From positions 1,178,001 through 1,242,000 of the forward strand of contig NZ_CAAHFB010000001.1 in assembly GCF_900880625.1 (NCBI RefSeq): DNA of 64,000 nucleotides. Reading direction: 5' to 3'. The DNA is from Halorhabdus rudnickae. Lineage in GTDB: Archaea; Halobacteriota; Halobacteria; Halobacteriales; Haloarculaceae. Positions 1 to 64,000 of this stretch are shown one piece after another; within the stretch, counting starts at the first letter, position 1; the number at the start of each line of letters is the position of its first letter. Position numbers and translations under genes: made by a program. The notes below the pieces were generated by a model. It was not told the DNA's origin, searched no databases, and was given only the letters and a program-made list of their open reading frames with translations.

Positions 1-137
1 TTCTCTGTTACTTTGACGTGCTTCTGATCATCATCTTGCTTCCCAAATGCTTCACCGATAAATGATGCACTGACAGCTGATCCAGCCATGAGCTTCAGGA
101 ATCCTCTTCTAAAGCTCGATGAAAGTTCATCTGACAT
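1..137 (-). CDS. N-terminal part of a Tat-exported protein (runs off the window)
   Basis: Only the first 45 codons lie in the window; the gene continues past base 1. The start is ATG at 137. Residues 9-15 read F-R-R-G-F-L-K, a good twin-arginine motif, followed by a moderately hydrophobic stretch (LMAGSAVSASFIG). From about residue 30 the chain becomes hydrophilic and Asp/Lys-rich. This is a Tat signal peptide, so the mature protein should be folded in the cytoplasm and exported. Function cannot be told from the fragment. Codon use is less GC-rich than in the genes to the right, suggesting that the left flank belongs to an accessory region. Confidence 0.6.
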   Translation of the reverse strand, partial: MSDELSSSFRRGFLKLMAGSAVSASFIGEAFGKQDDDQKHVKVTE

Positions 138-456
138 AGCAAATAAGAAAATAACAACCATCTACTTAAACATTATGATCTAAATACATTCCTAAGCTAT
201 GATTAATTTGAATAATAATGTTAGTTGTTGTGGGAAATGTAATAAAAGTATTAAAAAAGAATCGTACTAAATATAGTCTTGTTGCATAATCAAGCTATTT
301 TAGTTTTTATTCATATCATATGCTGCATCCAAAATTTCAAAAATATAATCAAGGTCGAATATCGGAACAGATATGGTATTAATCGTAAAGATGTACCCTG
401 CCCAAATTTGCCGTAACTCGTGGTTATACGTGCTTCGAGATATATGCATACGAAAC
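138..456. other. AT-rich intergenic region upstream of metY
   Basis: About 320 bases with no convincing gene. It is strikingly AT-rich against the GC-rich genome and has several poly-A/T tracts. It carries the divergent promoters of the Tat protein on the left and metY on the right. A possible foreign-DNA boundary lies here. Confidence 0.5.
422..432 (+). promoter_or_regulatory. candidate TATA box of metY-metX
   Basis: The TTATAC core in GGTTATACGTG lies about 25-30 bases before the metY ATG at 457. That is the usual haloarchaeal spacing for a leaderless or near-leaderless transcript. Confidence 0.4.
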
Positions 457-1749
457 ATGAGCGAGCAGGAGCCTTCGCATTTCGGAACTCGGTGTCTCCA
501 CGCCGGCCAATCGCCCGATCCCGAGACCGGCGCGGTCGCACCGGCGATCCACCAGACCACCTCCTACGCCTTCGAGGACGCCGACCGGGCCGCTGATCTC
601 TACGCCCTGGAGGCCGAGGGGAACATCTACAGTCGCTTCGACAATCCGACCGTGCGGACCTTAGAGCGGCGACTCGCGTCCCTAGAGGAAGGCGTCGACG
701 CCGTCGCGACGGCCTCGGGGATGGCCGCTCTGGACGCGACGACGACCGTCCTCGCGAGCGCGGGAGACAACATCGTCTCGGCCTCCTCGATCTATGGGGG
801 CACCCACTCCTATCTGACGACGACCGCCCGCGATCGCGGCATCGAGGCACAGTTCGTCGACACACTCGAGTATGAGGCCTACGCCGAAGCCATCGACGAG
901 AATACCGCGTACGTCCACCTTGAGACGATCGGCAACCCATCGCTGGTGACGCCCGACCTCGAACGGGTCGCGGACGTCGCCCACGAGCACGGCGCGCCGC
1001 TGGTCGTGGACAACACCTTCGCGACGCCGTATCTCTGTAATCCGATCGAACACGGTGCGGACGTGGTCTGGGAGTCGACGACGAAGTGGATCCACGGCTC
1101 CGGGACGACAATCGGCGGCGTCGTGGTTGACGGCGGGAGCTTCCCCTGGACGGAGTACTCCGAAAAGTACCCCGCGCTGGGAGACAGTGTTGGCGCGCTC
1201 GATGGCGACAGTTTCGCCGATCGCTTCGGTGACCGAGCGTTTGCCGTGGCAACTCGCCAGCGGGCCGTCCGGAACGTCGGCGACGGCCAGAAGCCCTTCG
1301 ACGCCTGGACGACGCTGCAGGGCTCGGAAACCCTTTCGCTCAGGATGGAACGCCACTGCGAGAACGCCACGCGAGTCGCAGAGTTCCTCGCCGAACACTC
1401 CGCGGTCGAATGGGTGTCCTATCCAGGACTCGAAAGCCACGAAACCCACGAAAACGCGAGCGAGTACCTCGACGGTGGATACGGCGGGATGGTGACGTTC
1501 GGCCTCTCTGGGGGCTTCGAGGCCGGCCAGCGACTCTGTGAGGAGACAGACCTCGCGCAGTTCCTCGCGAACGTCGGCGACGCCAAGACGCTGGTCATCC
1601 ATCCCGCCTCGACGACCCACGCGAAACTTTCGCCCGAGGAACAGCGCGCCAGCGGCGTCGCGCCGGACATGATACGGCTGTCGGTCGGGATCGAAGACGT
1701 CAGAGACATCATTGCGGACCTCGAAGACGGGATCGAATTAGCCACATGA
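457..1749 (+). CDS. metY: O-acetylhomoserine aminocarboxypropyltransferase (sulfhydrylase)
   Basis: A 430-residue PLP enzyme of the Cys/Met metabolism family that makes homocysteine from O-acetylhomoserine and sulfide. Family signatures are the N-terminal CLHAGQ...[13 protein letters not shown], the YSRFDNPT segment, SGMAA, and the PLP lysine K210 in ESTTKWIHG. The C-terminal [10 protein letters not shown] and SVGIED segments are also typical. I start at the ATG at 457; an in-frame extension to 373 is AT-rich, lacks family similarity and would cover the promoter. The stop overlaps the metX start by 4 bases (ATGA), so the two are translationally coupled and supply consecutive methionine steps. 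Confidence 0.93.
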
Positions 1750-2975
1750 CGGTCACCGCCGAACGCGAGACGGCTTCTATCGGTGAATTCGAGTTCGAGT
1801 GCGGGGAGACGATCCCCGAACTCGAGGTCGCCTACGAGGCCTACGGCGAGTTCGAGGGCGACAACGCGGTACTGGTCTGTCACGCCCTGACCGGCTCCGC
1901 CCACGTCGCCGCCCATCCCGACGCTGACGACGCCACCAGCGGCCAGGCCCGCGCGTGGTGGGACGATATCGTCGGTCCTGGCAAGGCCATCGACACCACC
2001 GAGTACTACGTCGTCTGTGCGAACGTCCCCGGCTCCTGTTATGGGACGACCGGCCCCGCGAGCACGAACCCGGAGACCGGCGAACCCTACGGCACCGACT
2101 TCCCGCCGGTGACAGTCACCGACTGGACGGAGGCTCAGCGCGCTTTGCTCGACGAACTCGGGATCCCGCACCTGCACGCGGTGGTTGGCGGCAGCGTCGG
2201 CGGGATGAACGTCCTCGAGTGGGCCAAACGCCACCCGGATCACGTCGACCGGATCGCCACGATCGCTACCTCGGCCCGCCTTGACGCACAGTCACTCGCC
2301 CTCCATGGCATCAAGCGCCGGGCGATCACCAGCGACCCAGCCTGGGATGGCGGCGACTACTACGACGACGATCATCCACAACCGACGGACGGCATGGCCC
2401 TGGCTCGTCAGATCGGTCACGTGATGTACCTCTCGAAGGCCTCGATGGACCGAAAGTTCGGCCGCCGGTCAGCGGGCAGGGAAGCGACGCGGGCCTTCCC
2501 CGAGGAGCCCGCGGCCGCCTTCTTCCCGTATCGCGACGTGGAGTCGTATCTCGACTACCAGGCCGAGAAGTTCGTTGGCCGCTTCGATCCCAATTCCTTT
2601 CTGGCGATGACTCGCGCGACCGAGAACTACGATCTCGCCTCCGGCTTCGAATCGGACACTGACGCGCTCGCGGCCTTCGAAGGACAAGCCCTACTGATGT
2701 CCTTTACCTCCGATTGGCACTTCACCGTCGCCCAGACGGAGTCGCTAGCTGACTCGCTCCGGGAGACCGGGGTCGACACCGCTCACCACGTCGTCGAGTC
2801 CGACCACGGCCACGACGCGTTCCTCGTCGAGCCCGAGAACGTCGGCCCGCCGCTCGCAGACTTCCTCGCGGAAGGCGTTACCGGATCGGCGGTCACGGAT
2901 ACCGCCGACGGGGCGGACGAATCATCCCCCAAGAGTGATTTCGCGCCCGTCCACACCAGCCTCTTCTCGCCGTGA
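1746..2975 (+). CDS. metX: homoserine O-acetyltransferase
   Basis: A 409-residue alpha/beta hydrolase that acetylates homoserine and so supplies the metY substrate. The nucleophile elbow is GGSVGGM with Ser150. The other triad residues are likely Asp323 (SFTSDWHF) and His356 (GHDAFL), both in typical MetX context. The N-terminal half carries the family segment [10 protein letters not shown] and the [14 protein letters not shown] strand. The last 25 residues or so form a low-complexity acidic/Ser tail beyond the core. It overlaps metY by 4 bases, so the pair is an operon. Confidence 0.92.
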
Positions 2976-3065
2976 CGTGGTGAGTGAACCCTCGTCGGGG
3001 ACGACAGGGGTTCGTGAAGCCTGACAGGAAAGTTAATGAGCAAGGAGACAATGGTATGAAATAAC

Positions 3066-3359
3066 ATGACAGATAATCCGGGAGAGACAAAAGTAAGCTT
3101 CGGGACGACAGTGTACGACGCCGATGGCAACAAACTGGGCACGATCCGTGGCTTCGACGAGCACGGGTTCTACGTCACGACCGACGAAGGGATCGCCGCC
3201 ATGTCCGGTAAACACCTCGCCAGCGGTCGCGGCGGCGAGGCCGAGCTGATGTGGCGCTGTTGGTCCTGCGGGGAGATGGGTGACATCGAAGAGATCCCGG
3301 AGACCTGTCCGGCCTGTGGCGCACCGAAAGAGGATATTTACTACTGGCAGGAGGACTGA
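3066..3359 (+). CDS. rubredoxin-like zinc-ribbon protein (DUF7130-type)
   Basis: A 97-residue protein in two parts. The N-terminal 60 residues form a small beta-rich domain (SFGTTVYDADGNKLGTIRGFD) resembling a PRC-barrel-like fold. The C-terminal 35 residues are rubredoxin-like: W-R-C-W-S-C-G then C-P-A-C-G, ending in E-D-I-Y-Y-W-Q-E-D. Four cysteines could bind iron or zinc. The family is widespread in haloarchaea, and a metal-binding or electron-transfer role is an inference. A TTAATG-like AT stretch about 30 bases upstream may be its promoter. Confidence 0.8.
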   Translation: MTDNPGETKVSFGTTVYDADGNKLGTIRGFDEHGFYVTTDEGIAAMSGKHLASGRGGEAELMWRCWSCGEMGDIEEIPETCPACGAPKEDIYYWQED

Positions 3360-3428
3360 ACGGGCGACGCTCGGCTCACACGCCGGGCGATGCGGCCATT
3401 TTTGTAATCTCGGGGACAAGGTGACACT

Positions 3429-3617
3429 ATGCTTCGCGGGCTACTTGGACGGCTGCGTTCGCCTTTCGACGACGAGGAGAGAGTGCAACGCTTCCGGCCC
3501 TCGTTGCTGGACCGGTCGGTACTGTTCGCCCATGGGAGCGGAAGAGACGACGTGGATCGCGAACTCAGCGAAATAAAAGACGAAGCCCGCGAGCTCGAAG
3601 AACACCGACGGAAGTGA
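3429..3617 (+). CDS. small hypothetical protein
   Basis: A 62-residue, highly charged protein with GC3-biased codons. The C-terminal half (EIKDEARELEEHRRK) is predicted to be a helix or short coiled coil. No recognised family. It sits 54 bases before panE on the same strand and may be co-transcribed with it. Confidence 0.6.
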   Translation: MLRGLLGRLRSPFDDEERVQRFRPSLLDRSVLFAHGSGRDDVDRELSEIKDEARELEEHRRK

Positions 3618-3671
3618 GCGTCCGTCCCGGATCCGGTACCGTCTTGCGCCCGGGGAACGGACGGTCGGTCG

Positions 3672-4568
3672 ATGGACATCGTCGTCTTCGGTGCCGGCAG
3701 CCTGGGAAGCCTGATCGGGGGGCTGTTGGCCCAGGAGCATCCGGTCACACTGGTCGGACGAGAGCCCCACGTCCGGGCGGTCAACGAGTCGGGACTGACT
3801 GTCACAGGGGACATCCAGATCGAAGTCAGCCCCGTCGGTCGGACGACCATCCCGGCGGAAGCGGATCTGGTGATTGTCACCGTCAAAGCCTACGACACGC
3901 CGACCGCCGCCGCGGCGTTGTCGGACTGTGCGTGCGACGCCGTCCTCTCCCTACAGAACGGCATGGGCAACGAGGAGACGCTCTCTGAGGCGCTCTCGGC
4001 GGATGTCCTGGCGGGGACGACAACCTACGGCGCGATCCAAGACGAACCCGGGACTGTCCGGTGTACCGGCCGTGGCGAAGTCGTCATTGGGCCACCCGAC
4101 GGCGGATCGAGTTCACTGGCCGACCGGATCGGCGGGGTATTCGAAGCGGGGGGGATCGAAACCACCGTCGCGACGGACATGCCCCGCCGCACGTGGGAAA
4201 AACTCGCGATCAACGCCGGAATCAACGCCACGACTGCGCTGGCGCGAGTCCCGAACGGCGCGCTCGCCGAAAAGCCAGCGATGGAGGTGGCTCGCCGCGC
4301 CGCCTGCGAGACTGCCCGGGTCGCACGGCAAGAGGGAGTCGATCTCGACGACCGAACAGCCGTCGACGCGCTCGAAGCGGTGGTCGAAGCGACGGCGGAC
4401 AACCGGTCTTCGATGTATCGCGATATCGAGCGTGGTCGTCGGACGGAAGTGGCATCGATCAACGGCTACGTGGCCGATCACGACGTAAAAACGCCCGTCA
4501 ACGCGACGCTCGCAGCGCTGTTGGAAACGTGGGAACGGGAGAACGTCAGGAGAAGCGAGCCGATCTAA
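3672..4568 (+). CDS. panE: 2-dehydropantoate 2-reductase (ketopantoate reductase family)
   Basis: 298 residues, the usual length. The NADP-binding N-terminus is VVFGAGSLGSLIGGLLA. The family motifs TVKAYDT, LQNGMGNEE, the catalytic-lysine segment RTWEKLAINAGINATTAL and the C-terminal SSMYRDIERGRRTEVASINGYV are all present. It reduces ketopantoate to pantoate; in archaea this feeds pantoate kinase and phosphopantothenate synthetase in CoA synthesis. Its 3' end overlaps the convergent NifU-like gene by 4 bases. Confidence 0.9.
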   Translation: MDIVVFGAGSLGSLIGGLLAQEHPVTLVGREPHVRAVNESGLTVTGDIQIEVSPVGRTTIPAEADLVIVTVKAYDTPTAAAALSDCACDAVLSLQNGMGNEETLSEALSADVLAGTTTYGAIQDEPGTVRCTGRGEVVIGPPDGGSSSLADRIGGVFEAGGIETTVATDMPRRTWEKLAINAGINATTALARVPNGALAEKPAMEVARRAACETARVARQEGVDLDDRTAVDALEAVVEATADNRSSMYRDIERGRRTEVASINGYVADHDVKTPVNATLAALLETWERENVRRSEPI

Positions 4569-4933
4569 AACGGGGCACTCGGCCCCTCGTCACTCTTGCC
4601 ATCGTCGACGCTACCACCCCGGGAGTCGCCCGGTTGGGCACCGCCGCCCATACCGCCCATACCACCGCCGTCCATGCCAGTGTTGGCGTGAACGGTGTCG
4701 ATTTCGGGGATCTCCTTGGTCATACGGGACTTGATCGCCTGGACTGTCATCGGCGAGATGCCACATCCGCTGCAGGCCCCGCCGAGCATGATCGTCACCT
4801 CGCCCGTCTCGGGATCGAGATCCTGGATGGCCGCACTTCCCCCGTGCATCTGGATCTGTGGGAAGTTCCGTCGCAGGAAGTTCGTGACGCGTTCCTCGAG
4901 ATCGGAGCTTCCGTCCTGTGTCTCTGTGCTCAT
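4565..4933 (-). CDS. NifU C-terminal-domain (Nfu-type) iron-sulfur scaffold protein
   Basis: 122 residues. The NifU-like domain spans about residues 10-80 and contains the CxxC motif A-C-S-G-C-G-I-S, expected to bind an Fe-S cluster between subunits. Other family features are the FLRRNFPQIQMHGG start of the domain and MTVQAIKSRM after the cysteines. The tail is Gly/Met-rich (GGGMGGMGGG) and disordered. I start at the ATG at 4933, as in-frame upstream sequence lacks coding character. Likely role: Fe-S cluster carriage to apoproteins. Confidence 0.88.
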   Translation of the reverse strand: MSTETQDGSSDLEERVTNFLRRNFPQIQMHGGSAAIQDLDPETGEVTIMLGGACSGCGISPMTVQAIKSRMTKEIPEIDTVHANTGMDGGGMGGMGGGAQPGDSRGGSVDDGKSDEGPSAPF

Positions 4934-5018
4934 GGCTTGATTTAAGTTGGCGGTGGGAGCGTTTAGGCCTTTGGTATCCGACAATACCCTACCACGAGAG
5001 GGGCACCGAGAAACTCGA

Positions 5019-5384
5019 TCAAGCCAGGTCGAAAACGTCACTCAACTGGTCGGCGATCTCGGCACGGTAGTCCTCGAGGGCGGCCTCGACGCGCTTGCGG
5101 TCGCGATCCGGCAATCGATCGGCGGCGTCGTCGGGCACTTCGATCCGGAAATCGCCGGCATACTCTCGCGAACTGTGTCCGCTGGCGTCGTCTCCGGAGG
5201 GTTGGGCCTCACTCCCCTCGTAGAACGGCTCGCTCTCGCTGAGGATCGCCTGGTCGATCGCGTGTACCAGCTCCGAGTCGTAGCGCTCGCTCATCGCCTC
5301 GAAGGCCCTGGTGTATGCCTGCTGGAGTTCCGTAAAGTAGTGTTCGTACTTGTCCTCGAAGCGGTCCGGATCGAAATCACTCAT
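5019..5384 (-). CDS. DUF5783-type haloarchaeal protein
   Basis: 121 residues with no characterised function. The N-terminal half (FDPDRFEDKYEHYFTELQQAY, then YDSELVHAIDQAILSESEPFYEG) matches my memory of DUF5783. A variable linker follows, then a helical C-terminal part (PDRDRKRVEAALEDYRAEI). Acidic, no signal peptide. Start taken at ATG 5384; ATG 5387 one codon upstream is equally possible. It precedes the NifU-like gene on the same strand with an 85-base gap. Confidence 0.75.
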   Translation of the reverse strand: MSDFDPDRFEDKYEHYFTELQQAYTRAFEAMSERYDSELVHAIDQAILSESEPFYEGSEAQPSGDDASGHSSREYAGDFRIEVPDDAADRLPDRDRKRVEAALEDYRAEIADQLSDVFDLA

Positions 5385-5471
5385 CATAGCGGGCTTCCCG
5401 ACGACCGGAGAAAAAGTCACCGTCGCCGGCAGTCGATCACTTCAGGCCCGACCGGGGGTCCGAAAGTACCG

Positions 5472-5741
5472 TTACTTCTCGTCATCGGCCGCAATCGGAA
5501 TGCGTGCCCGGTTCCCGGGGAACGAAAGGACGTACAGTGCGACCCCGACGACACCCGCAAAGACGATACCCGCAACGACGATCAACGCGTCGGCTGACGT
5601 GAAGAGATCGCCCGGCGGGACCGTACCGTTCAACACTAATACGAGTTCGAGAACTAACAGCGTCAACATCACTCCGAAGGCGAAACCGGCGCCCAACAAC
5701 AACCGCTCCTTGTCACCGACAGTGTCCATGCTCCCTGACAT
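5472..5741 (-). CDS. small two-helix membrane protein
   Basis: 89 residues with two clear transmembrane segments, about residues 15-38 (LLLGAGFAFGVMLTLLVLELVLVL) and 52-72 (IVVAGIVFAGVVGVALYVLSF), joined by a short polar loop. Both ends are charged. No family recognised; this is a common type of haloarchaeal hypothetical. A TTTATAACC element at 5766-5774 on the template side sits about 26 bases upstream of the ATG. Confidence 0.7.
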   Translation of the reverse strand: MSGSMDTVGDKERLLLGAGFAFGVMLTLLVLELVLVLNGTVPPGDLFTSADALIVVAGIVFAGVVGVALYVLSFPGNRARIPIAADDEK

Positions 5742-5865
5742 TGCCCGTTACTACATTCTCGGTTTGTTTATAACCCCACTGTGGGCCTCACGTCGAGAAA
5801 GAACTACTTTGAATATAGCACTATGTGATTTATTTTAGAGACCCACGCAGACAGTCCAGGTCGAC

Positions 5866-7275
5866 TCACGCCAGTTGCTCGACGACACACTCCTCGAACC
5901 GGTCGATGAACGCCTCTTGGGAACCGCCCGGAATCGTCGCCCCGGCAGCGATGTCATGTCCGCCACCGTCGCCACCGACGGCCCGGCTCGCCGTCCCGAC
6001 CGCCGCCGACAGATCCAATCCGCGTCCGACGAGTTCGGCAGTTCCCCGGGCGGAAACTTTGATCTCCTGGTCGGATTTCTCGGCGAAAGCGACGATCGGT
6101 CGATCGCGATCGACGCCCGAAGTACCAAAGGCCATGCCGGCGACGATGCCGACGATCGTCTCCCTGATCGCCTCGCCCGCGTCGAAGAACTGGACGGACG
6201 GGCGGGTTTCGACCCCATGCTCGCGAACCCACTCCAGACCCTCCGAGAGGTTTCGTCGGTGATTCGCGAGCAGTCGACGAGCACGATCGAGTGCGTCGCC
6301 TCGATCACCCAGGCAAACGGCGAGTCCGACGTCGGCGCGTTCGTATCGTGCAGTCGCGTTCAATAACGTCGAAAACTCGCTTGCATCACGGAGTTCAGTC
6401 CCTTTGGACACTCCAGGGAACGTATACGTAGTCCCGACCAGCGAATCCAGTGCATCGGCTGAGACACCACGATCGACTCCCCGCTGGAGAAGCGCGCTGA
6501 TGACTGACTGGCGTTCCGCCATCGAGAGGTCGACCCAGCGTCGCCACTCGCCGTCGTCCTTCAGCGGGATCCCCACGGACTCGAGAAACTGGATCGACCC
6601 GCTCTGGTCGCCCGAAACGCCGGGGATCCGTGGTCGATCCGCGTATTCGAGGAGTTTCGGCAGGGGACGGGTCTGGGTCCCGTAGAGTGCCAGATCCGTT
6701 CCTTCCTTGAGGATGTCGGCTTCGACACCCTCGGCGACGATCTCGCGGTTCGCTCCGACGAGTTCGCCGTCGACGGCCTGCATGTCCCCGACGGCACCCA
6801 CGACTGCCAGCTTCGCGAGGTCCCGATTGTCGACATCCGCTTCCAGGGCGCGCGCGAGCAAATAACACGCACCAGCACCGGATAGCTCGGACGCGCCGTC
6901 AATCCCCTCCAGTAGCGGGTTGAGATGATACTGCGTCTCGGCGTCGGCTGGCTGGTGGTGATCGACGATAATCGGTTCGAAGTCGCCACGGGCCGCGTGC
7001 TCGGCGATGGTCTCGAGTTGCCCGCTTCCAAAATCAGTGAACAGGACGGTTTCGAACTCACGGGCAGCGATCGAGGCGATCTCTTCGTCATCGAGTTGAT
7101 TTTTGAAGACGAGCTCCGTCGGGACGCCCGCCCGTTCGAGGGCCTGAGCGGCGATCGCCGCACTCGTCAGTCCGTCGGCGTCGATGTGAGAGGCCAACAA
7201 GACATCGTCGACGCTCCGAAGCCGATCGGCACAAGCCCGGGCTCGATCGGCCAACTCGGGGACGGGAACCATCAT
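5866..7275 (-). CDS. DHH-family phosphoesterase / RecJ-like single-strand-specific exonuclease
   Basis: 469 residues. DHH motifs are visible: LLASHIDADGLTSAA (residues about 27-40), VLFTDFGSG, and the name-giving VDHHQPAD. A conserved AVVGAVGDMQ follows. The C-terminal DHHA1 domain ends with GGDGGGHDIAAGATIP, the substrate-binding glycine-rich loop. This is the archaeal RecJ/GAN-like group; some members bind GINS in the replisome, others act in repair. The 5'-3' exonuclease assignment is from family knowledge. Alternative in-frame starts exist among the first methionines. Confidence 0.85.
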   Translation of the reverse strand: MMVPVPELADRARACADRLRSVDDVLLASHIDADGLTSAAIAAQALERAGVPTELVFKNQLDDEEIASIAAREFETVLFTDFGSGQLETIAEHAARGDFEPIIVDHHQPADAETQYHLNPLLEGIDGASELSGAGACYLLARALEADVDNRDLAKLAVVGAVGDMQAVDGELVGANREIVAEGVEADILKEGTDLALYGTQTRPLPKLLEYADRPRIPGVSGDQSGSIQFLESVGIPLKDDGEWRRWVDLSMAERQSVISALLQRGVDRGVSADALDSLVGTTYTFPGVSKGTELRDASEFSTLLNATARYERADVGLAVCLGDRGDALDRARRLLANHRRNLSEGLEWVREHGVETRPSVQFFDAGEAIRETIVGIVAGMAFGTSGVDRDRPIVAFAEKSDQEIKVSARGTAELVGRGLDLSAAVGTASRAVGGDGGGHDIAAGATIPGGSQEAFIDRFEECVVEQLA

Positions 7276-7512
7276 TCTCCGTTGGGTCTCTCCACGATAA
7301 AAACGCCAGGTTCGAATGAATAAACCACTTATAGGTATATCAAATTTCGAGTGAGGGGCGAACAGGAGTGGTGGCGATCGAACACCCGGTGCTGTCGAGT
7401 AATCGTCCGCCTCACGATCGATGGCCGGAGATCTGAGAGTTGATCCACACTCTCGAGGTGAGTACGCACCTCAACCGGCACTCGAAGAAGGTACCGGCCG
7501 GATTGTGGCGAC

Positions 7513-7716
7513 TCAGTCAGAGCGGTCAGCGACCTTCTCCGCCAGTTCACCGATGTCGACGCGTTTCTCGCCGATCGTGGCCCCGACCAGTGCCCCGACT
7601 CCAGCACCAGAGCTGGCGGCCTTCCGGCTGAGCAATCCACCGACTGCAGCCCCGATGGCTCCGCCGATAGCCGCAAACTTCGCTCGGCTCAACGCTTTAT
7701 CGGTTCGTTTTCCCAT
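7513..7716 (-). CDS. small glycine-zipper membrane protein
   Basis: 67 residues. The middle is a glycine-zipper-like stretch (AAIGGAIGAAVGGLLSRKAASSGAGVGALVGATIG), able to form two short membrane helices, between charged ends. Codon use fits the chromosome. Function unknown; similar proteins are common in haloarchaea. Confidence 0.65.
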   Translation of the reverse strand: MGKRTDKALSRAKFAAIGGAIGAAVGGLLSRKAASSGAGVGALVGATIGEKRVDIGELAEKVADRSD

Positions 7717-7769
7717 ATCAGTGGGGACGGACGAACGAGGGATAAATCTATGCTCGAAATCCGGGGGTC

Positions 7770-8458
7770 GTGTTTAGTTTAGCGAGTTCGACCATGTTGC
7801 GAAGCTTTGAAGCCACTTTTCGGCTGTTTCCGGTTCGGCGTGGCTGAAACAGTTTGAGAACGAAGAGGTACGGTATTTCACCTCACGGAAGATACGTTTG
7901 ATGCTGTTCCGATTTCCGCTGCGTTCAACCTGAAATCGGAGCCCTGCTCGTTGCAGTGCAGCTTGGAGATGTCGGGCTCCATCGACGAGAAACACAGCGT
8001 TTTCGACATCATATTTCTCGCGGAGTTTCTGCAGGAACATCTCAGTCAACGCGGTCGTAGTCGTCGAATACAGCCGAATATGCAGTAATTTGCTCGTTTC
8101 TGGATTCGCTGCAGCATACAGCTAGTACTGCTGATCGTTGATTCGAACCACTGTTTCGTCGAGTGCGATCTGATCCGGTTCTTTCCCAGTGCCTGGCTGT
8201 AAATCGGTCTTTTGAGCCCAATCGTGGATTGCTTTCCGCAAGCGTTGGACACCGAACTTATCAAGTTCCGAAATTGCATTCGAAAGTGATAGTCCAGACA
8301 AATACAAGCGAATACCAAGCTCCACCAGCCGGCGCGGTGTCCGTTCGTGCTCCACAAATTCTAACTCGATTCAATCGCTACTGCCGCTGAAGCGGGCGAT
8401 CTCGATCATGAATCATCCGACAATCACCACGCCTCACGTTTCACGCGCAACTAAACAC
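7770..8458 (-). mobile_element. degenerate IS6-type insertion sequence (ISH14-like)
   Basis: About 690 bases, bounded by short imperfect terminal inverted repeats that share GTGTTTAGTT (7770-7779) with its reverse complement AACTAAACAC (8449-8458). It carries one transposase pseudogene that fills the element, the layout and size of haloarchaeal IS6 elements. I see no clean 8-base target duplication, so the copy is old or the ends have drifted. Confidence 0.8.
7774..8409 (-). pseudogene. IS6-family transposase with two nonsense codons
   Basis: A single open frame of 211 codons from ATG 8409 is broken by two in-frame stops and nothing else. Codon 13 is TGA (in ...FSGSSD-stop-IELEFVEHERTP) and codon 96 is TAG (in INDQQY-stop-LYAA). 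In the family both positions are Trp (DWIELEF; QQYWLYAA). The DDE core is recognisable: IALDETVVRIN, then VFLVDGARHLQ, then ERSGNRNSIKRIFREVKYRT. Two independent Trp-to-stop changes without frameshifts mean the protein is not made full length. Confidence 0.85.
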
Positions 8459-8619
8459 CGCCACAGAATTGCAAAATCATAATCCTATATCTTGATATCC
8501 CACTTGGGCACTTCTGGAGTTGCTATACGATATACTACGTGGCTCAACTATACTTGAGCCTGAATCGACTGGGCGTACGATCACCTATCAATTTATGCCT
8601 CAGGTTTGAAGCGAGTTCT
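8459..8619. other. promoter region of the MazG-like gene
   Basis: 160 bases between the IS remnant and the MazG-like gene, more AT-rich than the chromosome. TATACGATATACTA near 8524-8537 and CTATACTTGA near 8548 are candidate TATA elements. An in-frame upstream extension to 8539 lacks coding character. Confidence 0.35.
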
Positions 8620-8988
8620 ATGTCTGATGACTGGGATCACCTAACGGAACGCTACGCAAAGTTTGTCTCTGACCGCGACTGGGACCAATTCCACACACCG
8701 CAGAACCTAGCGATTGCGGCCTCAGTTGAAGCCAACGAGTTACTCGAGAATTTTCTCTGGTTCGAAGACCCCTCAAGTGAATCTGTTCAGGAAGACGATG
8801 AACTGATGGCGGCGGTCCGTGACGAGATGGCAGACGTAATGATCTACATGATTGGACTCGCTAATCAGCTCGATATTGATCTCCAGGCTGCTGTAGCTGA
8901 GAAGATAGAGCGCAACGAGGAGCGATTCGATGAGGAACGCGTCGATGAAATCAATGAATATCTCACCGACTGGCAGGAGGATGATTAA
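8620..8988 (+). CDS. MazG-like nucleotide pyrophosphohydrolase
   Basis: 122 residues, all-alpha. It resembles the short RS21-C6/MazG-like group, which hydrolyses (d)NTPs such as dCTP to the monophosphate. Visible motifs are WDQFHTPQNLAIAASVEANELLE, giving the first acidic metal-binding helix, and DEMADVMIYMIGLANQLDID, giving the second E..D pair. It is the first gene of the accessory island. Its stop overlaps the convergent nuclease gene by 4 bases. Housekeeping nucleotide clean-up is possible, but small MazG-like proteins also occur in phages and defence islands. Confidence 0.85.
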   Translation: MSDDWDHLTERYAKFVSDRDWDQFHTPQNLAIAASVEANELLENFLWFEDPSSESVQEDDELMAAVRDEMADVMIYMIGLANQLDIDLQAAVAEKIERNEERFDEERVDEINEYLTDWQEDD

Positions 8989-10091
8989 CCGGTGATCGTG
9001 TGGAGACGTTCCATTGACTCTGGGAACCCTTTTATCTCGTACTCATCGGTCCAAAAGGTGTAGACCCCGTGTGATTGGAGATGCTGTAGAAACTGGGCAT
9101 ACTCCTCTGACGGTTCGCTGGTTAGAACCAAGCACTTCGTCAGCTCTTTTTGCTTTCGCTTAGGGATACTATGAACTTCGAAGTAGCTGTACTCTTCTAA
9201 CTGTCCCAGTGCTTTTCGAATCTGATCTTCTTGATTGCCGTCGTGAATGGACTTCGCTTCTGCGAGGACGATATGTGTATTGTCGGATGCCAATATATCA
9301 CTGTATTTCGTCTCTCCAGTCTCAAATCCAGCATTCAGAAGCTCGTCTTCGAAGGTATCGAGCGAGTGTTCGTGCTCCATCCACCCGCTCATCGTTTCGT
9401 CGATCGATGATTCGTAGGTCACCGTCGACGTAGTGCTGCTGTCGGGTTCGAGATCGCGATCTCGCTTTCGAGAGCGTATCTTTGAGGTTCGCTCTGAATC
9501 TCTGTCCGCCTGTGTTGAGCTTTCGTCCGTATCGTGCTTTTCGGGAGCTACACCCTGAATTCGTTCGAGCAGCAGTGGGAAGAGCTTCTCTGGTTGGCTG
9601 ATGTTCGTCGGCGAACCCTGGGCTGGGATTCGATAGTTCGCCCTCTCATCCATTTCGCCGAAGGAAATCTTGCTTTGGTCAAGCCCCTTGATGTCCTCAA
9701 CCATCTCTTCCTTCGATTTCTGTTTGACCGGGGTGTCTCTAATCTCAGTCGTGTCTCCGAACCAGTGGATCTCAGAGAAGTGTACAAGATAGGGGTACTC
9801 TCCGTTGTAGTGTACTTCCTCCCACCAGGCTGGTTCGTCTTTCGTACTCTTAGCACCGACTTTACCCAATCCTATAACGCCTTTCCCGACGTCACGAACC
9901 TGACTCGGTGGGACATCCAGAAGCCTAGACGCAGAGGCATGGAAGAGAAAAATCTCACCTTCTTCGATCTCTTCCCACGCTTCCTTCTTGTCTGGTCGGA
10001 AACCCCAATATTCCGTGTGGTATGTTGTCACCCAATGTTCAATCGGACCAGTGAGTTTCCTGAACCCGCCGTGGAGAACACGCTCGTCCAT
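8985..10091 (-). CDS. EVE/PUA-like region fused to a PD-(D/E)XK nuclease domain
   Basis: 368 residues in two parts. Residues 1-180 resemble an EVE/PUA-type base-reader fold (GEIFLFHAS, GKGVIGLGKV, YPYLVHFSEIHWF, YRIPAQGSPTNIS). A charged linker of about 185-235 follows. Residues 236-368 look like a restriction-endonuclease fold with D265 in TKYSDIL, then E278-A-K280 in VLAEAKS, and the helix QIRKALGQLEEY at 290-301. EVE domains bind modified bases and are often fused to nucleases, so a modification-dependent restriction enzyme is my inference. The domain calls are by eye. GC content is lower than in core genes. Confidence 0.65.
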   Translation of the reverse strand: MDERVLHGGFRKLTGPIEHWVTTYHTEYWGFRPDKKEAWEEIEEGEIFLFHASASRLLDVPPSQVRDVGKGVIGLGKVGAKSTKDEPAWWEEVHYNGEYPYLVHFSEIHWFGDTTEIRDTPVKQKSKEEMVEDIKGLDQSKISFGEMDERANYRIPAQGSPTNISQPEKLFPLLLERIQGVAPEKHDTDESSTQADRDSERTSKIRSRKRDRDLEPDSSTTSTVTYESSIDETMSGWMEHEHSLDTFEDELLNAGFETGETKYSDILASDNTHIVLAEAKSIHDGNQEDQIRKALGQLEEYSYFEVHSIPKRKQKELTKCLVLTSEPSEEYAQFLQHLQSHGVYTFWTDEYEIKGFPESMERLHTITG

Positions 10092-10187
10092 CGCTTGTCA
10101 TTATATCTCAGATTCACTTAATATCCCTGATGAAAGGGGCCTATAGGCGATCAATCGATATGGTCCATACGAGGTTGAGACTTTCAA

Positions 10188-10787
10188 TCAATTGAACGCC
10201 ACGTCCTCAAACTCTCGATTCACCACTTCGGCTGTCGGCGCGTTCGGGTACGGCTCCACCGCCGAGAACGACGACCACCCACCAACTTCCATTACCACAC
10301 GCGGATTCATCCGCTCGCGGACCAGCAAGGTCTGGGCATAGTAGCGCCGGAGATCGTGACTCGACACCTTCTGCCAGTCGGAGTCGCCGGTCTCTTCTGC
10401 GACGTGTTCAGCGGTCGCCTTGACCCGGCGCTGCACAGAGCGCTCGCTCAGGTCGACGATCGGTTCGTCGCGATCGATGTTCTCAACGTTGGCGTAACGA
10501 AGTAGCTCACTCTCAACCTGCTCGGGAAGGTAGGCGTCGCGAGGCTTCCCACCGCTTCCTTCGGTGTCCTTCCCCTTGGGAACGCGAAGCCGGGCGTGAC
10601 CATCGACGTGTTTGATGTGCTCCGGGTGGATCTGTGGGATCTCGAAGGAGCGGAGTCCGACTTCACCGCCGAGCTGGATAATTAGGGAGTCTCGGTAGCT
10701 CCCTGCGCCCTGCTTGAGGGTCTTGTACTCCTCCGGCGTGAGCCAGCAGCGATACGAGTGGTGGTTCTCGTTGCGCTCGATTCGCAT
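10188..10787 (-). CDS. tyrosine recombinase / integrase of haloarchaeal (phiH1-like) type
   Basis: 199 residues. Catalytic residues are R46 (GEVGLRSFEI), probably K72 in the beta-hairpin PKGKD, H144 and R147 (SSHDLRR), W171 at the second His/Trp position, and nucleophile Y180 (AVEPYPNAPT). The protein is nearly all catalytic domain; the N-terminal SAM-like core-binding domain is absent or very short, as in many small haloarchaeal integrases. It lies 4.9 kb from tRNA-Thr, not next to it. It may excise or integrate the surrounding island, or be a leftover. Confidence 0.85.
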   Translation of the reverse strand: MRIERNENHHSYRCWLTPEEYKTLKQGAGSYRDSLIIQLGGEVGLRSFEIPQIHPEHIKHVDGHARLRVPKGKDTEGSGGKPRDAYLPEQVESELLRYANVENIDRDEPIVDLSERSVQRRVKATAEHVAEETGDSDWQKVSSHDLRRYYAQTLLVRERMNPRVVMEVGGWSSFSAVEPYPNAPTAEVVNREFEDVAFN

Positions 10788-11037
10788 GGATAGTTCTCAA
10801 TGACAAGTCCGACATCATAAACCACCGTTTGGCCCGAACTGGGGCTCTTCAGACTCCAATAGCGGGCTTCCGTGTCGTAGTTCTTGGTCAACTACGAGAT
10901 ATAAATATCACTCGTCCCAGGATGCGTCGGATCATCACCACTATCTCCGAGCCTTAAACGAGATTTATGTAAATTAGTGGTTCAGTCGATCCAGTCAAAT
11001 GCAATCTTTTTCAATTAGCCGGAATATTGTGTAGGAA
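10788..11037. other. intergenic region between integrase and STAND gene
   Basis: 250 bases of mixed composition, becoming AT-rich toward the STAND gene. It contains the divergent promoters; TATAAATATC near 10910 and TTTATGTAAATT near 10964 are candidate TATA elements. No gene or att repeat recognised. Confidence 0.35.
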
Positions 11038-13806
11038 ATGATTGAGACAGCTATTGCGGCGGGCATCGCGGCCAATGTCCTATATGAGGTGGGAAAGAAG
11101 TCTCAACAAGAACTCAGAGAATTAGTTAATGGTGAGATATTTTCCACCCCGATGTTTGCACTTCAAGAAAAATTCGAAGAGTCGCTAGAAGAAGCCCTAA
11201 AAGACGAGCTGTCGGAAATCGACAAAATTCAGGATACCGATATTGAGGACCACTGGGAGGGAATTATCGAGAACATAAACTCAATTGATCCAGTATTTCT
11301 GAATAAAGAAGATGCAATAGAGAACATAGCGGCTAGCGTGGTCACCGGGTTAGGGTTCAGCAATGAGGAAGATAATATTGTTCGAGGTAAAATAGAGATA
11401 GCAGTCGTACGAGCATATCGGGAAGCAGTAACGGGCTTCTTGCAACGAGTGGAGGAAGAAGAATTGAGTACTGAATTTCAGAATAGAGCAAACCTTCGTA
11501 TTACTGAAGGAGTCAGTAAAATTGAAAAGAATCTACGGAGAGTTGAAACCAGGATAATTCAGCAAAATGATTCAAGAATCAAAAACGAGGGCTTCGTTAG
11601 ATTTGACCCCCTATATTTCAGAAGAAAAGAACCAGATCAGCCACAGATAGCTTGGCGGCGGGGCTTCAACCATTTTGAAATAGAAGCGGGTTACGCTATC
11701 AAGCGGGAACGTCCTTTGGAGGAAGAGAGTGAGCGTATAGATGTCACTGAAGATATTATCCAGCAGCTTGAAAATGATGAGGAGGTTGTAGTCTTAGGAG
11801 AACCAGGTTCAGGAAAAAGTACAATATGTAAACAAGTAGCAAATGAGTGGCACGAAAATAACCCAGGAAGTGTATTTTACCGTCAAAGTGATTCAGTAGT
11901 CCCCTTTAGGAACCCAGGAACACTAATAGAGGCCATCAATGCGACAGATGAGGATGTCCTAGTTGTTGTAGAGGATGCAGTGCATGAGGATGCGGCTATA
12001 TTATTCGAATTGGTTAGCGAGTTTCAGCACGACTCAAATGTTTCTTTCTTATTTGATGCTCGTGTTAGCCAATGGAATAGTTCAGAGGATGCTTTTGGAG
12101 GACCAGAAATTGCGAATCTTAAGTCCAACGTGCAGCCAGTTCGCGTACCTGAGTTGGATGTACGCGAATGCAGTCGAATTATCGAACATTTTGAGGATCT
12201 AACGGATGAAGAGATAGAGCGCTCAGCGGAGAGTTTGTATAAAGAGGTCAATGGTGGAGATTACGGTGATCTGCTTCTGCTGGCATACAAATTGACAGGT
12301 CCTGTAAGCACAAGTGGACAATATTCTGGAGAGATATCTGCATTTGAGTATGACGTCCACCAGTCATTTAACGATATCGGCCAAGCAGATGAATTGGAGG
12401 ATGTCCCTAAATTATTGAGACATAAAGTCGGAATTCTAGTCAATCTACTCAATGCGTCACGGCTACCTGTATCGAAAGGATTCATCCACTCAATCGCAAC
12501 GGAACCAGAAGAGCATTGGAGTGTGGAATCTGTCTTGGACTATTTGGAGGGCTCCGTCATAAGGAGTAATCAGGACGGGGTGGGATACAGAACATTCCAC
12601 GAACGCTGGTCTACCTTGTATTTGTCTCGTGCATACGACGAACTCGATATACGAGCCGTGAATATATTTGAAGACTGTATTGAAGCACTCATTCTCCTCC
12701 CAGAAAACGATGATAAAATTAAATCAATTCAAGAGTGGTTATCTGGAGATCAACCTGCTTTATCAAATATGCATGTAGCGCCTCAACAGTTCGCAGAATA
12801 TCTCACAAGACAAATCGGAAGAGTTGCAACTCGTAGCCCAGAATTATCTCCATTGTTTATTTCCTGTAATATATCCTTTTCTGAGACTGATTCCGTCGGA
12901 GCAGAGGTCAGCTGGGCCAGCAATATCGGTCTTTCTGCCGTTTACAACAGTAGATACAAGACAGCAGAGCAGGAACTGGAGAGAGGTATTGAGGTGTTAA
13001 CTGCCTCGGGAGATGAAAATGAGTGGACAATGCAGAGAAGAGCTGTCCTTCTTGAAAACCTGGGCATTGCTAAAAGGAAGCAAGGGAAACTACGAAAGAG
13101 CTGGGATTGTCATAAGCAGAGTCTGTCAATTTCCGAAGAATTAGATAATACGATTGGGATTGCAGAAAGTCTCAATAATTTAGGTTCAATAGAGGTGACT
13201 CGTGGGATATGGGACAATGCGAGGTTTTCGCTCCAAGAGAGTCTAAAGTTAAAAAGGAGGGAAGGATATCAAAGTGGTATACCATCTACTTTAGATAATC
13301 TTGGTATAGTTGAAAGGCATGAGGGGAATATAGAGAAGTCCAAGGAACTCCATAAGGAGGCACTCTCAATTGAAAAAGAGCTGGGCCGGGATCATGAAGT
13401 AGCTAAGACACTGGTGAATTTGGTGCTTGCGTTAATTGAGCAAGGAGATCTCAAGTCAGCTGAAAATAAGTGCAAAAAGGCACTAAATATATTTCAAGAA
13501 ATTGATGATGACCACGGAATTGCCCAATGCGTGGGCAACTTGGGACTTCTGAATCAAAGAAGGGATGATAATAGAGAGGCCATTAAGAAATTCCGAGAGT
13601 CCTTTGAGAAATTTATTGAATTAGGCTCAACTGATGAGGCAATTGACACAGCCAGAAATATCGCTTTGCTTTATGAGGAGCAAGATAACAGAGAGAAGAT
13701 TGTAGAATGGTGTGATAAAGGTGAGAAATTGGCCGAGTCTCTAGGCCAAAATCGACAAGGAGATATTTTTAGGAAGATTCGGGCTGGGGATTTTGAACGC
13801 AGATAG
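11038..13806 (+). CDS. STAND-type NTPase with C-terminal TPR repeats (candidate antiviral sensor)
   Basis: 922 residues. Residues 1-200 are all-helical and unassigned. The P-loop is G254-E-P-G-S-G-K-S261, preceded by a hydrophobic strand (EEVVVL). The Walker B-like strand is VLVVVED at 307-313. SFLFDARVSQW (about 340-350) looks like a sensor strand with Arg. A helical/winged-helix-like arm spans about 370-600. Roughly 630-910 is a run of TPR-like units (NLGIAKRKQGKLRKSWDCHKQSL, NLGSIEVTRGIWDNA, NLGIVERHEGNIEKS). This order of effector, STAND ATPase and repeat sensor matches antiviral STAND proteins. The gene is strongly AT-rich with codons such as ATA and AGA, a clear sign of transfer. Confidence 0.8.
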   Translation: MIETAIAAGIAANVLYEVGKKSQQELRELVNGEIFSTPMFALQEKFEESLEEALKDELSEIDKIQDTDIEDHWEGIIENINSIDPVFLNKEDAIENIAASVVTGLGFSNEEDNIVRGKIEIAVVRAYREAVTGFLQRVEEEELSTEFQNRANLRITEGVSKIEKNLRRVETRIIQQNDSRIKNEGFVRFDPLYFRRKEPDQPQIAWRRGFNHFEIEAGYAIKRERPLEEESERIDVTEDIIQQLENDEEVVVLGEPGSGKSTICKQVANEWHENNPGSVFYRQSDSVVPFRNPGTLIEAINATDEDVLVVVEDAVHEDAAILFELVSEFQHDSNVSFLFDARVSQWNSSEDAFGGPEIANLKSNVQPVRVPELDVRECSRIIEHFEDLTDEEIERSAESLYKEVNGGDYGDLLLLAYKLTGPVSTSGQYSGEISAFEYDVHQSFNDIGQADELEDVPKLLRHKVGILVNLLNASRLPVSKGFIHSIATEPEEHWSVESVLDYLEGSVIRSNQDGVGYRTFHERWSTLYLSRAYDELDIRAVNIFEDCIEALILLPENDDKIKSIQEWLSGDQPALSNMHVAPQQFAEYLTRQIGRVATRSPELSPLFISCNISFSETDSVGAEVSWASNIGLSAVYNSRYKTAEQELERGIEVLTASGDENEWTMQRRAVLLENLGIAKRKQGKLRKSWDCHKQSLSISEELDNTIGIAESLNNLGSIEVTRGIWDNARFSLQESLKLKRREGYQSGIPSTLDNLGIVERHEGNIEKSKELHKEALSIEKELGRDHEVAKTLVNLVLALIEQGDLKSAENKCKKALNIFQEIDDDHGIAQCVGNLGLLNQRRDDNREAIKKFRESFEKFIELGSTDEAIDTARNIALLYEEQDNREKIVEWCDKGEKLAESLGQNRQGDIFRKIRAGDFERR

Positions 13807-13997
13807 GTGTCTTCGTCGGGTAATGCAGATTTGATTTGATTTGCTCTTAGGTGTGTCCCTAAGGGGACTTCACCAAAACACAGACTACTCTCTCACAGGA
13901 CTCCCCGGGGGGTGTTGGTACAAATTTCCGCTCAGAAAGGTCGATTTCTACCGCAATTCCCGTTGTTTAGACAGCGTTGCCACTAATTTGTCGCATC

Positions 13998-15632
13998 TCA
14001 TCTTAAGTACCGCCATGCCTCCGTAGTGTAGGATTGTACCTCGGTCGCATCGACTGATTCGTAGCCAGCATCCGTTTCCTGCTTGTACCGAACCGTCGCC
14101 ATCCGAAATCGCTCTGCGGGCATATCCGCACCAGTCCACAGCTCGTATCCTTCTCGTAACAGTCGACGTACCTCATCAACTGCACCGAATTCTAACCGGA
14201 GCGGGCCACTATCACGGTCCTGAAGGTCAATATCGTGCTTGGCTGCCCAAGCGATGAACGCACTAGTCGTTTCGTCGAGCCCCTTCTCAGCTGCTTCCAT
14301 CGCCTTGGCTCCGGCTTCAGCTGCGCGTCTTGTGGCTTCCTTGGCTTCTCTCACGGCATCGTGTACGAGATCGGCGATATACTTCGATCGGAGCGAAACA
14401 CTGCCATATTCGTGTTCTACCAGTTCGGGGATTTGATCGAGAGCTCGCCGAACGCTACCTGGATGCCGGTCTGCTTCTTCCGCAATATCTTTCGGACTCA
14501 CTTCACCGCCATCAGTGACTAGAACCTCCAATGTATCCCAAGCGGTTGGTGAAATCCCATCGGCAAGGTGCTTGATGACGACTGATTCCTGCCGGTGCTT
14601 GATCTGAGTGAAATCAAGCTCGACGAGATTTCGTTCTCGATCAGATTCGGCAGGTTGGAAATATGCGTCCTCAACGTAGGTCCCCATTCCGGGCCGGACT
14701 GGGAGACCTGCTTCCGAGAGAACACTGAGAAGTGTCTCCTCGAGTTCTTCGTTGAGTGTGTCGATATCCGCTTTCGATGCCCCCAGTGGCTCATCCCAGA
14801 AGGATCGCTGATACGATACGCCAACTTTCGGATGAGCTACCGAACGGTCGGAGTCGAGGCTGACCGCTTCTCGTGCGTAGTAATGTTTGATCTCCTTCGG
14901 AAGACCATGGTCCGGGAATGCTTCCCGGACCTGCTTTGGTCCGAGAGTCGTTGTATGATAGTATCCAGGTTGGTCTCTCCCTCTCTCGTCACTATCGAAT
15001 TGAACCAGCTTACGACGGCCTGAGCGGTCATTCTCAAGCAGGTGGCCTAATTGGGCAAGCGGACCATCGCGAGCATGTACTGAACCACTATCCTCCTCAT
15101 GAACGCGGACATAGCGTTCCGCATCCAGAATCGTCGAAAACTCGTGCGCCCTGAGGAAGTAATGACGGCTGATTCCTACAGACTCATCAGCAGATTTGAT
15201 GAGACTCAGATACTCCGTGAATTCGATATTCGAGCCTTGAATATGGATGTTTACGCCCTCATCGACACTATCGGGAATCGAGATCTCTTGTCCGTTCTCG
15301 CTTTCCATCCCCTGCCAGCGTGGAGCAATATGGGCGTGGAATGAGCGTTCTGCGATCGGATCTTCCGCGCTTTGGACGTGCAGATCGAACTCCCGCATCG
15401 ATTCGAGCTGGAATTCAGTACCCGAAGGAAGGTGGCTCCCAGGGTGCGCGAGTCCTGAATCCCGAGATGAGAGTGAAACGTCCCACTTCTCTCCGCGGTA
15501 TTCGAACGATCCGCGCTGACTGCCGTCTCCTTCCTTGATTCGACTATCGATGGCGAAGAACGGCTCCATGCCGTACCGTGTGAAGAGATAGTGAGCAGCA
15601 AACTCGTGGGGTGCAGTCTCGATCAGTTGCAC
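13998..15632 (-). CDS. haloarchaeal mobile-element protein with winged-helix domain (DUF7845-like)
   Basis: 544 residues. It opens with LIETAPHEFAAHYLFTRYGMEPFFAID, a start I associate with DUF7845-type proteins of haloarchaeal integrated elements and plasmids. A winged-helix part is visible at about 370-435 (AWDTLEVLVTDGGEVSPKDIAEEADRHPGSVRRAL). An alanine/glutamate-rich helix follows (AKEATRRAAEAGAKAMEAAEKG), likely a coiled coil. DNA binding is inferred from the helix-turn-helix. It starts 85 bases from the 3' end of tRNA-Thr and marks the right edge of the island. Confidence 0.7.
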   Translation of the reverse strand: MQLIETAPHEFAAHYLFTRYGMEPFFAIDSRIKEGDGSQRGSFEYRGEKWDVSLSSRDSGLAHPGSHLPSGTEFQLESMREFDLHVQSAEDPIAERSFHAHIAPRWQGMESENGQEISIPDSVDEGVNIHIQGSNIEFTEYLSLIKSADESVGISRHYFLRAHEFSTILDAERYVRVHEEDSGSVHARDGPLAQLGHLLENDRSGRRKLVQFDSDERGRDQPGYYHTTTLGPKQVREAFPDHGLPKEIKHYYAREAVSLDSDRSVAHPKVGVSYQRSFWDEPLGASKADIDTLNEELEETLLSVLSEAGLPVRPGMGTYVEDAYFQPAESDRERNLVELDFTQIKHRQESVVIKHLADGISPTAWDTLEVLVTDGGEVSPKDIAEEADRHPGSVRRALDQIPELVEHEYGSVSLRSKYIADLVHDAVREAKEATRRAAEAGAKAMEAAEKGLDETTSAFIAWAAKHDIDLQDRDSGPLRLEFGAVDEVRRLLREGYELWTGADMPAERFRMATVRYKQETDAGYESVDATEVQSYTTEAWRYLR

Positions 15633-15716
15633 GCCAACTCACCCCCGGCGATTGTAGATGCGCGGAGACGCCCTCATGGGGGGTTGTCGTTCCGGCATGT
15701 AAACCGAAAAGGGAGA

Positions 15717-15790
15717 GCCGGTGGGGGGATTTGAACCCCCGGCCTAATCCTTACGAAGGATTCGCTCTAGCCAGTCTGAGCTACACCGGC
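15717..15790 (-). tRNA. tRNA-Thr (anticodon CGT)
   Basis: 74 bases. The acceptor stem pairs GCCGGTG at the 5' end with CACCGGC at the 3' end. The D-arm (TAGCTCAGACTGGCTAGAGC), the anticodon arm AATCC-TTCGTAA-GGATT with anticodon CGT, and the T-arm with loop GTTCAAATC are all intact. There is no intron and no encoded CCA. The 3' end faces the accessory island on its left, the usual orientation for integration at a tRNA gene. Confidence 0.95.
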
Positions 15791-15844
15791 GCGCATCGTA
15801 TAGTAGGCCCGATGACCGCAATAAGGGTTGCGAATCGAACTGCC

Positions 15845-16831
15845 TTACCGAGACAGACGCACGTCGAGAACGACGTTTAGCTCGTGGGGGGCGTACGACC
15901 GGACAGTCCGCTGTGTTTCGACGACAACGTCGTATTCGTCACCAGCGACCTCACGAATCGCCCGCTCGCCTGGACCGTACGGATCGTCCTCGTGCTGAAT
16001 GTCGTAGTAGTGGATCACGGCATCGTCGTTGGCAAGATTCACAGCTGTCTCCAAAAACTCATCAGCGCTGTGGGGGAGGTTCATCACGATCCGGTCGGCC
16101 CAGTCGGCGTACTCACCCGCCACCTCGCGGACATCACCCTCGATTCCCGTGACTCGTCCGGCGACATCGTTGCGGCGGGCATTCTCTCGGAGATACTCGA
16201 TCGCGTCGGGGTTGACGTCGACGCCGACGGTGGTGGCCCCACGCTTGGCGAACGGGATGACGAACGGGCCGACGCCGGCGAACATGTCGAAGGCGCGTTC
16301 TCCCTGACGGACCTGTTCGACGACGCGGTGGCGCTCGGTCGCCAGCCGCGGCGAGAAATAGACTGCCGCCAGGTCCAGCGCGAACTCACAACCGTGCTCT
16401 CGATGGACGGTCTCAGTCCCGTCGCCAGCGAGAACCCCCCACTCGCGAACGCGCTGTTGCCCTTTGACTTTCGAGGCGCGATTGACGACCGTCTCGACGG
16501 GCAGGTCGGAAGTCATGATCGACTCGGCAACCTCGCGTGCCCGTTCGGGGTCGTCCTCGTCAACGATGACGATTTCCCCGAGACGCTCGTAGCTCGGATC
16601 GAACTTGAGCAGATCAGCAGGCATCGTCTGAGTTTCACGGGCAGGAACCTCCCGGTGGACGATCTCGTATTCGGCCGGGACAGTGTCCGGGGCGATGACA
16701 GGGATGAACAGCGACCCGGATTCGACGGTGATTTCGTGGCCGGGATCGACGAGATCGGCGTCGGCGAGACGCTCACGGGCAGCCTCGCCATCCTCGCGAG
16801 GGACACGAACGCACGGGACGGGCATGGGCAC
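15845..16831 (-). CDS. trm5: tRNA (guanine37-N1)-methyltransferase, Trm5 type
   Basis: 328 residues, a class I SAM methyltransferase. The N-terminal part is the small Trm5 D1/D2 region (EREVPAR-like substrate part, FDPSYERLGEIVIVDEDD). The SAM-binding motif is DMFAGVGPFVIPFAKRGATTVGVDVNP. The catalytic NLPHSADEFL (NPPY-type) motif follows, and the C-terminus holds YDIQHEDD. It methylates G37 next to the anticodon to keep the reading frame. It lies 54 bases from tRNA-Thr on the same strand. Confidence 0.88.
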   Translation of the reverse strand: MPMPVPCVRVPREDGEAARERLADADLVDPGHEITVESGSLFIPVIAPDTVPAEYEIVHREVPARETQTMPADLLKFDPSYERLGEIVIVDEDDPERAREVAESIMTSDLPVETVVNRASKVKGQQRVREWGVLAGDGTETVHREHGCEFALDLAAVYFSPRLATERHRVVEQVRQGERAFDMFAGVGPFVIPFAKRGATTVGVDVNPDAIEYLRENARRNDVAGRVTGIEGDVREVAGEYADWADRIVMNLPHSADEFLETAVNLANDDAVIHYYDIQHEDDPYGPGERAIREVAGDEYDVVVETQRTVRSYAPHELNVVLDVRLSR

Positions 16832-16979
16832 GAGTGGGGACTAACTCGCGGTAAGCCTGACGTTTCGACGCTCGAAGAGGTGGGTTCCCGAGTCGGAATA
16901 GGGCGACACCGCAAAACCAGGACTCTTGAAAGGCGAAAAACGGGCATCGAATGTAGCAGTAACACGTCATTCCCAACAG

Positions 16980-16990
16980 ATTATTACTAT
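16980..16990 (+). promoter_or_regulatory. candidate TATA box of the HalX-domain gene
   Basis: An ATTATTACTAT element centred about 30 bases before the ATG at 17015, in otherwise GC-rich sequence. Confidence 0.4.
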
Positions 16991-17014
16991 TTGGCAGAGT
17001 ATATCAGACAAGGG

Positions 17015-17857
17015 ATGTCAGACCAGCCCGAAGAGTGGACCGGGTTGTTCGAGGGATCCTCGAAAACCCCAATCAAGGAGCGCTCTCCGGAGCTCCGCGC
17101 TGATATCTTGATCCTCGCAGCGAGTCGGATCCGACGAGAATCAGTCACTGCGGCGCTACCAAGCGGAATTTCGGTCAAGTCATTTAGTAATATAGATCCG
17201 TTTAGCGACGCGTTGTCAGGCAACATCGCGGTCGTTTTGCTCTCGAAGGGGCTTCCGAACGACCAGCTGTTGGGAGCTGCCTCACGAACGATACAGGCTA
17301 CCAACTATACGCGTATCGGACTCCTGATCGGCGACGAAGAGAGTAGCAAAGACGTTCGTGTTCCCCACGACGAGATTTTCCACAAGTCGGGCGACCGGAA
17401 GACCTTTCAAAACCGAGTCAAGCGGTTGTACATCCGGGCGTACTACGATGCAACCCTCCAACGGTACTACACGGTCAACCTCGCCGCTCAAAACCGGAAA
17501 CTCGGATCGGACGAGGAGACGGCTACCGACAGCGATCGACTCCAGAAGCTGACGAAGTCAGTCGAGTTGCTCGAGTCACACCTAGAGCGGTTCCGACAGT
17601 ACCTCCAGCCGGGAGATCTCGAGGCGATACTGACGCGAAGCGAACGCATCGAATCGATGCTCGACGTAAAGAAGGACCGCGACCCCACGGTCCGCGGGTT
17701 GCCACGGGGCTGTCCGAACTGTGGCCTCGCCTGGGACGAGTGGCACGGTCCCCGCCTCAAGGGCGGCTATAAGAAGACCGGCGCGGATACCTGGCGTTGC
17801 ACCCGCTGTAGCAACGTTATCGCCGGCGACGATCCGGACAATTACAAGGTCAGTTGA
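17015..17857 (+). CDS. HalX-domain protein with degenerate receiver and C-terminal zinc ribbon
   Basis: 280 residues. Residues 28-125 look like a response-regulator receiver fold (ADILILAAS, AVVLLSKGLPND, YTRIGLLIGDE). The residue at the phosphorylated Asp position is Ser77, so it is probably a pseudo-receiver. Residues about 125-165 match HalX (FQNRVKRLYIRAYYDATLQRYYTV), which follows receivers in haloarchaea. The C-terminus is a zinc ribbon, C-P-N-C-G...C-T-R-C-S. I start at ATG 17015; a longer in-frame ORF on this strand runs through the opposing trm5 gene and is not real. Confidence 0.75.
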   Translation: MSDQPEEWTGLFEGSSKTPIKERSPELRADILILAASRIRRESVTAALPSGISVKSFSNIDPFSDALSGNIAVVLLSKGLPNDQLLGAASRTIQATNYTRIGLLIGDEESSKDVRVPHDEIFHKSGDRKTFQNRVKRLYIRAYYDATLQRYYTVNLAAQNRKLGSDEETATDSDRLQKLTKSVELLESHLERFRQYLQPGDLEAILTRSERIESMLDVKKDRDPTVRGLPRGCPNCGLAWDEWHGPRLKGGYKKTGADTWRCTRCSNVIAGDDPDNYKVS

Positions 17858-17952
17858 GCGAGTTCGAGCGTGATGGAATGGCCGCTCGGAAATCGCTCCA
17901 CGTCGGATGGCCCGCTGGAGACCCTCTAGTACGTGACCTCACCCGGAACGGT

Positions 17953-17962
17953 TCGTTTATCC
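17953..17962 (+). promoter_or_regulatory. candidate TATA box of dphB
   Basis: CGTTTATCCG about 25-30 bases before the ATG at 17985, consistent with a leaderless message. Confidence 0.4.
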
Positions 17963-17984
17963 GAAGAGCCCACCCAGAACAGGT

Positions 17985-18776
17985 ATGCTCACCTTTGTCG
18001 GCCTCGGTCTGTATGACGAGCGATCGGTCACGCTCGCCGGTCGCGACGCGATCCGAGCGGCCGATCGCGTCTTCGCGGAGTTCTACACCAGCCAGCTCGC
18101 GGGCGCGACGCGTGCGGACCTCGAATCGTGTCATGGCGTCGAGATCGAGGTGCGCGACCGGGCTGGCGTCGAGCGGGATCCTGAACCGATCCTTGCCGCC
18201 GCGATCGAGGGCGACGCCGTCTTCCTGACGGCAGGGGACACGATGATCTCGACGACCCACGTCGACCTGCGACTGCGGGCCGAAGAGCGTGGGATCGAGA
18301 CGCGCGTGATCCACGGGACGACCGCCCAGGCCGCGGCGAGTTCACTCACCGGACTGCAGAACTACCGCTTCGGGAAGGCCACGACCCTCCCGTTCGAACG
18401 GTCCCACGGCGGCGATGGCGTCCCTGATAGCGTGATCGAAACGGTCGAGGACAACCGCGAGCGCGATCTGCACACGCTGGTCTTTCTGGACATCTCGATC
18501 GACGACGACCACGAGGACTTCATGACTGGGACGACCGCAGCCGGGATGCTCGCCGAGCAATGGCGAGCGGACGCACTCGGAGTCGTCCTCGCCCGGGCCG
18601 GGAGCCCGGAGCCGGTCGTCAGGGCGGACCGCCTCGACGTCCTCGCCGAGGAGGACTTCGGCGACCCGTTACACCTGCTTCTCGTGCCCGGATCGCTCCA
18701 TCACATCGAGCGAGACGCACTGGCGACGCTGGCCAGCGCGCCAGCCGACATCCTCGCAGAAAACGTCGCGGAGTGA
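17985..18776 (+). CDS. dphB: diphthine synthase
   Basis: 263 residues, the normal length of the tetrapyrrole-methylase-fold enzyme. Signatures are MLTFVGLGLYDERSVTLAGR at the start, GDAVFLTAGDTMISTTHVDLRLRA (SAM-binding GDTM loop), STTH, VIHGTTAQAAASSLTGLQNYRFGKATT and the C-terminal LLVPGSLHHIERDALATLA. It methylates the modified histidine of elongation factor 2 on the way to diphthamide. It converges on artA with almost no gap. Confidence 0.93.
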   Translation: MLTFVGLGLYDERSVTLAGRDAIRAADRVFAEFYTSQLAGATRADLESCHGVEIEVRDRAGVERDPEPILAAAIEGDAVFLTAGDTMISTTHVDLRLRAEERGIETRVIHGTTAQAAASSLTGLQNYRFGKATTLPFERSHGGDGVPDSVIETVEDNRERDLHTLVFLDISIDDDHEDFMTGTTAAGMLAEQWRADALGVVLARAGSPEPVVRADRLDVLAEEDFGDPLHLLLVPGSLHHIERDALATLASAPADILAENVAE

Positions 18777-19775
18777 TCAGCCCTCACGGTCGTCGACGTT
18801 CAGTGCCCCTTTGAGGTCGTACTCGCGTCGTGTCAGCAAGTACAGTATCTCCTCGACAACCCGAAGGACATCCGGCACCCAACGGACGACCAGCCAGGTA
18901 ATCGCCACGAGAGCGATCACCGAGCCGAACTGTGCGAGGATGCGATCACCGACGAAGTACGACACCAGATAGGGGTCATCACTGGAGAACAACGACAGGA
19001 TCAGATCGGGGAACACGTGCAACCGCTGGGTACCGACCGTGTGGGCAATGAAGACGTTCCGGACGATGTTGAGTACGTAGATAATGCCGATCGCCGCACC
19101 CAGCGCCTTGGCCTTCTGCCGCAGCGATCCTCGCACGGCGCCGATCAGACCGACGAAGATGGACATGCTGCCGATGCCGGTGCAGGCAAGCCGGATTGTG
19201 TAGGTGATCGGATGGCCGTCGGGTGCATAGAGGAAGGTGTTCCGGTACGGGAAGTGCTTGTCCGGGAGCGTGCTCTCGGCCCCAAGAGAGGAACCGCCAG
19301 GGAGTTCGAGCCCGGACGGGAGGGCCGGATACCAGTCGCCGAGTCGATAGTTGTCCCCAAGCAGCGACAGGAACAGATCCGTATGGGAAGTGGTCATCTC
19401 TATGAGCGGCCGGCGGACGAACGCCAGCGCCGACAGGGGCAGGAAGAACAGCCAGACGAAGGTTACGGCCCGAGAGACGACCAGCAGACGGTGGCGGCCA
19501 GTCACGAGCAGATATGCGACGTACAGGGAAAGAGGGACTGCGACAATGACGCCAGCACTCTCAGTGATCGACTTCATCTCGAAGACGAAGTAGTGAACGT
19601 AGGCGAGCCAGTACCCGGCCAGGATCACCCAGCCGCCAGCGTAGACGCGGACCCCGATATCCTCGTCGTAGCGTTCGAGAAGCGCTCCAGCAAGGAACAC
19701 GCCGAGTACGACCCACGCGATCGTCCCCGCATACCCGTTTAGCGCCGCCAGTCCATCGATGATCGGCTCCACCAT
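18777..19775 (-). CDS. artA: archaeosortase A
   Basis: 332 residues with about 8 transmembrane segments. The catalytic cysteine is C198 in L-A-C-T-G-I-G-S, and the conserved arginine R239 is in NIVRNVF. A second conserved Arg is in the late YFVGDRIL segment. ArtA removes C-terminal PGF-CTERM signals and couples the protein to a lipid anchor. A possible substrate, the propeller protein at 56763-58076, lies in the same window. The gene stands alone on its strand. Confidence 0.9.
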   Translation of the reverse strand: MVEPIIDGLAALNGYAGTIAWVVLGVFLAGALLERYDEDIGVRVYAGGWVILAGYWLAYVHYFVFEMKSITESAGVIVAVPLSLYVAYLLVTGRHRLLVVSRAVTFVWLFFLPLSALAFVRRPLIEMTTSHTDLFLSLLGDNYRLGDWYPALPSGLELPGGSSLGAESTLPDKHFPYRNTFLYAPDGHPITYTIRLACTGIGSMSIFVGLIGAVRGSLRQKAKALGAAIGIIYVLNIVRNVFIAHTVGTQRLHVFPDLILSLFSSDDPYLVSYFVGDRILAQFGSVIALVAITWLVVRWVPDVLRVVEEILYLLTRREYDLKGALNVDDREG

Positions 19776-19939
19776 GTGCGTCTGGCTACCCTTGCGTCAT
19801 TCCAGATAAAGGTCTTGTCGTTATCGACGGAGTGCACACGGCTGCTCGCGCAAAACTGTGCTCAAGACTCGCGACGAACCGCAAGGGCAGGCTCTTGGGG
19901 CTTGCGGTCGTGTCTCCCCGCTCGCCGTTCGCCCTGTCC

Positions 19940-20040
19940 GAGGTCTCGTTCGCTTCGCTCACTCGACCTCGCTGCTCGCGGGTCGTTGCTCCCCGCTCGC
20001 TATTACCGAGACCTCGTTTGCTCCGCTCACTCGGTCTCGC
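19940..20040. repeat. short GC-rich dispersed-type repeats (two imperfect copies)
   Basis: Two related units of about 35 bases, GAGGTCTCGTTCGCTTCGCT... starting at 19940 and GAGACCTCGTTTGCTCCGCT... starting about 20008. Each contains CGCTCACTCG and ends CTCGC, and each is partly self-complementary. They fill the gap between artA and the VOC gene. This kind of TCGNTCGCT-rich filler is common in haloarchaeal intergenic DNA. Confidence 0.5.
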
Positions 20041-20798
20041 TAGCGCTCGACGATCTCGATTTCGTGACCGTCCGGGTCCTTCGTGAACGCGTAGTTGTAA
20101 TCGCAGGACTCGGGATCGCGGTAGTCCTCGGCGTCTCGCTGCATAAGCGTCTCCCAGGTGTCTTCGAGGGCCCCTTCCTCGGTGCGGACCGCCAGATGCC
20201 CCCAGGCGTCGCCCAGTTCATAAGAGCCGCCATCGTAATTGTAGGTCACCTCGACCGACATCGCCTCCTCGGGGGCGTCTTCGGGTTTGAGGAAATACAG
20301 CGCAAAGGAGTCGTGTTCGCTCCGGCGGAACGTCTCGTATTCGAGCGCGCGGGTGTACCACCCGATCGCTTGCTCGGCGTCCGCGACCCGAATCATCGTG
20401 TGGTCGATACTCCAGCGCGCGCCGTGATCGCGCTTGACGATCTCGATCTCGTGGCCGTCGGGGTCCTTCACAAAGGCGTAGCCGGGATTGTCCTCGGGGC
20501 GACGATAGTCCTCGACGCCTTCGTCCATGAGTTCGTAGTACGCGTCGTGGACGTCCTCGACGCGGACGGCGATGTGTCCCCAGGCGTCACCCATCTCATA
20601 GGAGCGGCCATCGTGGTTGTACGTGAGTTCCAGGGTCGCAGCGTCCTCGTGGCCGTCTGCGGGCCCGAGATGGACGTTGGTGAACGTTTCGGCCTCCCAG
20701 CGACTCTTCTCTTCATAATCGAAGTGGGTCTGATACCAGTCGAGCGATTCCTCGAGATCTTCGACGCGCATCATGACGTGATCGAGCGTGCCGTCCAT
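20040..20798 (-). CDS. duplicated VOC-domain protein (glyoxalase I / lactoylglutathione lyase family)
   Basis: 252 residues made of two tandem VOC modules of about 125 residues. Each has the pattern DHxMxRVxDxExxxxWY, a central YNxDG-SYExGDAWGHxAV segment and a final KDPDGHEIEIV. His and Glu of the metal site are visible in both halves (DHVMMRV/ DHTMIRV; GHEIEI). A methylglyoxal-detoxifying glyoxalase is the common annotation. Since haloarchaea use gamma-glutamylcysteine rather than glutathione, the thiol partner would differ. I start at ATG 20798; the upstream frame is non-coding. Confidence 0.85.
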   Translation of the reverse strand: MDGTLDHVMMRVEDLEESLDWYQTHFDYEEKSRWEAETFTNVHLGPADGHEDAATLELTYNHDGRSYEMGDAWGHIAVRVEDVHDAYYELMDEGVEDYRRPEDNPGYAFVKDPDGHEIEIVKRDHGARWSIDHTMIRVADAEQAIGWYTRALEYETFRRSEHDSFALYFLKPEDAPEEAMSVEVTYNYDGGSYELGDAWGHLAVRTEEGALEDTWETLMQRDAEDYRDPESCDYNYAFTKDPDGHEIEIVER

Positions 20799-20866
20799 GT
20801 CCGAGAGATCGGTCGCGCGGCCGAAAAACGTGCCGGACTCGGCGATCTGAGCCTGCGTCCGACGGC

Positions 20867-21425
20867 TCACACACCGGCCAGGGCCGTATACAACACGGTC
20901 GGCGGCGCGGCGATCCCGGACGTAACGGCGAAGGACACGGCGACCGGACGCGTGGACGGCTCCGTCGTGAACAGTCCGACGATCGGATCGGCAACCAGCG
21001 CGAGTACCAGACCGAGCGTCTCGAGGGGTACCAGCCCCATCCCGGCCCAGATCCCGAGGACGGCGATGGCTTGCTCGCCCAGGAAAAGGCCGAAGAGGAA
21101 AACGAGAGTCCGGCGAGGGCACCGACCGCGATCGCCTGGGTGATCGCCTCGTCTCGCGTTCGCTCGGCGTCGTGTCCGGTTTCCTAACTCGAGAGCGCAA
21201 TCGCACCGGTACCCAGACCGAGTCCGATCCGCAGCGGCAGGCGAGCGTGGAGGTTCGCGAGGCCGAAGGCGGCGACCGCGAGCGGCGAGAACAGCGCCGT
21301 CACGAAGTGTCGGTCGTCCACATCAGCGTCCGGGAGACCTACTCGACCATCACCGGCCAGGAGAGGACGGCGACGGGCTTCCAGAGAGCAAACAGGCGCG
21401 ATCGATCGACGTGAAACCGGCCCAT
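20867..21425 (-). pseudogene. MATE-family efflux transporter, decayed fragment
   Basis: Pieces of a MATE transporter are readable only by switching frames. From ATG 21425: RSRLFALWKPVAVLSWPVMVE, then an in-frame TAG near 21340 and VSRTLM. After a frame change: FVTALFSPLAVAAFGLANLHARLPLRIG, then TGAIALSS and a TAG near 21186. Then DEAITQAIAVGALAGLSF, another frame change, FLFGLFLGEQAIAVLG, a probable internal deletion, and GIAAPPTVLYTALAGV with a stop at 20867. At about 560 bases it is less than half the normal gene. Confidence 0.6.
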
Positions 21426-21502
21426 CGGTCACTCGACGGAGAGAGCCACGAGGCGGCGATAATCCTTGGTGATCCGGAACGCGCCGACAGTCGCCACGGC
21501 AG

Positions 21503-21961
21503 TCAGGACTGTGGGTCGAGACGGCCGATCGAACGCAGATCGGGCCAGTAGAACCACCACGCGAGCGTCCAGGCGGCGAGGGTGCCCAGCGGGACGACGA
21601 GGGCGTACTCGCCGCGACGCAGAAATCCCCAGGCGACGGTCAGTTGAGTTATCCCGACCACCACGAGCAGGCCGCCGGTCACCCGCGGGTCGCCCCGGTC
21701 GAACAGTTCCGCGGCGACACCGACGAGTGCGAGCGCGTAGATGCCGACACCGACCGGCCACGAGGTGAGAAAGGGCGGCGGACCGCCCCCGGTAGCCGCG
21801 AGGTACTCGGGCAGCAGCGTCACGTGCGGGGCGAACGGATCGAACAGCCCCCACGGCATCACGAGCGTGACGTACCCGTCGCTCAGCAGGACCGTCCACG
21901 GGATGACCAGCAGCGAGAGGACTGCAAGCAAGCGCCTCCGCGGGGCGTCGTTCGTCGACAC
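21503..21961 (-). CDS. haloarchaeal membrane protein (TIGR04206-like)
   Basis: 152 residues from a GTG at 21961, chosen because it starts just after the upstream GTPase stop. About four transmembrane segments are visible (LLAVLSLLVIPWTVLL, VGIYALALVGVAAELF, VTGGLLVVVGITQLTVAWGFL, LVVPLGTLAAWTLAWWFYW). The motif SDGYVTLVMPWGLFDP is what I associate with TIGR04206. Function unknown. It lies 4 bases downstream of the DRG GTPase, so the two are probably co-transcribed. Confidence 0.7.
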   Translation of the reverse strand: MSTNDAPRRRLLAVLSLLVIPWTVLLSDGYVTLVMPWGLFDPFAPHVTLLPEYLAATGGGPPPFLTSWPVGVGIYALALVGVAAELFDRGDPRVTGGLLVVVGITQLTVAWGFLRRGEYALVVPLGTLAAWTLAWWFYWPDLRSIGRLDPQS

Positions 21962-21965
21962 GGGA

Positions 21966-23078
21966 TCACCGATCCACGACGAGTCGGAGCACGTCTTCGT
22001 CGGCGAGTTCGTGATCTCGGCCGACCTGCTGGTCCTCGTGGGCGGCACTCTCTCCGGAGACCCGAGCGAAGCGGAATCGGTCGTCGAAGCGTCCGCCGAT
22101 CTTTTCGCAGGCGTCCCCGACCGTGTCGCCCCCCGTGAGGATCAACGGTTCATCGTAGTCGACGCCGCGACCGGGCTTGTCCATGTAGATCCGGATGAGG
22201 CCGAGTTCCTCCCAGATGCGCTCGGTCAGACTTTCCAGACCTTTCTCTTTCTCGGCGCTGATGAAGATAGCCTCGTCGGGGTCGACGCCCACATCGCGGA
22301 GGTCGCTTTTGACAGTGTCGACGTAGCTGGGTTCGATCAGATCGACCTTGTTGACGGCGACGATCGAGGGGAGGTACTCGCGGTTAGCCATGATCCCGTC
22401 GATCAGCCGATCAATGTCGACGTGCTCGCCGATGGTCACGTCGGCGTTGACAAAGTCGTGTTCCCGGAGGACGCTCTTGACCGTCTGCTCGTCGAGATCA
22501 AGGTCGACGGAGGCGTTGACGGTAATCCCGTCCTTGTGTTTCTTGCGAACGCTGACCCGCGGTGGTTCGACGTCCAGTCGGACCTTGTTCCGGTAGAGTT
22601 CCTCGCTGAGGCGCTCGTACTGGTCGATCTCGAAGGCCGAGAGAACGAAGAGGACGAGATCGGCCGTCCGAACGACCGAGAGGACCTCCTTGCCACCGCC
22701 GCGGCCGCCCGCAGCCCCCTCGATCAGTCCGGGTACGTCGAGTAGCTGGATGTTCGCGCCGTTGTACTGGAGCATCCCGGGATTGACGTCAAGCGTCGTG
22801 AAATCGTACGACCCCACCTCACTGTCGGCGTTGGTGAGGGCGTTGATCAGCGTCGACTTGCCGACGCTGGGAAACCCCACAAGGGCCACCGTGGCGTCGC
22901 CGGTCTTCTCGACGGCGTAGCCCGGCCCACCGCCCGAGCCAGATTGGCGCTTTTCGAATTCCTCTTTTTTCTCGGCGAGTTTGGCCTTCAGGCGCCCGAT
23001 ATGCTCTTCGGTAGACTTGTTGTAGGGGGTGGACGCGATCTCCTCTTCGAGTTCCCGAATCTCCTCCTCAAGGCCCAT
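21966..23078 (-). CDS. DRG-type developmentally regulated GTP-binding protein
   Basis: 370 residues. An N-terminal helical part (LEEEIRELEEEIASTPYNKSTEEHIGRLKAKLAEKKEEFEKR) precedes the G domain. G1 is GFPSVGKST, G3 is DVPGLIEGAAGGRGGG, and G4 is NKVD. The C-terminal TGS domain is present (IRIYMDKPGRGVDYDEPLIL...VSGESAAHEDQQVGRDHELAD). The family binds ribosomes or translation factors in archaea and eukaryotes. ATG 23078 (MGLEEE) is the family-like start. Confidence 0.9.
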   Translation of the reverse strand: MGLEEEIRELEEEIASTPYNKSTEEHIGRLKAKLAEKKEEFEKRQSGSGGGPGYAVEKTGDATVALVGFPSVGKSTLINALTNADSEVGSYDFTTLDVNPGMLQYNGANIQLLDVPGLIEGAAGGRGGGKEVLSVVRTADLVLFVLSAFEIDQYERLSEELYRNKVRLDVEPPRVSVRKKHKDGITVNASVDLDLDEQTVKSVLREHDFVNADVTIGEHVDIDRLIDGIMANREYLPSIVAVNKVDLIEPSYVDTVKSDLRDVGVDPDEAIFISAEKEKGLESLTERIWEELGLIRIYMDKPGRGVDYDEPLILTGGDTVGDACEKIGGRFDDRFRFARVSGESAAHEDQQVGRDHELADEDVLRLVVDR

Positions 23079-23127
23079 CGTCGAATGCTCGGCCGTCCCC
23101 ACTCAAAAACGCTTCCGTCCGGGGCGC

Positions 23128-23781
23128 TCACCCGCGGAACAACCGCGTGATCTCCTCGGCCACGTCCGGTTCGGTCGCGACGACGTATCGCTTGCCCGGC
23201 GACAGCGTCGTCTCCGGGCGGGCAACGCGGTCACCGTCGTCGTCTGAAATGACGAGTGTCCCCTCGGGAAAGCGGATTTCTTCGAGTGTTTTTCCGGCAA
23301 CGGGGGCGTCATCTGCCACGCGGATCTCCATGATATCCAGCGCCCCAGTCACGTCAGCCAGCGTCTGGACATCACTGCCGCGGATTTCGTTAGCCGCAAC
23401 CCTGGCCCCCGCCTGCTCGGGGTAGACGATCGCGTCGACGAACTGCGTGTATCGATCGACGGAATCGGTATCGACCCGGGCGACAGTTCGAACGTCGGGT
23501 GAGAGTTCCCGAGCCATCATACAGACCGCCAGATTGACGCCAGTTTTCCCCGTGAGACCCGCAACCACGTCGGTACTCTCGATCGATGCCTGGGTGAGTA
23601 TCCCGGGGTCGGTCGCATCGCCGGTGATGACCGTGGCGATCCAGGCGTCGGCGATTGCCTCACATCGGTCGTCGTCGTCCTCGACGATCGTCACGTCGTG
23701 GCCCTGTTCGGCCAGAATCTCCGCTGTCTTGAATCCGACGCGCCCGCCACCTGCGATTGTCACGTTCAAATCCTGTGTCAT
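23128..23781 (-). CDS. TrkA-type NAD-binding regulatory protein
   Basis: 217 residues. The N-terminal Rossmann fold has the GxGxxG-like VTIAGGGRVGFKTAEILAEQGHDVTIVE. A GDATDPGIL segment and a C-terminal RCK_C/TrkA-C domain follow (MEIRVADDAPVAGKTLEEIRFPEGTLVI). It gates a cation or amino-acid transporter in response to nucleotides. It starts 2 bases after the stop of the APC permease, which is the likely partner. It is related to the divergent TrkA gene at 25430. Confidence 0.85.
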   Translation of the reverse strand: MTQDLNVTIAGGGRVGFKTAEILAEQGHDVTIVEDDDDRCEAIADAWIATVITGDATDPGILTQASIESTDVVAGLTGKTGVNLAVCMMARELSPDVRTVARVDTDSVDRYTQFVDAIVYPEQAGARVAANEIRGSDVQTLADVTGALDIMEIRVADDAPVAGKTLEEIRFPEGTLVISDDDGDRVARPETTLSPGKRYVVATEPDVAEEITRLFRG

Positions 23782-23783
23782 GG

Positions 23784-25262
23784 TCAGTCGTCCCCTTGGT
23801 TTGATTGTTCACTCTCGGTCCGTTCCGCTTGGCCAGTCCCATCGCTTCGAGAACGATTCAGTGCGAGGTAGGCAATCCCGCCCAGGGCGAGCCAGCCGAC
23901 ACTGAGTCCCAGCGCCAGTGGATCCGTGGTAATCAGATACACGATCAGCACACCCGCCAGGAGTGTGTTCAGCGCGATCCCGAGGATCGGCGTCACGGGG
24001 TAGTACGGCATCTCGTATGGTCGGTTCATTGCCGGTCGCTCGCGTCGGAGCTTGATGACCGAGCCGTTGACGACGATAAACGAAAGCAGGAAGAACAGGC
24101 TGGACATGTTCCCAGCACTTTTCGTCGGGAGGGCAACCGACCCCAGCATGACCACCGCGCTGGCGACAATGGCCACGAACGGCGTCCCGAACTTGTGGTG
24201 GATGCGTCCGATCGAGGGGAGCAACTGTCCCTCCCGGCCCATCGAGAACGCCACGCGCGAGGAGGCGATCACGACCGCGTTCAGGGCCGTCAGCGTCGAG
24301 AAAACGGCACCGAAGACGATCAGCGCCCCGCCGTTTTTGATGATCGGTAGCCCTCCCGGCATGAATTTAGTCGCCGCCTCGGCGATCCCCGCCTCACCTG
24401 CCGCCGCGAGCTCGCTCCATCCGAGCGTCCCGATCGCGACCGCGACCACAGCGAGGTAGACCACCAGCGTCGCCGCCAGCGACGCGAAGATGGCCTTGGG
24501 AATGTTCTCGCGGGGGTTTTTGACCTCCTCGGTAACGGTCGTGATCAGATCGTAGCCCTCGAAGGCGATGAACGTCAGGCCCATGGCCGGCAGGATCGAC
24601 AGCGCGGTCTTCTCGCCGGGGAACAGTGGCTGGAACTCCGCCCCGGCGAACAGCGGACTGGTGAGGCCGAAGGCGACGAACACACCCAGGATAGACACCT
24701 TCGTGATGGTGAAGATGGTCTCGACACTGCCGCTTGCGGCCGTCGAAACGGCGTTCAGCGCCACCAGTCCGAGCACGGCGACGAACGCAAGCCCGACGGC
24801 CACGGGAATGTCGACACCGACCAGCGGCAGGACGACCGCGCCCACCGCGTCGGGCTTGGGCGCGACCCCGTAGACGTGCAGGAGTTCGATAAAGTTCGGT
24901 GCGAACCCCAGGGCGTACAGCGCCCCCGCGATCATGTATGCAAACCAGAGCATCCACCCCATCATGAACGACGGCATGTCCGCAAACACTTCGCGCACGA
25001 ACGCGTACCCACCGCCACTTTTCGGAATCGAGGCAGCCAGTTCGGCATAGGAAAACGCCGTGAACGCCGTCACCACCCCGTTGAGCATGAACACAAGGAT
25101 CGCTGCTGGGCCGGCGATTTCGGCTGCCAAACCCGTCAGCACGAAAATACCGGCACCGATCATGGCCCCCATTCCGATCATCGTCGCGTCGAGGAGTCCG
25201 AGACTCGCCTCCGGGGATCGCTCCCCGTGACTACTGACCACGGGCACCACCCGCGAAACCAC
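23784..25262 (-). CDS. APC-superfamily amino acid permease
   Basis: About 492 residues with 12 or so transmembrane helices. The first helix carries the APC glycine signature MIGMGAMIGAGIFVLTG. Family segments include FSYAELAASIPKSGGGYAFVREVF, FIAFEGYDLITTVTEEVKNPRENIPKAI, and ASSRVAFSMGREGQLLPS. The start is uncertain; GTG codons at 25262, 25250, 25247 and 25241 all precede SSHGERSPEASLGLLDATMIG. Substrate unknown. Coupled to the TrkA gene downstream, suggesting regulated uptake. Confidence 0.87.
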   Translation of the reverse strand: MVSRVVPVVSSHGERSPEASLGLLDATMIGMGAMIGAGIFVLTGLAAEIAGPAAILVFMLNGVVTAFTAFSYAELAASIPKSGGGYAFVREVFADMPSFMMGWMLWFAYMIAGALYALGFAPNFIELLHVYGVAPKPDAVGAVVLPLVGVDIPVAVGLAFVAVLGLVALNAVSTAASGSVETIFTITKVSILGVFVAFGLTSPLFAGAEFQPLFPGEKTALSILPAMGLTFIAFEGYDLITTVTEEVKNPRENIPKAIFASLAATLVVYLAVVAVAIGTLGWSELAAAGEAGIAEAATKFMPGGLPIIKNGGALIVFGAVFSTLTALNAVVIASSRVAFSMGREGQLLPSIGRIHHKFGTPFVAIVASAVVMLGSVALPTKSAGNMSSLFFLLSFIVVNGSVIKLRRERPAMNRPYEMPYYPVTPILGIALNTLLAGVLIVYLITTDPLALGLSVGWLALGGIAYLALNRSRSDGTGQAERTESEQSNQGDD

Positions 25263-25429
25263 GGCAAGCCATCCAGTCAGCGTTCGCCATGGACGGGAAT
25301 GATTGACGAGGGTTGAAAAGGGTGGTATCACTGCAATCCTTTCCGGCGGAGCATAGAGACACCGGCAGGGCAACCCGGCGGCTGAACTGTCAGTACTACT
25401 ATCAGCACGGCGGTCTAACAGCCGGAACA

Positions 25430-26086
25430 ATGGCACCCACGTCAGACCTTCGAGTCGTCGTCGTCGGGAGCGGCCAGACCGGCCTACGAACGGCACGACT
25501 GCTCGACGACCGCGGCCACGACGTTGTCATCGTCGAGCGGAATCCGGATCGCGTTCGAGCCGTCGCCCAGGAGTACATTGCACAGTTGATCGAAGGGGAC
25601 GCGACCGATCCGGACGTACTCAAACAGGCCGATCTCCAGTCGGCCGACGTGCTCGCGGCGATGACCGATACGATGGGAACGAACTTCACTGTCTGTACAC
25701 TTGCCACGGAAATCGCGCCGGAGATCCGAACGGTGATGCGCTCGGTCTACGAGACCAACGATCACTACGACAGTCACGCTGACGCGGTGGTAACACCCGA
25801 GCTAGCCGGGGCACGGATGACCGTCAACGCGATCGAGGATGACGTGACCACTCTGGCAGAGACGAGTGGGGAACTGGAGTTGCTGGAGATCAGTGTCGCC
25901 CCCGACTCGCCGGTTGCCGGTCGGCTGTTGCGCGAGATTGCCCTGCCGACCGGATCGCTGGTCGTAGCCGACTGCGGCGAGCAAGACATCGCAAACGGAG
26001 AAACGACGCTCAGGCCAGGGGAGACGTATCTCCTCGCGGTCAAACCGTCGGTCGTCACCGAAGTGACGAGGCTGTTCCAGGGGTGA
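25430..26086 (+). CDS. TrkA-type NAD-binding regulatory protein (second copy)
   Basis: 218 residues. Rossmann start RVVVVGSGQTGLRTARLLDDRGHDVVIVERN, then IEGDATDPDVLKQADL, and the TrkA-C half LLEISVAPDSPVAGRLLREIALPTGSLVV. About half identical by eye to the TrkA protein at 23128-23781 and divergent from the APC-TrkA pair, with the promoters in 25263-25429. It may control the same permease or an unlinked potassium transporter. Confidence 0.85.
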   Translation: MAPTSDLRVVVVGSGQTGLRTARLLDDRGHDVVIVERNPDRVRAVAQEYIAQLIEGDATDPDVLKQADLQSADVLAAMTDTMGTNFTVCTLATEIAPEIRTVMRSVYETNDHYDSHADAVVTPELAGARMTVNAIEDDVTTLAETSGELELLEISVAPDSPVAGRLLREIALPTGSLVVADCGEQDIANGETTLRPGETYLLAVKPSVVTEVTRLFQG

Positions 26087-26264
26087 CTACGACCCAGTTG
26101 CAGTATCGTCAGGGAAGAGTGGTCGAGTCGTCCCTGTAAGGTACTGGCGGTGGAGCGCATGGCTGTCTCTGGGCGCGTGTTGCACTGGCGTCGGTCCGGG
26201 TTCAGAGCCGCACGCGACACGGACTTCGATACACTCATACGATGGCGCGCCGACACACGAACCG

Positions 26265-26465
26265 ATGTCGAGCGCCGCTCGCCTCCGGGACAGCACCCAG
26301 ATTCTGCTCCCGGCCGACGCCGTCGATGGACTCTCCACGGACCTTCAAGAGCGCTTCACACTGACGGTCCGTCACGAGCAGACGCAGGTCCGTATCATTG
26401 GCAGTCCCGTCGAGATCAAACGGGCGAGCGCGTTCCTCGCACGAAACGGGATCGCTGTCGAGTGA
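26265..26465 (+). CDS. small VNG_1110C-like haloarchaeal protein
   Basis: 66 residues: RLRDSTQILLPADAVDGL, then TVRHEQTQVRIIGSPVEIKRASAFLARNGIAVE. The RIIGSPVEIK...FLxRxGI pattern is a small conserved haloarchaeal family as I remember it. It is probably an alpha/beta mini-domain reminiscent of KH-like folds. Function unknown. Confidence 0.6.
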   Translation: MSSAARLRDSTQILLPADAVDGLSTDLQERFTLTVRHEQTQVRIIGSPVEIKRASAFLARNGIAVE

Positions 26466-26636
26466 TGTGTTTCGCCACCCATCGAGAATCCCGCTGATAA
26501 CTGATTGGTATCGCTGCCACCCATCGAGTACCCTGTCAGAGGGGTGCTCAGTCAGGTGAGTTACTTCGTCTATGGGATCGACGGGACCCCTCGTTACCGT
26601 GCCCCGTCAATCTGTGACGCCCCGGTCACGAAAAGC

Positions 26637-26646
26637 AATTCTTAAC
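26637..26646 (+). promoter_or_regulatory. candidate TATA box of rpl11
   Basis: AATTCTTAAC about 25-30 bases before the ATG at 26670, in an otherwise GC-rich stretch. Confidence 0.45.
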
Positions 26647-26669
26647 TCCGCCCCGACGGATCCTCTGAT

Positions 26670-27158
26670 ATGGCTGAAACGATCGAAGTTCTCGTCGCCG
26701 GCGGCCAAGTCGATCCCGGGCCGCCGCTGGGCCCCGAACTCGGCCCGACGCCGGTCGACGTTCAGGCCGTCGTACAGGATATCAACGACCAGACGGCAGC
26801 TTTCGACGGTACTGAGGTGCCGGTCACCATCGAGTACGAAGAGGACGGATCGTTCTCGATCGACGTGGGTGTGCCACCGACGGCGGCACTCATCAAGGAC
26901 GAGGCCGGCTTCGAGACCGGTAGCGGCGAGCCCCAAGAGGACTTCGTCGCCGATCTGACCATCGAACAGGTCAAGACCATCGCCGAGCAGAAACACCCCG
27001 ATCTGCTGGCCTACGAAGTGAAGCAGGCCACAAAGGAGATCGTCGGTACCTGCGTCTCACTGGGCGTCACTGTTGAGGGCGACGACCCCCGCGAGGTCGC
27101 TGCGAAGATCGACGACGGCGAGTACGACGACGTTCTCGTCGACGCGGCTGAAGCCTGA
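26670..27158 (+). CDS. rpl11: ribosomal protein L11
   Basis: 162 residues. The N-terminal domain has VLVAGGQVDPGPPLGPELGPTPVDV, the proline-rich hinge typical of L11. The C-terminal rRNA-binding domain carries EQVKTIAEQKHPDLLAYEVKQATKEIVGTCVSLGVTVEG. The C-terminus is acidic, as in halophiles. It is part of the GTPase-associated centre with L10 and L12. A histidine kinase gene on the other strand separates it from the L1-L10-L12 operon. Confidence 0.97.
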   Translation: MAETIEVLVAGGQVDPGPPLGPELGPTPVDVQAVVQDINDQTAAFDGTEVPVTIEYEEDGSFSIDVGVPPTAALIKDEAGFETGSGEPQEDFVADLTIEQVKTIAEQKHPDLLAYEVKQATKEIVGTCVSLGVTVEGDDPREVAAKIDDGEYDDVLVDAAEA

Positions 27159-27205
27159 AACCCAGGTGGATCCACTGTTGTCCTCGCTTTCGTCAGGCAC
27201 AGTAG

Positions 27206-28888
27206 CTACGCTGCCTCGCTATTGCTTCCGTCCGGCGATTCCGTGGGCGCAGGGAGATGAATCGTGACAGTCGTCCCGCGGTCGACGCCGGTAGCCACCG
27301 AGACGGTCCCGCCGATCTGGTCGACCAACCAGTTGACGAGCCAAACGCCGAGGCCGCTGCCGTGTTCGACGGGCGTCTCCTCGTGTTGATCCGTCAGGAG
27401 TGCCTCCTCAACCATGGGGATGCCGGGACCGTTGTCCGTGACTGTGATGCGGGTCTCGTATCCGGTGTCGATTTCGTCGATCGGCTCGGCGTTGGCTTCG
27501 ACGATGACGGTCACCTGGCGCTCGTCCTTAGGCAGGTCGTTGTGGACGACCGCGTTGCGGATGACTTCTTCGACGACGATCGGCAGGACAGCAGAGTCGA
27601 GTGCCCAAGCCGCCGTCGGAAGGACCGTCTTGATCGTGCCCTCGGGATGCTGTGGGGCGAGTATTGACACTCGTTCCTCGACGACAGCGACGACATCGAT
27701 CGGTTCCATCGCCTTCTGGGGGCTGGTCAGGAGGTCGTCGTAGAGGGTCCGGGCATGTTCACTCGTGGTGATCAAGCGGGTCGCCGTCTCGTGTATCTGT
27801 TCGACATCCTCCTCGGCCTCCGGAGAGATTTCTTCCTCGGCCAGAAGCCGTTCGGCGCGAGCGGTGATGACGTTCATGTCATTGCGAAGGTTGTGCCGGA
27901 GGACGCGGTTGAGGACCTGAAGTTGTGAATCACGTTGTTTGAGCGTGCTGGAGAGTGATGTAAACCGGTCGCTGATGTGGCGCCACTCATCGGAGTGGCC
28001 CAGTTCGAGTTCGGTACGATACTCACCGGCTATCAGGTCGGCGAGCGCTTCCATGAGTTTCTCGATGCGTGAGATCGTTGTTCGGGAGATCCACAGCCCC
28101 ATGATTGCGACAGAGAGTAGTCCGATCACGACCCCACCGACCTGTAATGCCGACGCTCGGGCGAGTTCTAGCGCGATTGCCGACCGTGGCCGGTTGACGG
28201 TCACTTCCCAGCCGGTCTGAGAAACAGTCGCTGTCTCGGTGATCGCGTCCGAGGAGACACCGGACTCATCGAATAGTCGTTGCCCGTTGGATGTGATCGT
28301 CAGGTGATCCTCCGGATGGCCCGCAGCAGTGAGATTCGCGAACAGCGAGCGGTTTTCGATGTGGAACCGAGCGTCGAAGACGCCCACGATCCGGTCGTCG
28401 TCGTCGCGTATCGGAGCTGCGATCTGTACGATATACTGGCCGGTCAGGGTCCGATCGGGCTGACTGATGTAGATCTCCCCATCCAATGCCCGCTCGACGA
28501 ACGGTTGCCCCGAATAATTCGTTCCCACGTACGTCGAAATAGCATCGTCGTCGAAGTTCGGTCCGGATATCGCGAGGAGCGTTCCGTTACCCGCGTACGT
28601 CGCCGCACTGTTGAACGCCGTCCGATCGACGAATGTATCGAGTGTGTCGGTTCGAGACGGACCATCGGCGGTTACCCCAAACGTCGTCGTCCAGAGATCA
28701 ACAGTGTCGATAGTGGTCTCTAATCGCGCGCCGATGCGGCCGGCGACGACCGCTGCTGTGCGTTTGACCTCAGTATGCTCCTGGTCGACGATGCTCTGTT
28801 TGTGCATCGTGAATCCAATGTAGATCGTCCCCGAGAGGACAACAGCAACGACCAGCATCACACCAACAAGCATCGTCCGGAGGCGCAT
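27206..28888 (-). CDS. membrane sensor histidine kinase with extracellular Cache-like domain
   Basis: 560 residues. TM1 is at about 5-28 (MLVGVMLVVAVVLSGTIYIGF). A double-Cache-like extracellular sensor spans about 35-235 (YISQPDRTLTGQYIVQIAAPIRDDDDRIVGVFDARF). TM2 is at about 250-268, followed by a HAMP-like linker. The H-box is RVLRHNLRNDMNVI, the haloarchaeal HisKA type. The ATPase domain has N-box EEVIRNAVVHND, G1 DNGPGIP and G2 GSGLGVWLV. No response regulator gene is adjacent, so its partner is elsewhere. Confidence 0.9.
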   Translation of the reverse strand: MRLRTMLVGVMLVVAVVLSGTIYIGFTMHKQSIVDQEHTEVKRTAAVVAGRIGARLETTIDTVDLWTTTFGVTADGPSRTDTLDTFVDRTAFNSAATYAGNGTLLAISGPNFDDDAISTYVGTNYSGQPFVERALDGEIYISQPDRTLTGQYIVQIAAPIRDDDDRIVGVFDARFHIENRSLFANLTAAGHPEDHLTITSNGQRLFDESGVSSDAITETATVSQTGWEVTVNRPRSAIALELARASALQVGGVVIGLLSVAIMGLWISRTTISRIEKLMEALADLIAGEYRTELELGHSDEWRHISDRFTSLSSTLKQRDSQLQVLNRVLRHNLRNDMNVITARAERLLAEEEISPEAEEDVEQIHETATRLITTSEHARTLYDDLLTSPQKAMEPIDVVAVVEERVSILAPQHPEGTIKTVLPTAAWALDSAVLPIVVEEVIRNAVVHNDLPKDERQVTVIVEANAEPIDEIDTGYETRITVTDNGPGIPMVEEALLTDQHEETPVEHGSGLGVWLVNWLVDQIGGTVSVATGVDRGTTVTIHLPAPTESPDGSNSEAA

Positions 28889-28987
28889 TCAGGTTGAACT
28901 CTACGTGACCACGGCCTAAAGCTATATGGTCGCGGCCCGCGAGAGTCCCCGAATCGCCGAATACGGACTCACTCGGCCGGTTCGACG

Positions 28988-29083
28988 GGTTTAAGTGTCG
29001 CTTCGGCGTGCCTTCAAGCGAGACAGGCAGACGCCTGTTTCACTGACCCGTAGGAGCCACGGGGCGTACTACGGAGGTGAACA
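28988..29083 (+). promoter_or_regulatory. promoter and structured leader of the L1-L10-L12 operon
   Basis: A TATA-like GGTTTAAGTG (28988-28997) sits about 90 bases before the L1 ATG, leaving a leader of about 60-70 bases. The leader can form ACAGGC/GCCTGT (29031-29046), and further stems such as GTAG/CTAC. A GGAGGTG ribosome-binding site precedes the ATG, unusual here as most genes look leaderless. In archaea, L1 is known to repress its own operon by binding such a leader that mimics 23S rRNA; that role here is inferred. Confidence 0.55.
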
Positions 29084-29722
29084 ATGGCAGATCAGGACAT
29101 AGAGGATGCAGTCTCTCGCGCACTCGAGGAATCACCCGAGCGGAACTTCCGTGAGACGGTGGACCTCGCAGTCAACCTGCGCGACATAGACCTTGACGAT
29201 CCGTCGAATCGCATCGACGAGGGCGTCGTGCTTCCGGCCGGCACCGGCCAGGAGACGACGATCGTGGTCTTCGCCGAAGGCGAAACCGCCCTGCGAGCCG
29301 AGGAAGTCGCCGACGACGTACTCGATGGCGACGACCTCGAAGACCTGGGTGACGACGATGACCACGCGAAAGACCTCGCCGACGACACTGACTTCTTCAT
29401 CGCCGAAGCGTCGATGATGCAGGACATCGGTCGGTACCTCGGGACCGTGCTGGGTCCCCGAGGGAAGATGCCCGAACCGCTCCAGCCCGACGACGACGTC
29501 GTCGAAGTCGTCGAGCGGATGAAAAACACGGTCCAGCTGCGCAGCGGCGATCGGCGCACGTTCCACACGCGTGTCGGTGCTGAGGATATGGACGCCGACG
29601 AGATCGCCGACAACGTCGACGTCATCCTCCGCCGGTTGCACGCCGACTTGGAGAAAGGACCGCTGAACCTCGACTCGGTGTACGTAAAGACCACGATGGG
29701 TCCCGCCGTGGAGGTGGCCTGA
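29084..29722 (+). CDS. rpl1: ribosomal protein L1
   Basis: 212 residues, normal for archaeal L1. Recognised by [23 protein letters not shown], the [19 protein letters not shown] segment and [13 protein letters not shown] at the C-terminus. It binds the L1 stalk of 23S rRNA and probably the operon leader. Its TGA overlaps the L10 ATG (TGATG). Confidence 0.97.
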
Positions 29723-30768
29723 TGAGCGCCGAATCCGAGCGCAAGACTGAGACGATCCCCGAGTGGAAGCGCGAGGAGATCGACGACCTCGTCGCCACGC
29801 TCGAAAACTACGACAGTGTCGGCATCGTCGACCTGACAGGGATCCCCAGTCAGCAGCTCCAAGACATGCGCCGGAACCTCTATGGCACCGCGGAGTTGCG
29901 CGTCAGCCGGAATACGCTGGTCGAGCGTGCACTGGACCAGATCGACGACGGCTTCGAGGAGCTGACACAGTTCGTCTCGGGCCACGTCGGTCTGATCGGC
30001 ACGAACGACAATCCGTTCAGCCTCTTCCAGCAACTCGAGGCCTCGAAGACATCGGCACCGATCAACGCTGGTGAGGTCGCCCCCAACGAGATCGTGATCC
30101 CCGAGGGCGACACCGGTATCGATCCCGGGCCGTTCGTCGGCGAGCTCCAGAGCGTCGGCGCGAACGCCCGCATTCAGGAAGGGTCGATTCAGGTGCTCGA
30201 GGACTCGGCGGTGCTGGAATCCGGCGAGGAAGTTTCGGCCGACCTGGCGAACGTACTTGCCGAACTCGGTATCGAGCCCAAGGAAGTCGGGCTGGATCTG
30301 CGAGCGGTGTACGCCGAGGGCGTCCTCTTCGAACCGGAAGATCTCGAACTGGATGTCGATCAGTACCGCAGCGATGTCCAGGCTGCGGCCGGCCGCGCCC
30401 GGAACCTCTCGGTCAACGCTGTCTTCCCGACGGCCGAGACCGGACCGGCGCTGCTCCAGAAGGCCCGCGGCGAGGCAAAGAGCCTCGGCCTGCAGGCGTC
30501 CATCGAGAGCCCCGACCTCGCGGACGACCTCGTGAGCAAGGCCGACGCACAGGTGCGCGCACTCGCCGGGCAGATCGACGACCCGGAGGCCCTCCCCGAG
30601 GACCTCCAAGATGTCGAGGCACCCGAGCCCGAGGAACAGGCAGACGAAGACACGACCGATACCGAGGACGACACCGACGCCGAAGACGTCGCGGACGCCG
30701 ACGAGGCGGACGATGACAATGACGATGACGGCGACGGTGGCGATGCGCTCGGCGCAATGTTCGACTAA
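29722..30768 (+). CDS. rpl10: ribosomal protein L10 (P0 stalk protein)
   Basis: 348 residues. The rRNA-binding domain has [43 protein letters not shown]; the insertion domain ([13 protein letters not shown]) and the helices that hold L12 dimers follow. It ends in a long Asp/Glu tail and [10 protein letters not shown], the hydrophobic tip that contacts translation factors. It overlaps L1 by one base, so is coupled. Confidence 0.97.
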
Positions 30769-30785
30769 CAACGGAGGATACAATC

Positions 30786-31124
30786 ATGGAATACGTTTAC
30801 GCAGCACTCATCCTGAACGAGACCGGCGAAGAGATCAACGAAGACAACCTGACGGACGTTCTCGAGGCCGCTGGCGTCGACGTCGAGGAATCCCGCGTGA
30901 AGGCCCTCGTGGCCGCGCTGGAGGACGTCGACATCGACGAGGCCGTCGAGGAAGCCGCTGCCGTGCCCGCCGCAACCGGCGGCGCAGCCGGTGGCGAAGT
31001 CGAAACCGCCGACGAAGGCGACGACGACGAGGAAGCCGAAGAAGCAGAAGCCGACGACGAAGACGAAGGCGACGACGAGGACGAAGAGGCCAGCGGCGAA
31101 GGTCTCGGCGAACTCTTCGGCTAA
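30786..31124 (+). CDS. rpl12: ribosomal protein L12 (archaeal P1)
   Basis: 112 residues. The helical dimerisation domain [30 protein letters not shown] is followed by an Ala/Gly hinge, a very acidic tail and the C-terminal GLGELFG, parallel to the end of L10. Multiple dimers bind L10 to form the stalk that recruits elongation factors. A GGAGG site lies about 10 bases before the ATG. A T-rich run soon after the stop (TCTTTTCG) could be the operon terminator. Confidence 0.96.
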
Positions 31125-31281
31125 ACTCCGACGATCCGTCTTTTCGACGTGCGTTCTGCCCGATAGCGACTGCACCAGTCAATGCGTAGCGTTTGACGAA
31201 CGCGTCGTCTCCGACTATGTGTACCAATCTATCGACCGCGTTAGAAGCGGTAGGCAGCAGATCAAAAGACAACCGGGTATC

Positions 31282-31437
31282 CTAGAGGGTGTCTGTGTCC
31301 CTTTTAGGGATGGGCCCGCCACTGATGCGGTCGTTGTCTACCCGCCGAGGCCCACCGATGACCCCCATGACAATCAAGACAACGGTGAGAATACCGAAGG
31401 TAAGTGCACCCGCACCGATGGACGAAATCCGTGCCAA
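31282..31437 (-). CDS. 51-residue single-helix membrane protein (TTG start)
   Basis: From a TTG at 31437, because TGA lies seven codons upstream in frame and there is no ATG or GTG between. One transmembrane helix spans residues 5-28 (SSIGAGALTFGILTVVLIVMGVIG). A polar C-terminal tail (RRVDNDRISGGPIPKRDTDTL) follows. Codon use is GC3-biased and the reading is clean. An AT-rich TATGTATATGATTTG on the minus strand just upstream is a possible promoter. Function unknown. Confidence 0.5.
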   Translation of the reverse strand: MARISSIGAGALTFGILTVVLIVMGVIGGPRRVDNDRISGGPIPKRDTDTL

Positions 31438-31502
31438 GGAATACCACTCAAATCATATACATACCAGTATCCTTGTCCCATGAAGCACGAATTGGGCGGT
31501 AC

Positions 31503-32792
31503 TCACTCCGAAATCATTGCGATAGTTTGTGGGATCGCTTGGGCGAACAGCTTCCCAAAGCGATAGAACAGAACCCCTTCGTCGCGGTGGGTTACCCATT
31601 CCCGGTCGTCATACCTGTTCGGCTTGGTAGCGAGATCCCCGAGCATCTCATCAGCGAGTTCGAGACATTCAAGGGAATATCGGCAAAGCCGCGCTGCGAG
31701 GGGGTTCCCAACGGGATACTGTTTACGAACTCGCTCGACTGCGCTGATCGCTTCGCGTTTTTCGGCACGGATCTGTGCTCCCGTCGCACCGTACTCGTAG
31801 TCCTTCTCCGCCCAGGCCTGCGGATGAGGGATATTGGCGAACGACCAGGCGGCAATCATTCGGGGTATCTCGAACAATGATTCCCTGATCGCGACTGCAA
31901 GCCCGTCTTCGAGCCCTTCTTCCGGACGGCTGTGCCGAAAGTGCACGTTATTATCAGGCGATGGAACAAGATCAAGAAACACCATTTGTTCGTGAAACGC
32001 AGAGAAATCCCACTCTGTGGCATCCGCGGTCGTTTCGCGAACGGTCACCACGCGATGTGCGAGTCGTTCAAATGTGGTGTGGAGAACGGATTCCCGAGAG
32101 GGGCCGCTGCGAGCTGAAAGGATCTCTCGGGCGTCCTGAGCTAATGCATAGGCATTCTCGATGTCTCGCCATCGGTCCTCAAGGTTTGGATCACCGTTTC
32201 CCGGCTCTTTTTGTCTTGCTCCGTCAGACCAAGCGCCAGCCCGATTGAGCAATTCTTCGGCCTTCCCCACGACGAGAATCGTTTCGGAAAGCGAATCGCC
32301 ACGGTACTGCGGAGTTGTCGTGTCGAGTATCTCCGTGACTTGCGCTCGGCGCCGTTTGTAGGCGCTCTCATCGTACGCACTTGACCCACGTCTCGCAAGC
32401 TCCCATACCACACTCGATCGTACAAACCGATACTTTGCCAACAGTTCGAGTCGGGTTTGATCGATCGAGTGATAGTCCGCCGCAAGTGCAGCCACATTTT
32501 CGGGACGGTATGTCGTCGAAAGTCGCTCTCGCAAGTCCACAAACCGGTCAGAATCGAAGGTGTCGAGGGCAACATCCACTTGTTCGACTGCGCGTGCATG
32601 AGCCGTCCGCAAGTGGTCGTCGCTGACAATCCACTCCCGATCTATCGAAGGGATGGACTGTGAGGTAGTCGATCGAAACGCTTCGATCGCATCCCAGCGC
32701 TTCAGACGGCGTCGTTGGACGTACCCACCCACGAGACCGATCCCGGCGATTCCGGCACCGGCTTTGAGAACCGTCCGCCTGCGAGGACACAT
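31503..32792 (-). CDS. hypothetical protein with N-terminal Tat-like signal/anchor
   Basis: 429 residues. The start MCPRRRTVLKAGAGIAGIGLVGGYV is a Tat-like signal or uncleaved anchor (RRRTVLK). The remainder (about 40-429) is helical, with no motif I recognise; a conserved-looking AAWSFANIPHPQAWAEKDYEYGATGAQIRAEKREAI lies in the C-terminal third. It probably faces the outside of the cell. It runs alone, tail to tail with the 51-residue gene at a 65-base gap. Confidence 0.65.
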   Translation of the reverse strand: MCPRRRTVLKAGAGIAGIGLVGGYVQRRRLKRWDAIEAFRSTTSQSIPSIDREWIVSDDHLRTAHARAVEQVDVALDTFDSDRFVDLRERLSTTYRPENVAALAADYHSIDQTRLELLAKYRFVRSSVVWELARRGSSAYDESAYKRRRAQVTEILDTTTPQYRGDSLSETILVVGKAEELLNRAGAWSDGARQKEPGNGDPNLEDRWRDIENAYALAQDAREILSARSGPSRESVLHTTFERLAHRVVTVRETTADATEWDFSAFHEQMVFLDLVPSPDNNVHFRHSRPEEGLEDGLAVAIRESLFEIPRMIAAWSFANIPHPQAWAEKDYEYGATGAQIRAEKREAISAVERVRKQYPVGNPLAARLCRYSLECLELADEMLGDLATKPNRYDDREWVTHRDEGVLFYRFGKLFAQAIPQTIAMISE

Positions 32793-32940
32793 GGGTCAAC
32801 CTGTTCGTGCGTGTGCAAATGGATTCTGATATGACCTCTCGTTAGGATACATCAACTGCTTTGGCTGATTCGAGTGTCCTTTCGCGTGAAAGAACGGCCA
32901 GAGACTGATGTGACTCCCGTGAATTTAGCTCTGTGAAGGC

Positions 32941-33906
32941 TTACCTGAACGACCGACCAGGATCGTCGGCAACGAGCATGTCGACGAGTAGCTGCCGGAA
33001 ACTGTTCGCGTCGACGGACTCGATCACATCAGTGTGGGCTTGGCGGTCCGTGACGCCGTTCGTATCGACGACCGTGTACCCACGAGTCAGCCCCTCGCGT
33101 TCGTCCACGTCGACGGCATAGCTTCCACGCTCCTCGACCAGTTCGGGCGCAATGGCCACAGCAGCCGCAAGTGCGTCCGGCTGGAGCGTCTCCTTGCGGT
33201 CCGGGCCTGTGCCTTCGGCGTCCGGATCCGACTGGAAGACCGTCTCGTAAAACGCAGCGAACCGGGAGTCCTCGGCGGCGTCGAGAATCTGCTCTTCGGC
33301 GGCCCCATCGAGCGTGCCGTCCCGCAGCGTGAGGCCCCAGTCGACCAGCGTGACGTCGAGTTCGCCGAGAACGATCTTCGCGGCGTCGGGATCGGCCCAG
33401 AAATTAAACTCGGCGGCCGGCGTGATGTTGCCGGGCGTGTGAACGTTGCCGCCCATGACGACGACATCCGCAAGGAGGTCACCCAGATCCGGCTCGCGTT
33501 GAAGAGCGAGGGCGAGGTTGGTGAGGGGCGCCAGACAAACAAGTGTAATCTCGCCGGGATGCTCGCGAGCCGCGTCGGCGATGAACGCCGGCGCGAATTC
33601 CTCGGCCGAAGGGACGTCGGTGTCGGGAACGAGATCGGGACCGAGCCCGCCCTCGCCATGGACGTCGGTGGCGTGGTCGTGATCCTTGACCAGCGGCGTT
33701 CGCGCGCCCTCGTAAACAGGGATCTCTTCGGCGGCGTCAGCGAGTTGTAGGGTGTACTTCGCGTTCTCGACCTGGCGATCGAAGTCGACGTTGCCGGCAC
33801 CGATCGTCAGTGCCTCGACGTCGGCGCGGTCCGAGAGAACTGCGAGCAAAATGCCAAGCGTGTCATCGGTCGCCGTGTCGGTGTCGATGATAACTCGATC
33901 CGTCAT
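32941..33906 (-). CDS. nucleoside hydrolase (inosine-uridine preferring type)
   Basis: 321 residues. The calcium-binding DTDTATDD (residues 8-15) is the family hallmark. Other family segments are VYEGARTPL, VCLAPLTNLALAL, VVMGGNV, and AEFNFWADPDAA. The later conserved Asp/His segment is weaker. It splits nucleosides into base and ribose. A ribokinase remnant lies directly upstream, and a BmpA-type nucleoside transporter lies at 61-64 kb. Confidence 0.9.
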   Translation of the reverse strand: MTDRVIIDTDTATDDTLGILLAVLSDRADVEALTIGAGNVDFDRQVENAKYTLQLADAAEEIPVYEGARTPLVKDHDHATDVHGEGGLGPDLVPDTDVPSAEEFAPAFIADAAREHPGEITLVCLAPLTNLALALQREPDLGDLLADVVVMGGNVHTPGNITPAAEFNFWADPDAAKIVLGELDVTLVDWGLTLRDGTLDGAAEEQILDAAEDSRFAAFYETVFQSDPDAEGTGPDRKETLQPDALAAAVAIAPELVEERGSYAVDVDEREGLTRGYTVVDTNGVTDRQAHTDVIESVDANSFRQLLVDMLVADDPGRSFR

Positions 33907-33942
33907 GGTCCAGGTTCGGCAGGGGGACAGAGGTGTCTTTCG

Positions 33943-34157
33943 TCACGGGAGGAGTTCCTCGCCGAACCGGTCGTCACCCACGGCGCCGATCAACTCGACG
34001 GCCGCGTCGGAGAGAGCGGCTGCAATCGCCTGATTGGCTCCTTTCTCGCCGAGAAGGCAATGGACTCCGCGGGCACCGTCTCGCCGGGTCGCGGTCGGCA
34101 TTCGACGCGTGCCGTGACGTCCGGATTGATGCTTCCGGCGATGTAGACGCGACTCAT
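33943..34157 (-). pseudogene. ribokinase (PfkB family), frameshifted and truncated
   Basis: From ATG 34157 the frame reads MSRVYIAGSINPDVTARVECRPRPGETVPAESIAF, a good PfkB start. It then loses frame where GGKGANQA is expected. In the next frame it continues as GEKGANQAIAAALSDAAVELIGAVGDDRFGEELLP and stops at 33943. Only about 70 of some 300 residues remain, so no sugar-phosphorylating activity is possible. Its place beside nucleoside hydrolase fits a former ribose salvage operon. Confidence 0.75.
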
Positions 34158-34220
34158 GGCGTGGGATTGCTCGTATCGTGGAATAACGTTCCCCTAGCGT
34201 GTCTCACGAGGGCGCACTCG

Positions 34221-34718
34221 TCAGCCCGAGAACTCGTAGAGGTCGTCACCGACGTGGTGGACTGTGTCGACGACCTTGCCCTCGTCGCCGAGCATGTCAG
34301 CGCCGTCGACGCGGGCCCGACCGACCGCCAGGACCTTGCCGTGGTTTTCTTCGGCGATGACGACCAGGTCGTCGGCTGTGATGGATTCGTCTGCCTCGAC
34401 AATGCCGGGACGCATCACGTCTGCGCCGTCGGAGACAAACGAGATCGCGCCGGCGTCAACCGTGACGATGTTCTCCGCCGGAGGGTGGGCGTTCGCACCG
34501 CGAACGGTAAGGAACGGATCGTCATTCCCATTGGACTCGCCGGGGACGTAGAAGACAGCCGGTTCGCCGTCGACGAGGACGACTTCCCAGTCGCTGTCCT
34601 CGAAGGAGACCTTCTCGTAGGTATCGGCGTCCAGTTCGACGCCCAGGCCGTCAGCGAGGGCGTCCTCGATCGCCGCGATGGCGTCCGCCCGGAGGTGGTG
34701 GCAGGACTTGACGTTCAT
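34221..34718 (-). CDS. PUA-domain RNA-binding protein
   Basis: 165 residues. The N-terminal half (SCHHLRADAIAAIEDALADGLG...VLVDGEPAVFYV) resembles the pre-PUA region of MCT-1-like proteins. The C-terminal PUA domain has IVTVDAGAISFVSDGADVMRPGIVEADESITADDLVVIAEENHGKVLAVGRA. It should bind RNA, perhaps in ribosome recycling or tRNA modification; the exact role is not clear. Confidence 0.82.
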   Translation of the reverse strand: MNVKSCHHLRADAIAAIEDALADGLGVELDADTYEKVSFEDSDWEVVLVDGEPAVFYVPGESNGNDDPFLTVRGANAHPPAENIVTVDAGAISFVSDGADVMRPGIVEADESITADDLVVIAEENHGKVLAVGRARVDGADMLGDEGKVVDTVHHVGDDLYEFSG

Positions 34719-34786
34719 ATGTGTCTGCTGGCTGCCCGCGGAGATAAATCGATTGTTCGAGATCGTCCCCCGCCGTTCGGAAAGGG

Positions 34787-35605
34787 CTAGGGCCGTTGGG
34801 GATCCTGGAGTCGGACGTACGCGTTCGTGATCACGGCGATCGCGAAGACGCCGACGGCACTGGTCACGATAGTGTGAACGATCATCCCGGCCGTGCCGGG
34901 GACGAAGCCGACCACGAATCCGGCGACGTAGCCGACGACGATCAACACCAGCGCCAGTGCCAGCAGGAGCCAGCGGTTGCCCTTCGTCAGCGCCCAGCTG
35001 CCGGAGATAGCCTGAAGCGGACCTTTGTCAGCGATCGCGACCTCCTGGCGAAAAAAGAGCGTCCCGACGTAGACGACTATCCCGGGGACCAACAGGAATA
35101 CCAGCCCAAGCGAGATGGCGATCATCACCAGCAAGCCACCGAAGAACCCGTACAGCGTCGCCACGGGGAGGCGACGCATCGCGAGGTCGGTCGGAATCCC
35201 GTCGAGTGTGTCGTTAGCGAACGCGCGCGCCGCGACGATCATGACCGCCTCGCTCACCAGAGCGAGCACGACCAGGACCACGAGGATCACCGGCACCGAC
35301 AAGTCGACGGCCATCCCCATCGACTCCATCGTCGTCTCGAGTTGCGTGATCGCACGCTGCATCTCCGGGGTGGTAGCACCGACGTTCTCCCGGGCATACG
35401 TCAGCAGCGACTCGATGGCCGTCACGAAGAGTGTCTGCCAGAGCGCCGTGCTGACGATGCCGAGACCGGCGAGAACGACCACGAGTTGCGCGCCGGTGAC
35501 GGACGCGAGCCCGTCGACACCGTCCGACAGCAGCGAGCCGATATCAAGGGAGCGGCGACGATTGAGACCGTCGTCCGGACCGTCGACGGCTCGGTCACCA
35601 GCCAT
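34787..35605 (-). CDS. haloarchaeal multi-pass membrane protein (DUF7847/DUF4013-like)
   Basis: 272 residues from ATG 35605. Five to six transmembrane segments are evident (AQLVVVLAGLGIVSTALWQTL, VPVILVVLVVLALVSEAVMIV, LYGFFGGLLVMIAISLGLVFLLVPGIVVYV, WLLLALALVLIVVGYVAGFVVGF, TIVTSAVGVFAIAVI). The RR-less N-terminus is polar. Such proteins are common in haloarchaea; function unknown. Confidence 0.72.
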   Translation of the reverse strand: MAGDRAVDGPDDGLNRRRSLDIGSLLSDGVDGLASVTGAQLVVVLAGLGIVSTALWQTLFVTAIESLLTYARENVGATTPEMQRAITQLETTMESMGMAVDLSVPVILVVLVVLALVSEAVMIVAARAFANDTLDGIPTDLAMRRLPVATLYGFFGGLLVMIAISLGLVFLLVPGIVVYVGTLFFRQEVAIADKGPLQAISGSWALTKGNRWLLLALALVLIVVGYVAGFVVGFVPGTAGMIVHTIVTSAVGVFAIAVITNAYVRLQDPQRP

Positions 35606-35818
35606 CGGTCTTTCCCCTCCCAGCCGACTTGACTCCCGCTGTGTGTCGTCCCGCTGCCCGGCACCACCTGAGACAGATAGCCATCTTGGAGTACCCGAAC
35701 ATGAACAAGAATTCATCCACCCATCACAAAAAACTACTTTTTCAATCGACAGGTGCTGTTACCGACGAGACGGCGACTACCCCGTCTCCGATTCTGGATT
35801 CGATCGACGGACCGCTCA

Positions 35819-36553
35819 CTAGCCGTCCCAGTCGATCCAGTCCTGCTCCCAGCCGGCCCTAGACTGGGCCGCCTGTCGGGCACGTTCGCGGTCCTCCCGG
35901 CGCGTTCGGTTGCGTTCGACGGCCCCGACCTCCTCGCCCTCGACGAGCAATGGATTGAATGCGACCGCACCGCGCCGCTCGACGACGTCGCCGTCCTCAA
36001 GCACCGCAAGGTGCTGGTCGTGGGCACCCAACGGCATCACCAGTCGGCCCCCGGGAGCCGATTGTTCGAGAAGTGCCCGCGGCGGGTTCACGGCGGCGGC
36101 TTCCAGCAGAATTTTGTCATATGGGGCGTATTCAGGCAGTCCCTCGGCACCGTCCCGGCAGTCGACGAACACGGCGTCGTAGCCCGCCTGCGCGAGGTTC
36201 TTCCGTGCCTCGTAGACGACTCGGCGAGTGATATCAATGGCCTGAACGTGGCTCGAACCGACTATCTCTGCGGCCAGGGCTGCCGTATAGCCGATCCCGG
36301 CCCCGACGATCAGCACCGAATCGTCGGGTTCGGGGGCCAGTGCTTCGAGCAGCCGTGCCGCGGTGCTGGGCGCGAGGACGCGCGTCCCGAGGCGTTCGGT
36401 CTCCCGGTCGGCGTAGGCTGTACGGTTGTCATCGAAGAAGGCGTGTCGAGGGACCGTGGACATCGCCGCCGCGACGGCGTCGTCCGAGAGAGTCCCCCGA
36501 CTCTCGTGGCGCAGCCCGTCGACCATGTCCTCGCGCAGTACCGCGGGATCCAT
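35819..36553 (-). CDS. protein-L-isoaspartate O-methyltransferase family protein (copy 1)
   Basis: 244 residues. The PCMT fold is shown by STVPRHAFFDDN, the motif-I-like VLIVGAGIGYTAALAAEI, YDKILLEAAAVNPPRALLEQSAPGGRLVMPLG. It has an extra, charged C-terminal tail of about 40 residues (NRTRREDRERARQAAQSRAG...WIDWDG). Motif I is GAGIGY rather than GTGSGY, and the residue after MPL differs from classic PCMT, so isoaspartate repair is likely but not certain. Confidence 0.8.
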   Translation of the reverse strand: MDPAVLREDMVDGLRHESRGTLSDDAVAAAMSTVPRHAFFDDNRTAYADRETERLGTRVLAPSTAARLLEALAPEPDDSVLIVGAGIGYTAALAAEIVGSSHVQAIDITRRVVYEARKNLAQAGYDAVFVDCRDGAEGLPEYAPYDKILLEAAAVNPPRALLEQSAPGGRLVMPLGAHDQHLAVLEDGDVVERRGAVAFNPLLVEGEEVGAVERNRTRREDRERARQAAQSRAGWEQDWIDWDG

Positions 36554-36617
36554 CGGTTTCCGTTACGAGCGCACCCTCATTAACTATCCGCTCCCCGGTG
36601 ATCGTCGCCGAGTGCGC

Positions 36618-37328
36618 TCAGTCCGTTCCGCCCTGCATCTCGACGAAGCGGACGCCGCCAAAGGACTCGCGATCGATCGACCCGTCCGCTCGCTTGCGGG
36701 CACGGATCAGCGTCTGGCGGTCCCGCCCGATCGGCCCGAGAAAGAGACCGTCGGGCCGGAGTTGGTCGAGGACGGCACTCGGGATTTCGGCCGCTGCACA
36801 GGTGAGGTACGTTCTGTCGTAAGGTGCGTGTTCGGGCCAGCCCGCGTGGCCGTCGCCGACGGTGATCGAGATCTCGCCGTATCCGAGCTGTTCGAGTCGG
36901 ACGCGGGCGCGGTCGGCCAGGGTGGCATGATATTCGACGCTGTAGACGTTCTCCGCGCCGACGATTTCGGCGGTGACGGCCGCGTGATACCCACAGCCAG
37001 TGCCGATTTCGAGTACCTCCAGACCGGGTTCGAGTTCGAGGCGGTCGACCATGATCGCGACCATGTGCGGGGCGCTGATGGTCTGGCCTTGGCCGATCGA
37101 CAGAGGGCGGTCGGCGTAGGCGTCTCGGCGGCGGGACTCGGGAACGAACTCGTGGCGGGGGACTGCCGCCAGCGCTTCGAGCGCGCAGTCGCTGACACGG
37201 TCGCGCTCGCGGAGGCCCTCGATCAACGCGGCGCGCTGGCGCTCCCAGTCGGGTTCGCCACCGTCGGCCTCGCGGGGAGCCCCATCGCGGCCGGAGTTAT
37301 CGCGGGCATCCCCCCACCAGCGTCCCAT
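36618..37328 (-). CDS. pcm: protein-L-isoaspartate O-methyltransferase (copy 2)
   Basis: 236 residues from ATG 37328. The canonical features are all here: AVPRHEFVPESRRRDAYADRPLSIGQGQTISAPHMVAIM, motif I VLEIGTGCGYHAAVTAEIV, and the C-terminal FVEMQGG. This copy is the better match to true PCMT, repairing isoaspartyl residues. It lies 64 bases upstream of copy 1 and 4 bases after the zinc-finger gene, so three genes may form one operon. Confidence 0.9.
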   Translation of the reverse strand: MGRWWGDARDNSGRDGAPREADGGEPDWERQRAALIEGLRERDRVSDCALEALAAVPRHEFVPESRRRDAYADRPLSIGQGQTISAPHMVAIMVDRLELEPGLEVLEIGTGCGYHAAVTAEIVGAENVYSVEYHATLADRARVRLEQLGYGEISITVGDGHAGWPEHAPYDRTYLTCAAAEIPSAVLDQLRPDGLFLGPIGRDRQTLIRARKRADGSIDRESFGGVRFVEMQGGTD

Positions 37329-37332
37329 GCTC

Positions 37333-37980
37333 TCACCACGCCGACCAGGCGTCGCTAGTCTCGTCGCGGAGGTACAGCCGATTGACGTCCTTCGCGACGG
37401 CGCTGTCCCGGTCGTGGTCGAGCTTCTCGTGGTCGTATCCTCGTGCGTCGTCTCGGAGGTGGATGCCCTCGACAGTGAACTCGAAGTCCCCGAGGTCATC
37501 GGTCGCCCCGACGACGAACTCGTAGTCACCGGGGACGTGTAGCGTCTCGCCTCGCGTCTCGTCGTGGGCCCCCGACTTCGGATGGACCGTGGCGTTGACA
37601 CTAACGTTCCCGACGGCCCGGCTCCAGATCGTCTCGATGTCCTCGGCCGTGGCCGCTTCGACGCGGCCGTCGGCCACTTCGAGACTCGTGATCCGGACGG
37701 TCATGATCGCCTCGTCAGTGTCCAGAAGAAACTCCTCGCCCACCGCGAGGCTCTCTTCGGCCGGTGGCTCGGTCGTCGCGGTGAAGGACTCGCCGTCCTG
37801 AGAGACGACAACGTCACGTTCGACCGTCCGTTCCTCGGAGAGAGCCGTCTTGTGGACGTGATCACACTCCGTACACCGGACCGTCGCCTGACCGCCTTCG
37901 CGCAACACCTCGTGGACTGTTTCGAGATCAGGCGAACAGGCCGGACAGGGGAGTCCGACTCGCCGCGTGGATTCGCTCAT
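37333..37980 (-). CDS. HVO_0476-type zinc finger protein
   Basis: 215 residues. An N-terminal zinc finger has GLPCPACSP then VRCTECDHVHK (CxxC pairs about 20 residues apart). The middle resembles an OB/beta-barrel of unknown function (VGEEFLLDTDEAIMTVRITSLEVADGR). A C-terminal segment (GIHLRDDARGYDHEKLDHDRDSAVAKDVNRLYLRDE) is highly conserved in the HVO_0476 family as I recall. It may bind nucleic acid. ATG 37980; stop 4 bases before pcm. Confidence 0.8.
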   Translation of the reverse strand: MSESTRRVGLPCPACSPDLETVHEVLREGGQATVRCTECDHVHKTALSEERTVERDVVVSQDGESFTATTEPPAEESLAVGEEFLLDTDEAIMTVRITSLEVADGRVEAATAEDIETIWSRAVGNVSVNATVHPKSGAHDETRGETLHVPGDYEFVVGATDDLGDFEFTVEGIHLRDDARGYDHEKLDHDRDSAVAKDVNRLYLRDETSDAWSAW

Positions 37981-38100
37981 ACGACCGGCTACTCGACGCG
38001 AACGTAAAAGGGGAGCGTCGGCGCTATCGCGTTTCGAACGGACGACGGACACTCCGTCAGTGCGATCCCATGTGGAACAAGCGCCGGGTCTCCGTCGGCG

Positions 38101-39057
38101 TTATCGGCCCTCAGGCAAGTCGATCCGCTCGCCGTCGGCGAACACAGTCGGCTGTCGAAGGATCCCATCGAGATGGATCGGCGCGTCGGTGTCGCCGCCA
38201 AAGCCGGCGTCGTCCCCGATCGCGAAGTGAACAGTTCCACCCGCTTTCTCGTCTAAGAGGACCGATCCGACCAGCTGGCTGACACCGACGTTGGTGCCAA
38301 TGCCGAACTCCGCGAGATTGTAGGCGTCATCTCCGACTACGTCTGCGGCCTCCGCGACCTGCTGGCGGATGACGTCGTCGTCTATCTCAGTGACGTACCC
38401 GTCTTCGACCTCGATGCGGATGGCCTCGGTCGAATCGAGTAACCCGTGGGGAGCCATCGTCCCCGTGACGACGATCGTCCCGTCGGCAGTCGTCGGACTG
38501 AGAAAGACCTCCCCGGCGGGGAGGTTCGACATCTTGCCTGGCTCGTGAACGACCCCAGCATCAAGCTGCCACTCGCGGTCGCCGGGAGCGAGCGTAATGT
38601 CGGTCCCCTGATCTGACGTGACACGGATCTCATCGGCGTCCCGGACGGATTCACGCATGGACACACAGTGCTCGCGAATCGACTCGTAATCGACGTTCAA
38701 GCCCGTCTTGAAGACGTCCTCGGTGATTCCGGGCAGCGTTGCGACGCGTGCGCCTGCCTCGTTGGCCTCGGTCCGGGCGCGTGTGTGGCTCACGCTCTTG
38801 GTTGTCGGGGCGAGGACCACGTCCGCGGCTGCCATCGCCGCGGCGACGGCCCCAGGGGGTTCCTCGCCGTGCTGGTCGCCCGGCGGGTACTGAATGACCA
38901 TCGCATCATCGGTAATCTCACTGGCGACTGCATACAGCGCCTCGGCGATCGGGCGGCGCTTGTCATCGGTGACGACGAGACAAGACTCCGCGGGCGTTAG
39001 GCCCATGCACTGTCGAACGGCCGTCTCGGCGGGGTCACGTAGCGTGGCGTCGTTCAT
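38101..39057 (-). CDS. M29-type (PepS-like) aminopeptidase
   Basis: 318 residues. The C-terminal metal-site region is EFGIGTNVGVSQLVGSVLLDEKAGGTVHFAIGDDAGFGGD...PIHLDGIL, with the His/Glu/Asp ligands of the M29 family (E in FGIGTN, E in LDEKAGG, H in GTVHFAIG, H-x-D in IHLD). The N-terminal half is reduced relative to classic M29 enzymes (about 400 residues). It is expected to trim N-terminal residues from peptides in the cytoplasm. Confidence 0.78.
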   Translation of the reverse strand: MNDATLRDPAETAVRQCMGLTPAESCLVVTDDKRRPIAEALYAVASEITDDAMVIQYPPGDQHGEEPPGAVAAAMAAADVVLAPTTKSVSHTRARTEANEAGARVATLPGITEDVFKTGLNVDYESIREHCVSMRESVRDADEIRVTSDQGTDITLAPGDREWQLDAGVVHEPGKMSNLPAGEVFLSPTTADGTIVVTGTMAPHGLLDSTEAIRIEVEDGYVTEIDDDVIRQQVAEAADVVGDDAYNLAEFGIGTNVGVSQLVGSVLLDEKAGGTVHFAIGDDAGFGGDTDAPIHLDGILRQPTVFADGERIDLPEGR

Positions 39058-39138
39058 GTCAGGAGCTACGCGGGAACGCGAATAGTGTTTTCGACCGAGG
39101 AAGAGCGGATGCCGCGATCGAGGACCGACCGGAACAGT

Positions 39139-39630
39139 TCACCGGAGTTCGTCGGTCTCGATCTCGCCCGTCCCGGTGTCGATCACGACGGCTGCGGGCG
39201 GATTCGGAGCCGCGGGGATCGGGACGCCGCCGGGATTGAGCCGGACCGTGCCGTTCCGTTCTTCCCGAGCGCGCTCGTGGGTGTGGCCGTGGAGTACGTA
39301 GTCGTAGGTCCCCGCGTCGACTAAGGCGTCGACTATCGGTTCGCTCGTACCATGATAGACCGCAATGTCGGTCTCGTCGAAGGTCAACTCCCCCATCTCA
39401 CCAAGATAGGTGCCGAATGCGGAGACCGTGTCAGCCAGCGCCCACTCGCCATCGTTGTTGCCCCGGACGGCATAAAAGTCGAAGTCCGAATCGAAGGGTG
39501 TCGCCGAGAAGGGTGCAACGATGTCCCCACAGTGGATGACCACCTCAACGTCCTCGGCCGCAAAGTGGGTTACTGCCTGTTCGATGACGTCGCTATCGTC
39601 GTGGGTGTCCGCGATGACGCCGATCTGCAT
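39139..39630 (-). CDS. YfcE/MJ0936-type metallophosphodiesterase
   Basis: 163 residues, one calcineurin-like domain. The five metal-binding blocks are present: GVIADTHDD, VIHCGDIV, RGNND, VYHGTSEP, and LHGHTHERAREERNGTVRLNPGG. It hydrolyses phosphodiesters; the physiological substrate is not known. Confidence 0.9.
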   Translation of the reverse strand: MQIGVIADTHDDSDVIEQAVTHFAAEDVEVVIHCGDIVAPFSATPFDSDFDFYAVRGNNDGEWALADTVSAFGTYLGEMGELTFDETDIAVYHGTSEPIVDALVDAGTYDYVLHGHTHERAREERNGTVRLNPGGVPIPAAPNPPAAVVIDTGTGEIETDELR

Positions 39631-39805
39631 GTTGCGTGGCTACGGCGCGAGGTGTGAAAACGATTGGTCACCCGCCCGATCGGCTGCTGTCTGCGGGCAC
39701 TGATGGCGTCGGTCCGTTCAATATAGACGCAAACTGGTGAGAACGGCCCATGTCGAAACCGCACCGCGAAAAACGAGGAAACTAGAGCGTCGAAACCGGA
39801 CGCGA

Positions 39806-41029
39806 TCAGTTGGCCTGCTCGATCAGCACTTCAGCGGCTTCCAGTTCCTGGCCGGTGAGAGCGTTCAAGTACGCCCCGCCGGCGATGGAGATGTGGTCGT
39901 AGTTGTCCTCGCTCAGTCCGTACATCGACAGTGTTCGGGCGGTGTCACCGCCACCGACTACGGAGAAGCAGTCGGTGCGACCGATCGCGTCGATGAGTTC
40001 GACCGTGCCGTCACTGAAGCGCTCGTCCTCGAAGACGCCGACTGCGCCCTTCACGAAGACGGCCTCACTGTCCTCGATGATCGGGACGTATTCGTCGATG
40101 GTGTCGTGGCCGATATCGAGGTAGCCCGTGTCTTTCTCCTCGATGTCAGCCAGTGCGATTTCGGCGCGCTCGCCGTCGTCGTCCTCGTAGGCGAAATCAG
40201 TGGGCAGTTCGAACTCGTCGCGGCGGTTCGCCACGAGATCTTCGAGGGTATCTTTGGTCTCGTCCCACTGGTCGTCCAGCAGGTCCATCCCGCCGACGTC
40301 GAACCCGACCGGCTTGCCCTCCGCGCGAAGGAACAGTTCGCCGGGCAGGCCGCCGATGAGGAACGTGTCGATGGCGTCGCCGAGGTTGTTGACGACGCTG
40401 ATGACGTCCTCGCTTTTGTTGCCACCCAGTACCATCGTAACCTGACCCTCGGTTTCGCGGGCGCGTTCGGCGACGCCAGTGTTGTACTCGTACTCGGCTT
40501 CCATCACACGACCGGCATAGGCCGGCAGTGCCAGGGCGAACCCGACCGTCGAGGCGTGGGCGCGGTGGGCCGCCGAGTAGGCGTCGTTGACGAAGGCGTC
40601 GAAGTACGGCGACAGCGTCTGGACGAAGTCGCTCTCGGCGTGCTCTTCAGGGGCCTTCTCGGGCAGTTCGTCGTCGGCCATCCGGGTGTTCTCCAGGAGG
40701 AGAATCTCGCCAGCGTCGAGTGCCTCGATGGCGTCGATAGCATCGTCGCCGTAGATGTCGTCGATGAACTGAATCGGCTTGCCGACGTACTCTTCGAGGA
40801 TCTCGGCGTGCTGGTCGAGGGAAACGAAATCGTCCCGGCCGGGTCGGCCCTGGTGGGCCATCAGGACAACCTTGTTGTCCCGATCGGCGAGTTCCCGAAC
40901 CGTCTCCGCATAGCGGTCGAACCGGTGGTTATCCTGGACGACGCCGTCCTCGACCGGTGAGTTGAGGTCGACGCGGACCAGAACGCGCTGTCCATCTGCG
41001 AGGTCATCGAGCGTGTTGAATGCAGCCAT
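39806..41029 (-). CDS. pgk: phosphoglycerate kinase
   Basis: 407 residues. N-domain RVLVRVDLNSPVEDG, HRFDRYAETVRELADRDNKVVLMAHQGRPGR; C-domain ILLLENTRMADDELPEK (LLENvRF type), TMVLGGNKSEDVISVV and the nucleotide-binding VVGGGDTARTL. It interconverts 1,3-bisphosphoglycerate and 3-phosphoglycerate with ATP. I start at ATG 41029 (MAAFNTLDD). The stop of gap is 69 bases upstream, so gap-pgk form an operon. Confidence 0.96.
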   Translation of the reverse strand: MAAFNTLDDLADGQRVLVRVDLNSPVEDGVVQDNHRFDRYAETVRELADRDNKVVLMAHQGRPGRDDFVSLDQHAEILEEYVGKPIQFIDDIYGDDAIDAIEALDAGEILLLENTRMADDELPEKAPEEHAESDFVQTLSPYFDAFVNDAYSAAHRAHASTVGFALALPAYAGRVMEAEYEYNTGVAERARETEGQVTMVLGGNKSEDVISVVNNLGDAIDTFLIGGLPGELFLRAEGKPVGFDVGGMDLLDDQWDETKDTLEDLVANRRDEFELPTDFAYEDDDGERAEIALADIEEKDTGYLDIGHDTIDEYVPIIEDSEAVFVKGAVGVFEDERFSDGTVELIDAIGRTDCFSVVGGGDTARTLSMYGLSEDNYDHISIAGGAYLNALTGQELEAAEVLIEQAN

Positions 41030-41098
41030 GATTGGTGCGTGTTGTATGTTGAAAGAAATTGCGTCCCTGTACACGACGGGGTCGAGTGGATCCGGTGA

Positions 41099-42109
41099 TC
41101 AGACGATGTCTTCGGCCAGCCGCATCATCTGGGCCGTATAGCCCATCTCGTTGTCGTACCAGGCGAAGATCTTCGCGAGCTTGCCGCCCTGGACGGTCGA
41201 GGTCTTGCCCAGGTCGACACAGGAACCGTATTCCCAGCCGACGATGTCACGCGAGACGATCGGGTCGTCGGTGGCACCCATCGAACCTTCGAGTTCACCC
41301 TCGGCGTATTTCTCGAAGGCGGCGTTGATCTCCTCGACATCGGGGTTACCGGGCAGATCGACGACGATCTCGGTGATCGAGCCGGTCGGGACCGGAACGC
41401 GGATCGCCATGGCCTCGAACTTGCCCTGCAATTCGGGCAGGATGTCCGGCGTCGCGGTCGAAGCGCCGGTTGTCGTCGGGACGATGTTCTCGGCGGCCGC
41501 GCGGCCACGTCGGGTCTTGGACTTGGGGCCGTCGACGATGGCCTGGGATCCGGTGTAGGCGTGGATCGTGGTCATCTCTGCGGCATCGACACCGAACTCC
41601 TCGAGCAGGACGTACATCGGCGGCGAGACACTGTTGGTGGTACACGACGCGGCGGAGACGACGTCCTCGCCGTCGTACTCGTCGTCGTTGACGCCGTAGA
41701 CGAACTGCGGGACAGGCTTATCACCCTTCGGCGGTGCGGAGATCAGGGCCTTGTCAGCACCGGCATCGAGGTGGGCGGACGCCTCGTCCTTCGTGCGGAA
41801 GATTCCAGTCGACTCGATGGCGACATCGACGTCCAGGGAGTCCCACGGCAGCTCCTCAGGACTCTGGATGTTGAGCAGGTCGATATCGTTTCCGTCGACA
41901 GTGAGCGTGTCACCGTCGCGCTCGACGTCGTACGGCAAGTTGCCCAGCGCACTGTCGTACTTCGTGAGATACTCCATCTTCTCGAAGTCCATCACGTCGT
42001 TGATCCCGACGATCTGGACATTGTCGTTTTCCAGCGCAGCTCGGAGGGTACAGCGGCCGATTCGACCGTAGCCGTTGATCCCGATACGGACCGGATCGCT
42101 TGCACTCAT
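41099..42109 (-). CDS. gap: glyceraldehyde-3-phosphate dehydrogenase, type I (bacterial type)
   Basis: 336 residues from ATG 42109. Rossmann start RIGINGYGRIGRCTLRAA, catalytic Cys in SAASCTTNSV, GASTATPDILPEL, WYDNEMGYTAQMMRLA. The SCTTN and DNEMGY motifs mark the bacterial-type enzyme, found in haloarchaea for glycolysis, rather than the archaeal type II enzyme. An in-frame extension to 42253 is AT-rich and non-coding. Confidence 0.96.
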   Translation of the reverse strand: MSASDPVRIGINGYGRIGRCTLRAALENDNVQIVGINDVMDFEKMEYLTKYDSALGNLPYDVERDGDTLTVDGNDIDLLNIQSPEELPWDSLDVDVAIESTGIFRTKDEASAHLDAGADKALISAPPKGDKPVPQFVYGVNDDEYDGEDVVSAASCTTNSVSPPMYVLLEEFGVDAAEMTTIHAYTGSQAIVDGPKSKTRRGRAAAENIVPTTTGASTATPDILPELQGKFEAMAIRVPVPTGSITEIVVDLPGNPDVEEINAAFEKYAEGELEGSMGATDDPIVSRDIVGWEYGSCVDLGKTSTVQGGKLAKIFAWYDNEMGYTAQMMRLAEDIV

Positions 42110-42328
42110 AGTAGTATAGCTCCACGTATAGATAGCGGCAACATTGAGTAAATGTTTTTCGATGTGGGGCTGTGAAGTGTGACTATCCCACGATCGAGAC
42201 TCGTGAAGGATGTATATATCACTATACTCATCTAGAGACGGACGTACGTACAATCACCCCTCGAAGGAGTGCAGCCCGATTTTCCGACGTTCAGAAGGCT
42301 TTTGACGCGTTCGACCGTATCACTGTGC
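42110..42328. promoter_or_regulatory. divergent promoter region gap-pgk / hsp20
   Basis: 220 bases serving two divergent genes. Candidate elements are CTATCTATACG (minus strand, about 42126) or ACATTTACTC (about 42150) for gap, and GGCTTTTGACG (about 42297) for hsp20. ATGTATATATCACTATAC at 42210-42227 is a strong AT block between them. Which element serves which gene cannot be settled from sequence. Confidence 0.35.
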
Positions 42329-42724
42329 ATGCGAAGAGACGACCGCGACGATCCCTTCGACGACTTCTTTCGCGAACTCGAGCGGATGATGAACGACATG
42401 ATGAGCGACGAGTTCGACATGCGCGTCGAACGGCATGATCCGAACGAGGCGTCGACCGGCGATATCCACTTCGATGTCTACGAGGAGAACGAGCAATTAC
42501 GTGTCGTCGCGGACTTGCCAGGCGTCTCGAAGGACGCGATCGATCTCAAATGCGATGGTGAACAGCTCACGATCGACGCAGCAGGCGATCAGCGCGAGTA
42601 TCACGAGCGCATCCAGTTGCCCGCGCGCGTTGACGAGCATAGTGCCGACGCCAGTTACAACAACGGCATTCTCGAAGTGACCTTCGAAACGGTCGAAGAC
42701 TCGGCGAACATCAACCTTTCTTGA
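42329..42724 (+). CDS. Hsp20 / alpha-crystallin small heat-shock protein
   Basis: 131 residues. A helical, Met- and Asp-rich N-terminus (DDFFRELERMMNDMMSDEF) precedes the alpha-crystallin domain IHFDVYEENEQLRVVADLPGVSKDAIDLKCDGEQLTI...NNGILEVTFE, with the usual NGxLEV motif. The C-terminal I-x-I/V tail is absent, ending NINLS. Functions as an ATP-independent holdase. Start is ATG 42329. Confidence 0.88.
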   Translation: MRRDDRDDPFDDFFRELERMMNDMMSDEFDMRVERHDPNEASTGDIHFDVYEENEQLRVVADLPGVSKDAIDLKCDGEQLTIDAAGDQREYHERIQLPARVDEHSADASYNNGILEVTFETVEDSANINLS

Positions 42725-42876
42725 GTTGGCCCCGCGACCTTGACTGCTCGGCCACGTGAGTTGGATGCAAAGAAGAACGGCTGTTGAGGCGACTTGCCAA
42801 CTGTCCAGTCGACGAAGACTCCCGGTCGAATCGTACTCGAAGAGAACCGCTGTCGGGACAACCGGAGAGGGGACTG

Positions 42877-43023
42877 TCAGGCTCGCCACTCGTATCCACA
42901 GGCGTGGCACTCGTAGTAACGCCAGTCAGTCCCACCCGGTACCGACTGTTGATCTACTTTCGTTCGCTCGTCGCTCCCACAGGCTGGGCACCGCTGGAGT
43001 TGGATTGCCGACATCGCATCCAT
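42877..43023 (-). CDS. 48-residue zinc-ribbon protein
   Basis: From ATG 43023, or the ATG three codons later. Two zinc knuckles, R-C-P-A-C-G and E-C-H-A-C-G, lie 27 residues apart, separated by a basic/polar strand (TKVDQQSVPGGTDWRYY). It ends GYEWRA. This is a stand-alone zinc mu-protein of the kind common in haloarchaea. AT-rich AATCATTATTATTG lies about 26 bases upstream. Confidence 0.65.
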   Translation of the reverse strand: MDAMSAIQLQRCPACGSDERTKVDQQSVPGGTDWRYYECHACGYEWRA

Positions 43024-43209
43024 GTATTATACACGGTCAATAATAATGATTTTGTAACAATATGTTACTTGTTTAGTAAATAATGGGACGAGAGATTGAC
43101 CAGGCGGTATGTGATGTGGTGGTTAGTACCAACACCCACTTCGAATAGTACTACATGCGATATTTCGTGATCGAGTCAGTCTGACTTACTCGCCAGAGAC
43201 AGTGGTAGT

Positions 43210-44085
43210 TTATCGGCTCGAAGAGTGTGGATCGTCGGCAGTTCGTCGGATCAGATGGGCAAGTCGATCCCAGAAGTCGGGGACGTACTTGTCGACATCG
43301 TCGATCGTCGGGCGGGCGTTCGTCTCGGAAACGACGGCACGGTCGGCGGTGACCAGCAGATCGACGCCGAGAACGGGGATTTCCAACGCCGTCGCGGCCC
43401 GTTCGGCGAGGCGACGGTGTTTCGCCGGGAGGTCGACGGCCCGGGCGGTCGCTCCCCGGTGGACGTTGTGTTTCCAACGGTCGTCATCCTGCCCGGCGAC
43501 CTGTCGTTCGACCGCGCCGACGTACTCGCCGTCGAGGACCATCACGCGATAGTCTCGGGCCCCGGGGAGGAACTCCTGGACCAGGAACGACCGATCGCCA
43601 GTCGCCCGGTAGTCGTGGACGAGATCGAGATAATCACAGATCCCAAGGAACGAGTCGAGGTCGTGAGCTAGGGTGACGCCGTTCCCGCGAGTTGTCGAAT
43701 TGGGTTTGACGACGACCGGCGGATCGAACCGTTCGAACGTCTCGACGAGGGCGTCCTGATCGAGGGGATTCGAGACGAGCGTGGTCTCGGGAATCGGAAC
43801 GCCGGCGTCTGTAAGGCGTCGGAGCGTCTCGGCCTTGTTGCGCGAGCGCAGGACGGACGCTCGATCGTTGACCCAGCGCACGCCCAGCGCGGCGTCTGCC
43901 AGGCCACCCTCCATGAGACGCGAAGGAAAAACGTACCCGACATCGACATCGGGGAACGGATCGCTGCCGAGTGAAATTGCCCGTTCATCTGTACGGAGTC
44001 CGACGACCTCGATATCACGCTCTTCGAGCGGATCACGCATGCGAGTGTACGTTTCCGCCTGCGTGGCCACCGCCAGCCGTAGCAT
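43210..44085 (-). CDS. RimK-type ATP-grasp ligase
   Basis: 291 residues from ATG 44085. The N-terminal preATP-grasp part holds VVGLRTDERAISLGSDPFPDVDVGYVFPSRLMEGG. ATP-grasp signatures are RNKAETLRRLTDAGVPIPETTLV, VVVKPNSTTRGNGV, FLVQEFLPGARDYRVMVLDGE, and GVDLLVTADRAVVSETNARPT, which carries the Mg ligands. It likely adds an amino acid (glutamate or lysine type) to a carboxylate on a protein or metabolite; the substrate is unknown. Confidence 0.85.
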   Translation of the reverse strand: MLRLAVATQAETYTRMRDPLEERDIEVVGLRTDERAISLGSDPFPDVDVGYVFPSRLMEGGLADAALGVRWVNDRASVLRSRNKAETLRRLTDAGVPIPETTLVSNPLDQDALVETFERFDPPVVVKPNSTTRGNGVTLAHDLDSFLGICDYLDLVHDYRATGDRSFLVQEFLPGARDYRVMVLDGEYVGAVERQVAGQDDDRWKHNVHRGATARAVDLPAKHRRLAERAATALEIPVLGVDLLVTADRAVVSETNARPTIDDVDKYVPDFWDRLAHLIRRTADDPHSSSR

Positions 44086-44139
44086 GAAACACACTCCGGG
44101 AAGCGTCGGCAAAACCCTTCGGTCGATGCGTCATTCCAC

Positions 44140-44307
44140 TCGTGGATGGTGCGTCATCGAGATCGGCGGCGATGTCCGTGGCGACAGTCGCCGCACGGTC
44201 GACCCCGGTCTCGGTCGCACGCCACGAAGGCGACCAGCGGCCGGGAGAATCCCGGCACCGTCTGCGAGGACGGCACGGACCAGTGGATGCATCCCGTCGA
44301 CGGACAT
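44140..44307 (-). pseudogene. possible remnant of a haloarchaeal HD-domain gene
   Basis: From ATG 44307 the sequence reads MSVDGMHPLVRAVLADGAGILP, which resembles the start of haloarchaeal HD-domain hydrolases as I remember them. Frame is lost within the next few codons. In the neighbouring frame it continues WSPSWRATETGVDRAATVATDIAADLDDAP, similar in spacing to the following helix. The HD motif itself is not present. Weak identification. Confidence 0.3.
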
Positions 44308-44370
44308 ACCTCGCGGGAGGATCCAGGAGTGGAGAACCCGCGTAGCGAGCCTCGAGTTGCGGGCCAGGCC

Positions 44371-44589
44371 TTAGTCGGTCCGCTCATCGAGGGCCGCCAC
44401 GTCTTCCGCCCGGACTTCGCGCTCGTCAGGCAGCGCCTCGATGCAGTCCGAACAGAGAAAGTGATCGGTCCCGTCGGCAAGTTCTAACATCATCCCGCCG
44501 GTGGCTGACTGTTCGCTGCTCCACATGTCGCCGATCCCGCCGGCGATTCGAACCTCGCGGCCACAACCGTCACAGGGATCGGTCGTCAT
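44371..44589 (-). CDS. small zinc-binding protein (DUF7561-like)
   Basis: 72 residues. Two cysteine pairs, P-C-D-G-C-G-R-E and F-L-C-S-D-C-I, flank a conserved-looking VRIAGGIGDMWSSEQSATGGMMLELADGTDHF. The C-terminus (LPDEREVRAEDVAALDE) is acidic. Zinc binding is inferred. Its ATG overlaps the stop of the next upstream gene by 4 bases, so the two are coupled. Confidence 0.72.
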   Translation of the reverse strand: MTTDPCDGCGREVRIAGGIGDMWSSEQSATGGMMLELADGTDHFLCSDCIEALPDEREVRAEDVAALDERTD

Positions 44590-44891
44590 GATGCATCGTC
44601 AACGCTGTCCGGTTCGGGGATCTGCTGGCTTTCGAACCCGGGATCGACGTATTCCTCGCGTTCGGCTTCTTCGACCAGCGCCCAGTCGTCGAGCTCGCTC
44701 TCGGTGTAGGATCCGTCGAGTTCCTCGAACCAGTAGACGAACTCGTCAGTTTCGAACCGGAAGGCGAAGTCTTCGACAGTCACCTCCTCGTTTTCCTCGG
44801 TTTCGAGAACGTCGCCGACGCCAAATTCGGCGTACCGCGAGAACTCGATCGCCAGGTTGTGCTTGCGGTTCTCGGGAAAGCGTGCGGTCAT
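44586..44891 (-). CDS. conserved hypothetical protein
   Basis: 101 residues, very acidic, from ATG 44891 (a GTG at 44909 is an alternative). Reads TARFPENRKHNLAIEFSRYAEFGVGDVLETEENEEVTVEDFAFRFETDEFVYWFEELDGSYTE. It looks like a small beta-rich domain; no family recognised. Coupled to the downstream zinc protein by a 4-base overlap. Confidence 0.65.
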   Translation of the reverse strand: MTARFPENRKHNLAIEFSRYAEFGVGDVLETEENEEVTVEDFAFRFETDEFVYWFEELDGSYTESELDDWALVEEAEREEYVDPGFESQQIPEPDSVDDAS

Positions 44892-44919
44892 ATACTCGTC
44901 TTCGGACACCCATCAGTAA

Positions 44920-45106
44920 GCGCTTTCGACGACCGAGTGGCTGGCCGGTGGTCGTCCCGGGCGAACCCACAGAGTATTCGCTCCGGTAGAAGTGCGGATC
45001 GAAAACGAACAGCGGGTGCGGTCCGCCGTCGCGGGCGGCCCCAGCCAGCGTGGCATTGTCGCGCGCGGAGGTTCCGACGGTGCCAGACGAGAATGGCAGT
45101 CGGCAC
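44920..45106 (-). pseudogene. photolyase/cryptochrome N-terminal remnant
   Basis: From GTG 45106: PTAILVWHRRNLRAR in one frame. After a one-base slip it continues RDNATLAGAARDGGPHPLFVFDPHFYRSEYS. This is the opening of the photolyase N-terminal antenna domain (aIxWfRRDLRxxDNxtL...vxPlFvfDp). Similarity fades about 44970, and the remaining 400 residues are missing. It lies 57 bases downstream of the intact DASH gene on the same strand but is a different photolyase, since FVFDPHFYRSEYS is not the DASH sequence. Confidence 0.7.
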
Positions 45107-45162
45107 TGGCGACGGTATGCGTGCAAGCGAGTGAAACAGTCGGATAGGGTAGATATCTCGGT

Positions 45163-46599
45163 TCACAAGCGCTCGGGGTCCACAATTGGCTCGGGGTACT
45201 CCTCACCGAGGACGACCCCGCGCTCGCGTTGCTCGTGTTCGTCCATCCGCCAGGGTTCACGCGCATATTCGACGATCACGCCGTCGAGTTCCGGACACCA
45301 CCGTCGAATGTACTCGGCGCCGGGATCGTAGCGCTCTGCCTGAGAGAGAACGTCGAAACCGCCCTCGCGACTGTCGTTGCCGACCTTTGCGATGTAGGCC
45401 CAGTTGCCATAATTCGAGGCGGGGTCGTAATCGAGGAGATGCTGCTCGTAGTGGGCCGCACCCCATCGCCAGTCAATCCCGAGGTCGTGGACCAGAAAGG
45501 AGGCAGCGTTCTGACGGGCGCGGTTGCTGACGTAGCCCGTCGCCGCAAGTTCCCGCATCGCGGCGTCGACGAAGGGAACGCCGGTCTGCCCGTCCTGCCA
45601 GCGCCCGAAGTCCGTCTCGTCACGACACCATTGCAAGTCCGTCCGCTCACGAATGCCGCCCGGTGTGAAGAATTGCCCGCCGTACTTGGCGAACTGAAAC
45701 TGGAAGAAGTCCCGCCAGCGCAACTCGAAGTTGAGCCAGTAGGTCGAGTCGTTGCTGACACGTTCGCGTTCGTACGCTTGGACGGCCTGGTAGACCTCAC
45801 GGGGTGACAGGCAGCCGACGTTCAACCACGGCGAAAATTTCGAGGAATAATCCCGGCCGATGAGGCCGTTGCGAGTCTGCTTGTATTCCCGAAGCGAATC
45901 CGTCTCCCAGATGTACTCTTCCACACGTTGCTGGCCAGCCGTTTCGCCACCCTCGAAATCCAGGGCCATCCGGTCGTCGTCGGGCACCTCGCCGACCACA
46001 TCGAGAGAATCGAGATCGGGGATCGTGCCTATTTCGGGCACGTTGTCCGGGAGCGGCGGAACCTCTGGAACCCCGATCGGATCGCGGACGCGGCTCTCGG
46101 CTTCGACTTCGTTTCGCCAGGGCGTAAACGTGTCCGGAATCTCGTCGGGTGGTGTGGGAAGGTCATCGACGTGATGAAGCGTGTGCGTCCAGTGAGGCTC
46201 GAGGGTGATGTCGTCCGGCAGCACCGATCGGACCTGCTGTTCGTGCGTTCGCTCGTCCGGGATCGGGAGCGTCTGGTAGTGCAGGCTGTCGGCCCCAACG
46301 TGGTCGAGAATGGCAGACAGTACCTCGTCCGGACGGCCGTGACGGACGAGTAGGTCCCTGCCTGCATCCCGGAGACGTTCGCGCAGATCAGTCACTGACT
46401 CGCGTTCGAACTGTGCACGGCCGGCTCCGAGACCCGGGTATTCAAAGGATGCGTTCCCGCCGAACGCCCGCGGCCCGTACCGGCGCGGGTCGAAACAGTA
46501 GACGGGGACGACGCGATCGGTCCCACAGGCAGCCGCGAGCGTCGGATTGTCTCGCGTGCGGAGGTCACGACGGAACCAGGCGATGGCCGTCTCTGGCAT
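45163..46599 (-). CDS. DASH-family cryptochrome/photolyase
   Basis: 478 residues from ATG 46599. The antenna-binding N-domain starts TAIAWFRRDLRTRDNPTL. The FAD domain carries the DASH hallmark TGYVSNRARQNAASFLVHDLGIDWRWGA and the following DYDPASNYGNWAYIAKVGNDSREG. WLNFELRWRDFFQF precedes it. Such proteins repair cyclobutane dimers, mainly in single-stranded DNA, using blue light, or act in sensing. Its promoter faces the UbiA-type carotenoid gene divergently, both plausible light-related functions. Confidence 0.93.
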   Translation of the reverse strand: MPETAIAWFRRDLRTRDNPTLAAACGTDRVVPVYCFDPRRYGPRAFGGNASFEYPGLGAGRAQFERESVTDLRERLRDAGRDLLVRHGRPDEVLSAILDHVGADSLHYQTLPIPDERTHEQQVRSVLPDDITLEPHWTHTLHHVDDLPTPPDEIPDTFTPWRNEVEAESRVRDPIGVPEVPPLPDNVPEIGTIPDLDSLDVVGEVPDDDRMALDFEGGETAGQQRVEEYIWETDSLREYKQTRNGLIGRDYSSKFSPWLNVGCLSPREVYQAVQAYERERVSNDSTYWLNFELRWRDFFQFQFAKYGGQFFTPGGIRERTDLQWCRDETDFGRWQDGQTGVPFVDAAMRELAATGYVSNRARQNAASFLVHDLGIDWRWGAAHYEQHLLDYDPASNYGNWAYIAKVGNDSREGGFDVLSQAERYDPGAEYIRRWCPELDGVIVEYAREPWRMDEHEQRERGVVLGEEYPEPIVDPERL

Positions 46600-46708
46600 A
46601 GGAGAGCCTGGGGCTGTATCCACTTGGACAACAGGGTCGTCCGGACGGTTCGCCAGCAACACTTGAGCGCGCCGACACGACTATGCGGACAGATACCGAG
46701 ACACATGT

Positions 46709-47881
46709 ATGGCGATCGCGCGTCACCGGTCCGGCACCGTTCCGGCGGCCCGAGCGCTGGCGTCGCAGGTTCATCCGGTGTTTATGCTGCCTCCGGTGGC
46801 CGTCTCGCTGACTGGATCGCTGCTGGCTGCCCGGGAAACGGGTGCGTTCACGCCGACCGTTGCCGCGTTGCACGCAGCGGCGATCTTCGCCGCCGTCTAC
46901 ACCGCTCACGTCAAAGACGGCTACGTCGACTTCTTCGTCCGCGGCGAGGACGACGACCACCCGCTGTCTGTCGGGGGCTGTCGGCTCGCGCTGCTTGTGG
47001 CCGGAGTCGTTTTCGTGTCAGCGCTGGCGGGCGTGTGGCTGACCGCAGGTACAGGCGCCGCCGCGCTGACCGCGCCGACGTGGGCGCTTGGATACTTCCA
47101 CGCCCCACAACTGGATACCAATCCTGTATCCGCAACCGGCGGGTACCCGGTCGGAATCGCGCTGGCGCTTGTGGGGGCGTTCGTCGCTGGTCACGGCTCG
47201 CTGACGCCGACGGCCCTCGGTCTGGCGGCGGTATTGCTTGCGGTCCTGCTAGGGATCAAAGTGATCGACGACGCTCAGGACCTCGCTTACGACCGGTCGA
47301 TAAACAAGCGGACGGTCGCCGTCGTACTCGGGCCGCGACGTGCCCGTCGTCTAGCTGAGGGGGTGCTCGTGGCCGGCCTCGCCGGTGTTGGCGTCTTGGC
47401 CGCCGTCGGAATATTCCCGACGGGAACGATACTCGCTGTGTTCGCGTTCGGCGCGGTGGCGGCCATCGCCCATCGAGCCGAGCCGCGACTGGCGACGATG
47501 TTGCTCGTCCGCGGAGCGTACGTGTTCCTCGCGCTCTTGCTGGTCGCGCTGTGGTACCGTCCCTTTACCGGCCCTCTCATTGTCGATATCGGTGTCCTGG
47601 GTCCGTACACCTATCTCGCGACGGAGGTGGTCTTCGGCGCACTTGCCCTGGCGCTGTTGTGGCGGGCCGAGGCGATCACGAGTGCCGCGCGGACGATTGC
47701 GGTTCTCTATCCGCTGGCGTACGTCTGGGACTGGTACACCCTCCAAGTGGGTGTCTTCGCGATCGAACTCCGAACCGGGATCGACCTGCTGGCGATCCCG
47801 ATCGAGGAGCACCTGTTCATGATCGTCGTGCCTGCGCTGGTGCTCGGGATTCACGAAACATTCCGCGTGGACGACATGTGA
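46709..47881 (+). CDS. UbiA-type prenyltransferase fused to a lycopene-cyclase-like domain
   Basis: 390 residues, about 10-12 transmembrane helices. The N-terminal 265 residues resemble the UbiA superfamily (AAVYTAHVKDGYVDFFVRGEDDDHPLS and IKVIDDAQDLAYDRSINKRTVAVVLG as the two Asp-rich sites). The C-terminal 110 residues form a short lycopene-cyclase module ending YVWDWYTLQVGVFAIELRTGIDLLAIPIEEHLFMIVVPALVLGIHE, with the PxEEhlF motif. In haloarchaea, carotenoid genes make bacterioruberin. This fusion suggests lycopene elongation plus a cyclase-like step, but only one cyclase half is present. Confidence 0.8.
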   Translation: MAIARHRSGTVPAARALASQVHPVFMLPPVAVSLTGSLLAARETGAFTPTVAALHAAAIFAAVYTAHVKDGYVDFFVRGEDDDHPLSVGGCRLALLVAGVVFVSALAGVWLTAGTGAAALTAPTWALGYFHAPQLDTNPVSATGGYPVGIALALVGAFVAGHGSLTPTALGLAAVLLAVLLGIKVIDDAQDLAYDRSINKRTVAVVLGPRRARRLAEGVLVAGLAGVGVLAAVGIFPTGTILAVFAFGAVAAIAHRAEPRLATMLLVRGAYVFLALLLVALWYRPFTGPLIVDIGVLGPYTYLATEVVFGALALALLWRAEAITSAARTIAVLYPLAYVWDWYTLQVGVFAIELRTGIDLLAIPIEEHLFMIVVPALVLGIHETFRVDDM

Positions 47882-47960
47882 AAGGGCCATCTCGCGTGAG
47901 AGACGTCCACAGTCGTGGGACGTGTCTCGATTACCCGTGGTACACCATCTCTCGGAAGCC

Positions 47961-47970
47961 TTATACATTC
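47961..47970 (+). promoter_or_regulatory. candidate TATA box of cspA
   Basis: TTATACATTC about 25-30 bases before the ATG at 47993, with the usual spacing. Confidence 0.5.
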
Positions 47971-47992
47971 CCCTCCCTTCGATAGATTCGCA

Positions 47993-48187
47993 ATGGCAAC
48001 TGGTACGGTCGATTTCTTCAACGACACTGGCGGTTACGGTTTCATCGAGACTGAGGATGCGGACGAAGACGTATTCTTCCACATGGAAGACGTCGGCGGC
48101 CCGGACCTCGAAGAAGGACAGGAAGTCGAATTTGACATCGAACAGGCCGAGAAGGGCCCCCGCGCGACCAACGTCGTCCGCCAGTAA
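47993..48187 (+). CDS. cspA: cold-shock domain protein
   Basis: 64 residues, one CSD. The RNP motifs are GGYGFIET (usual KGFGFI) and DVFFHMEDV (usual DVFVHxS). Basic residues normally needed are few, as expected of a halophile. It binds single-stranded RNA or DNA. ATG 47993, in-frame upstream ORF is not coding. Confidence 0.93.
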   Translation: MATGTVDFFNDTGGYGFIETEDADEDVFFHMEDVGGPDLEEGQEVEFDIEQAEKGPRATNVVRQ

Positions 48188-48616
48188 GGCTTCGACGTAA
48201 TCGCGATTCTCCTAATACACTATTTCACCGCGTAGCCAACGGCTCGTCTGTTTACTGGATCGTGGTAAATCGCCGGACATAGCTCGATTTTACGAATTTA
48301 GCGACTGCTTGATGTTGTGGACTGCATACATCGGGACAAGTTCACGAAATTCACCGTATCAGGTTCGTGCACGGACTGCGGAGGCCGATCTCGCCGGGTA
48401 TGTGTGGCATCTCGATCAGCAAAGCAAGTGCTCCTCTGTGGATTTCTCCAGGATACTGAACGACTTTGTTCGTGAAGCGGGAGATCATCGACACAGATCA
48501 TCGGCGGTTTCCCGTTTCATCTTCCTAGTTCTAACGGTCGAAGCCGACGCTGTCAAGCGTTTCACCAGAGCCACCTATTTCATTACCCCAGGGTTCACAG
48601 ACTGAGTTACGCACGA
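48188..48616. other. intergenic region, no gene recognised
   Basis: 430 bases. No frame shows GC3-biased coding over more than a few dozen codons; open frames on both strands look random. It has moderately low GC and probably holds the cspA terminator on the left and the promoter of the DUF3800-like gene on the right. I see no repeats. Confidence 0.4.
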
Positions 48617-49444
48617 ATGCAGGATTTCATTGTGGATGAGGACTCGCGGCCTCGATCTATCGGGTTTGACGCCACAGACCGGCAGGATCTCGTAGTGACT
48701 GTTGGTGTTCTTCTCAATCGGACGCAAGAAGCCACACTCCTCGATGATCTCTATCAGACAATATATGATGACGGCTATCGCCCGTTCCGGACGAAAAGCC
48801 GTGATCTTTTACTCCCATCTGAGAAGGTTCAAGAGCTCCTTGAGCGGTGTAACGGGGAGGTCGGTATTTGCGTTCATCAGGACGATGTCAAGCTTCCATT
48901 TGCTGAGGCAGTTCACTCTGCGATCCTCCTTGACGAACTGAGTGTGACAACTGACGATACGATAGCCATCGTCGACGGTGATCAGGGCCGAGCAGATCAA
49001 CTGTATCAGACTGCCGTTGCAATCGACGTAGTTCCGCCCTCAATCACAAACTGTGCCCAGTCAGAGCTCTACTATCCACATCTCTTGTTGGCAGACCTTG
49101 TTGCTGGCGTTGTCGCAGATACAATTGCGGCGGACCCGACAGCCCTCCCTTCAGCCTCGGTCGCCGGACCAGTTGAGATGATACTGGAGACGACACAGGA
49201 ATCTCGGAAAGGTCGATGGGGACGTGGATACTCTGCTGCTGCGCGTGGGGAAGGAGAAGTTCAACGAGCGAAATTCGAACAACGGTATGCAGATTCCGTG
49301 CGAGAACGCGTCAGCTGTTGGTTCCATGGGACATTTGGGAAGACGCATGCCCCATCTCCGGAGAGCGATGGCGTTCAGCCTGTTGTGGGACGGCTTAATG
49401 CAATCGGGTGTACTGATGTCGCTGAGTGGCTTGCTAAGCAGTAG
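48617..49444 (+). CDS. DUF3800-like hypothetical protein
   Basis: 275 residues. It begins QDFIVDEDSRPRSIGFDATDRQD, similar to the IFIDESG opening of DUF3800 (an RNase H-like fold). Further matches by position are TIAIVDGDQGRADQLYQ, then YYPHLLLADLVAGVVADTI, where DUF3800 has a conserved ADxxAG. Its Asp residues could bind metal. GC is lower than average and AT-rich flanks surround it, suggesting acquisition. Function unknown; DUF3800 is frequent on mobile elements and near defence genes. Confidence 0.55.
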   Translation: MQDFIVDEDSRPRSIGFDATDRQDLVVTVGVLLNRTQEATLLDDLYQTIYDDGYRPFRTKSRDLLLPSEKVQELLERCNGEVGICVHQDDVKLPFAEAVHSAILLDELSVTTDDTIAIVDGDQGRADQLYQTAVAIDVVPPSITNCAQSELYYPHLLLADLVAGVVADTIAADPTALPSASVAGPVEMILETTQESRKGRWGRGYSAAARGEGEVQRAKFEQRYADSVRERVSCWFHGTFGKTHAPSPESDGVQPVVGRLNAIGCTDVAEWLAKQ

Positions 49445-49787
49445 TGAAAGGACACTGATTCCCGCCTCCACCCCCGTTTCCACGCGGGACCTCTCCGAGG
49501 ACGCAATTGTGATGTGATGGGTCCCCGTTCGGACCGCGTCTTACCGGGATGGCAGGGGCGGTGCGACGGGCTTCAAACGCCGGTGCCTGCGGCGCTCCAC
49601 CTAGTATGTGTGAGGGCCTCCTATTAGAAGTTGTCCTTCATTTCCGCGCTTTATAGCACATCGATCAGTGATACCGATTTGTCGTAGTCGACAGATAGAT
49701 ATGATTGAGTGAGGAGAGCGACTATAGTAGTGATTAGAAATAATCGCTCACTTTTGGGAGGGGAAGTTGGTCTACTGCGGTCGCTAC
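49445..49787. other. intergenic region with one ORB-like half-motif
   Basis: 340 bases without a gene. ACCCCCGTTTCCAC at 49470-49483 resembles half of the origin-recognition box used by haloarchaeal Orc1/Cdc6 (the reverse of GTGGAAACGGGGGT). No second copy and no orc1 gene are visible. The rest is AT-rich. Confidence 0.3.
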
Positions 49788-49961
49788 TCACTGCGTAATG
49801 TCGGACAGCGGGACGAGACGGTGTTCCATTGTCGGCTTCGTGTAGCCGGAGGACTCTTCAGTGACACCGGCAGTGAAGACTTGCACCTTCTGCTGGAGGA
49901 CGTGTGGCTCTCCCTTCGTGTCGTGGATCACGTCGATGGACTCCCAGGCTTCGTCTTGCAT
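49788..49961 (-). CDS. small hypothetical protein
   Basis: 57 residues from ATG 49961; a GTG at 49997 would add 12. Codon use is strongly GC3-biased over most codons. It reads QDEAWESIDVIHDTKGEPHVLQQKVQVFTAGVTEESSGYTKPTMEHRLVPLSDITQ, a mixed alpha/beta composition. No recognised family. It diverges from the HAD gene. Confidence 0.5.
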   Translation of the reverse strand: MQDEAWESIDVIHDTKGEPHVLQQKVQVFTAGVTEESSGYTKPTMEHRLVPLSDITQ

Positions 49962-50048
49962 AGGCGAATAGGTGGTCGCCGTGACAATAAGATTCACCCG
50001 GCGAGACGGGCGGAACGCTCATAGCGGGGACCACCCTACTGTCGTGCG

Positions 50049-50687
50049 ATGAGTCAACCGCCCGAGTACGACTTCTGGCTGTTCGACCTCGATGGGACAC
50101 TGATCGACGTCGAAGCTGACTATCCCCGGCAGGTGTTCGATCAGGTGGGCGAGCGACTCGGATACGAGTTCAGCGACCGGCAGATGCGGATTCTCTGGCA
50201 CGGCCTCACCGGGTCGCGGAACGATCAGCTCCAGGAGTGGGGACTCGACCCCGAAGCGTTCTGGCCGATCTACCACGACGTCGAGGACGCCACGGCGCGG
50301 GCGAAAGCCGCCTATCTCTACGACGACGCCGATACGTTGCTCTCGATGATCGACGCACCGACGGGGATCGTCACTCACTCCCAGCCGTACCTGACGGGAC
50401 CGACCCTCGAGGCACTGGGCTTGCGGGAGGAATTCGACACCGTCGTCTGTTGTGATGAAGAGCTGGGCTGGAAACCGGATCCGGTACCGGTCGAACGCGC
50501 GATGGCGGATCTGAACGTCGCCGGCAGCGGTCACACGGGGGTCATGGTCGGTGACAGTCCACACGACATTGGTGCTGCCCGAAATGCGGGCCTGGACGGG
50601 ATCCACGTCGAGCGCTTCGACGCAAGCGAGCGACCCGGCGCAGTCGAGAGTGACCGGCGCGTACGGCGGCTGGACGAACTCGCCTGA
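50049..50687 (+). CDS. HAD-superfamily hydrolase (phosphoglycolate-phosphatase-like)
   Basis: 212 residues. Motif I is FDLDGTLIDVE, motif II GIVTHSQPY (Thr), motif III K in GWKPDPVP and motif IV VGDSPHDIGAAR. The helical cap sits between residues 20 and 90. It is a phosphatase acting on a small phosphate ester; the substrate is not evident. Good GC3 bias. ATG 50049. Confidence 0.9.
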   Translation: MSQPPEYDFWLFDLDGTLIDVEADYPRQVFDQVGERLGYEFSDRQMRILWHGLTGSRNDQLQEWGLDPEAFWPIYHDVEDATARAKAAYLYDDADTLLSMIDAPTGIVTHSQPYLTGPTLEALGLREEFDTVVCCDEELGWKPDPVPVERAMADLNVAGSGHTGVMVGDSPHDIGAARNAGLDGIHVERFDASERPGAVESDRRVRRLDELA

Positions 50688-50770
50688 CGAGCCGGGTATC
50701 GACGATCATACGGTCCGAGACGACCATCGCAGGGGAACGCTCTTGATACCCGGCGAAGAATCGCCACCCA

Positions 50771-51544
50771 ATGGTCGTAGCCCTCCTCGTCGCTGGCATG
50801 GTCGCATTGGTCGGATTCGTCGTCGTCGCTCTGAGCGCCCGAGAGCTGTGGTTCGCCTGGCGCGTCTACCGCGGCGAATCGCTGGCGGTATACGAACTCC
50901 CCAACGAGACCGGGCCGGTCGAGGTGAAGGGGGTCGCCGAACCCGACGCGGGGACAGTCGAGGCACCGATCTCGGGTTCGCCGTGTCTGATCTGTGGGTG
51001 GGAGGTTCAAGAACGTCGGACGAGCGGAACCGGGAAGGGCTCGAACACGTACTGGAAGACACTCGACGAGGGACTGCTCGGTGGTCCCTTCCGGCTGGCA
51101 GACGACACCGCCAGCTGTCGGGTCGAACCGGCCGGCTCGGACCGCCGACTCGAAGAACACACGGTAACGGTCCCCGGCGGAACCGTCCCGCCCGCGGAGG
51201 TCCGAGAGTTCGTCGCGGCGAACCCGAACGTCAGTCCACAGGACGGGACGATCGACCTCGGCGTCGCCGAGTTGCGGGTCGGCAACGAACAGCGCTTCGT
51301 CGAACGCCGCCTCGATCCCGGCGAGGACTGTTACGTCTACGGGCGTGCCCACTACGATCAAACGGCGGGGAGTCGCGGTGGCGAAGTGAGCGTCCGCATC
51401 GACGGGGAGAGTGTCCGGCGGTTCCTGATCGCGGATCGCCGCGAGCGCGGCGTCGCCTGGGATGTAGCGAAAGTCGGGTTCGCCGGGGCGCTCTTTGGCC
51501 TCCTCATGTTGGTTCCATCGGCGTTCTGGATCCTCTCACTGTGA
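50771..51544 (+). CDS. membrane protein with GIDE-like domain
   Basis: 257 residues. TM1 at about 5-25 (LLVAGMVALVGFVVVALSA), TM2 at about 236-256 (VGFAGALFGLLMLVPSAFWIL). Between them lies a beta-rich domain: VEVKGVAEPDAGTVEAPISGSPCLICGWEVQERR, and later LDPGEDCYVYGRAHY, the pattern of the GIDE domain in MUL1-type E3 ligases and its prokaryotic relatives. It has no RING. Function unknown in archaea. Confidence 0.7.
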   Translation: MVVALLVAGMVALVGFVVVALSARELWFAWRVYRGESLAVYELPNETGPVEVKGVAEPDAGTVEAPISGSPCLICGWEVQERRTSGTGKGSNTYWKTLDEGLLGGPFRLADDTASCRVEPAGSDRRLEEHTVTVPGGTVPPAEVREFVAANPNVSPQDGTIDLGVAELRVGNEQRFVERRLDPGEDCYVYGRAHYDQTAGSRGGEVSVRIDGESVRRFLIADRRERGVAWDVAKVGFAGALFGLLMLVPSAFWILSL

Positions 51545-51660
51545 GCGTAACGCCTCGCGTTGGCTGTCGTTCACCGGTGATCGGCATCGCCGGGACGGGC
51601 CGCTGGCTGCTAGCTGTGCGTACCACCGCGTTTTTGGCCCTACCGCTCGAAGTCCGGGCC

Positions 51661-52017
51661 ATGACATCGCTCCGCGAGGCGTTGACTGACCTGCCCGAAG
51701 CGGTCTTCGCCGACCTGCTCGAATCCGAGGACGCCTACCTTCTGGTGTTCGACCTCCCCGGTAGTACTGCCGAGACGGTCGACATCCGGGTCGACGGCGG
51801 TCGACTCGTCGTCGAGGCGCGTCGGGAAAAAGCAGTTCCCGGAGACTTCGAGTACGTCTCGGAGGACCGATCGATGTTCCTCGACCTTGAACTTCCGCTG
51901 CCGCCGGACGTGACAGCCCAAGAGGCCGACGCCACGGTCGAGCGGGGCGTCCTAGAGGTTCACCTGCCGAAATCGTCGGTCACGTCGGGCACGTCGATCC
52001 CCGTCGAGGACGCCTAG
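51661..52017 (+). CDS. Hsp20-like protein
   Basis: 118 residues. The alpha-crystallin core is SEDAYLLVFDLPGSTAETVDIRVDGGRLVVEARREK...ATVERGVLEVHLPKS, with the terminal G-V-L-E-V-x-L-P motif. The N-terminal helix is short. Unlike the Hsp20 at 42329 it keeps IPVEDA near its end, close to the I-x-I/V type. A small chaperone, or a GvpH-like role, is possible. ATG 51661. Confidence 0.78.
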   Translation: MTSLREALTDLPEAVFADLLESEDAYLLVFDLPGSTAETVDIRVDGGRLVVEARREKAVPGDFEYVSEDRSMFLDLELPLPPDVTAQEADATVERGVLEVHLPKSSVTSGTSIPVEDA

Positions 52018-52031
52018 GTGGAGGCCACTCG

Positions 52032-53771
52032 GTGTCTCTGCGCTCCTACCGGCGGTTTTTCACCGTCGTCCGGCAGTTCCTCCCGCTTGCCCTCACCTAC
52101 GCCCGGGACCGTCGACGGTTCCTCCTGTTCGGTCCCAGCCGCAGCGTGACGGCCGCCCAGCGCCGCGACCGCGCCGACAAATTGTTGCAGTCGCTACTGA
52201 CGCTGGGGCCGACGTTCATCAAGCTGGGACAGTTGCTCTCGACGCGACCGGACGTCCTCCCACCGGAATACGTCGCAGAGTTCACGAAGTTGCAAGATCG
52301 CGTGCCGCCGGCCGAGTGGGACGAGGCACGCGGCGTCCTGAACGAGGAACTCGGGCCGATCGACGAGCGCTTCAGCGACTTCGACACCGAAGCGATCAGT
52401 GGAGCCAGTCTGGGTCAAGTCTACTACGCCGAGGTCGAGGGCGATCCGGTCGCGGTGAAAGTGCGCCGGCCGGGCGTCGAGGATCTCGTAGAGGCCGACC
52501 TGCGCGTCGTGCGGTGGTTGCTCCCCGTGGTGCTGTACTTCGTCGACGACGCCCGGTCGTTCTCCCTCGAGACGCTGGCCGACGAGTTCACCACGACGAT
52601 CCGCGAGGAGATGGACTACCGGCGGGAAGCCCGGATGTTGACCGAAATCCGGAGTAACTTCACCGACGACGACCGGATCAAGATTCCGCCGGTCGTCGAG
52701 TCACACTCGACCGGGCGCGTCCTCACGATGGAGTACGTCGAGGGGACGAAGATCACGGACGTCGAGGAACTCGACCGGCAAGGGATCGACCGGACGCGAT
52801 TGGCCGAGACGCTCGAACGGGCGTACTTCCAGATGATCGTCGAGGACGGTGTCTATCACGCCGATCCTCATCCCGGGAATCTCGCGGTCCAGGCCGACGG
52901 GACGCTGGTGTTTTACGACTTCGGGATGAGCGGCCGGGTCGATTCGTTCATCCAGAACAAGATCATCGACTTCTACATGGCCGTCGCCGAGCAGGACATC
53001 GACGCCATCCTGGACGCCCTCATCGAGATGGGGACGCTCTCCCCGGAGGCGGACAGACAAGTCATGGCCGAGGTGCTGGAACTGGCGATCGCCGATGCCC
53101 GCGGTGAAGACATCGAACAGTATCGCGTCCAGCAGATCATCCAGCGCGTTGAGGACACCATCTACGAGTTCCCGCTCCGGTTGCCCGCGAATCTCGCACT
53201 TGTCCTTCGAGTCGCGACGGTCGTCGAAGGGGTCTGTGTGACCCTGGACCCGGACTTCGACTTCATCGACGTGGCGACAGATTTCCTCAGGGAGGAGGGG
53301 TATCTCGAGGAGAGCGCCAGGGAGTTCGTCCGCGACCGTGTGACGGAAGTGAGCGATGCCGGGCGATCGGCGGTGCGGATTCCACCGAAACTCGAGACGA
53401 CGCTCGACCGGATCGACCGTGACGACTTCTACGTCCGGGCCGACATCGAGGATTCAGACAACCTGCTCGACGTACTCGCCGCGCGGTTGATCATGGGGTT
53501 GGTGGCGACCGGCGGACTGGTATCGACGGCCGTGTTGTACTCGTTTTCGACACTACAGGCGACGTTGCTCGCGGCCCTGGTGACGGCCGTCGTCCTGTTC
53601 GGCCTCTACCGATCGTTCCGCGAGCCCAAATCGATCCGGGCGAAGCCGCAGTTTACCCGCCAGCAGATGCGACAGCGTGACTCCGAGGAGAACTCGGCCA
53701 TGCCGTCGATCGGGGCCGACGAGCCAATCGACGAGCAGACCCAGATGCCCGAAGAGGACCGCTGGACGTGA
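52032..53771 (+). CDS. ABC1/UbiB-family atypical kinase
   Basis: 579 residues from GTG 52032. The family signatures KxGQ (FIKLGQLLSTRPDVLPPEYVAEFTKLQDRVPP), the alanine-rich A-loop SGASLGQVYYAEV, VAVKVRRPGV, and the catalytic HADPHPGNLAV then FYDFGMSG are all there. Two C-terminal helices (LLDVLAARLIMGLVATGGLVSTAVLY, LLAALVTAVVLFGLYR) anchor it. It is associated with isoprenoid quinone synthesis or lipid homeostasis. It lies 14 bases after the Hsp20-like gene. Confidence 0.92.
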   Translation: MSLRSYRRFFTVVRQFLPLALTYARDRRRFLLFGPSRSVTAAQRRDRADKLLQSLLTLGPTFIKLGQLLSTRPDVLPPEYVAEFTKLQDRVPPAEWDEARGVLNEELGPIDERFSDFDTEAISGASLGQVYYAEVEGDPVAVKVRRPGVEDLVEADLRVVRWLLPVVLYFVDDARSFSLETLADEFTTTIREEMDYRREARMLTEIRSNFTDDDRIKIPPVVESHSTGRVLTMEYVEGTKITDVEELDRQGIDRTRLAETLERAYFQMIVEDGVYHADPHPGNLAVQADGTLVFYDFGMSGRVDSFIQNKIIDFYMAVAEQDIDAILDALIEMGTLSPEADRQVMAEVLELAIADARGEDIEQYRVQQIIQRVEDTIYEFPLRLPANLALVLRVATVVEGVCVTLDPDFDFIDVATDFLREEGYLEESAREFVRDRVTEVSDAGRSAVRIPPKLETTLDRIDRDDFYVRADIEDSDNLLDVLAARLIMGLVATGGLVSTAVLYSFSTLQATLLAALVTAVVLFGLYRSFREPKSIRAKPQFTRQQMRQRDSEENSAMPSIGADEPIDEQTQMPEEDRWT

Positions 53772-53870
53772 CGGGCGTCTCGTCGAGCGCCGTCGGGAGG
53801 AACTCGAGGATATCGGCCTCGCAGGACCCGGCCGGAGAACGGCCGACTCGGCCGCGATCGGTTCCAAACC

Positions 53871-53880
53871 GTTTATACTG
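53871..53880 (+). promoter_or_regulatory. candidate TATA box of eIF5A-speB
   Basis: GTTTATACTG 25-30 bases before the ATG at 53902, in GC-rich surroundings; suggests a leaderless transcript. Confidence 0.5.
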
Positions 53881-53901
53881 ATCGCCGGATAATCCCGCCA
53901 C

Positions 53902-54276
53902 ATGGCAAAACAGCAGACCGAAGTGCGGGAACTCGACGAGGGGAGCTACGTGATGATGGACGACGTGCCCTGCAAGATCACCGCCTACAGCACTGCCAAG
54001 CCGGGCAAACACGGCAGTGCGAAGGCCCGGATCGACGGCAAGGGCGTCTTCGACGGCAAGAAGCGAAGCCTCTCCCAGCCGGTCGACGCGAAGGTGTGGG
54101 TGCCGATCATCGAGCGCAAACAGGGTCAGGTCGTCTCGGTCTCCGGCGACGACGCCCAGGTCATGGACTTAGAGACCTACGAGACGTTCACCATGCGCGT
54201 CCCCGACGACGAGAGCCTCTCGCCCGACGATGAGATCGAGTACCTCGAACTCGAAGAGCAACGCAAGATCGTATAA
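53902..54276 (+). CDS. eif5a: translation factor aIF5A (eIF5A)
   Basis: 124 residues. The N-terminal SH3-like domain has the hypusine loop [12 protein letters not shown] with K36 the likely modified lysine. The C-terminal domain is OB-like ([34 protein letters not shown]). It promotes peptide-bond formation at stalling sequences. The TAA is followed immediately by the speB ATG, and deoxyhypusine synthase lies at 59857. Confidence 0.97.
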
Positions 54277-55089
54277 ATGGGCTTCCCCGGCGCGAGTACC
54301 GACCGCGAGGACGCTACCTACGCGGTCGTTGGCGCGCCGCTTGACGTCTCGACGACGTTCCAGCCGGGCGCGCGCTTCGGTCCGGAACGCGTCCGGCAGT
54401 TCTCCCGCTCGTTCGAGGACTACGATCCCGAAACTGACAACCACTTCTCTGCGTGTCGCGTCTACGATCACGGCGATGTCGGGGCCATCGGAGCGATCGA
54501 CGACGCCGCGGAGTATCTGACCTTCCTCGAAGGGGAACTACGTGATCTCCACACGGACGGGACGACCCCGATTTTGATCGGCGGCGAACATACCGTCAGC
54601 GTCGCGGGCGTTCGCGCGATCGAGCCGGACGTCTTCGTCTGTCTGGACGCTCACCTGGACCTGCGTGAAGAGTACGCCGGCAACCAATACAGCCACGCCA
54701 CAGTGACCCGACACGCGCTAGACGTCGCCGATCGGGCAGTGATCCTGGGGGCTCGCGCCGGCAGTGAAGCCGAGTACGACCGGGCGACCGAGACGGACGT
54801 GACTGTCATATCGCCCGAGGACGTCCCCGAGTGGACGCCCGACTTCGCGGAATCGTCTATCTATCTCAGCGTCGACGTGGACGCGGCCGATCCCGGATTC
54901 GCGCCCGGAACAGGGACGATGGAGCCGTTCGGCTTGCAGCCGCGGGAGATGCGGCGGGTCGTTCGGGCAGTCGCACCGCAGGCGACAGGCTTCGACGTGG
55001 TCGAGGTCAACGACCGCGACGACGGGCAGGCGGCCACGCTCGCGGGGAAACTCCTGCGGGCGTTCGTTTTCGCGCACGCCGCGGAATGA
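54277..55089 (+). CDS. speB: agmatinase/ureohydrolase family protein
   Basis: 270 residues. Manganese ligands are visible: H105 (IGGEHT), D124, H126 and D128 (CLDAHLDLREEY), D200 and D202 (LSVDVDAADPGFAPG). It starts on the base after the eIF5A stop. In haloarchaea, studies point to deoxyhypusine being built from agmatine and then cleaved by an agmatinase-like enzyme to give the final side chain. The fusion-like arrangement with eIF5A supports that role over general polyamine catabolism. Confidence 0.9.
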   Translation: MGFPGASTDREDATYAVVGAPLDVSTTFQPGARFGPERVRQFSRSFEDYDPETDNHFSACRVYDHGDVGAIGAIDDAAEYLTFLEGELRDLHTDGTTPILIGGEHTVSVAGVRAIEPDVFVCLDAHLDLREEYAGNQYSHATVTRHALDVADRAVILGARAGSEAEYDRATETDVTVISPEDVPEWTPDFAESSIYLSVDVDAADPGFAPGTGTMEPFGLQPREMRRVVRAVAPQATGFDVVEVNDRDDGQAATLAGKLLRAFVFAHAAE

Positions 55090-55160
55090 TAGCGCTCACG
55101 GGCGTAGCATACGGGTGGAACCGGAACGGGTTTTTGTTGCCCGCGAGCATCACTGCACAC

Positions 55161-55961
55161 ATGGATCGACTGGCCTCCTGTTACTTCTGTGGCGTGGCGG
55201 TCGAGGCACCGCTTGAGGAGTACCCCGTCGTGCCGCGTGACCTCCGTCCCTCGGTCGAAGACCAGAGTACCGTCGTCCTCTGTCCGGAGTGTCGCCGGAA
55301 GCTATCGACGATCGTCGAGCGCGTCGTGGCGGCGACCAGCGACCCTGCCCAAACCGCACTCGGTGACTCCGCCACCGGAACAGCAGGTGGCCCGGACACA
55401 CAATCCGGCAGTGAGGAAGCCCCAGAAGCGACCGTCGAGCGCTTCGACGACGAACGGCCGAACCTCGTCGACTTCGAAACCAGCCACGAGCGAGACGAGG
55501 AAATGATCGCTCGCGAGGCTGACCCGAACGAAGAACGTGACGCGGAGACGACGGGCGAAGAGTGGACGGACACACCGGGCGGCGAGCATGGAGCTGACCA
55601 GCCCGAGACAGACCCGACAGCGGAGACCGGAGACGAACAATCGGGGCTGGACCAGTCGGGACAGCGGGAGTCGGCGGCCGGAGGCGGCCAGACCAGTAGT
55701 CAACCAGAGAGGGCGGCGAACGGAGCAGACGACGGTGGTACCGATTCGACTGCCGATCGCAACTTCTCGACAGCCGATTACAACAAGATCGTGCGGCTTC
55801 TCCAGAACCGAGAGTTCCCCGTCGAAGCCGGAGAAATAACGACAGTCGCCGGTAGTGCCTACGGCATCGGCCACCGTGAGGCAGACGCGGTGCTGGACGC
55901 GCTCGTCGAGCGCGGGATTCTCGAACGCGACGGGAATCAGCTCTACCGGTCGGACGACTGA
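55161..55961 (+). CDS. zinc-finger and winged-helix hypothetical protein
   Basis: 266 residues from ATG 55161. A zinc knuckle, S-C-Y-F-C-G near the start and L-C-P-E-C-R about 35 residues later, opens it. The middle (about 70-195) is a long disordered region rich in Glu, Asp, Gly and Thr. The C-terminal 65 residues (FSTADYNKIVRLLQNREFPVEAGEITTVAGSAYGIGHREADAVLDALVERGILERDGNQLYRSDD) look like a winged helix. Probably binds nucleic acid; function unknown. Confidence 0.68.
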   Translation: MDRLASCYFCGVAVEAPLEEYPVVPRDLRPSVEDQSTVVLCPECRRKLSTIVERVVAATSDPAQTALGDSATGTAGGPDTQSGSEEAPEATVERFDDERPNLVDFETSHERDEEMIAREADPNEERDAETTGEEWTDTPGGEHGADQPETDPTAETGDEQSGLDQSGQRESAAGGGQTSSQPERAANGADDGGTDSTADRNFSTADYNKIVRLLQNREFPVEAGEITTVAGSAYGIGHREADAVLDALVERGILERDGNQLYRSDD

Positions 55962-55969
55962 CGTAGCTT

Positions 55970-56049
55970 ATACTGGTGGCTATACGTTCGTAAAGATATC
56001 CAGCACACCGTCGTGCCGGATCATTTCGAAATGTTATAGCCACCAGTAT
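55970..56049. repeat. 80-base palindromic element
   Basis: Perfect 15-base terminal inverted repeats, ATACTGGTGGCTATA (55970-55984) and its complement TATAGCCACCAGTAT (56035-56049), enclose an inner imperfect hairpin (ATCCAGCAC/GTGCCGGAT, 56000-56023). It has no gene. It lies just after the stop at 55961 and could act as a terminator or be a small MITE-like element; it resembles in design the element at 60892-60973, with different sequence. Confidence 0.6.
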
Positions 56050-56152
56050 TAGTCCTGTTCCCGATTGTGAGGCCACACCAAAGCCCATTACATCAGACAG
56101 AGGATGTAGCGCATGACCTGCTCAACTATCACATACGAAGGAGACTATATAC

Positions 56153-56233
56153 ATGATCATAGCAGTACTCTTCATATCCTTGTTGTATCCCGCGGTTCTG
56201 GGGCTGGTGCGTGGTGACCCAGTTGAAGACTGA
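56153..56233 (+). CDS. possible 26-residue hydrophobic peptide
   Basis: ATG 56153 to TGA 56233. The peptide is one hydrophobic segment (IIAVLFISLLYPAVLGLV) then RGDPVED. An AAGGAG motif about 10 bases before the ATG resembles a ribosome-binding site, uncommon in this window. It could equally be the start of a decayed membrane gene. Low confidence. Confidence 0.25.
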   Translation: MIIAVLFISLLYPAVLGLVRGDPVED

Positions 56234-56597
56234 TTTCTGCAATCGTCGTTTCCCTGCTGACCGTCCGCCTCTGTATTGGGTTGAACTCATCGATCGGTTC
56301 TTGATTTCGTCTCGATACGGATCGAATGGTGATAGAGCGGCTATAGTGACGGTTTTGACATCTGTCATCGGGTTCTGTGCGCTATCTATTCGGTGCCAGA
56401 CTAACCAGCGGCGAGAGGGTTACTCGCGACCTGTGGAATCAGTACTTTGGTTGTCATTTTTGGGAGTGGCAAGAAATAATCAAGTTCGCCTCCGTAGCGA
56501 AATATATCCGTCCGTACTGGTTGGTTATGTTTCTATACTATTAGGTTATATCACCAAGAGTATTCATACGCATTTTGAACCTTGCCGTGGATTATAG
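56211..56597 (+). CDS. possible small membrane protein, overlapping the 26-residue ORF
   Basis: GTG 56211, 128 residues. Two hydrophobic stretches (AAIVTVLTSVIGFCALSI, VLVGYVSILLGYI) occur in an otherwise polar chain. Codon use is not GC-biased. No family recognised. It overlaps the peptide by 23 bases out of frame, so at most one is likely real. Confidence 0.3.
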   Translation: MVTQLKTDFCNRRFPADRPPLYWVELIDRFLISSRYGSNGDRAAIVTVLTSVIGFCALSIRCQTNQRREGYSRPVESVLWLSFLGVARNNQVRLRSEIYPSVLVGYVSILLGYITKSIHTHFEPCRGL

Positions 56598-56762
56598 AGT
56601 GATAATATTAGTATGCGTGAATACTCAACCAGCGTCATACTTCTCACCCCAATTCTGGAGATCGAATCGAATACCTGCGGTCCTGACCGTCTCGGGACGA
56701 CGTCAGTTAGTCGCTCCGCGAAGAAGCTGCAGATCAACGAGGCCGTCGAGTAAGACAGGTTC

Positions 56763-58076
56763 CTACTCTACAGACTCTTGGCTACCATTTCTCGCTCGAC
56801 TAATGAGATAGCTTGCACCCCCCAGACTAGTCATTGCACTGAGGATTCCCAATCCCGGACCGGACGTCGATGTGCTCGCGTTCGATTGTCCACTCTCCGT
56901 TACGGAATCGGTAAAGGGCTCCCCAGGGTGGGATTGGTCGTGTTGGCCTAGCGTGGTAAGTATAACGCGCGAGCCTTCGCTCGATCCTTCCAGACCAGCA
57001 TCTACCGCGTAGACGTTTTCATCCTGACTCCCGACGAAAACGGTGCCGTCCACCACCGTCGGCGACGACTTCACCTCAGCGCCCGTCTCGAAGGTCCACT
57101 CTTTCTCGCCCGTCGCCGCATTCAGCGCGTAGAGATTGTGGTCATCACTCCCGACGAAGACCATCCCATCGGCTACCGTCGGCGACGAACGCACCCAGGC
57201 GCCAGTCTCGAAAGCCCACTCTTTCTCGCCCGTCGCCGCATTCAGCGCGTAGATGTTTTCATCCCAACTCCCAACGAAGACGGTTCCGTCCACCATCGTC
57301 GGCGACGAGTCCACCTTATCGCCAGTCTCGAATGCCCACTCTTTCTCGCCCGTCGCCGCATTCAGCCCGTAAAGGTTGTCGTCGTAACTCCCAACGAAGA
57401 CTGTCCCATCAGCTACCGTCGGCGACGAGTAAACATTCTCACGGGTCTCGAAGGCCCACTCTTTCTCGCCTGTTGCCGCATTCAGCGCGTAGAGGTTCTT
57501 GTCGTTACTCCCGACGAAGACCGTCCCATCCACTACCGTCGGCGACGATTCCACCCAATAGCCGGCCTTGAAGGCCCACTCTTTCTCGCCCGTTGCCGCA
57601 TTCAGCGCGTAGAGGTTGTGGTCATCACTCCCGACGAAGACGGTTCCATCCACCACCGTCGGTGACGATTTCACCTCAGCGCCCGTCTCGAAGGTCCACT
57701 CTTTCTCGCCCGTTGCCGCATTCAGCGCGTAGAGATTGTAGTCATCACTCCCGACGAAGACCATCCCATCGGCTACCGTCGGGCTGGATATTCGCGAGGT
57801 GATCCAATTGCCAGTCTCGAAGGCCCACTCTTTCTCGCCCGTCGCGGCATCTAGCGCGTAGAGGTTCCAAATCCCGACGTAGACAGTCCCATCCACCACC
57901 GTCGGTGATGAGTGGGCAGAATTGCCGGTCTCATACCGCCAGATTTCCTCACCACCCGAACTCGCTTGCGCTGCCCCGCTCTGACTCGCTTTCGAGCTGA
58001 TCGCTGCTGCCGTGCCGATACCTGCCGCTGTGCGCAGGTACTGTCGCCGTGTCGTCTGCGTTGATTTATCAGCCAC
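56763..58076 (-). CDS. Tat-exported PQQ-type beta-propeller with near-identical repeats and candidate sorting tail
   Basis: 437 residues from GTG 58076 (MADKSTQTTRRQYLRT). Residues 10-11 are the RR of a Tat signal, then GIGTAAAI. The chain is built from about 8-9 units of 40 residues, each with SSPTVVDGTVFVGS, D-x-NLYALNAATGEKEW and FETG, the pattern of PQQ-like (BamB/PQQ_2) blades. The C-terminus is Ser/Thr-rich, then PGLGILSAMTSLGGASYLI, then RARNG, like a PGF-CTERM variant for archaeosortase. Probably a surface protein. The DNA repeats are in 120-base register. Confidence 0.82.
   Translation of the reverse strand: MADKSTQTTRRQYLRTAAGIGTAAAISSKASQSGAAQASSGGEEIWRYETGNSAHSSPTVVDGTVYVGIWNLYALDAATGEKEWAFETGNWITSRISSPTVADGMVFVGSDDYNLYALNAATGEKEWTFETGAEVKSSPTVVDGTVFVGSDDHNLYALNAATGEKEWAFKAGYWVESSPTVVDGTVFVGSNDKNLYALNAATGEKEWAFETRENVYSSPTVADGTVFVGSYDDNLYGLNAATGEKEWAFETGDKVDSSPTMVDGTVFVGSWDENIYALNAATGEKEWAFETGAWVRSSPTVADGMVFVGSDDHNLYALNAATGEKEWTFETGAEVKSSPTVVDGTVFVGSQDENVYAVDAGLEGSSEGSRVILTTLGQHDQSHPGEPFTDSVTESGQSNASTSTSGPGLGILSAMTSLGGASYLISRARNGSQESVE
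57041..57780. repeat. tandem 120-base repeats within the propeller gene
   Basis: Six units in perfect 120-base register. The block CTTTCTCGCCCGTCGCCGCA recurs at intervals of 120, and the segments 57041-57180 and 57641-57780 are almost identical across 140 bases. The similarity at synonymous sites shows recent duplication or gene conversion rather than only protein-level selection. Confidence 0.8.
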
Positions 58077-58410
58077 GTCTCTGATGCCTCTATTCACTCT
58101 GCCCTTGGTAGGCAATCGTCGTGCTCGCACTAGCTACCAGACAGTCACTGTAAACAACCAGATCAAAAATGGCCGACTGAATTAGTACCATAGGACGAAT
58201 AGACACCGATAAAACTTATATATATAGCATTTTCTACTGAGGTTATTTCTGTAGATACTGCTTGGGCCGTTTCGAGTATGCAAAACCTGGTAGTGATCTC
58301 TATCGCTTATCACTGTAAAACAATTCCAGGCACCCGGCACGGCACAGCGATTGTGTCATTTTCAACAAGACTCCAGAACTACTACAGTACCGCCCGCAAA
58401 ACGGGCAAGT
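58077..58410. other. intergenic region between propeller and Nif3-like genes
   Basis: 335 bases, AT-rich in the middle (AACTTATATATATAGCATTTT near 58214-58234), holding the two divergent promoters. An in-frame extension of the Nif3 ORF to 58351 lacks coding character. No gene seen. Confidence 0.4.
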
Positions 58411-59178
58411 ATGAACTGTGCCGAGATCTCAGATCGGTTCGATAAACGCCTTCGCATCGCTGACTACGCCGATATCGACGCCAGCGCGAACGGCCTACAG
58501 GTTGGATCCACTGACCACCAGGTCGAACACGTTGCGGTCGCCGTCGACGCCGCCGTCGAGACAATCGAGGCGGCCCGCGAGGTCGGGGCCGACCTGCTGG
58601 TCGTTCATCACGGCCTGTTCTGGGGCGACGGGATGACCAGCGTGACGGGCGAAGCCTACCGGCGACTCGCGCCCCTGATCGACGATGACCACGCTCTGTA
58701 CGCGGCCCACCTGCCGCTGGACGGGCATCAGGATCTCGGCAACGCAGCCGGGGTGGCGGACGTCCTGGACTTGAGCAATCGGGCGCCATTCGGAGAAGTC
58801 GGCGGAGAGTACATCGGCCAGCGTGGCCGGATGCCGGCCATGACCGTCGACGAGCTCACGGAGCGACTCGCGGCGGAACTCGACACCGGCGGCCAGCAGA
58901 TACAGACTCTGGACTTCGGGCCCGAGGAGATCAGCGACGTGGCAATCGTCACCGGGAGCGGGACCGACTGGATCGAGGAGGCCGCCGAGAAAGGGGTCGA
59001 CGCGCTGGTGACGGGCGAAGGCAAACAGGCGGTCTACCACCGCGCGAAGGAACTAGGGGTCACTGTCGTCCTCGCCGGCCACTACGCCACGGAGACCTTC
59101 GGGGTCCGCGCGCTCGCCGGTCTGGCCGAGGACTGGGGACTGGAGACGACGTTCATCGACCATCCGACCGGCCTCTGA
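58411..59178 (+). CDS. Nif3-like dinuclear-metal protein
   Basis: 255 residues from ATG 58411. Family signatures are NGLQVGS near residue 30, DLLVVHHGLFWGDG (metal His pair), YAAHLPLDGH, and the C-terminal VDALVTGEGKQAVYHRAKELGVTVVLAGHYATETFGVRAL with the GHYATE metal site. The family is of uncertain function, structurally like GTP cyclohydrolase I. It runs into the SprT-like gene after a single base. Confidence 0.9.
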   Translation: MNCAEISDRFDKRLRIADYADIDASANGLQVGSTDHQVEHVAVAVDAAVETIEAAREVGADLLVVHHGLFWGDGMTSVTGEAYRRLAPLIDDDHALYAAHLPLDGHQDLGNAAGVADVLDLSNRAPFGEVGGEYIGQRGRMPAMTVDELTERLAAELDTGGQQIQTLDFGPEEISDVAIVTGSGTDWIEEAAEKGVDALVTGEGKQAVYHRAKELGVTVVLAGHYATETFGVRALAGLAEDWGLETTFIDHPTGL

Positions 59179-59179
59179 G

Positions 59180-59764
59180 ATGGCTGTCGAACGGGCGGGC
59201 GTGCCGGCATTCGAGGCGATCGACAGTCACGACGAGCTGATCGCGTGGTCGTGCACCTACGCCCGAGAGGCCCGTCGCGAGTGGGGACTGGACGTGCGCC
59301 TCGATCTCGTCGAGTGGACCGTCTCGACGCGGGCGCGCCGGCGGGCGGCGGCGGTCAAACGACCGGAGATTGCGGATGCGACAGTCGGCGAGCCGGTCGA
59401 CTGGGAGCGCATCCCCGACAGTGACGGGCGGCCGCTGCCCTGTACGATCTCGCTGACGTGGGCGGCCTTCGAGGCCTTCACCCAGTCGGAATGGGAATCG
59501 ACGTTGCGCCACGAGTTGCTCCACGTCGAGCAGTTCCAGCGTGACGGCACCACCGACCACGGGGCCACATTCAAACGGCGGGCGCGGGCGGTCGAAACCG
59601 ACGTCCACTGCCGGACCTTCGCCACGCCGCAGTGGCTGTTTCGGTGTGGGGACTGTGGCCAGGAGGTCGCCCGTCGGTACCGCGACTGTGCGTTCGTCAC
59701 CGAGTACGACCAGTACCGCTCGGAATGCTGTGCGGCACCGCTGACGAGGATCGAGCCTGAGTAG
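59180..59764 (+). CDS. SprT-like metalloprotease with C-terminal zinc ribbon
   Basis: 194 residues. The catalytic H111-E-L-L-H115 in STLRHELLHVEQFQ, and a later zinc ribbon (FRCGDCGQE...ECCAAP) define the SprT family. Eukaryotic Spartan cleaves DNA-protein crosslinks; an archaeal equivalent is plausible. The gene begins on the second base after the Nif3-like stop, so they are co-transcribed. Confidence 0.85.
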   Translation: MAVERAGVPAFEAIDSHDELIAWSCTYAREARREWGLDVRLDLVEWTVSTRARRRAAAVKRPEIADATVGEPVDWERIPDSDGRPLPCTISLTWAAFEAFTQSEWESTLRHELLHVEQFQRDGTTDHGATFKRRARAVETDVHCRTFATPQWLFRCGDCGQEVARRYRDCAFVTEYDQYRSECCAAPLTRIEPE

Positions 59765-59856
59765 CTGCGATGAGGAATTAACGCGAATAGCTGCGAACGG
59801 AGGATCCCCGCAGATCGATCGCACGCTTCAAGCGCCTCGCCCGCGGAGTGTGTTCC

Positions 59857-60870
59857 ATGACCGAGCATGACGCCGAGAGCGATCGCGAGACTTTCGGCCA
59901 CGACCCGATCGGCCACGCCGAGGTTCGAGCCGGCATGACCGTTGAGGAACTGGCGCGCGAGTACGGCGACGGCGGCATCGGTGCGAGTGCCCTCCACGAA
60001 GCGGTCGACATCTACAGCGAGATGCTCGGGGACGACGTCACCAACTTCCTCGGGCTGGCGGGCGCGATGGTTCCCGCGGGGATGCGCCGGATCGTCGCCG
60101 ACCTGATCCGGGACGGCCACGTCGACGCGCTGGTGACCACCGGCGCAAACCTCACGCACGACACCATCGAAGCAATCGGCGGCAAGCACCATCACGGCAA
60201 TGTGGTCGCCGAAGACGCGACCCCGCGAGAACACGACGAACAGTTGCGCGACGAAGGGGTCGATCGTATCTACAACGTTTACCTCCCCCAGGAGTACTTC
60301 ACCACCTTCGAGGAACACCTTCGAGAGGAAGTGTTTCCCGTCCTGGAAGCGGAGGGTGCCGTCTCGATCCAGCGACTGACCGAGGAACTCGGGCGGGCCA
60401 ACGCCGCCGTGAACGACCGTGACGACGTCGAAGAGGGTCCGGGTATCGCCGCCGCGGCATACGAGAACGACGTGCCAATCTACTGTCCCGCCGTCCAGGA
60501 CTCCGTGCTGGGCTTGCAGGCCTGGATGTACAGCCAGACCAGCGATTTTACCCTCGACGCCCTGGCGGACATGACGGCGATTACCGATATCGCCTACGAG
60601 GCTGACCAGGCGGGCGCGCTGCTGGTCGGCGGCGGCGTTCCGAAGAACTTCGTCCTCCAGACGATGCTCGTCAGCCCCGACGCCTACGACTACGCGGTCC
60701 AGCTGACGATGGACCCGCCACAGACCGGCGGGCTCTCCGGGGCGACCTTAGACGAGGCGCGGTCGTGGGGCAAACTGGAGAAGGCTGCCCGGAACGCCTC
60801 AGTCTACGCCGATGCGACGATCACGTTCCCGCTGCTGGTCGCGGCCGCACGCGAACGGGTCGAAGAATAG
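59857..60870 (+). CDS. dys: deoxyhypusine synthase
   Basis: 337 residues. Family blocks are NFLGLAGAMVPAGMRRIVADLIRDG, LVTTGANLTHD, VPIYCPAVQDSVLGLQ and LLVGGGVPKNFVLQT. The active-site lysine K306 is in ARSWGKLEK, matching the SWGKI motif. It modifies eIF5A Lys36 using agmatine in haloarchaea according to published work, or spermidine in eukaryotes. Start is ATG 59857. Confidence 0.94.
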   Translation: MTEHDAESDRETFGHDPIGHAEVRAGMTVEELAREYGDGGIGASALHEAVDIYSEMLGDDVTNFLGLAGAMVPAGMRRIVADLIRDGHVDALVTTGANLTHDTIEAIGGKHHHGNVVAEDATPREHDEQLRDEGVDRIYNVYLPQEYFTTFEEHLREEVFPVLEAEGAVSIQRLTEELGRANAAVNDRDDVEEGPGIAAAAYENDVPIYCPAVQDSVLGLQAWMYSQTSDFTLDALADMTAITDIAYEADQAGALLVGGGVPKNFVLQTMLVSPDAYDYAVQLTMDPPQTGGLSGATLDEARSWGKLEKAARNASVYADATITFPLLVAAARERVEE

Positions 60871-60891
60871 CGACGGGTTCGCGGTCGTTTC

Positions 60892-60973
60892 ATAGTGATT
60901 ACTGTCGGTCGGTTCCACATCGACCGCACGTATTTGTGCGGTCGTAGCGGTAAATAGCTACAGTAATCACTAT
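60892..60973. repeat. 82-base palindromic element with inner hairpin
   Basis: Perfect 14-base ends, ATAGTGATTACTGT (60892-60905) and ACAGTAATCACTAT (60960-60973), enclose an inner perfect stem CGACCGCAC/GTGCGGTCG (60920-60943). It lies between the convergent ends of dys and the ABC permease. It touches the permease stop. A bidirectional terminator or a mobile palindromic element are both possible. Confidence 0.65.
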
Positions 60974-62028
60974 CAGTCTTCACTCTCGTAGGACTCACCG
61001 ACAGCCGACGGAACGCGTGTCGACCCGAACAGCGTGAGCACCACGATCACAACGACATACGGGAACAGTCCGGTGATGTTCGCCGAGATTGAGATGCCGA
61101 CCGTCTGCAACTGGACTTGTAGCAGATCCATTGCGCCGAACAGCAACGACGCGAGGTAGGCTCCGATCGGGTTGTAGTTCCCGAAGAGATACGCGACGAT
61201 GGCAATCCAGCCGCGGCCGTCGACCATCGTCACGCCCGTCCCCACGAAGCCGTTACCGATCCCGATTGAGACGACGGCACCGGCCAGCCCCGACATGGCC
61301 CCCGAGAACAGCACTGCGGCGTATCGGACGCGATTGACGCCCACGCCGGCAGTGTCCAATGCTTCAGGATTCTCGCCGGCCGCCTGGATCCAGTAGCCGT
61401 AGCGAGTGTGATAGAGCACGACCCACGCCACGACAGCGATGACGACCGTTAGCAACACTAGCGGCGAGGTATCGAACAGCAGCCGACCGAGGATCGGAAT
61501 GTCGGCGAGGACAGGGATAGTGAGTTCGGCGATACTATTGATCGGCGGGCTGGAAACGTCACCCCAGATGAGAATCGACGTGAACGGCCCAAATCCCAGC
61601 CCGACGAACCAGACGGCCAAGCCCGCGACGATCTGGTTGGCCTCGTAGCGAATCGTCAAGACGGCGAAAGCGAGCGTCAAAATGACGTTGATCAGGACCG
61701 CGACGAGGATCGCCAGCCAGAGCGTCGCCTGTGAGGCCTGATCGCCACTCGAGAGCAGGTATGCCGCCGCTGCAGCGTTGACAGCGCCGAAGATCATGAA
61801 CCCTTCCAGTCCGATGTTGAACACGCCGCTTTTCTCGGCGTAGAGACCACCGATAGCAGCCAGCGCGATGGGCGTCGCGGCCTGGAACGAACGCTGGACG
61901 TACCCGACGGTCACAATGTCGGCGATCGGAAGATCGAACAGCACCGTCAGCCCGGCGACGAGTGCGAGCAGAGCGAGGACACTCCCAACCTGGAGTCGAT
62001 TTCGGGCCGCGTAGTCCCTGACACTCAT
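60973..62028 (-). CDS. ABC transporter permease, BmpA/Rns nucleoside type (second permease)
   Basis: 351 residues with about 8-10 helices. Family segment ALAAIGGLYAEKSGVFNIGLEGFMIFGAV is the classic start of the YufQ/RnsD-type permease, followed by EANQIVAGLAVWFVGLG and RGWIAIVAYLFGNYNPIGAYLASLLFG. It overlaps the other permease by 4 bases. Pairs with it for nucleoside uptake. Confidence 0.88.
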   Translation of the reverse strand: MSVRDYAARNRLQVGSVLALLALVAGLTVLFDLPIADIVTVGYVQRSFQAATPIALAAIGGLYAEKSGVFNIGLEGFMIFGAVNAAAAAYLLSSGDQASQATLWLAILVAVLINVILTLAFAVLTIRYEANQIVAGLAVWFVGLGFGPFTSILIWGDVSSPPINSIAELTIPVLADIPILGRLLFDTSPLVLLTVVIAVVAWVVLYHTRYGYWIQAAGENPEALDTAGVGVNRVRYAAVLFSGAMSGLAGAVVSIGIGNGFVGTGVTMVDGRGWIAIVAYLFGNYNPIGAYLASLLFGAMDLLQVQLQTVGISISANITGLFPYVVVIVVLTLFGSTRVPSAVGESYESED

Positions 62029-63158
62029 TGCTCGTCACCTCCCAAATCGAACGACTGGCCGGCCATCCGGAACAGCTCCGGGGCAGCCACGAACAGGATC
62101 ACCAGCCCGATCACGCCGTCGATCAACTGCCGGGGGACGGGCGAAGACTGACTGATGAAATTCCCGCCCGATTCCAGGCCACCAAACAGGAGTCCAGCAG
62201 GAATGACCGCCAGCGGGTTGTTCGCGCCGAGTAGACTGACCGCAATGGCGTCGAACCCAAACGTCGGAATCCCTGCGGGATTACTGTAATACGACAGCGT
62301 CATGATGACGAACACCGCCCCAGTCAACCCCGCGACCATGCCAGAGAGCGTCATCGTTTTCATGATGGTCCGAGCCGCATCGACCCCAGAATAGACTGCT
62401 GCCCGCTCCTGATGGCCGCTTGTCACCATGTCGTAGCCCGAACTCGTCCGTTCCATGATGACGTAGACGAGGACGGCAACAGCCAACGCAATGAGGATGC
62501 CGATGATCGAAAACGACGAGGTATCGAAGACAAGTGACGGGAATGTAGCGTAGTCCGGGAAGTGGGCAGTTCGGACGAAAAACGTCCCTTCCGGCCGAAA
62601 GAAGTTATCGATCAGCCAGAATACCATCCCCGTCGCGATGAAGTTCAACATGATGGTCGTGATGATCTCGTTAGCGTCGGCATAGGCTTTCAGCAAGCCA
62701 GGGAAAGCTCCATAGAGTCCGCCGGCGACGATCGCGGCCAGGATGCCGGCAGTGATCAACAGGACACCGCCGATCGGACCAGTCGGGAAGAGGGGGGCCA
62801 ACGAAATGATCGTCACCGCGGTCGCAAAGCCGCCGACGACCAGTTGGCCCTGGACGCCGATGTTGAACACGCCGGCCCGAAAGGCGATGGCGACGGCGAC
62901 GCCAGCGAGAATGAAGCTCGTCGTCGATTTCAACGTCAGCGCAAAGCGATCGGCGCTCCCGAATGCCCCGTAGAGCATGTCCTCGAGAAACCGGATCGGA
63001 TCGTACCCCGAGGCGGTCACGATGACCAGGCCGGTGAGCAGCGCCAGCAGTGTCGAGGCGACGGCAATGGCCAGTCGTTCCCTGACAGTCGGATCCAGCA
63101 GTCGGTCGACTGCGCGTCCGATGGCCGCCCGAACGCGTGGCGTTGTCGGTTCAGCCAT
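62025..63158 (-). CDS. ABC transporter permease, BmpA/Rns nucleoside type (first permease)
   Basis: 377 residues with about 8-10 helices. The family segment STTSFILAGVAVAIAFRAGVFNIGVQGQLVVGGFA matches the YufP/RnsC type. ANEIITTIMLNFIATGMVFWLID and AIAVSLLGANNPLAVIPAGLLFGGL follow. It starts 2 bases after the ATP-binding subunit and overlaps the next permease by 4, so the three are a single operon. Confidence 0.88.
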   Translation of the reverse strand: MAEPTTPRVRAAIGRAVDRLLDPTVRERLAIAVASTLLALLTGLVIVTASGYDPIRFLEDMLYGAFGSADRFALTLKSTTSFILAGVAVAIAFRAGVFNIGVQGQLVVGGFATAVTIISLAPLFPTGPIGGVLLITAGILAAIVAGGLYGAFPGLLKAYADANEIITTIMLNFIATGMVFWLIDNFFRPEGTFFVRTAHFPDYATFPSLVFDTSSFSIIGILIALAVAVLVYVIMERTSSGYDMVTSGHQERAAVYSGVDAARTIMKTMTLSGMVAGLTGAVFVIMTLSYYSNPAGIPTFGFDAIAVSLLGANNPLAVIPAGLLFGGLESGGNFISQSSPVPRQLIDGVIGLVILFVAAPELFRMAGQSFDLGGDEQ

Positions 63159-63160
63159 CG

Positions 63161-64000
63161 TCAGCGCTCACCTTTTTGAAGCGCGTCGGCGGCTGGCTCG
63201 TCTGTCATCGGGGGGCCAGAGCCGGTCATCATGAGTCCGAGTTCCTCTTCGGTGACCGTCGACGGGTCGACCACGTCGACGAATTCGCCTTCGTACATCA
63301 CGGCGATCCGGTCGGCCAGTTTCTGGATCTCGTCGAGCTTCGAGGAGGCGAGTATCACGGCCATTCCCTGATCGCGCATCTCGATCAAGCGATTGTGGAT
63401 AAACTCGATCGAACCGATATCGACCCCGTGGGTCGGGTTCATCGCGACGATCACGTCCGGATCGTGTTCGATCTCGCGACCGACGATGAACTTCTGCTGG
63501 TTGCCGCCCGAAAGCGACTCTGCGCTGGTGTCTGGATCGTTGGGCTGGATGTCGTACGTGTCGAGGATCGAGTCCGTGTGATCCCTGACGGCCTGCCAGT
63601 CGAGAAAGCCGTTTTCGGTGAACGAATCGATCGTCTGGTTGCCGAGCAACGCATTGCGAACCAGCGAGTAATCCATGACCAGTCCTTCGGCCACCCGATC
63701 TTCGGGGATGTACGTGATGCCCAACTCGATACGTTCACGACGATCCGTGCCGGTGATGTCCTCGCCATCGAACGTGATCGTGCCTTCGGTCGCAGGTCGC
63801 AAGCCAGTGAGTGCCTCGACGAATTCCGACTGGCCGTTACCCTGGACGCCAGCCACGCCAAGGATCTCGCCCTTTCGGACTGAAAAATTGACCCCCTTCA
63901 CCTGTTCGAGGCCGCGATCACCCTGGGCGTGCAGGTCCTCGACCGCGAAGACGTCCGCACCCGGTTCCGTCTCTCTGTCGTCTGTCTCGAAAAGGACGTC
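63161..64000 (-). CDS. ABC transporter ATP-binding protein, BmpA/Rns nucleoside type (C-terminal part; runs off the window)
   Basis: 280 codons visible; the 5' half lies beyond base 64000. This is the second ABC half of a two-domain ATPase. It has Walker A-like VAGVQGNGQSEFVEALTG, signature LSGGNQQKFIVGREI and D-loop-like NPTHGVDIGS. NGQSE replaces the GKST of a normal Walker A, typical of the second domain of sugar/nucleoside ABC proteins, so this half is catalytically weak. It powers the two permeases. Confidence 0.9.
   Translation of the reverse strand, partial: DVLFETDDRETEPGADVFAVEDLHAQGDRGLEQVKGVNFSVRKGEILGVAGVQGNGQSEFVEALTGLRPATEGTITFDGEDITGTDRRERIELGITYIPEDRVAEGLVMDYSLVRNALLGNQTIDSFTENGFLDWQAVRDHTDSILDTYDIQPNDPDTSAESLSGGNQQKFIVGREIEHDPDVIVAMNPTHGVDIGSIEFIHNRLIEMRDQGMAVILASSKLDEIQKLADRIAVMYEGEFVDVVDPSTVTEEELGLMMTGSGPPMTDEPAADALQKGER

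Follow-up and report, generated by a model that had tools for sequence, protein, structure and literature searches.

A haloarchaeal EVE-PD-(D/E)XK fusion protein as a putative modification-dependent restriction endonuclease, with exchangeable readers on its nuclease family and a MazG-like neighbour

One open reading frame of the window (the whole stretch of 64,000 nucleotides that was analysed) encodes a two-domain protein which, judging from sequence comparisons, is most probably a restriction endonuclease of the modification-dependent (type IV-like) kind that works as a single chain and independently of nucleotides. Its N-terminal half is a divergent EVE reader and its C-terminal half a PD-(D/E)XK nuclease (Table 1). 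Such an enzyme had been suggested by an earlier sequence-only reading of the same DNA, and the suggestion gained support from the settings in which the two halves recur. The EVE half is found in McrB-type AAA_5 proteins, and the nuclease half is found on SRA and SRA-wH (SRA plus winged-helix) readers, which argues for a predicted role in cutting modified DNA.

Table 1 Features of the EVE-nuclease gene, its neighbours and the surrounding island (positions in the window)
Feature	Position	Strand	Basis or remark
Genomic island, ~7.95 kb	7762..15713	.	Empty site in relative, GC
MazG-like pyrophosphohydrolase (PF12643)	8620..8988	+	Pfam E 1.6e-11; ATG at 8620, where homologues begin
EVE-PD-(D/E)XK fusion protein, putative modification-dependent restriction endonuclease	8985..10091	-	368 aa
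PD-(D/E)XK nuclease domain, residues 222-363; H240 E241 (helix), D265, E278-A279-K280, Q290-x-R292, G296-Q297	9003..9428	-	Alignments, hhalign
Low-complexity acidic/polar linker, ~residues 181-221	9429..9551	-	Length varies among homologues (alignment)
EVE (PUA-superfamily) reader domain, residues 11-151	9639..10061	-	hhalign, PDB profile search, alignment
Short tyrosine recombinase/integrase, 199 aa, in island	10188..10787	-	PF00589 E 3.9e-12
tRNA-Thr (CGT), island border	15715..15790	-	

The open reading frame starts with ATG and lies on the strand and at the position given in the sequence-only reading (8985-10091, minus strand, 368 aa). The motifs named there were also located exactly: GVIGLGKV at residues 71-78, D265, E278 and K280 (with A279 between the last two) and QIRKALGQL from residue 290. 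The gene is present as a single copy in its genome, and its relatives come from Haloarcula and Halosegnis records and from other genomes of the same order. Seven full-length homologues from several genera shared 36-63 % identity with the window protein, and D265, E278, K280, H240, E241, Q290, R292 and Q297 were invariant across them. The motifs are thus more than chance, as the catalytic residues are invariant in the full-length homologues. Both halves of the gene family are under purifying selection (dN/dS of ~0.16 for the homologue pair L032 and L033, with the EVE and nuclease halves alike). When viral contigs and phage records were searched, no full-length relative of the EVE-nuclease was found. 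A distant bacterial viral protein (L078/L079, positions 4251-5315) has a nuclease-like helix/motif region, and a DNA methyltransferase-like gene adjoins it on the opposite strand.

A Pfam search with the 368-aa protein returned no family even at E = 1. Direct sequence searches of Pfam, PADLOC, NCBIfam and PDB gave nothing significant, and no Pfam, PADLOC or NCBIfam family scored above its cut-off. The domain names used here therefore depend on profile-profile comparison and not on database annotation. None of the libraries searched has a name for the EVE-nuclease family, so it will probably escape defence finders. AlphaFold models made from single sequences had a pLDDT of 35 (whole protein) and 43 (nuclease half), too low for a comparison of folds.

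For the EVE half, a PF01878 search of its own genome gave no match, and neither did hmmsearch of this half against three haloarchaeal Pfam-EVE proteins. A profile-profile test was therefore made. When hhalign was run against 31 archaeal Pfam-EVE domains, a probability of 93.6 % (E 2e-7) was obtained, while 15 column-shuffled EVE alignments gave at most 1.1 %, the reversed alignment 0.15 % and Mrr_cat 0.1 %. The reader assignment of the sequence-only reading is upheld by this comparison, by which we classify residues 11-151 as a divergent EVE (PUA-fold) domain. The alignment brought the W ... WG ... GD ... features of EVE into register, with W20 and W29-G30 matching conserved EVE positions, and W20, G45, G74, G76, K84, W89 and E92 were invariant among 11 EVE-like domains. 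The sole match of a PDB search with the profile of 11 related domains was PH1033 (1wmm), an EVE-family protein (E 0.53). A trace of PRK00809 in the direct library search (12 bits, far under the cut-off) pointed in the same direction. The same EVE-like domain is present in about 25 larger haloarchaeal proteins (mostly 537-1215 aa), and those members that were scanned carry an AAA_5 (McrB-like) domain after it. Among EVE domains with a role in defence, the fusion to McrB is the most frequent setting (PMC7641849).

Characterised EVE proteins are distant from the EVE half (13 % identity in the hhalign alignment), and McrB relatives such as LlaJI read unmodified DNA via other domains (PMC12707154). 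Both points would fit a conventional or orphan restriction nuclease for unmodified sequence, in which the EVE-like domain would be a plain DNA- or RNA-binding module. We consider such an enzyme unlikely. The reasons are that W20 and the W29-G30 motif fall on conserved EVE positions, the EVE half is common to McrB-type proteins, the nuclease exchanges this reader with SRA and SRA-wH (see below), and the open reading frame list and Pfam showed no methyltransferase gene beside the EVE-nuclease in the window.

The nuclease half, which had been assigned to the PD-(D/E)XK fold on the basis of its motifs, gave a moderate hhalign result against 28 Mrr_cat domains (55 %, E 1e-4; shuffled controls below 1 %), which supports the assignment. 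The D and (E/Q)xK active-site motifs of Mrr_cat (PF04471) are superposed on the D and (E)xK motifs of the window protein in this alignment. In contrast, the window nuclease was not recovered by Pfam Mrr_cat and forms a family of its own, in which H-E and QIRxAxGQxxEY segments are conserved. When 10 nuclease domains with differing N-termini were aligned, E278, K280, R292, G296-Q297 and E300 were found in all of them, and D265 and H240-E241 were kept in nearly all (the stretch is missing from one row, a fragment). Relatives showed weak matches to XisH, NERD, AHJR-like, UPF0102, HSDR_N and Hjc; most of these families belong to the PD-(D/E)XK clan. The Pfam scan of the window protein found no HNH domain and no AAA domain, and no McrC-like match was found among the neighbours scanned.

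The same nuclease domain was found on SRA domains at L038, L040, L064/L039 and probably L065 (65 % identity to L040). The SAD_SRA matches in the SRA-nuclease proteins had E-values between 3.6e-5 and 0.03, and none of them reached the cut-off set by Pfam. At L042 it is joined to an SRA-wH region, a reader half with homology to HHPV4I (231 residues aligned at 30 % identity, E 2e-16). That restriction enzyme, from a haloarchaeal virus, has been tested experimentally and is m6A-dependent, a dependence for which the SRA domain itself was not needed (PMC10101028). An SRA neighbour alone is therefore no proof of modification reading. In a FastTree phylogeny, the SRA-type nucleases formed one clade (support 0.999), and the EVE-type L036 grouped with L041 (0.993), the bearer of the second reader. 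The L041 gene (positions 8933-10013) is interrupted; in it the same nuclease domain is fused to a reader of a second EVE-like type, with an APCSRE motif.

Reader exchange was also observed within one cargo slot. At one chromosomal site lie two proviruses whose structural genes are related (SNJ1-like packaging ATPase). In L036 the slot is filled by the EVE-nuclease together with a MazG gene, and in L040 the same slot is filled by an SRA-nuclease. The slot spans positions 8609-13169 in L036 and 8734-13200 in L040, where a partial copy of the preceding small gene follows the nuclease. Changing readers on a constant nuclease are typical of the modular build of modification-dependent enzymes, and this pattern gives the strongest argument for modification-dependent restriction by the window protein.

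The readers exchanged on this nuclease are DNA readers, and PD-(D/E)XK domains with D...ExK are mostly DNases. These two points count against an RNA-directed enzyme or an abortive-infection effector, in which the EVE domain would read modified RNA and the nuclease would cut RNA or host DNA. RNA targeting or a part in cell death has been predicted for some systems of the EVE and McrB types (PMC7641849; PMC11090510). For the window protein we regard such an activity as very unlikely, somewhat more so than cleavage of unmodified DNA.

In the favoured modification-dependent mechanism, the N-terminal EVE domain would flip out and bind a modified base of foreign DNA, as can be expected from the structure of VcaM4I, in which a flipped 5mC/5hmC lies in the EVE pocket (PMC7897488). 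The flexible linker would carry the C-terminal PD-(D/E)XK domain, which probably acts as a dimer; divalent metal ions would be held at D265 and E278, with K280 completing the site. The DNA would then be cut near the modified site, with a presumed antiviral effect. By analogy with VcaM4I, modified cytosine is the likeliest target base. Among the host's own genes are one for a PF00145-type C5-methyltransferase and several of the PF01555 (N4/N6) type. Not every methylated site can therefore be a target, and a broad 5mC specificity is uncertain.

EVE-PD(D/E)XK fusions were predicted in 2020 as a class of modification-dependent restriction enzymes by Bell, Wolf and Koonin (PMC7641849). The window protein belongs to this already predicted class, with the same core architecture and the same predicted role. 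Both domains lie in one chain, and the genes are carried in mobile or defence contexts (the island in the window, provirus L036 and plasmid L063). The main text of PMC7641849 yielded neither a haloarchaeal member nor a MazG companion nor an SRA exchange. No description of reader exchange in one provirus slot or of the MazG partnership was found in the literature searched. On the Halosegnis marinus plasmid (L063), the homologue lies directly downstream of the genes for exonuclease VII subunits; a type I-B CRISPR-Cas locus and a helicase/PD-(D/E)XK pair are close by.

Among the other known systems, VcaM4I (EVE-HNH, PMC7897488) has a similar layout, with an N-terminal EVE domain, a linker and a C-terminal nuclease in one chain (309 vs 368 aa). 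This likeness is one of architecture and not of direct sequence comparison, and VcaM4I differs in being bacterial and in having HNH instead of PD-(D/E)XK. HHPV4I (SRA-wH-HNH, PMC10101028) is linked to the window protein through L042, which combines an HHPV4I-like SRA-wH half with the window-type nuclease, and both are borne by mobile elements in haloarchaea; the window protein, however, has EVE in place of SRA-wH and PD-(D/E)XK in place of HNH. The EVE-McrB type IV restriction GTPases share the haloarchaeal EVE-like domain, but they use a GTPase motor and a McrC nuclease, whereas the window protein is short and single-chain and has no NTPase.

The MazG-like gene and the nuclease gene are convergent and their stop codons overlap (TTAA, 4 bp shared). 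This tail-to-tail arrangement, with the MazG gene overlapping or abutting, was observed at four of the six independent EVE-nuclease loci (window, L002/L034, L036 and L063) vs none of the five SRA-nuclease loci. The ExxE and ExxD catalytic motifs are retained in the MazG-like protein. The close MazG subfamily (E < 1e-28) occurs in 15 of 384 genomes, and its members were also found beside EVE-like-HNH_2 genes at L178 (convergent, 4 bp overlap) and L183 (same strand, overlapping), an HNH_2 protein (L175) and a McrB-like AAA_5 gene (L174). The gene neighbourhoods and the retained motifs speak for a two-gene defence unit of the nuclease and the convergent MazG, a possibility that we raise tentatively and that would extend the restriction reading rather than compete with it. 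Within such a unit, MazG may strip modified or non-canonical dNTPs so that host DNA is spared the attacked base, or it may starve the virus of dNTPs. In either case the MazG-like partner would probably clear nucleotides from the cell's pool.

The literature search found no paper joining MazG with EVE or type IV restriction. The nearest remark found was that MutT-type pyrophosphohydrolases lie beside SauUSI homologues (PMC7641849), and the human dNTP pyrophosphatase DCTPP1 has a high affinity for dCTP and modified dCTPs (PMC7162842); both are consistent with a joint role of the two genes. Against it, convergent genes are not co-transcribed, SLFN-group-3 helicases also partner the same MazG subfamily (a wider partner choice), and L032/L033 and L035 carry the nuclease with no such MazG beside it. 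The genomes of these loci (G379, G239 and G022) were also without a match in the MazG search. MazG as an obligatory partner was thus ruled out by L032/L033 and L035. The SLFN-group-3 (DUF2075-type) helicase gene adjoins the MazG-like gene at L181, L182, L184 and L186-L188, and L188 also contains a short integrase resembling that of the window (10188-10787).

We also put forward, with similar reserve, a haloarchaeal modular kit that joins one PD-(D/E)XK nuclease to interchangeable EVE, second EVE-like, SRA and SRA-wH readers, together with an EVE-MazG two-gene system that would keep a modified nucleotide from host DNA or from the virus. Type IV enzymes are not known to come with a protecting methyltransferase, which raises the question of what keeps host DNA from being cut. 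If the proposal is true, type IV restriction would have a new form of self-protection, in which a modified-base reader nuclease is paired with a cleaner of the nucleotide pool. If MazG hydrolyses the modified dNTP that is read by the nuclease, the question of self-protection becomes directly testable and the base that is read would be indicated. The family is also a possible source of salt-tolerant modification-dependent nucleases to map DNA modifications.

In the window, both genes lie in a genomic island whose GC content falls to 0.43, compared with 0.60-0.67 outside. In a genome of the same genus (G271), the island is absent and its flanks (window positions 7761 and 15714) are 68 bp apart. 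The segment 7762-15713 was either inserted here or lost in G271, and insertion is favoured because of the low GC content and the integrase gene. No attachment-site repeat of at least 9 bases was common to both island borders in the stretches compared. In L032 and L033, which are from another family of the order, a tRNA-Thr(CGT) gene is also nearby. The island further contains a gene for a 922-aa nSTAND NTPase with TPR repeats (window 11038-13806, plus strand), likely a further defence gene. On the tRNA-Thr side, a DUF7845 protein is encoded (window 13998-15632, minus strand), and a 33 % identical homologue of it is found near the tRNA-Thr(CGT) gene in L032.
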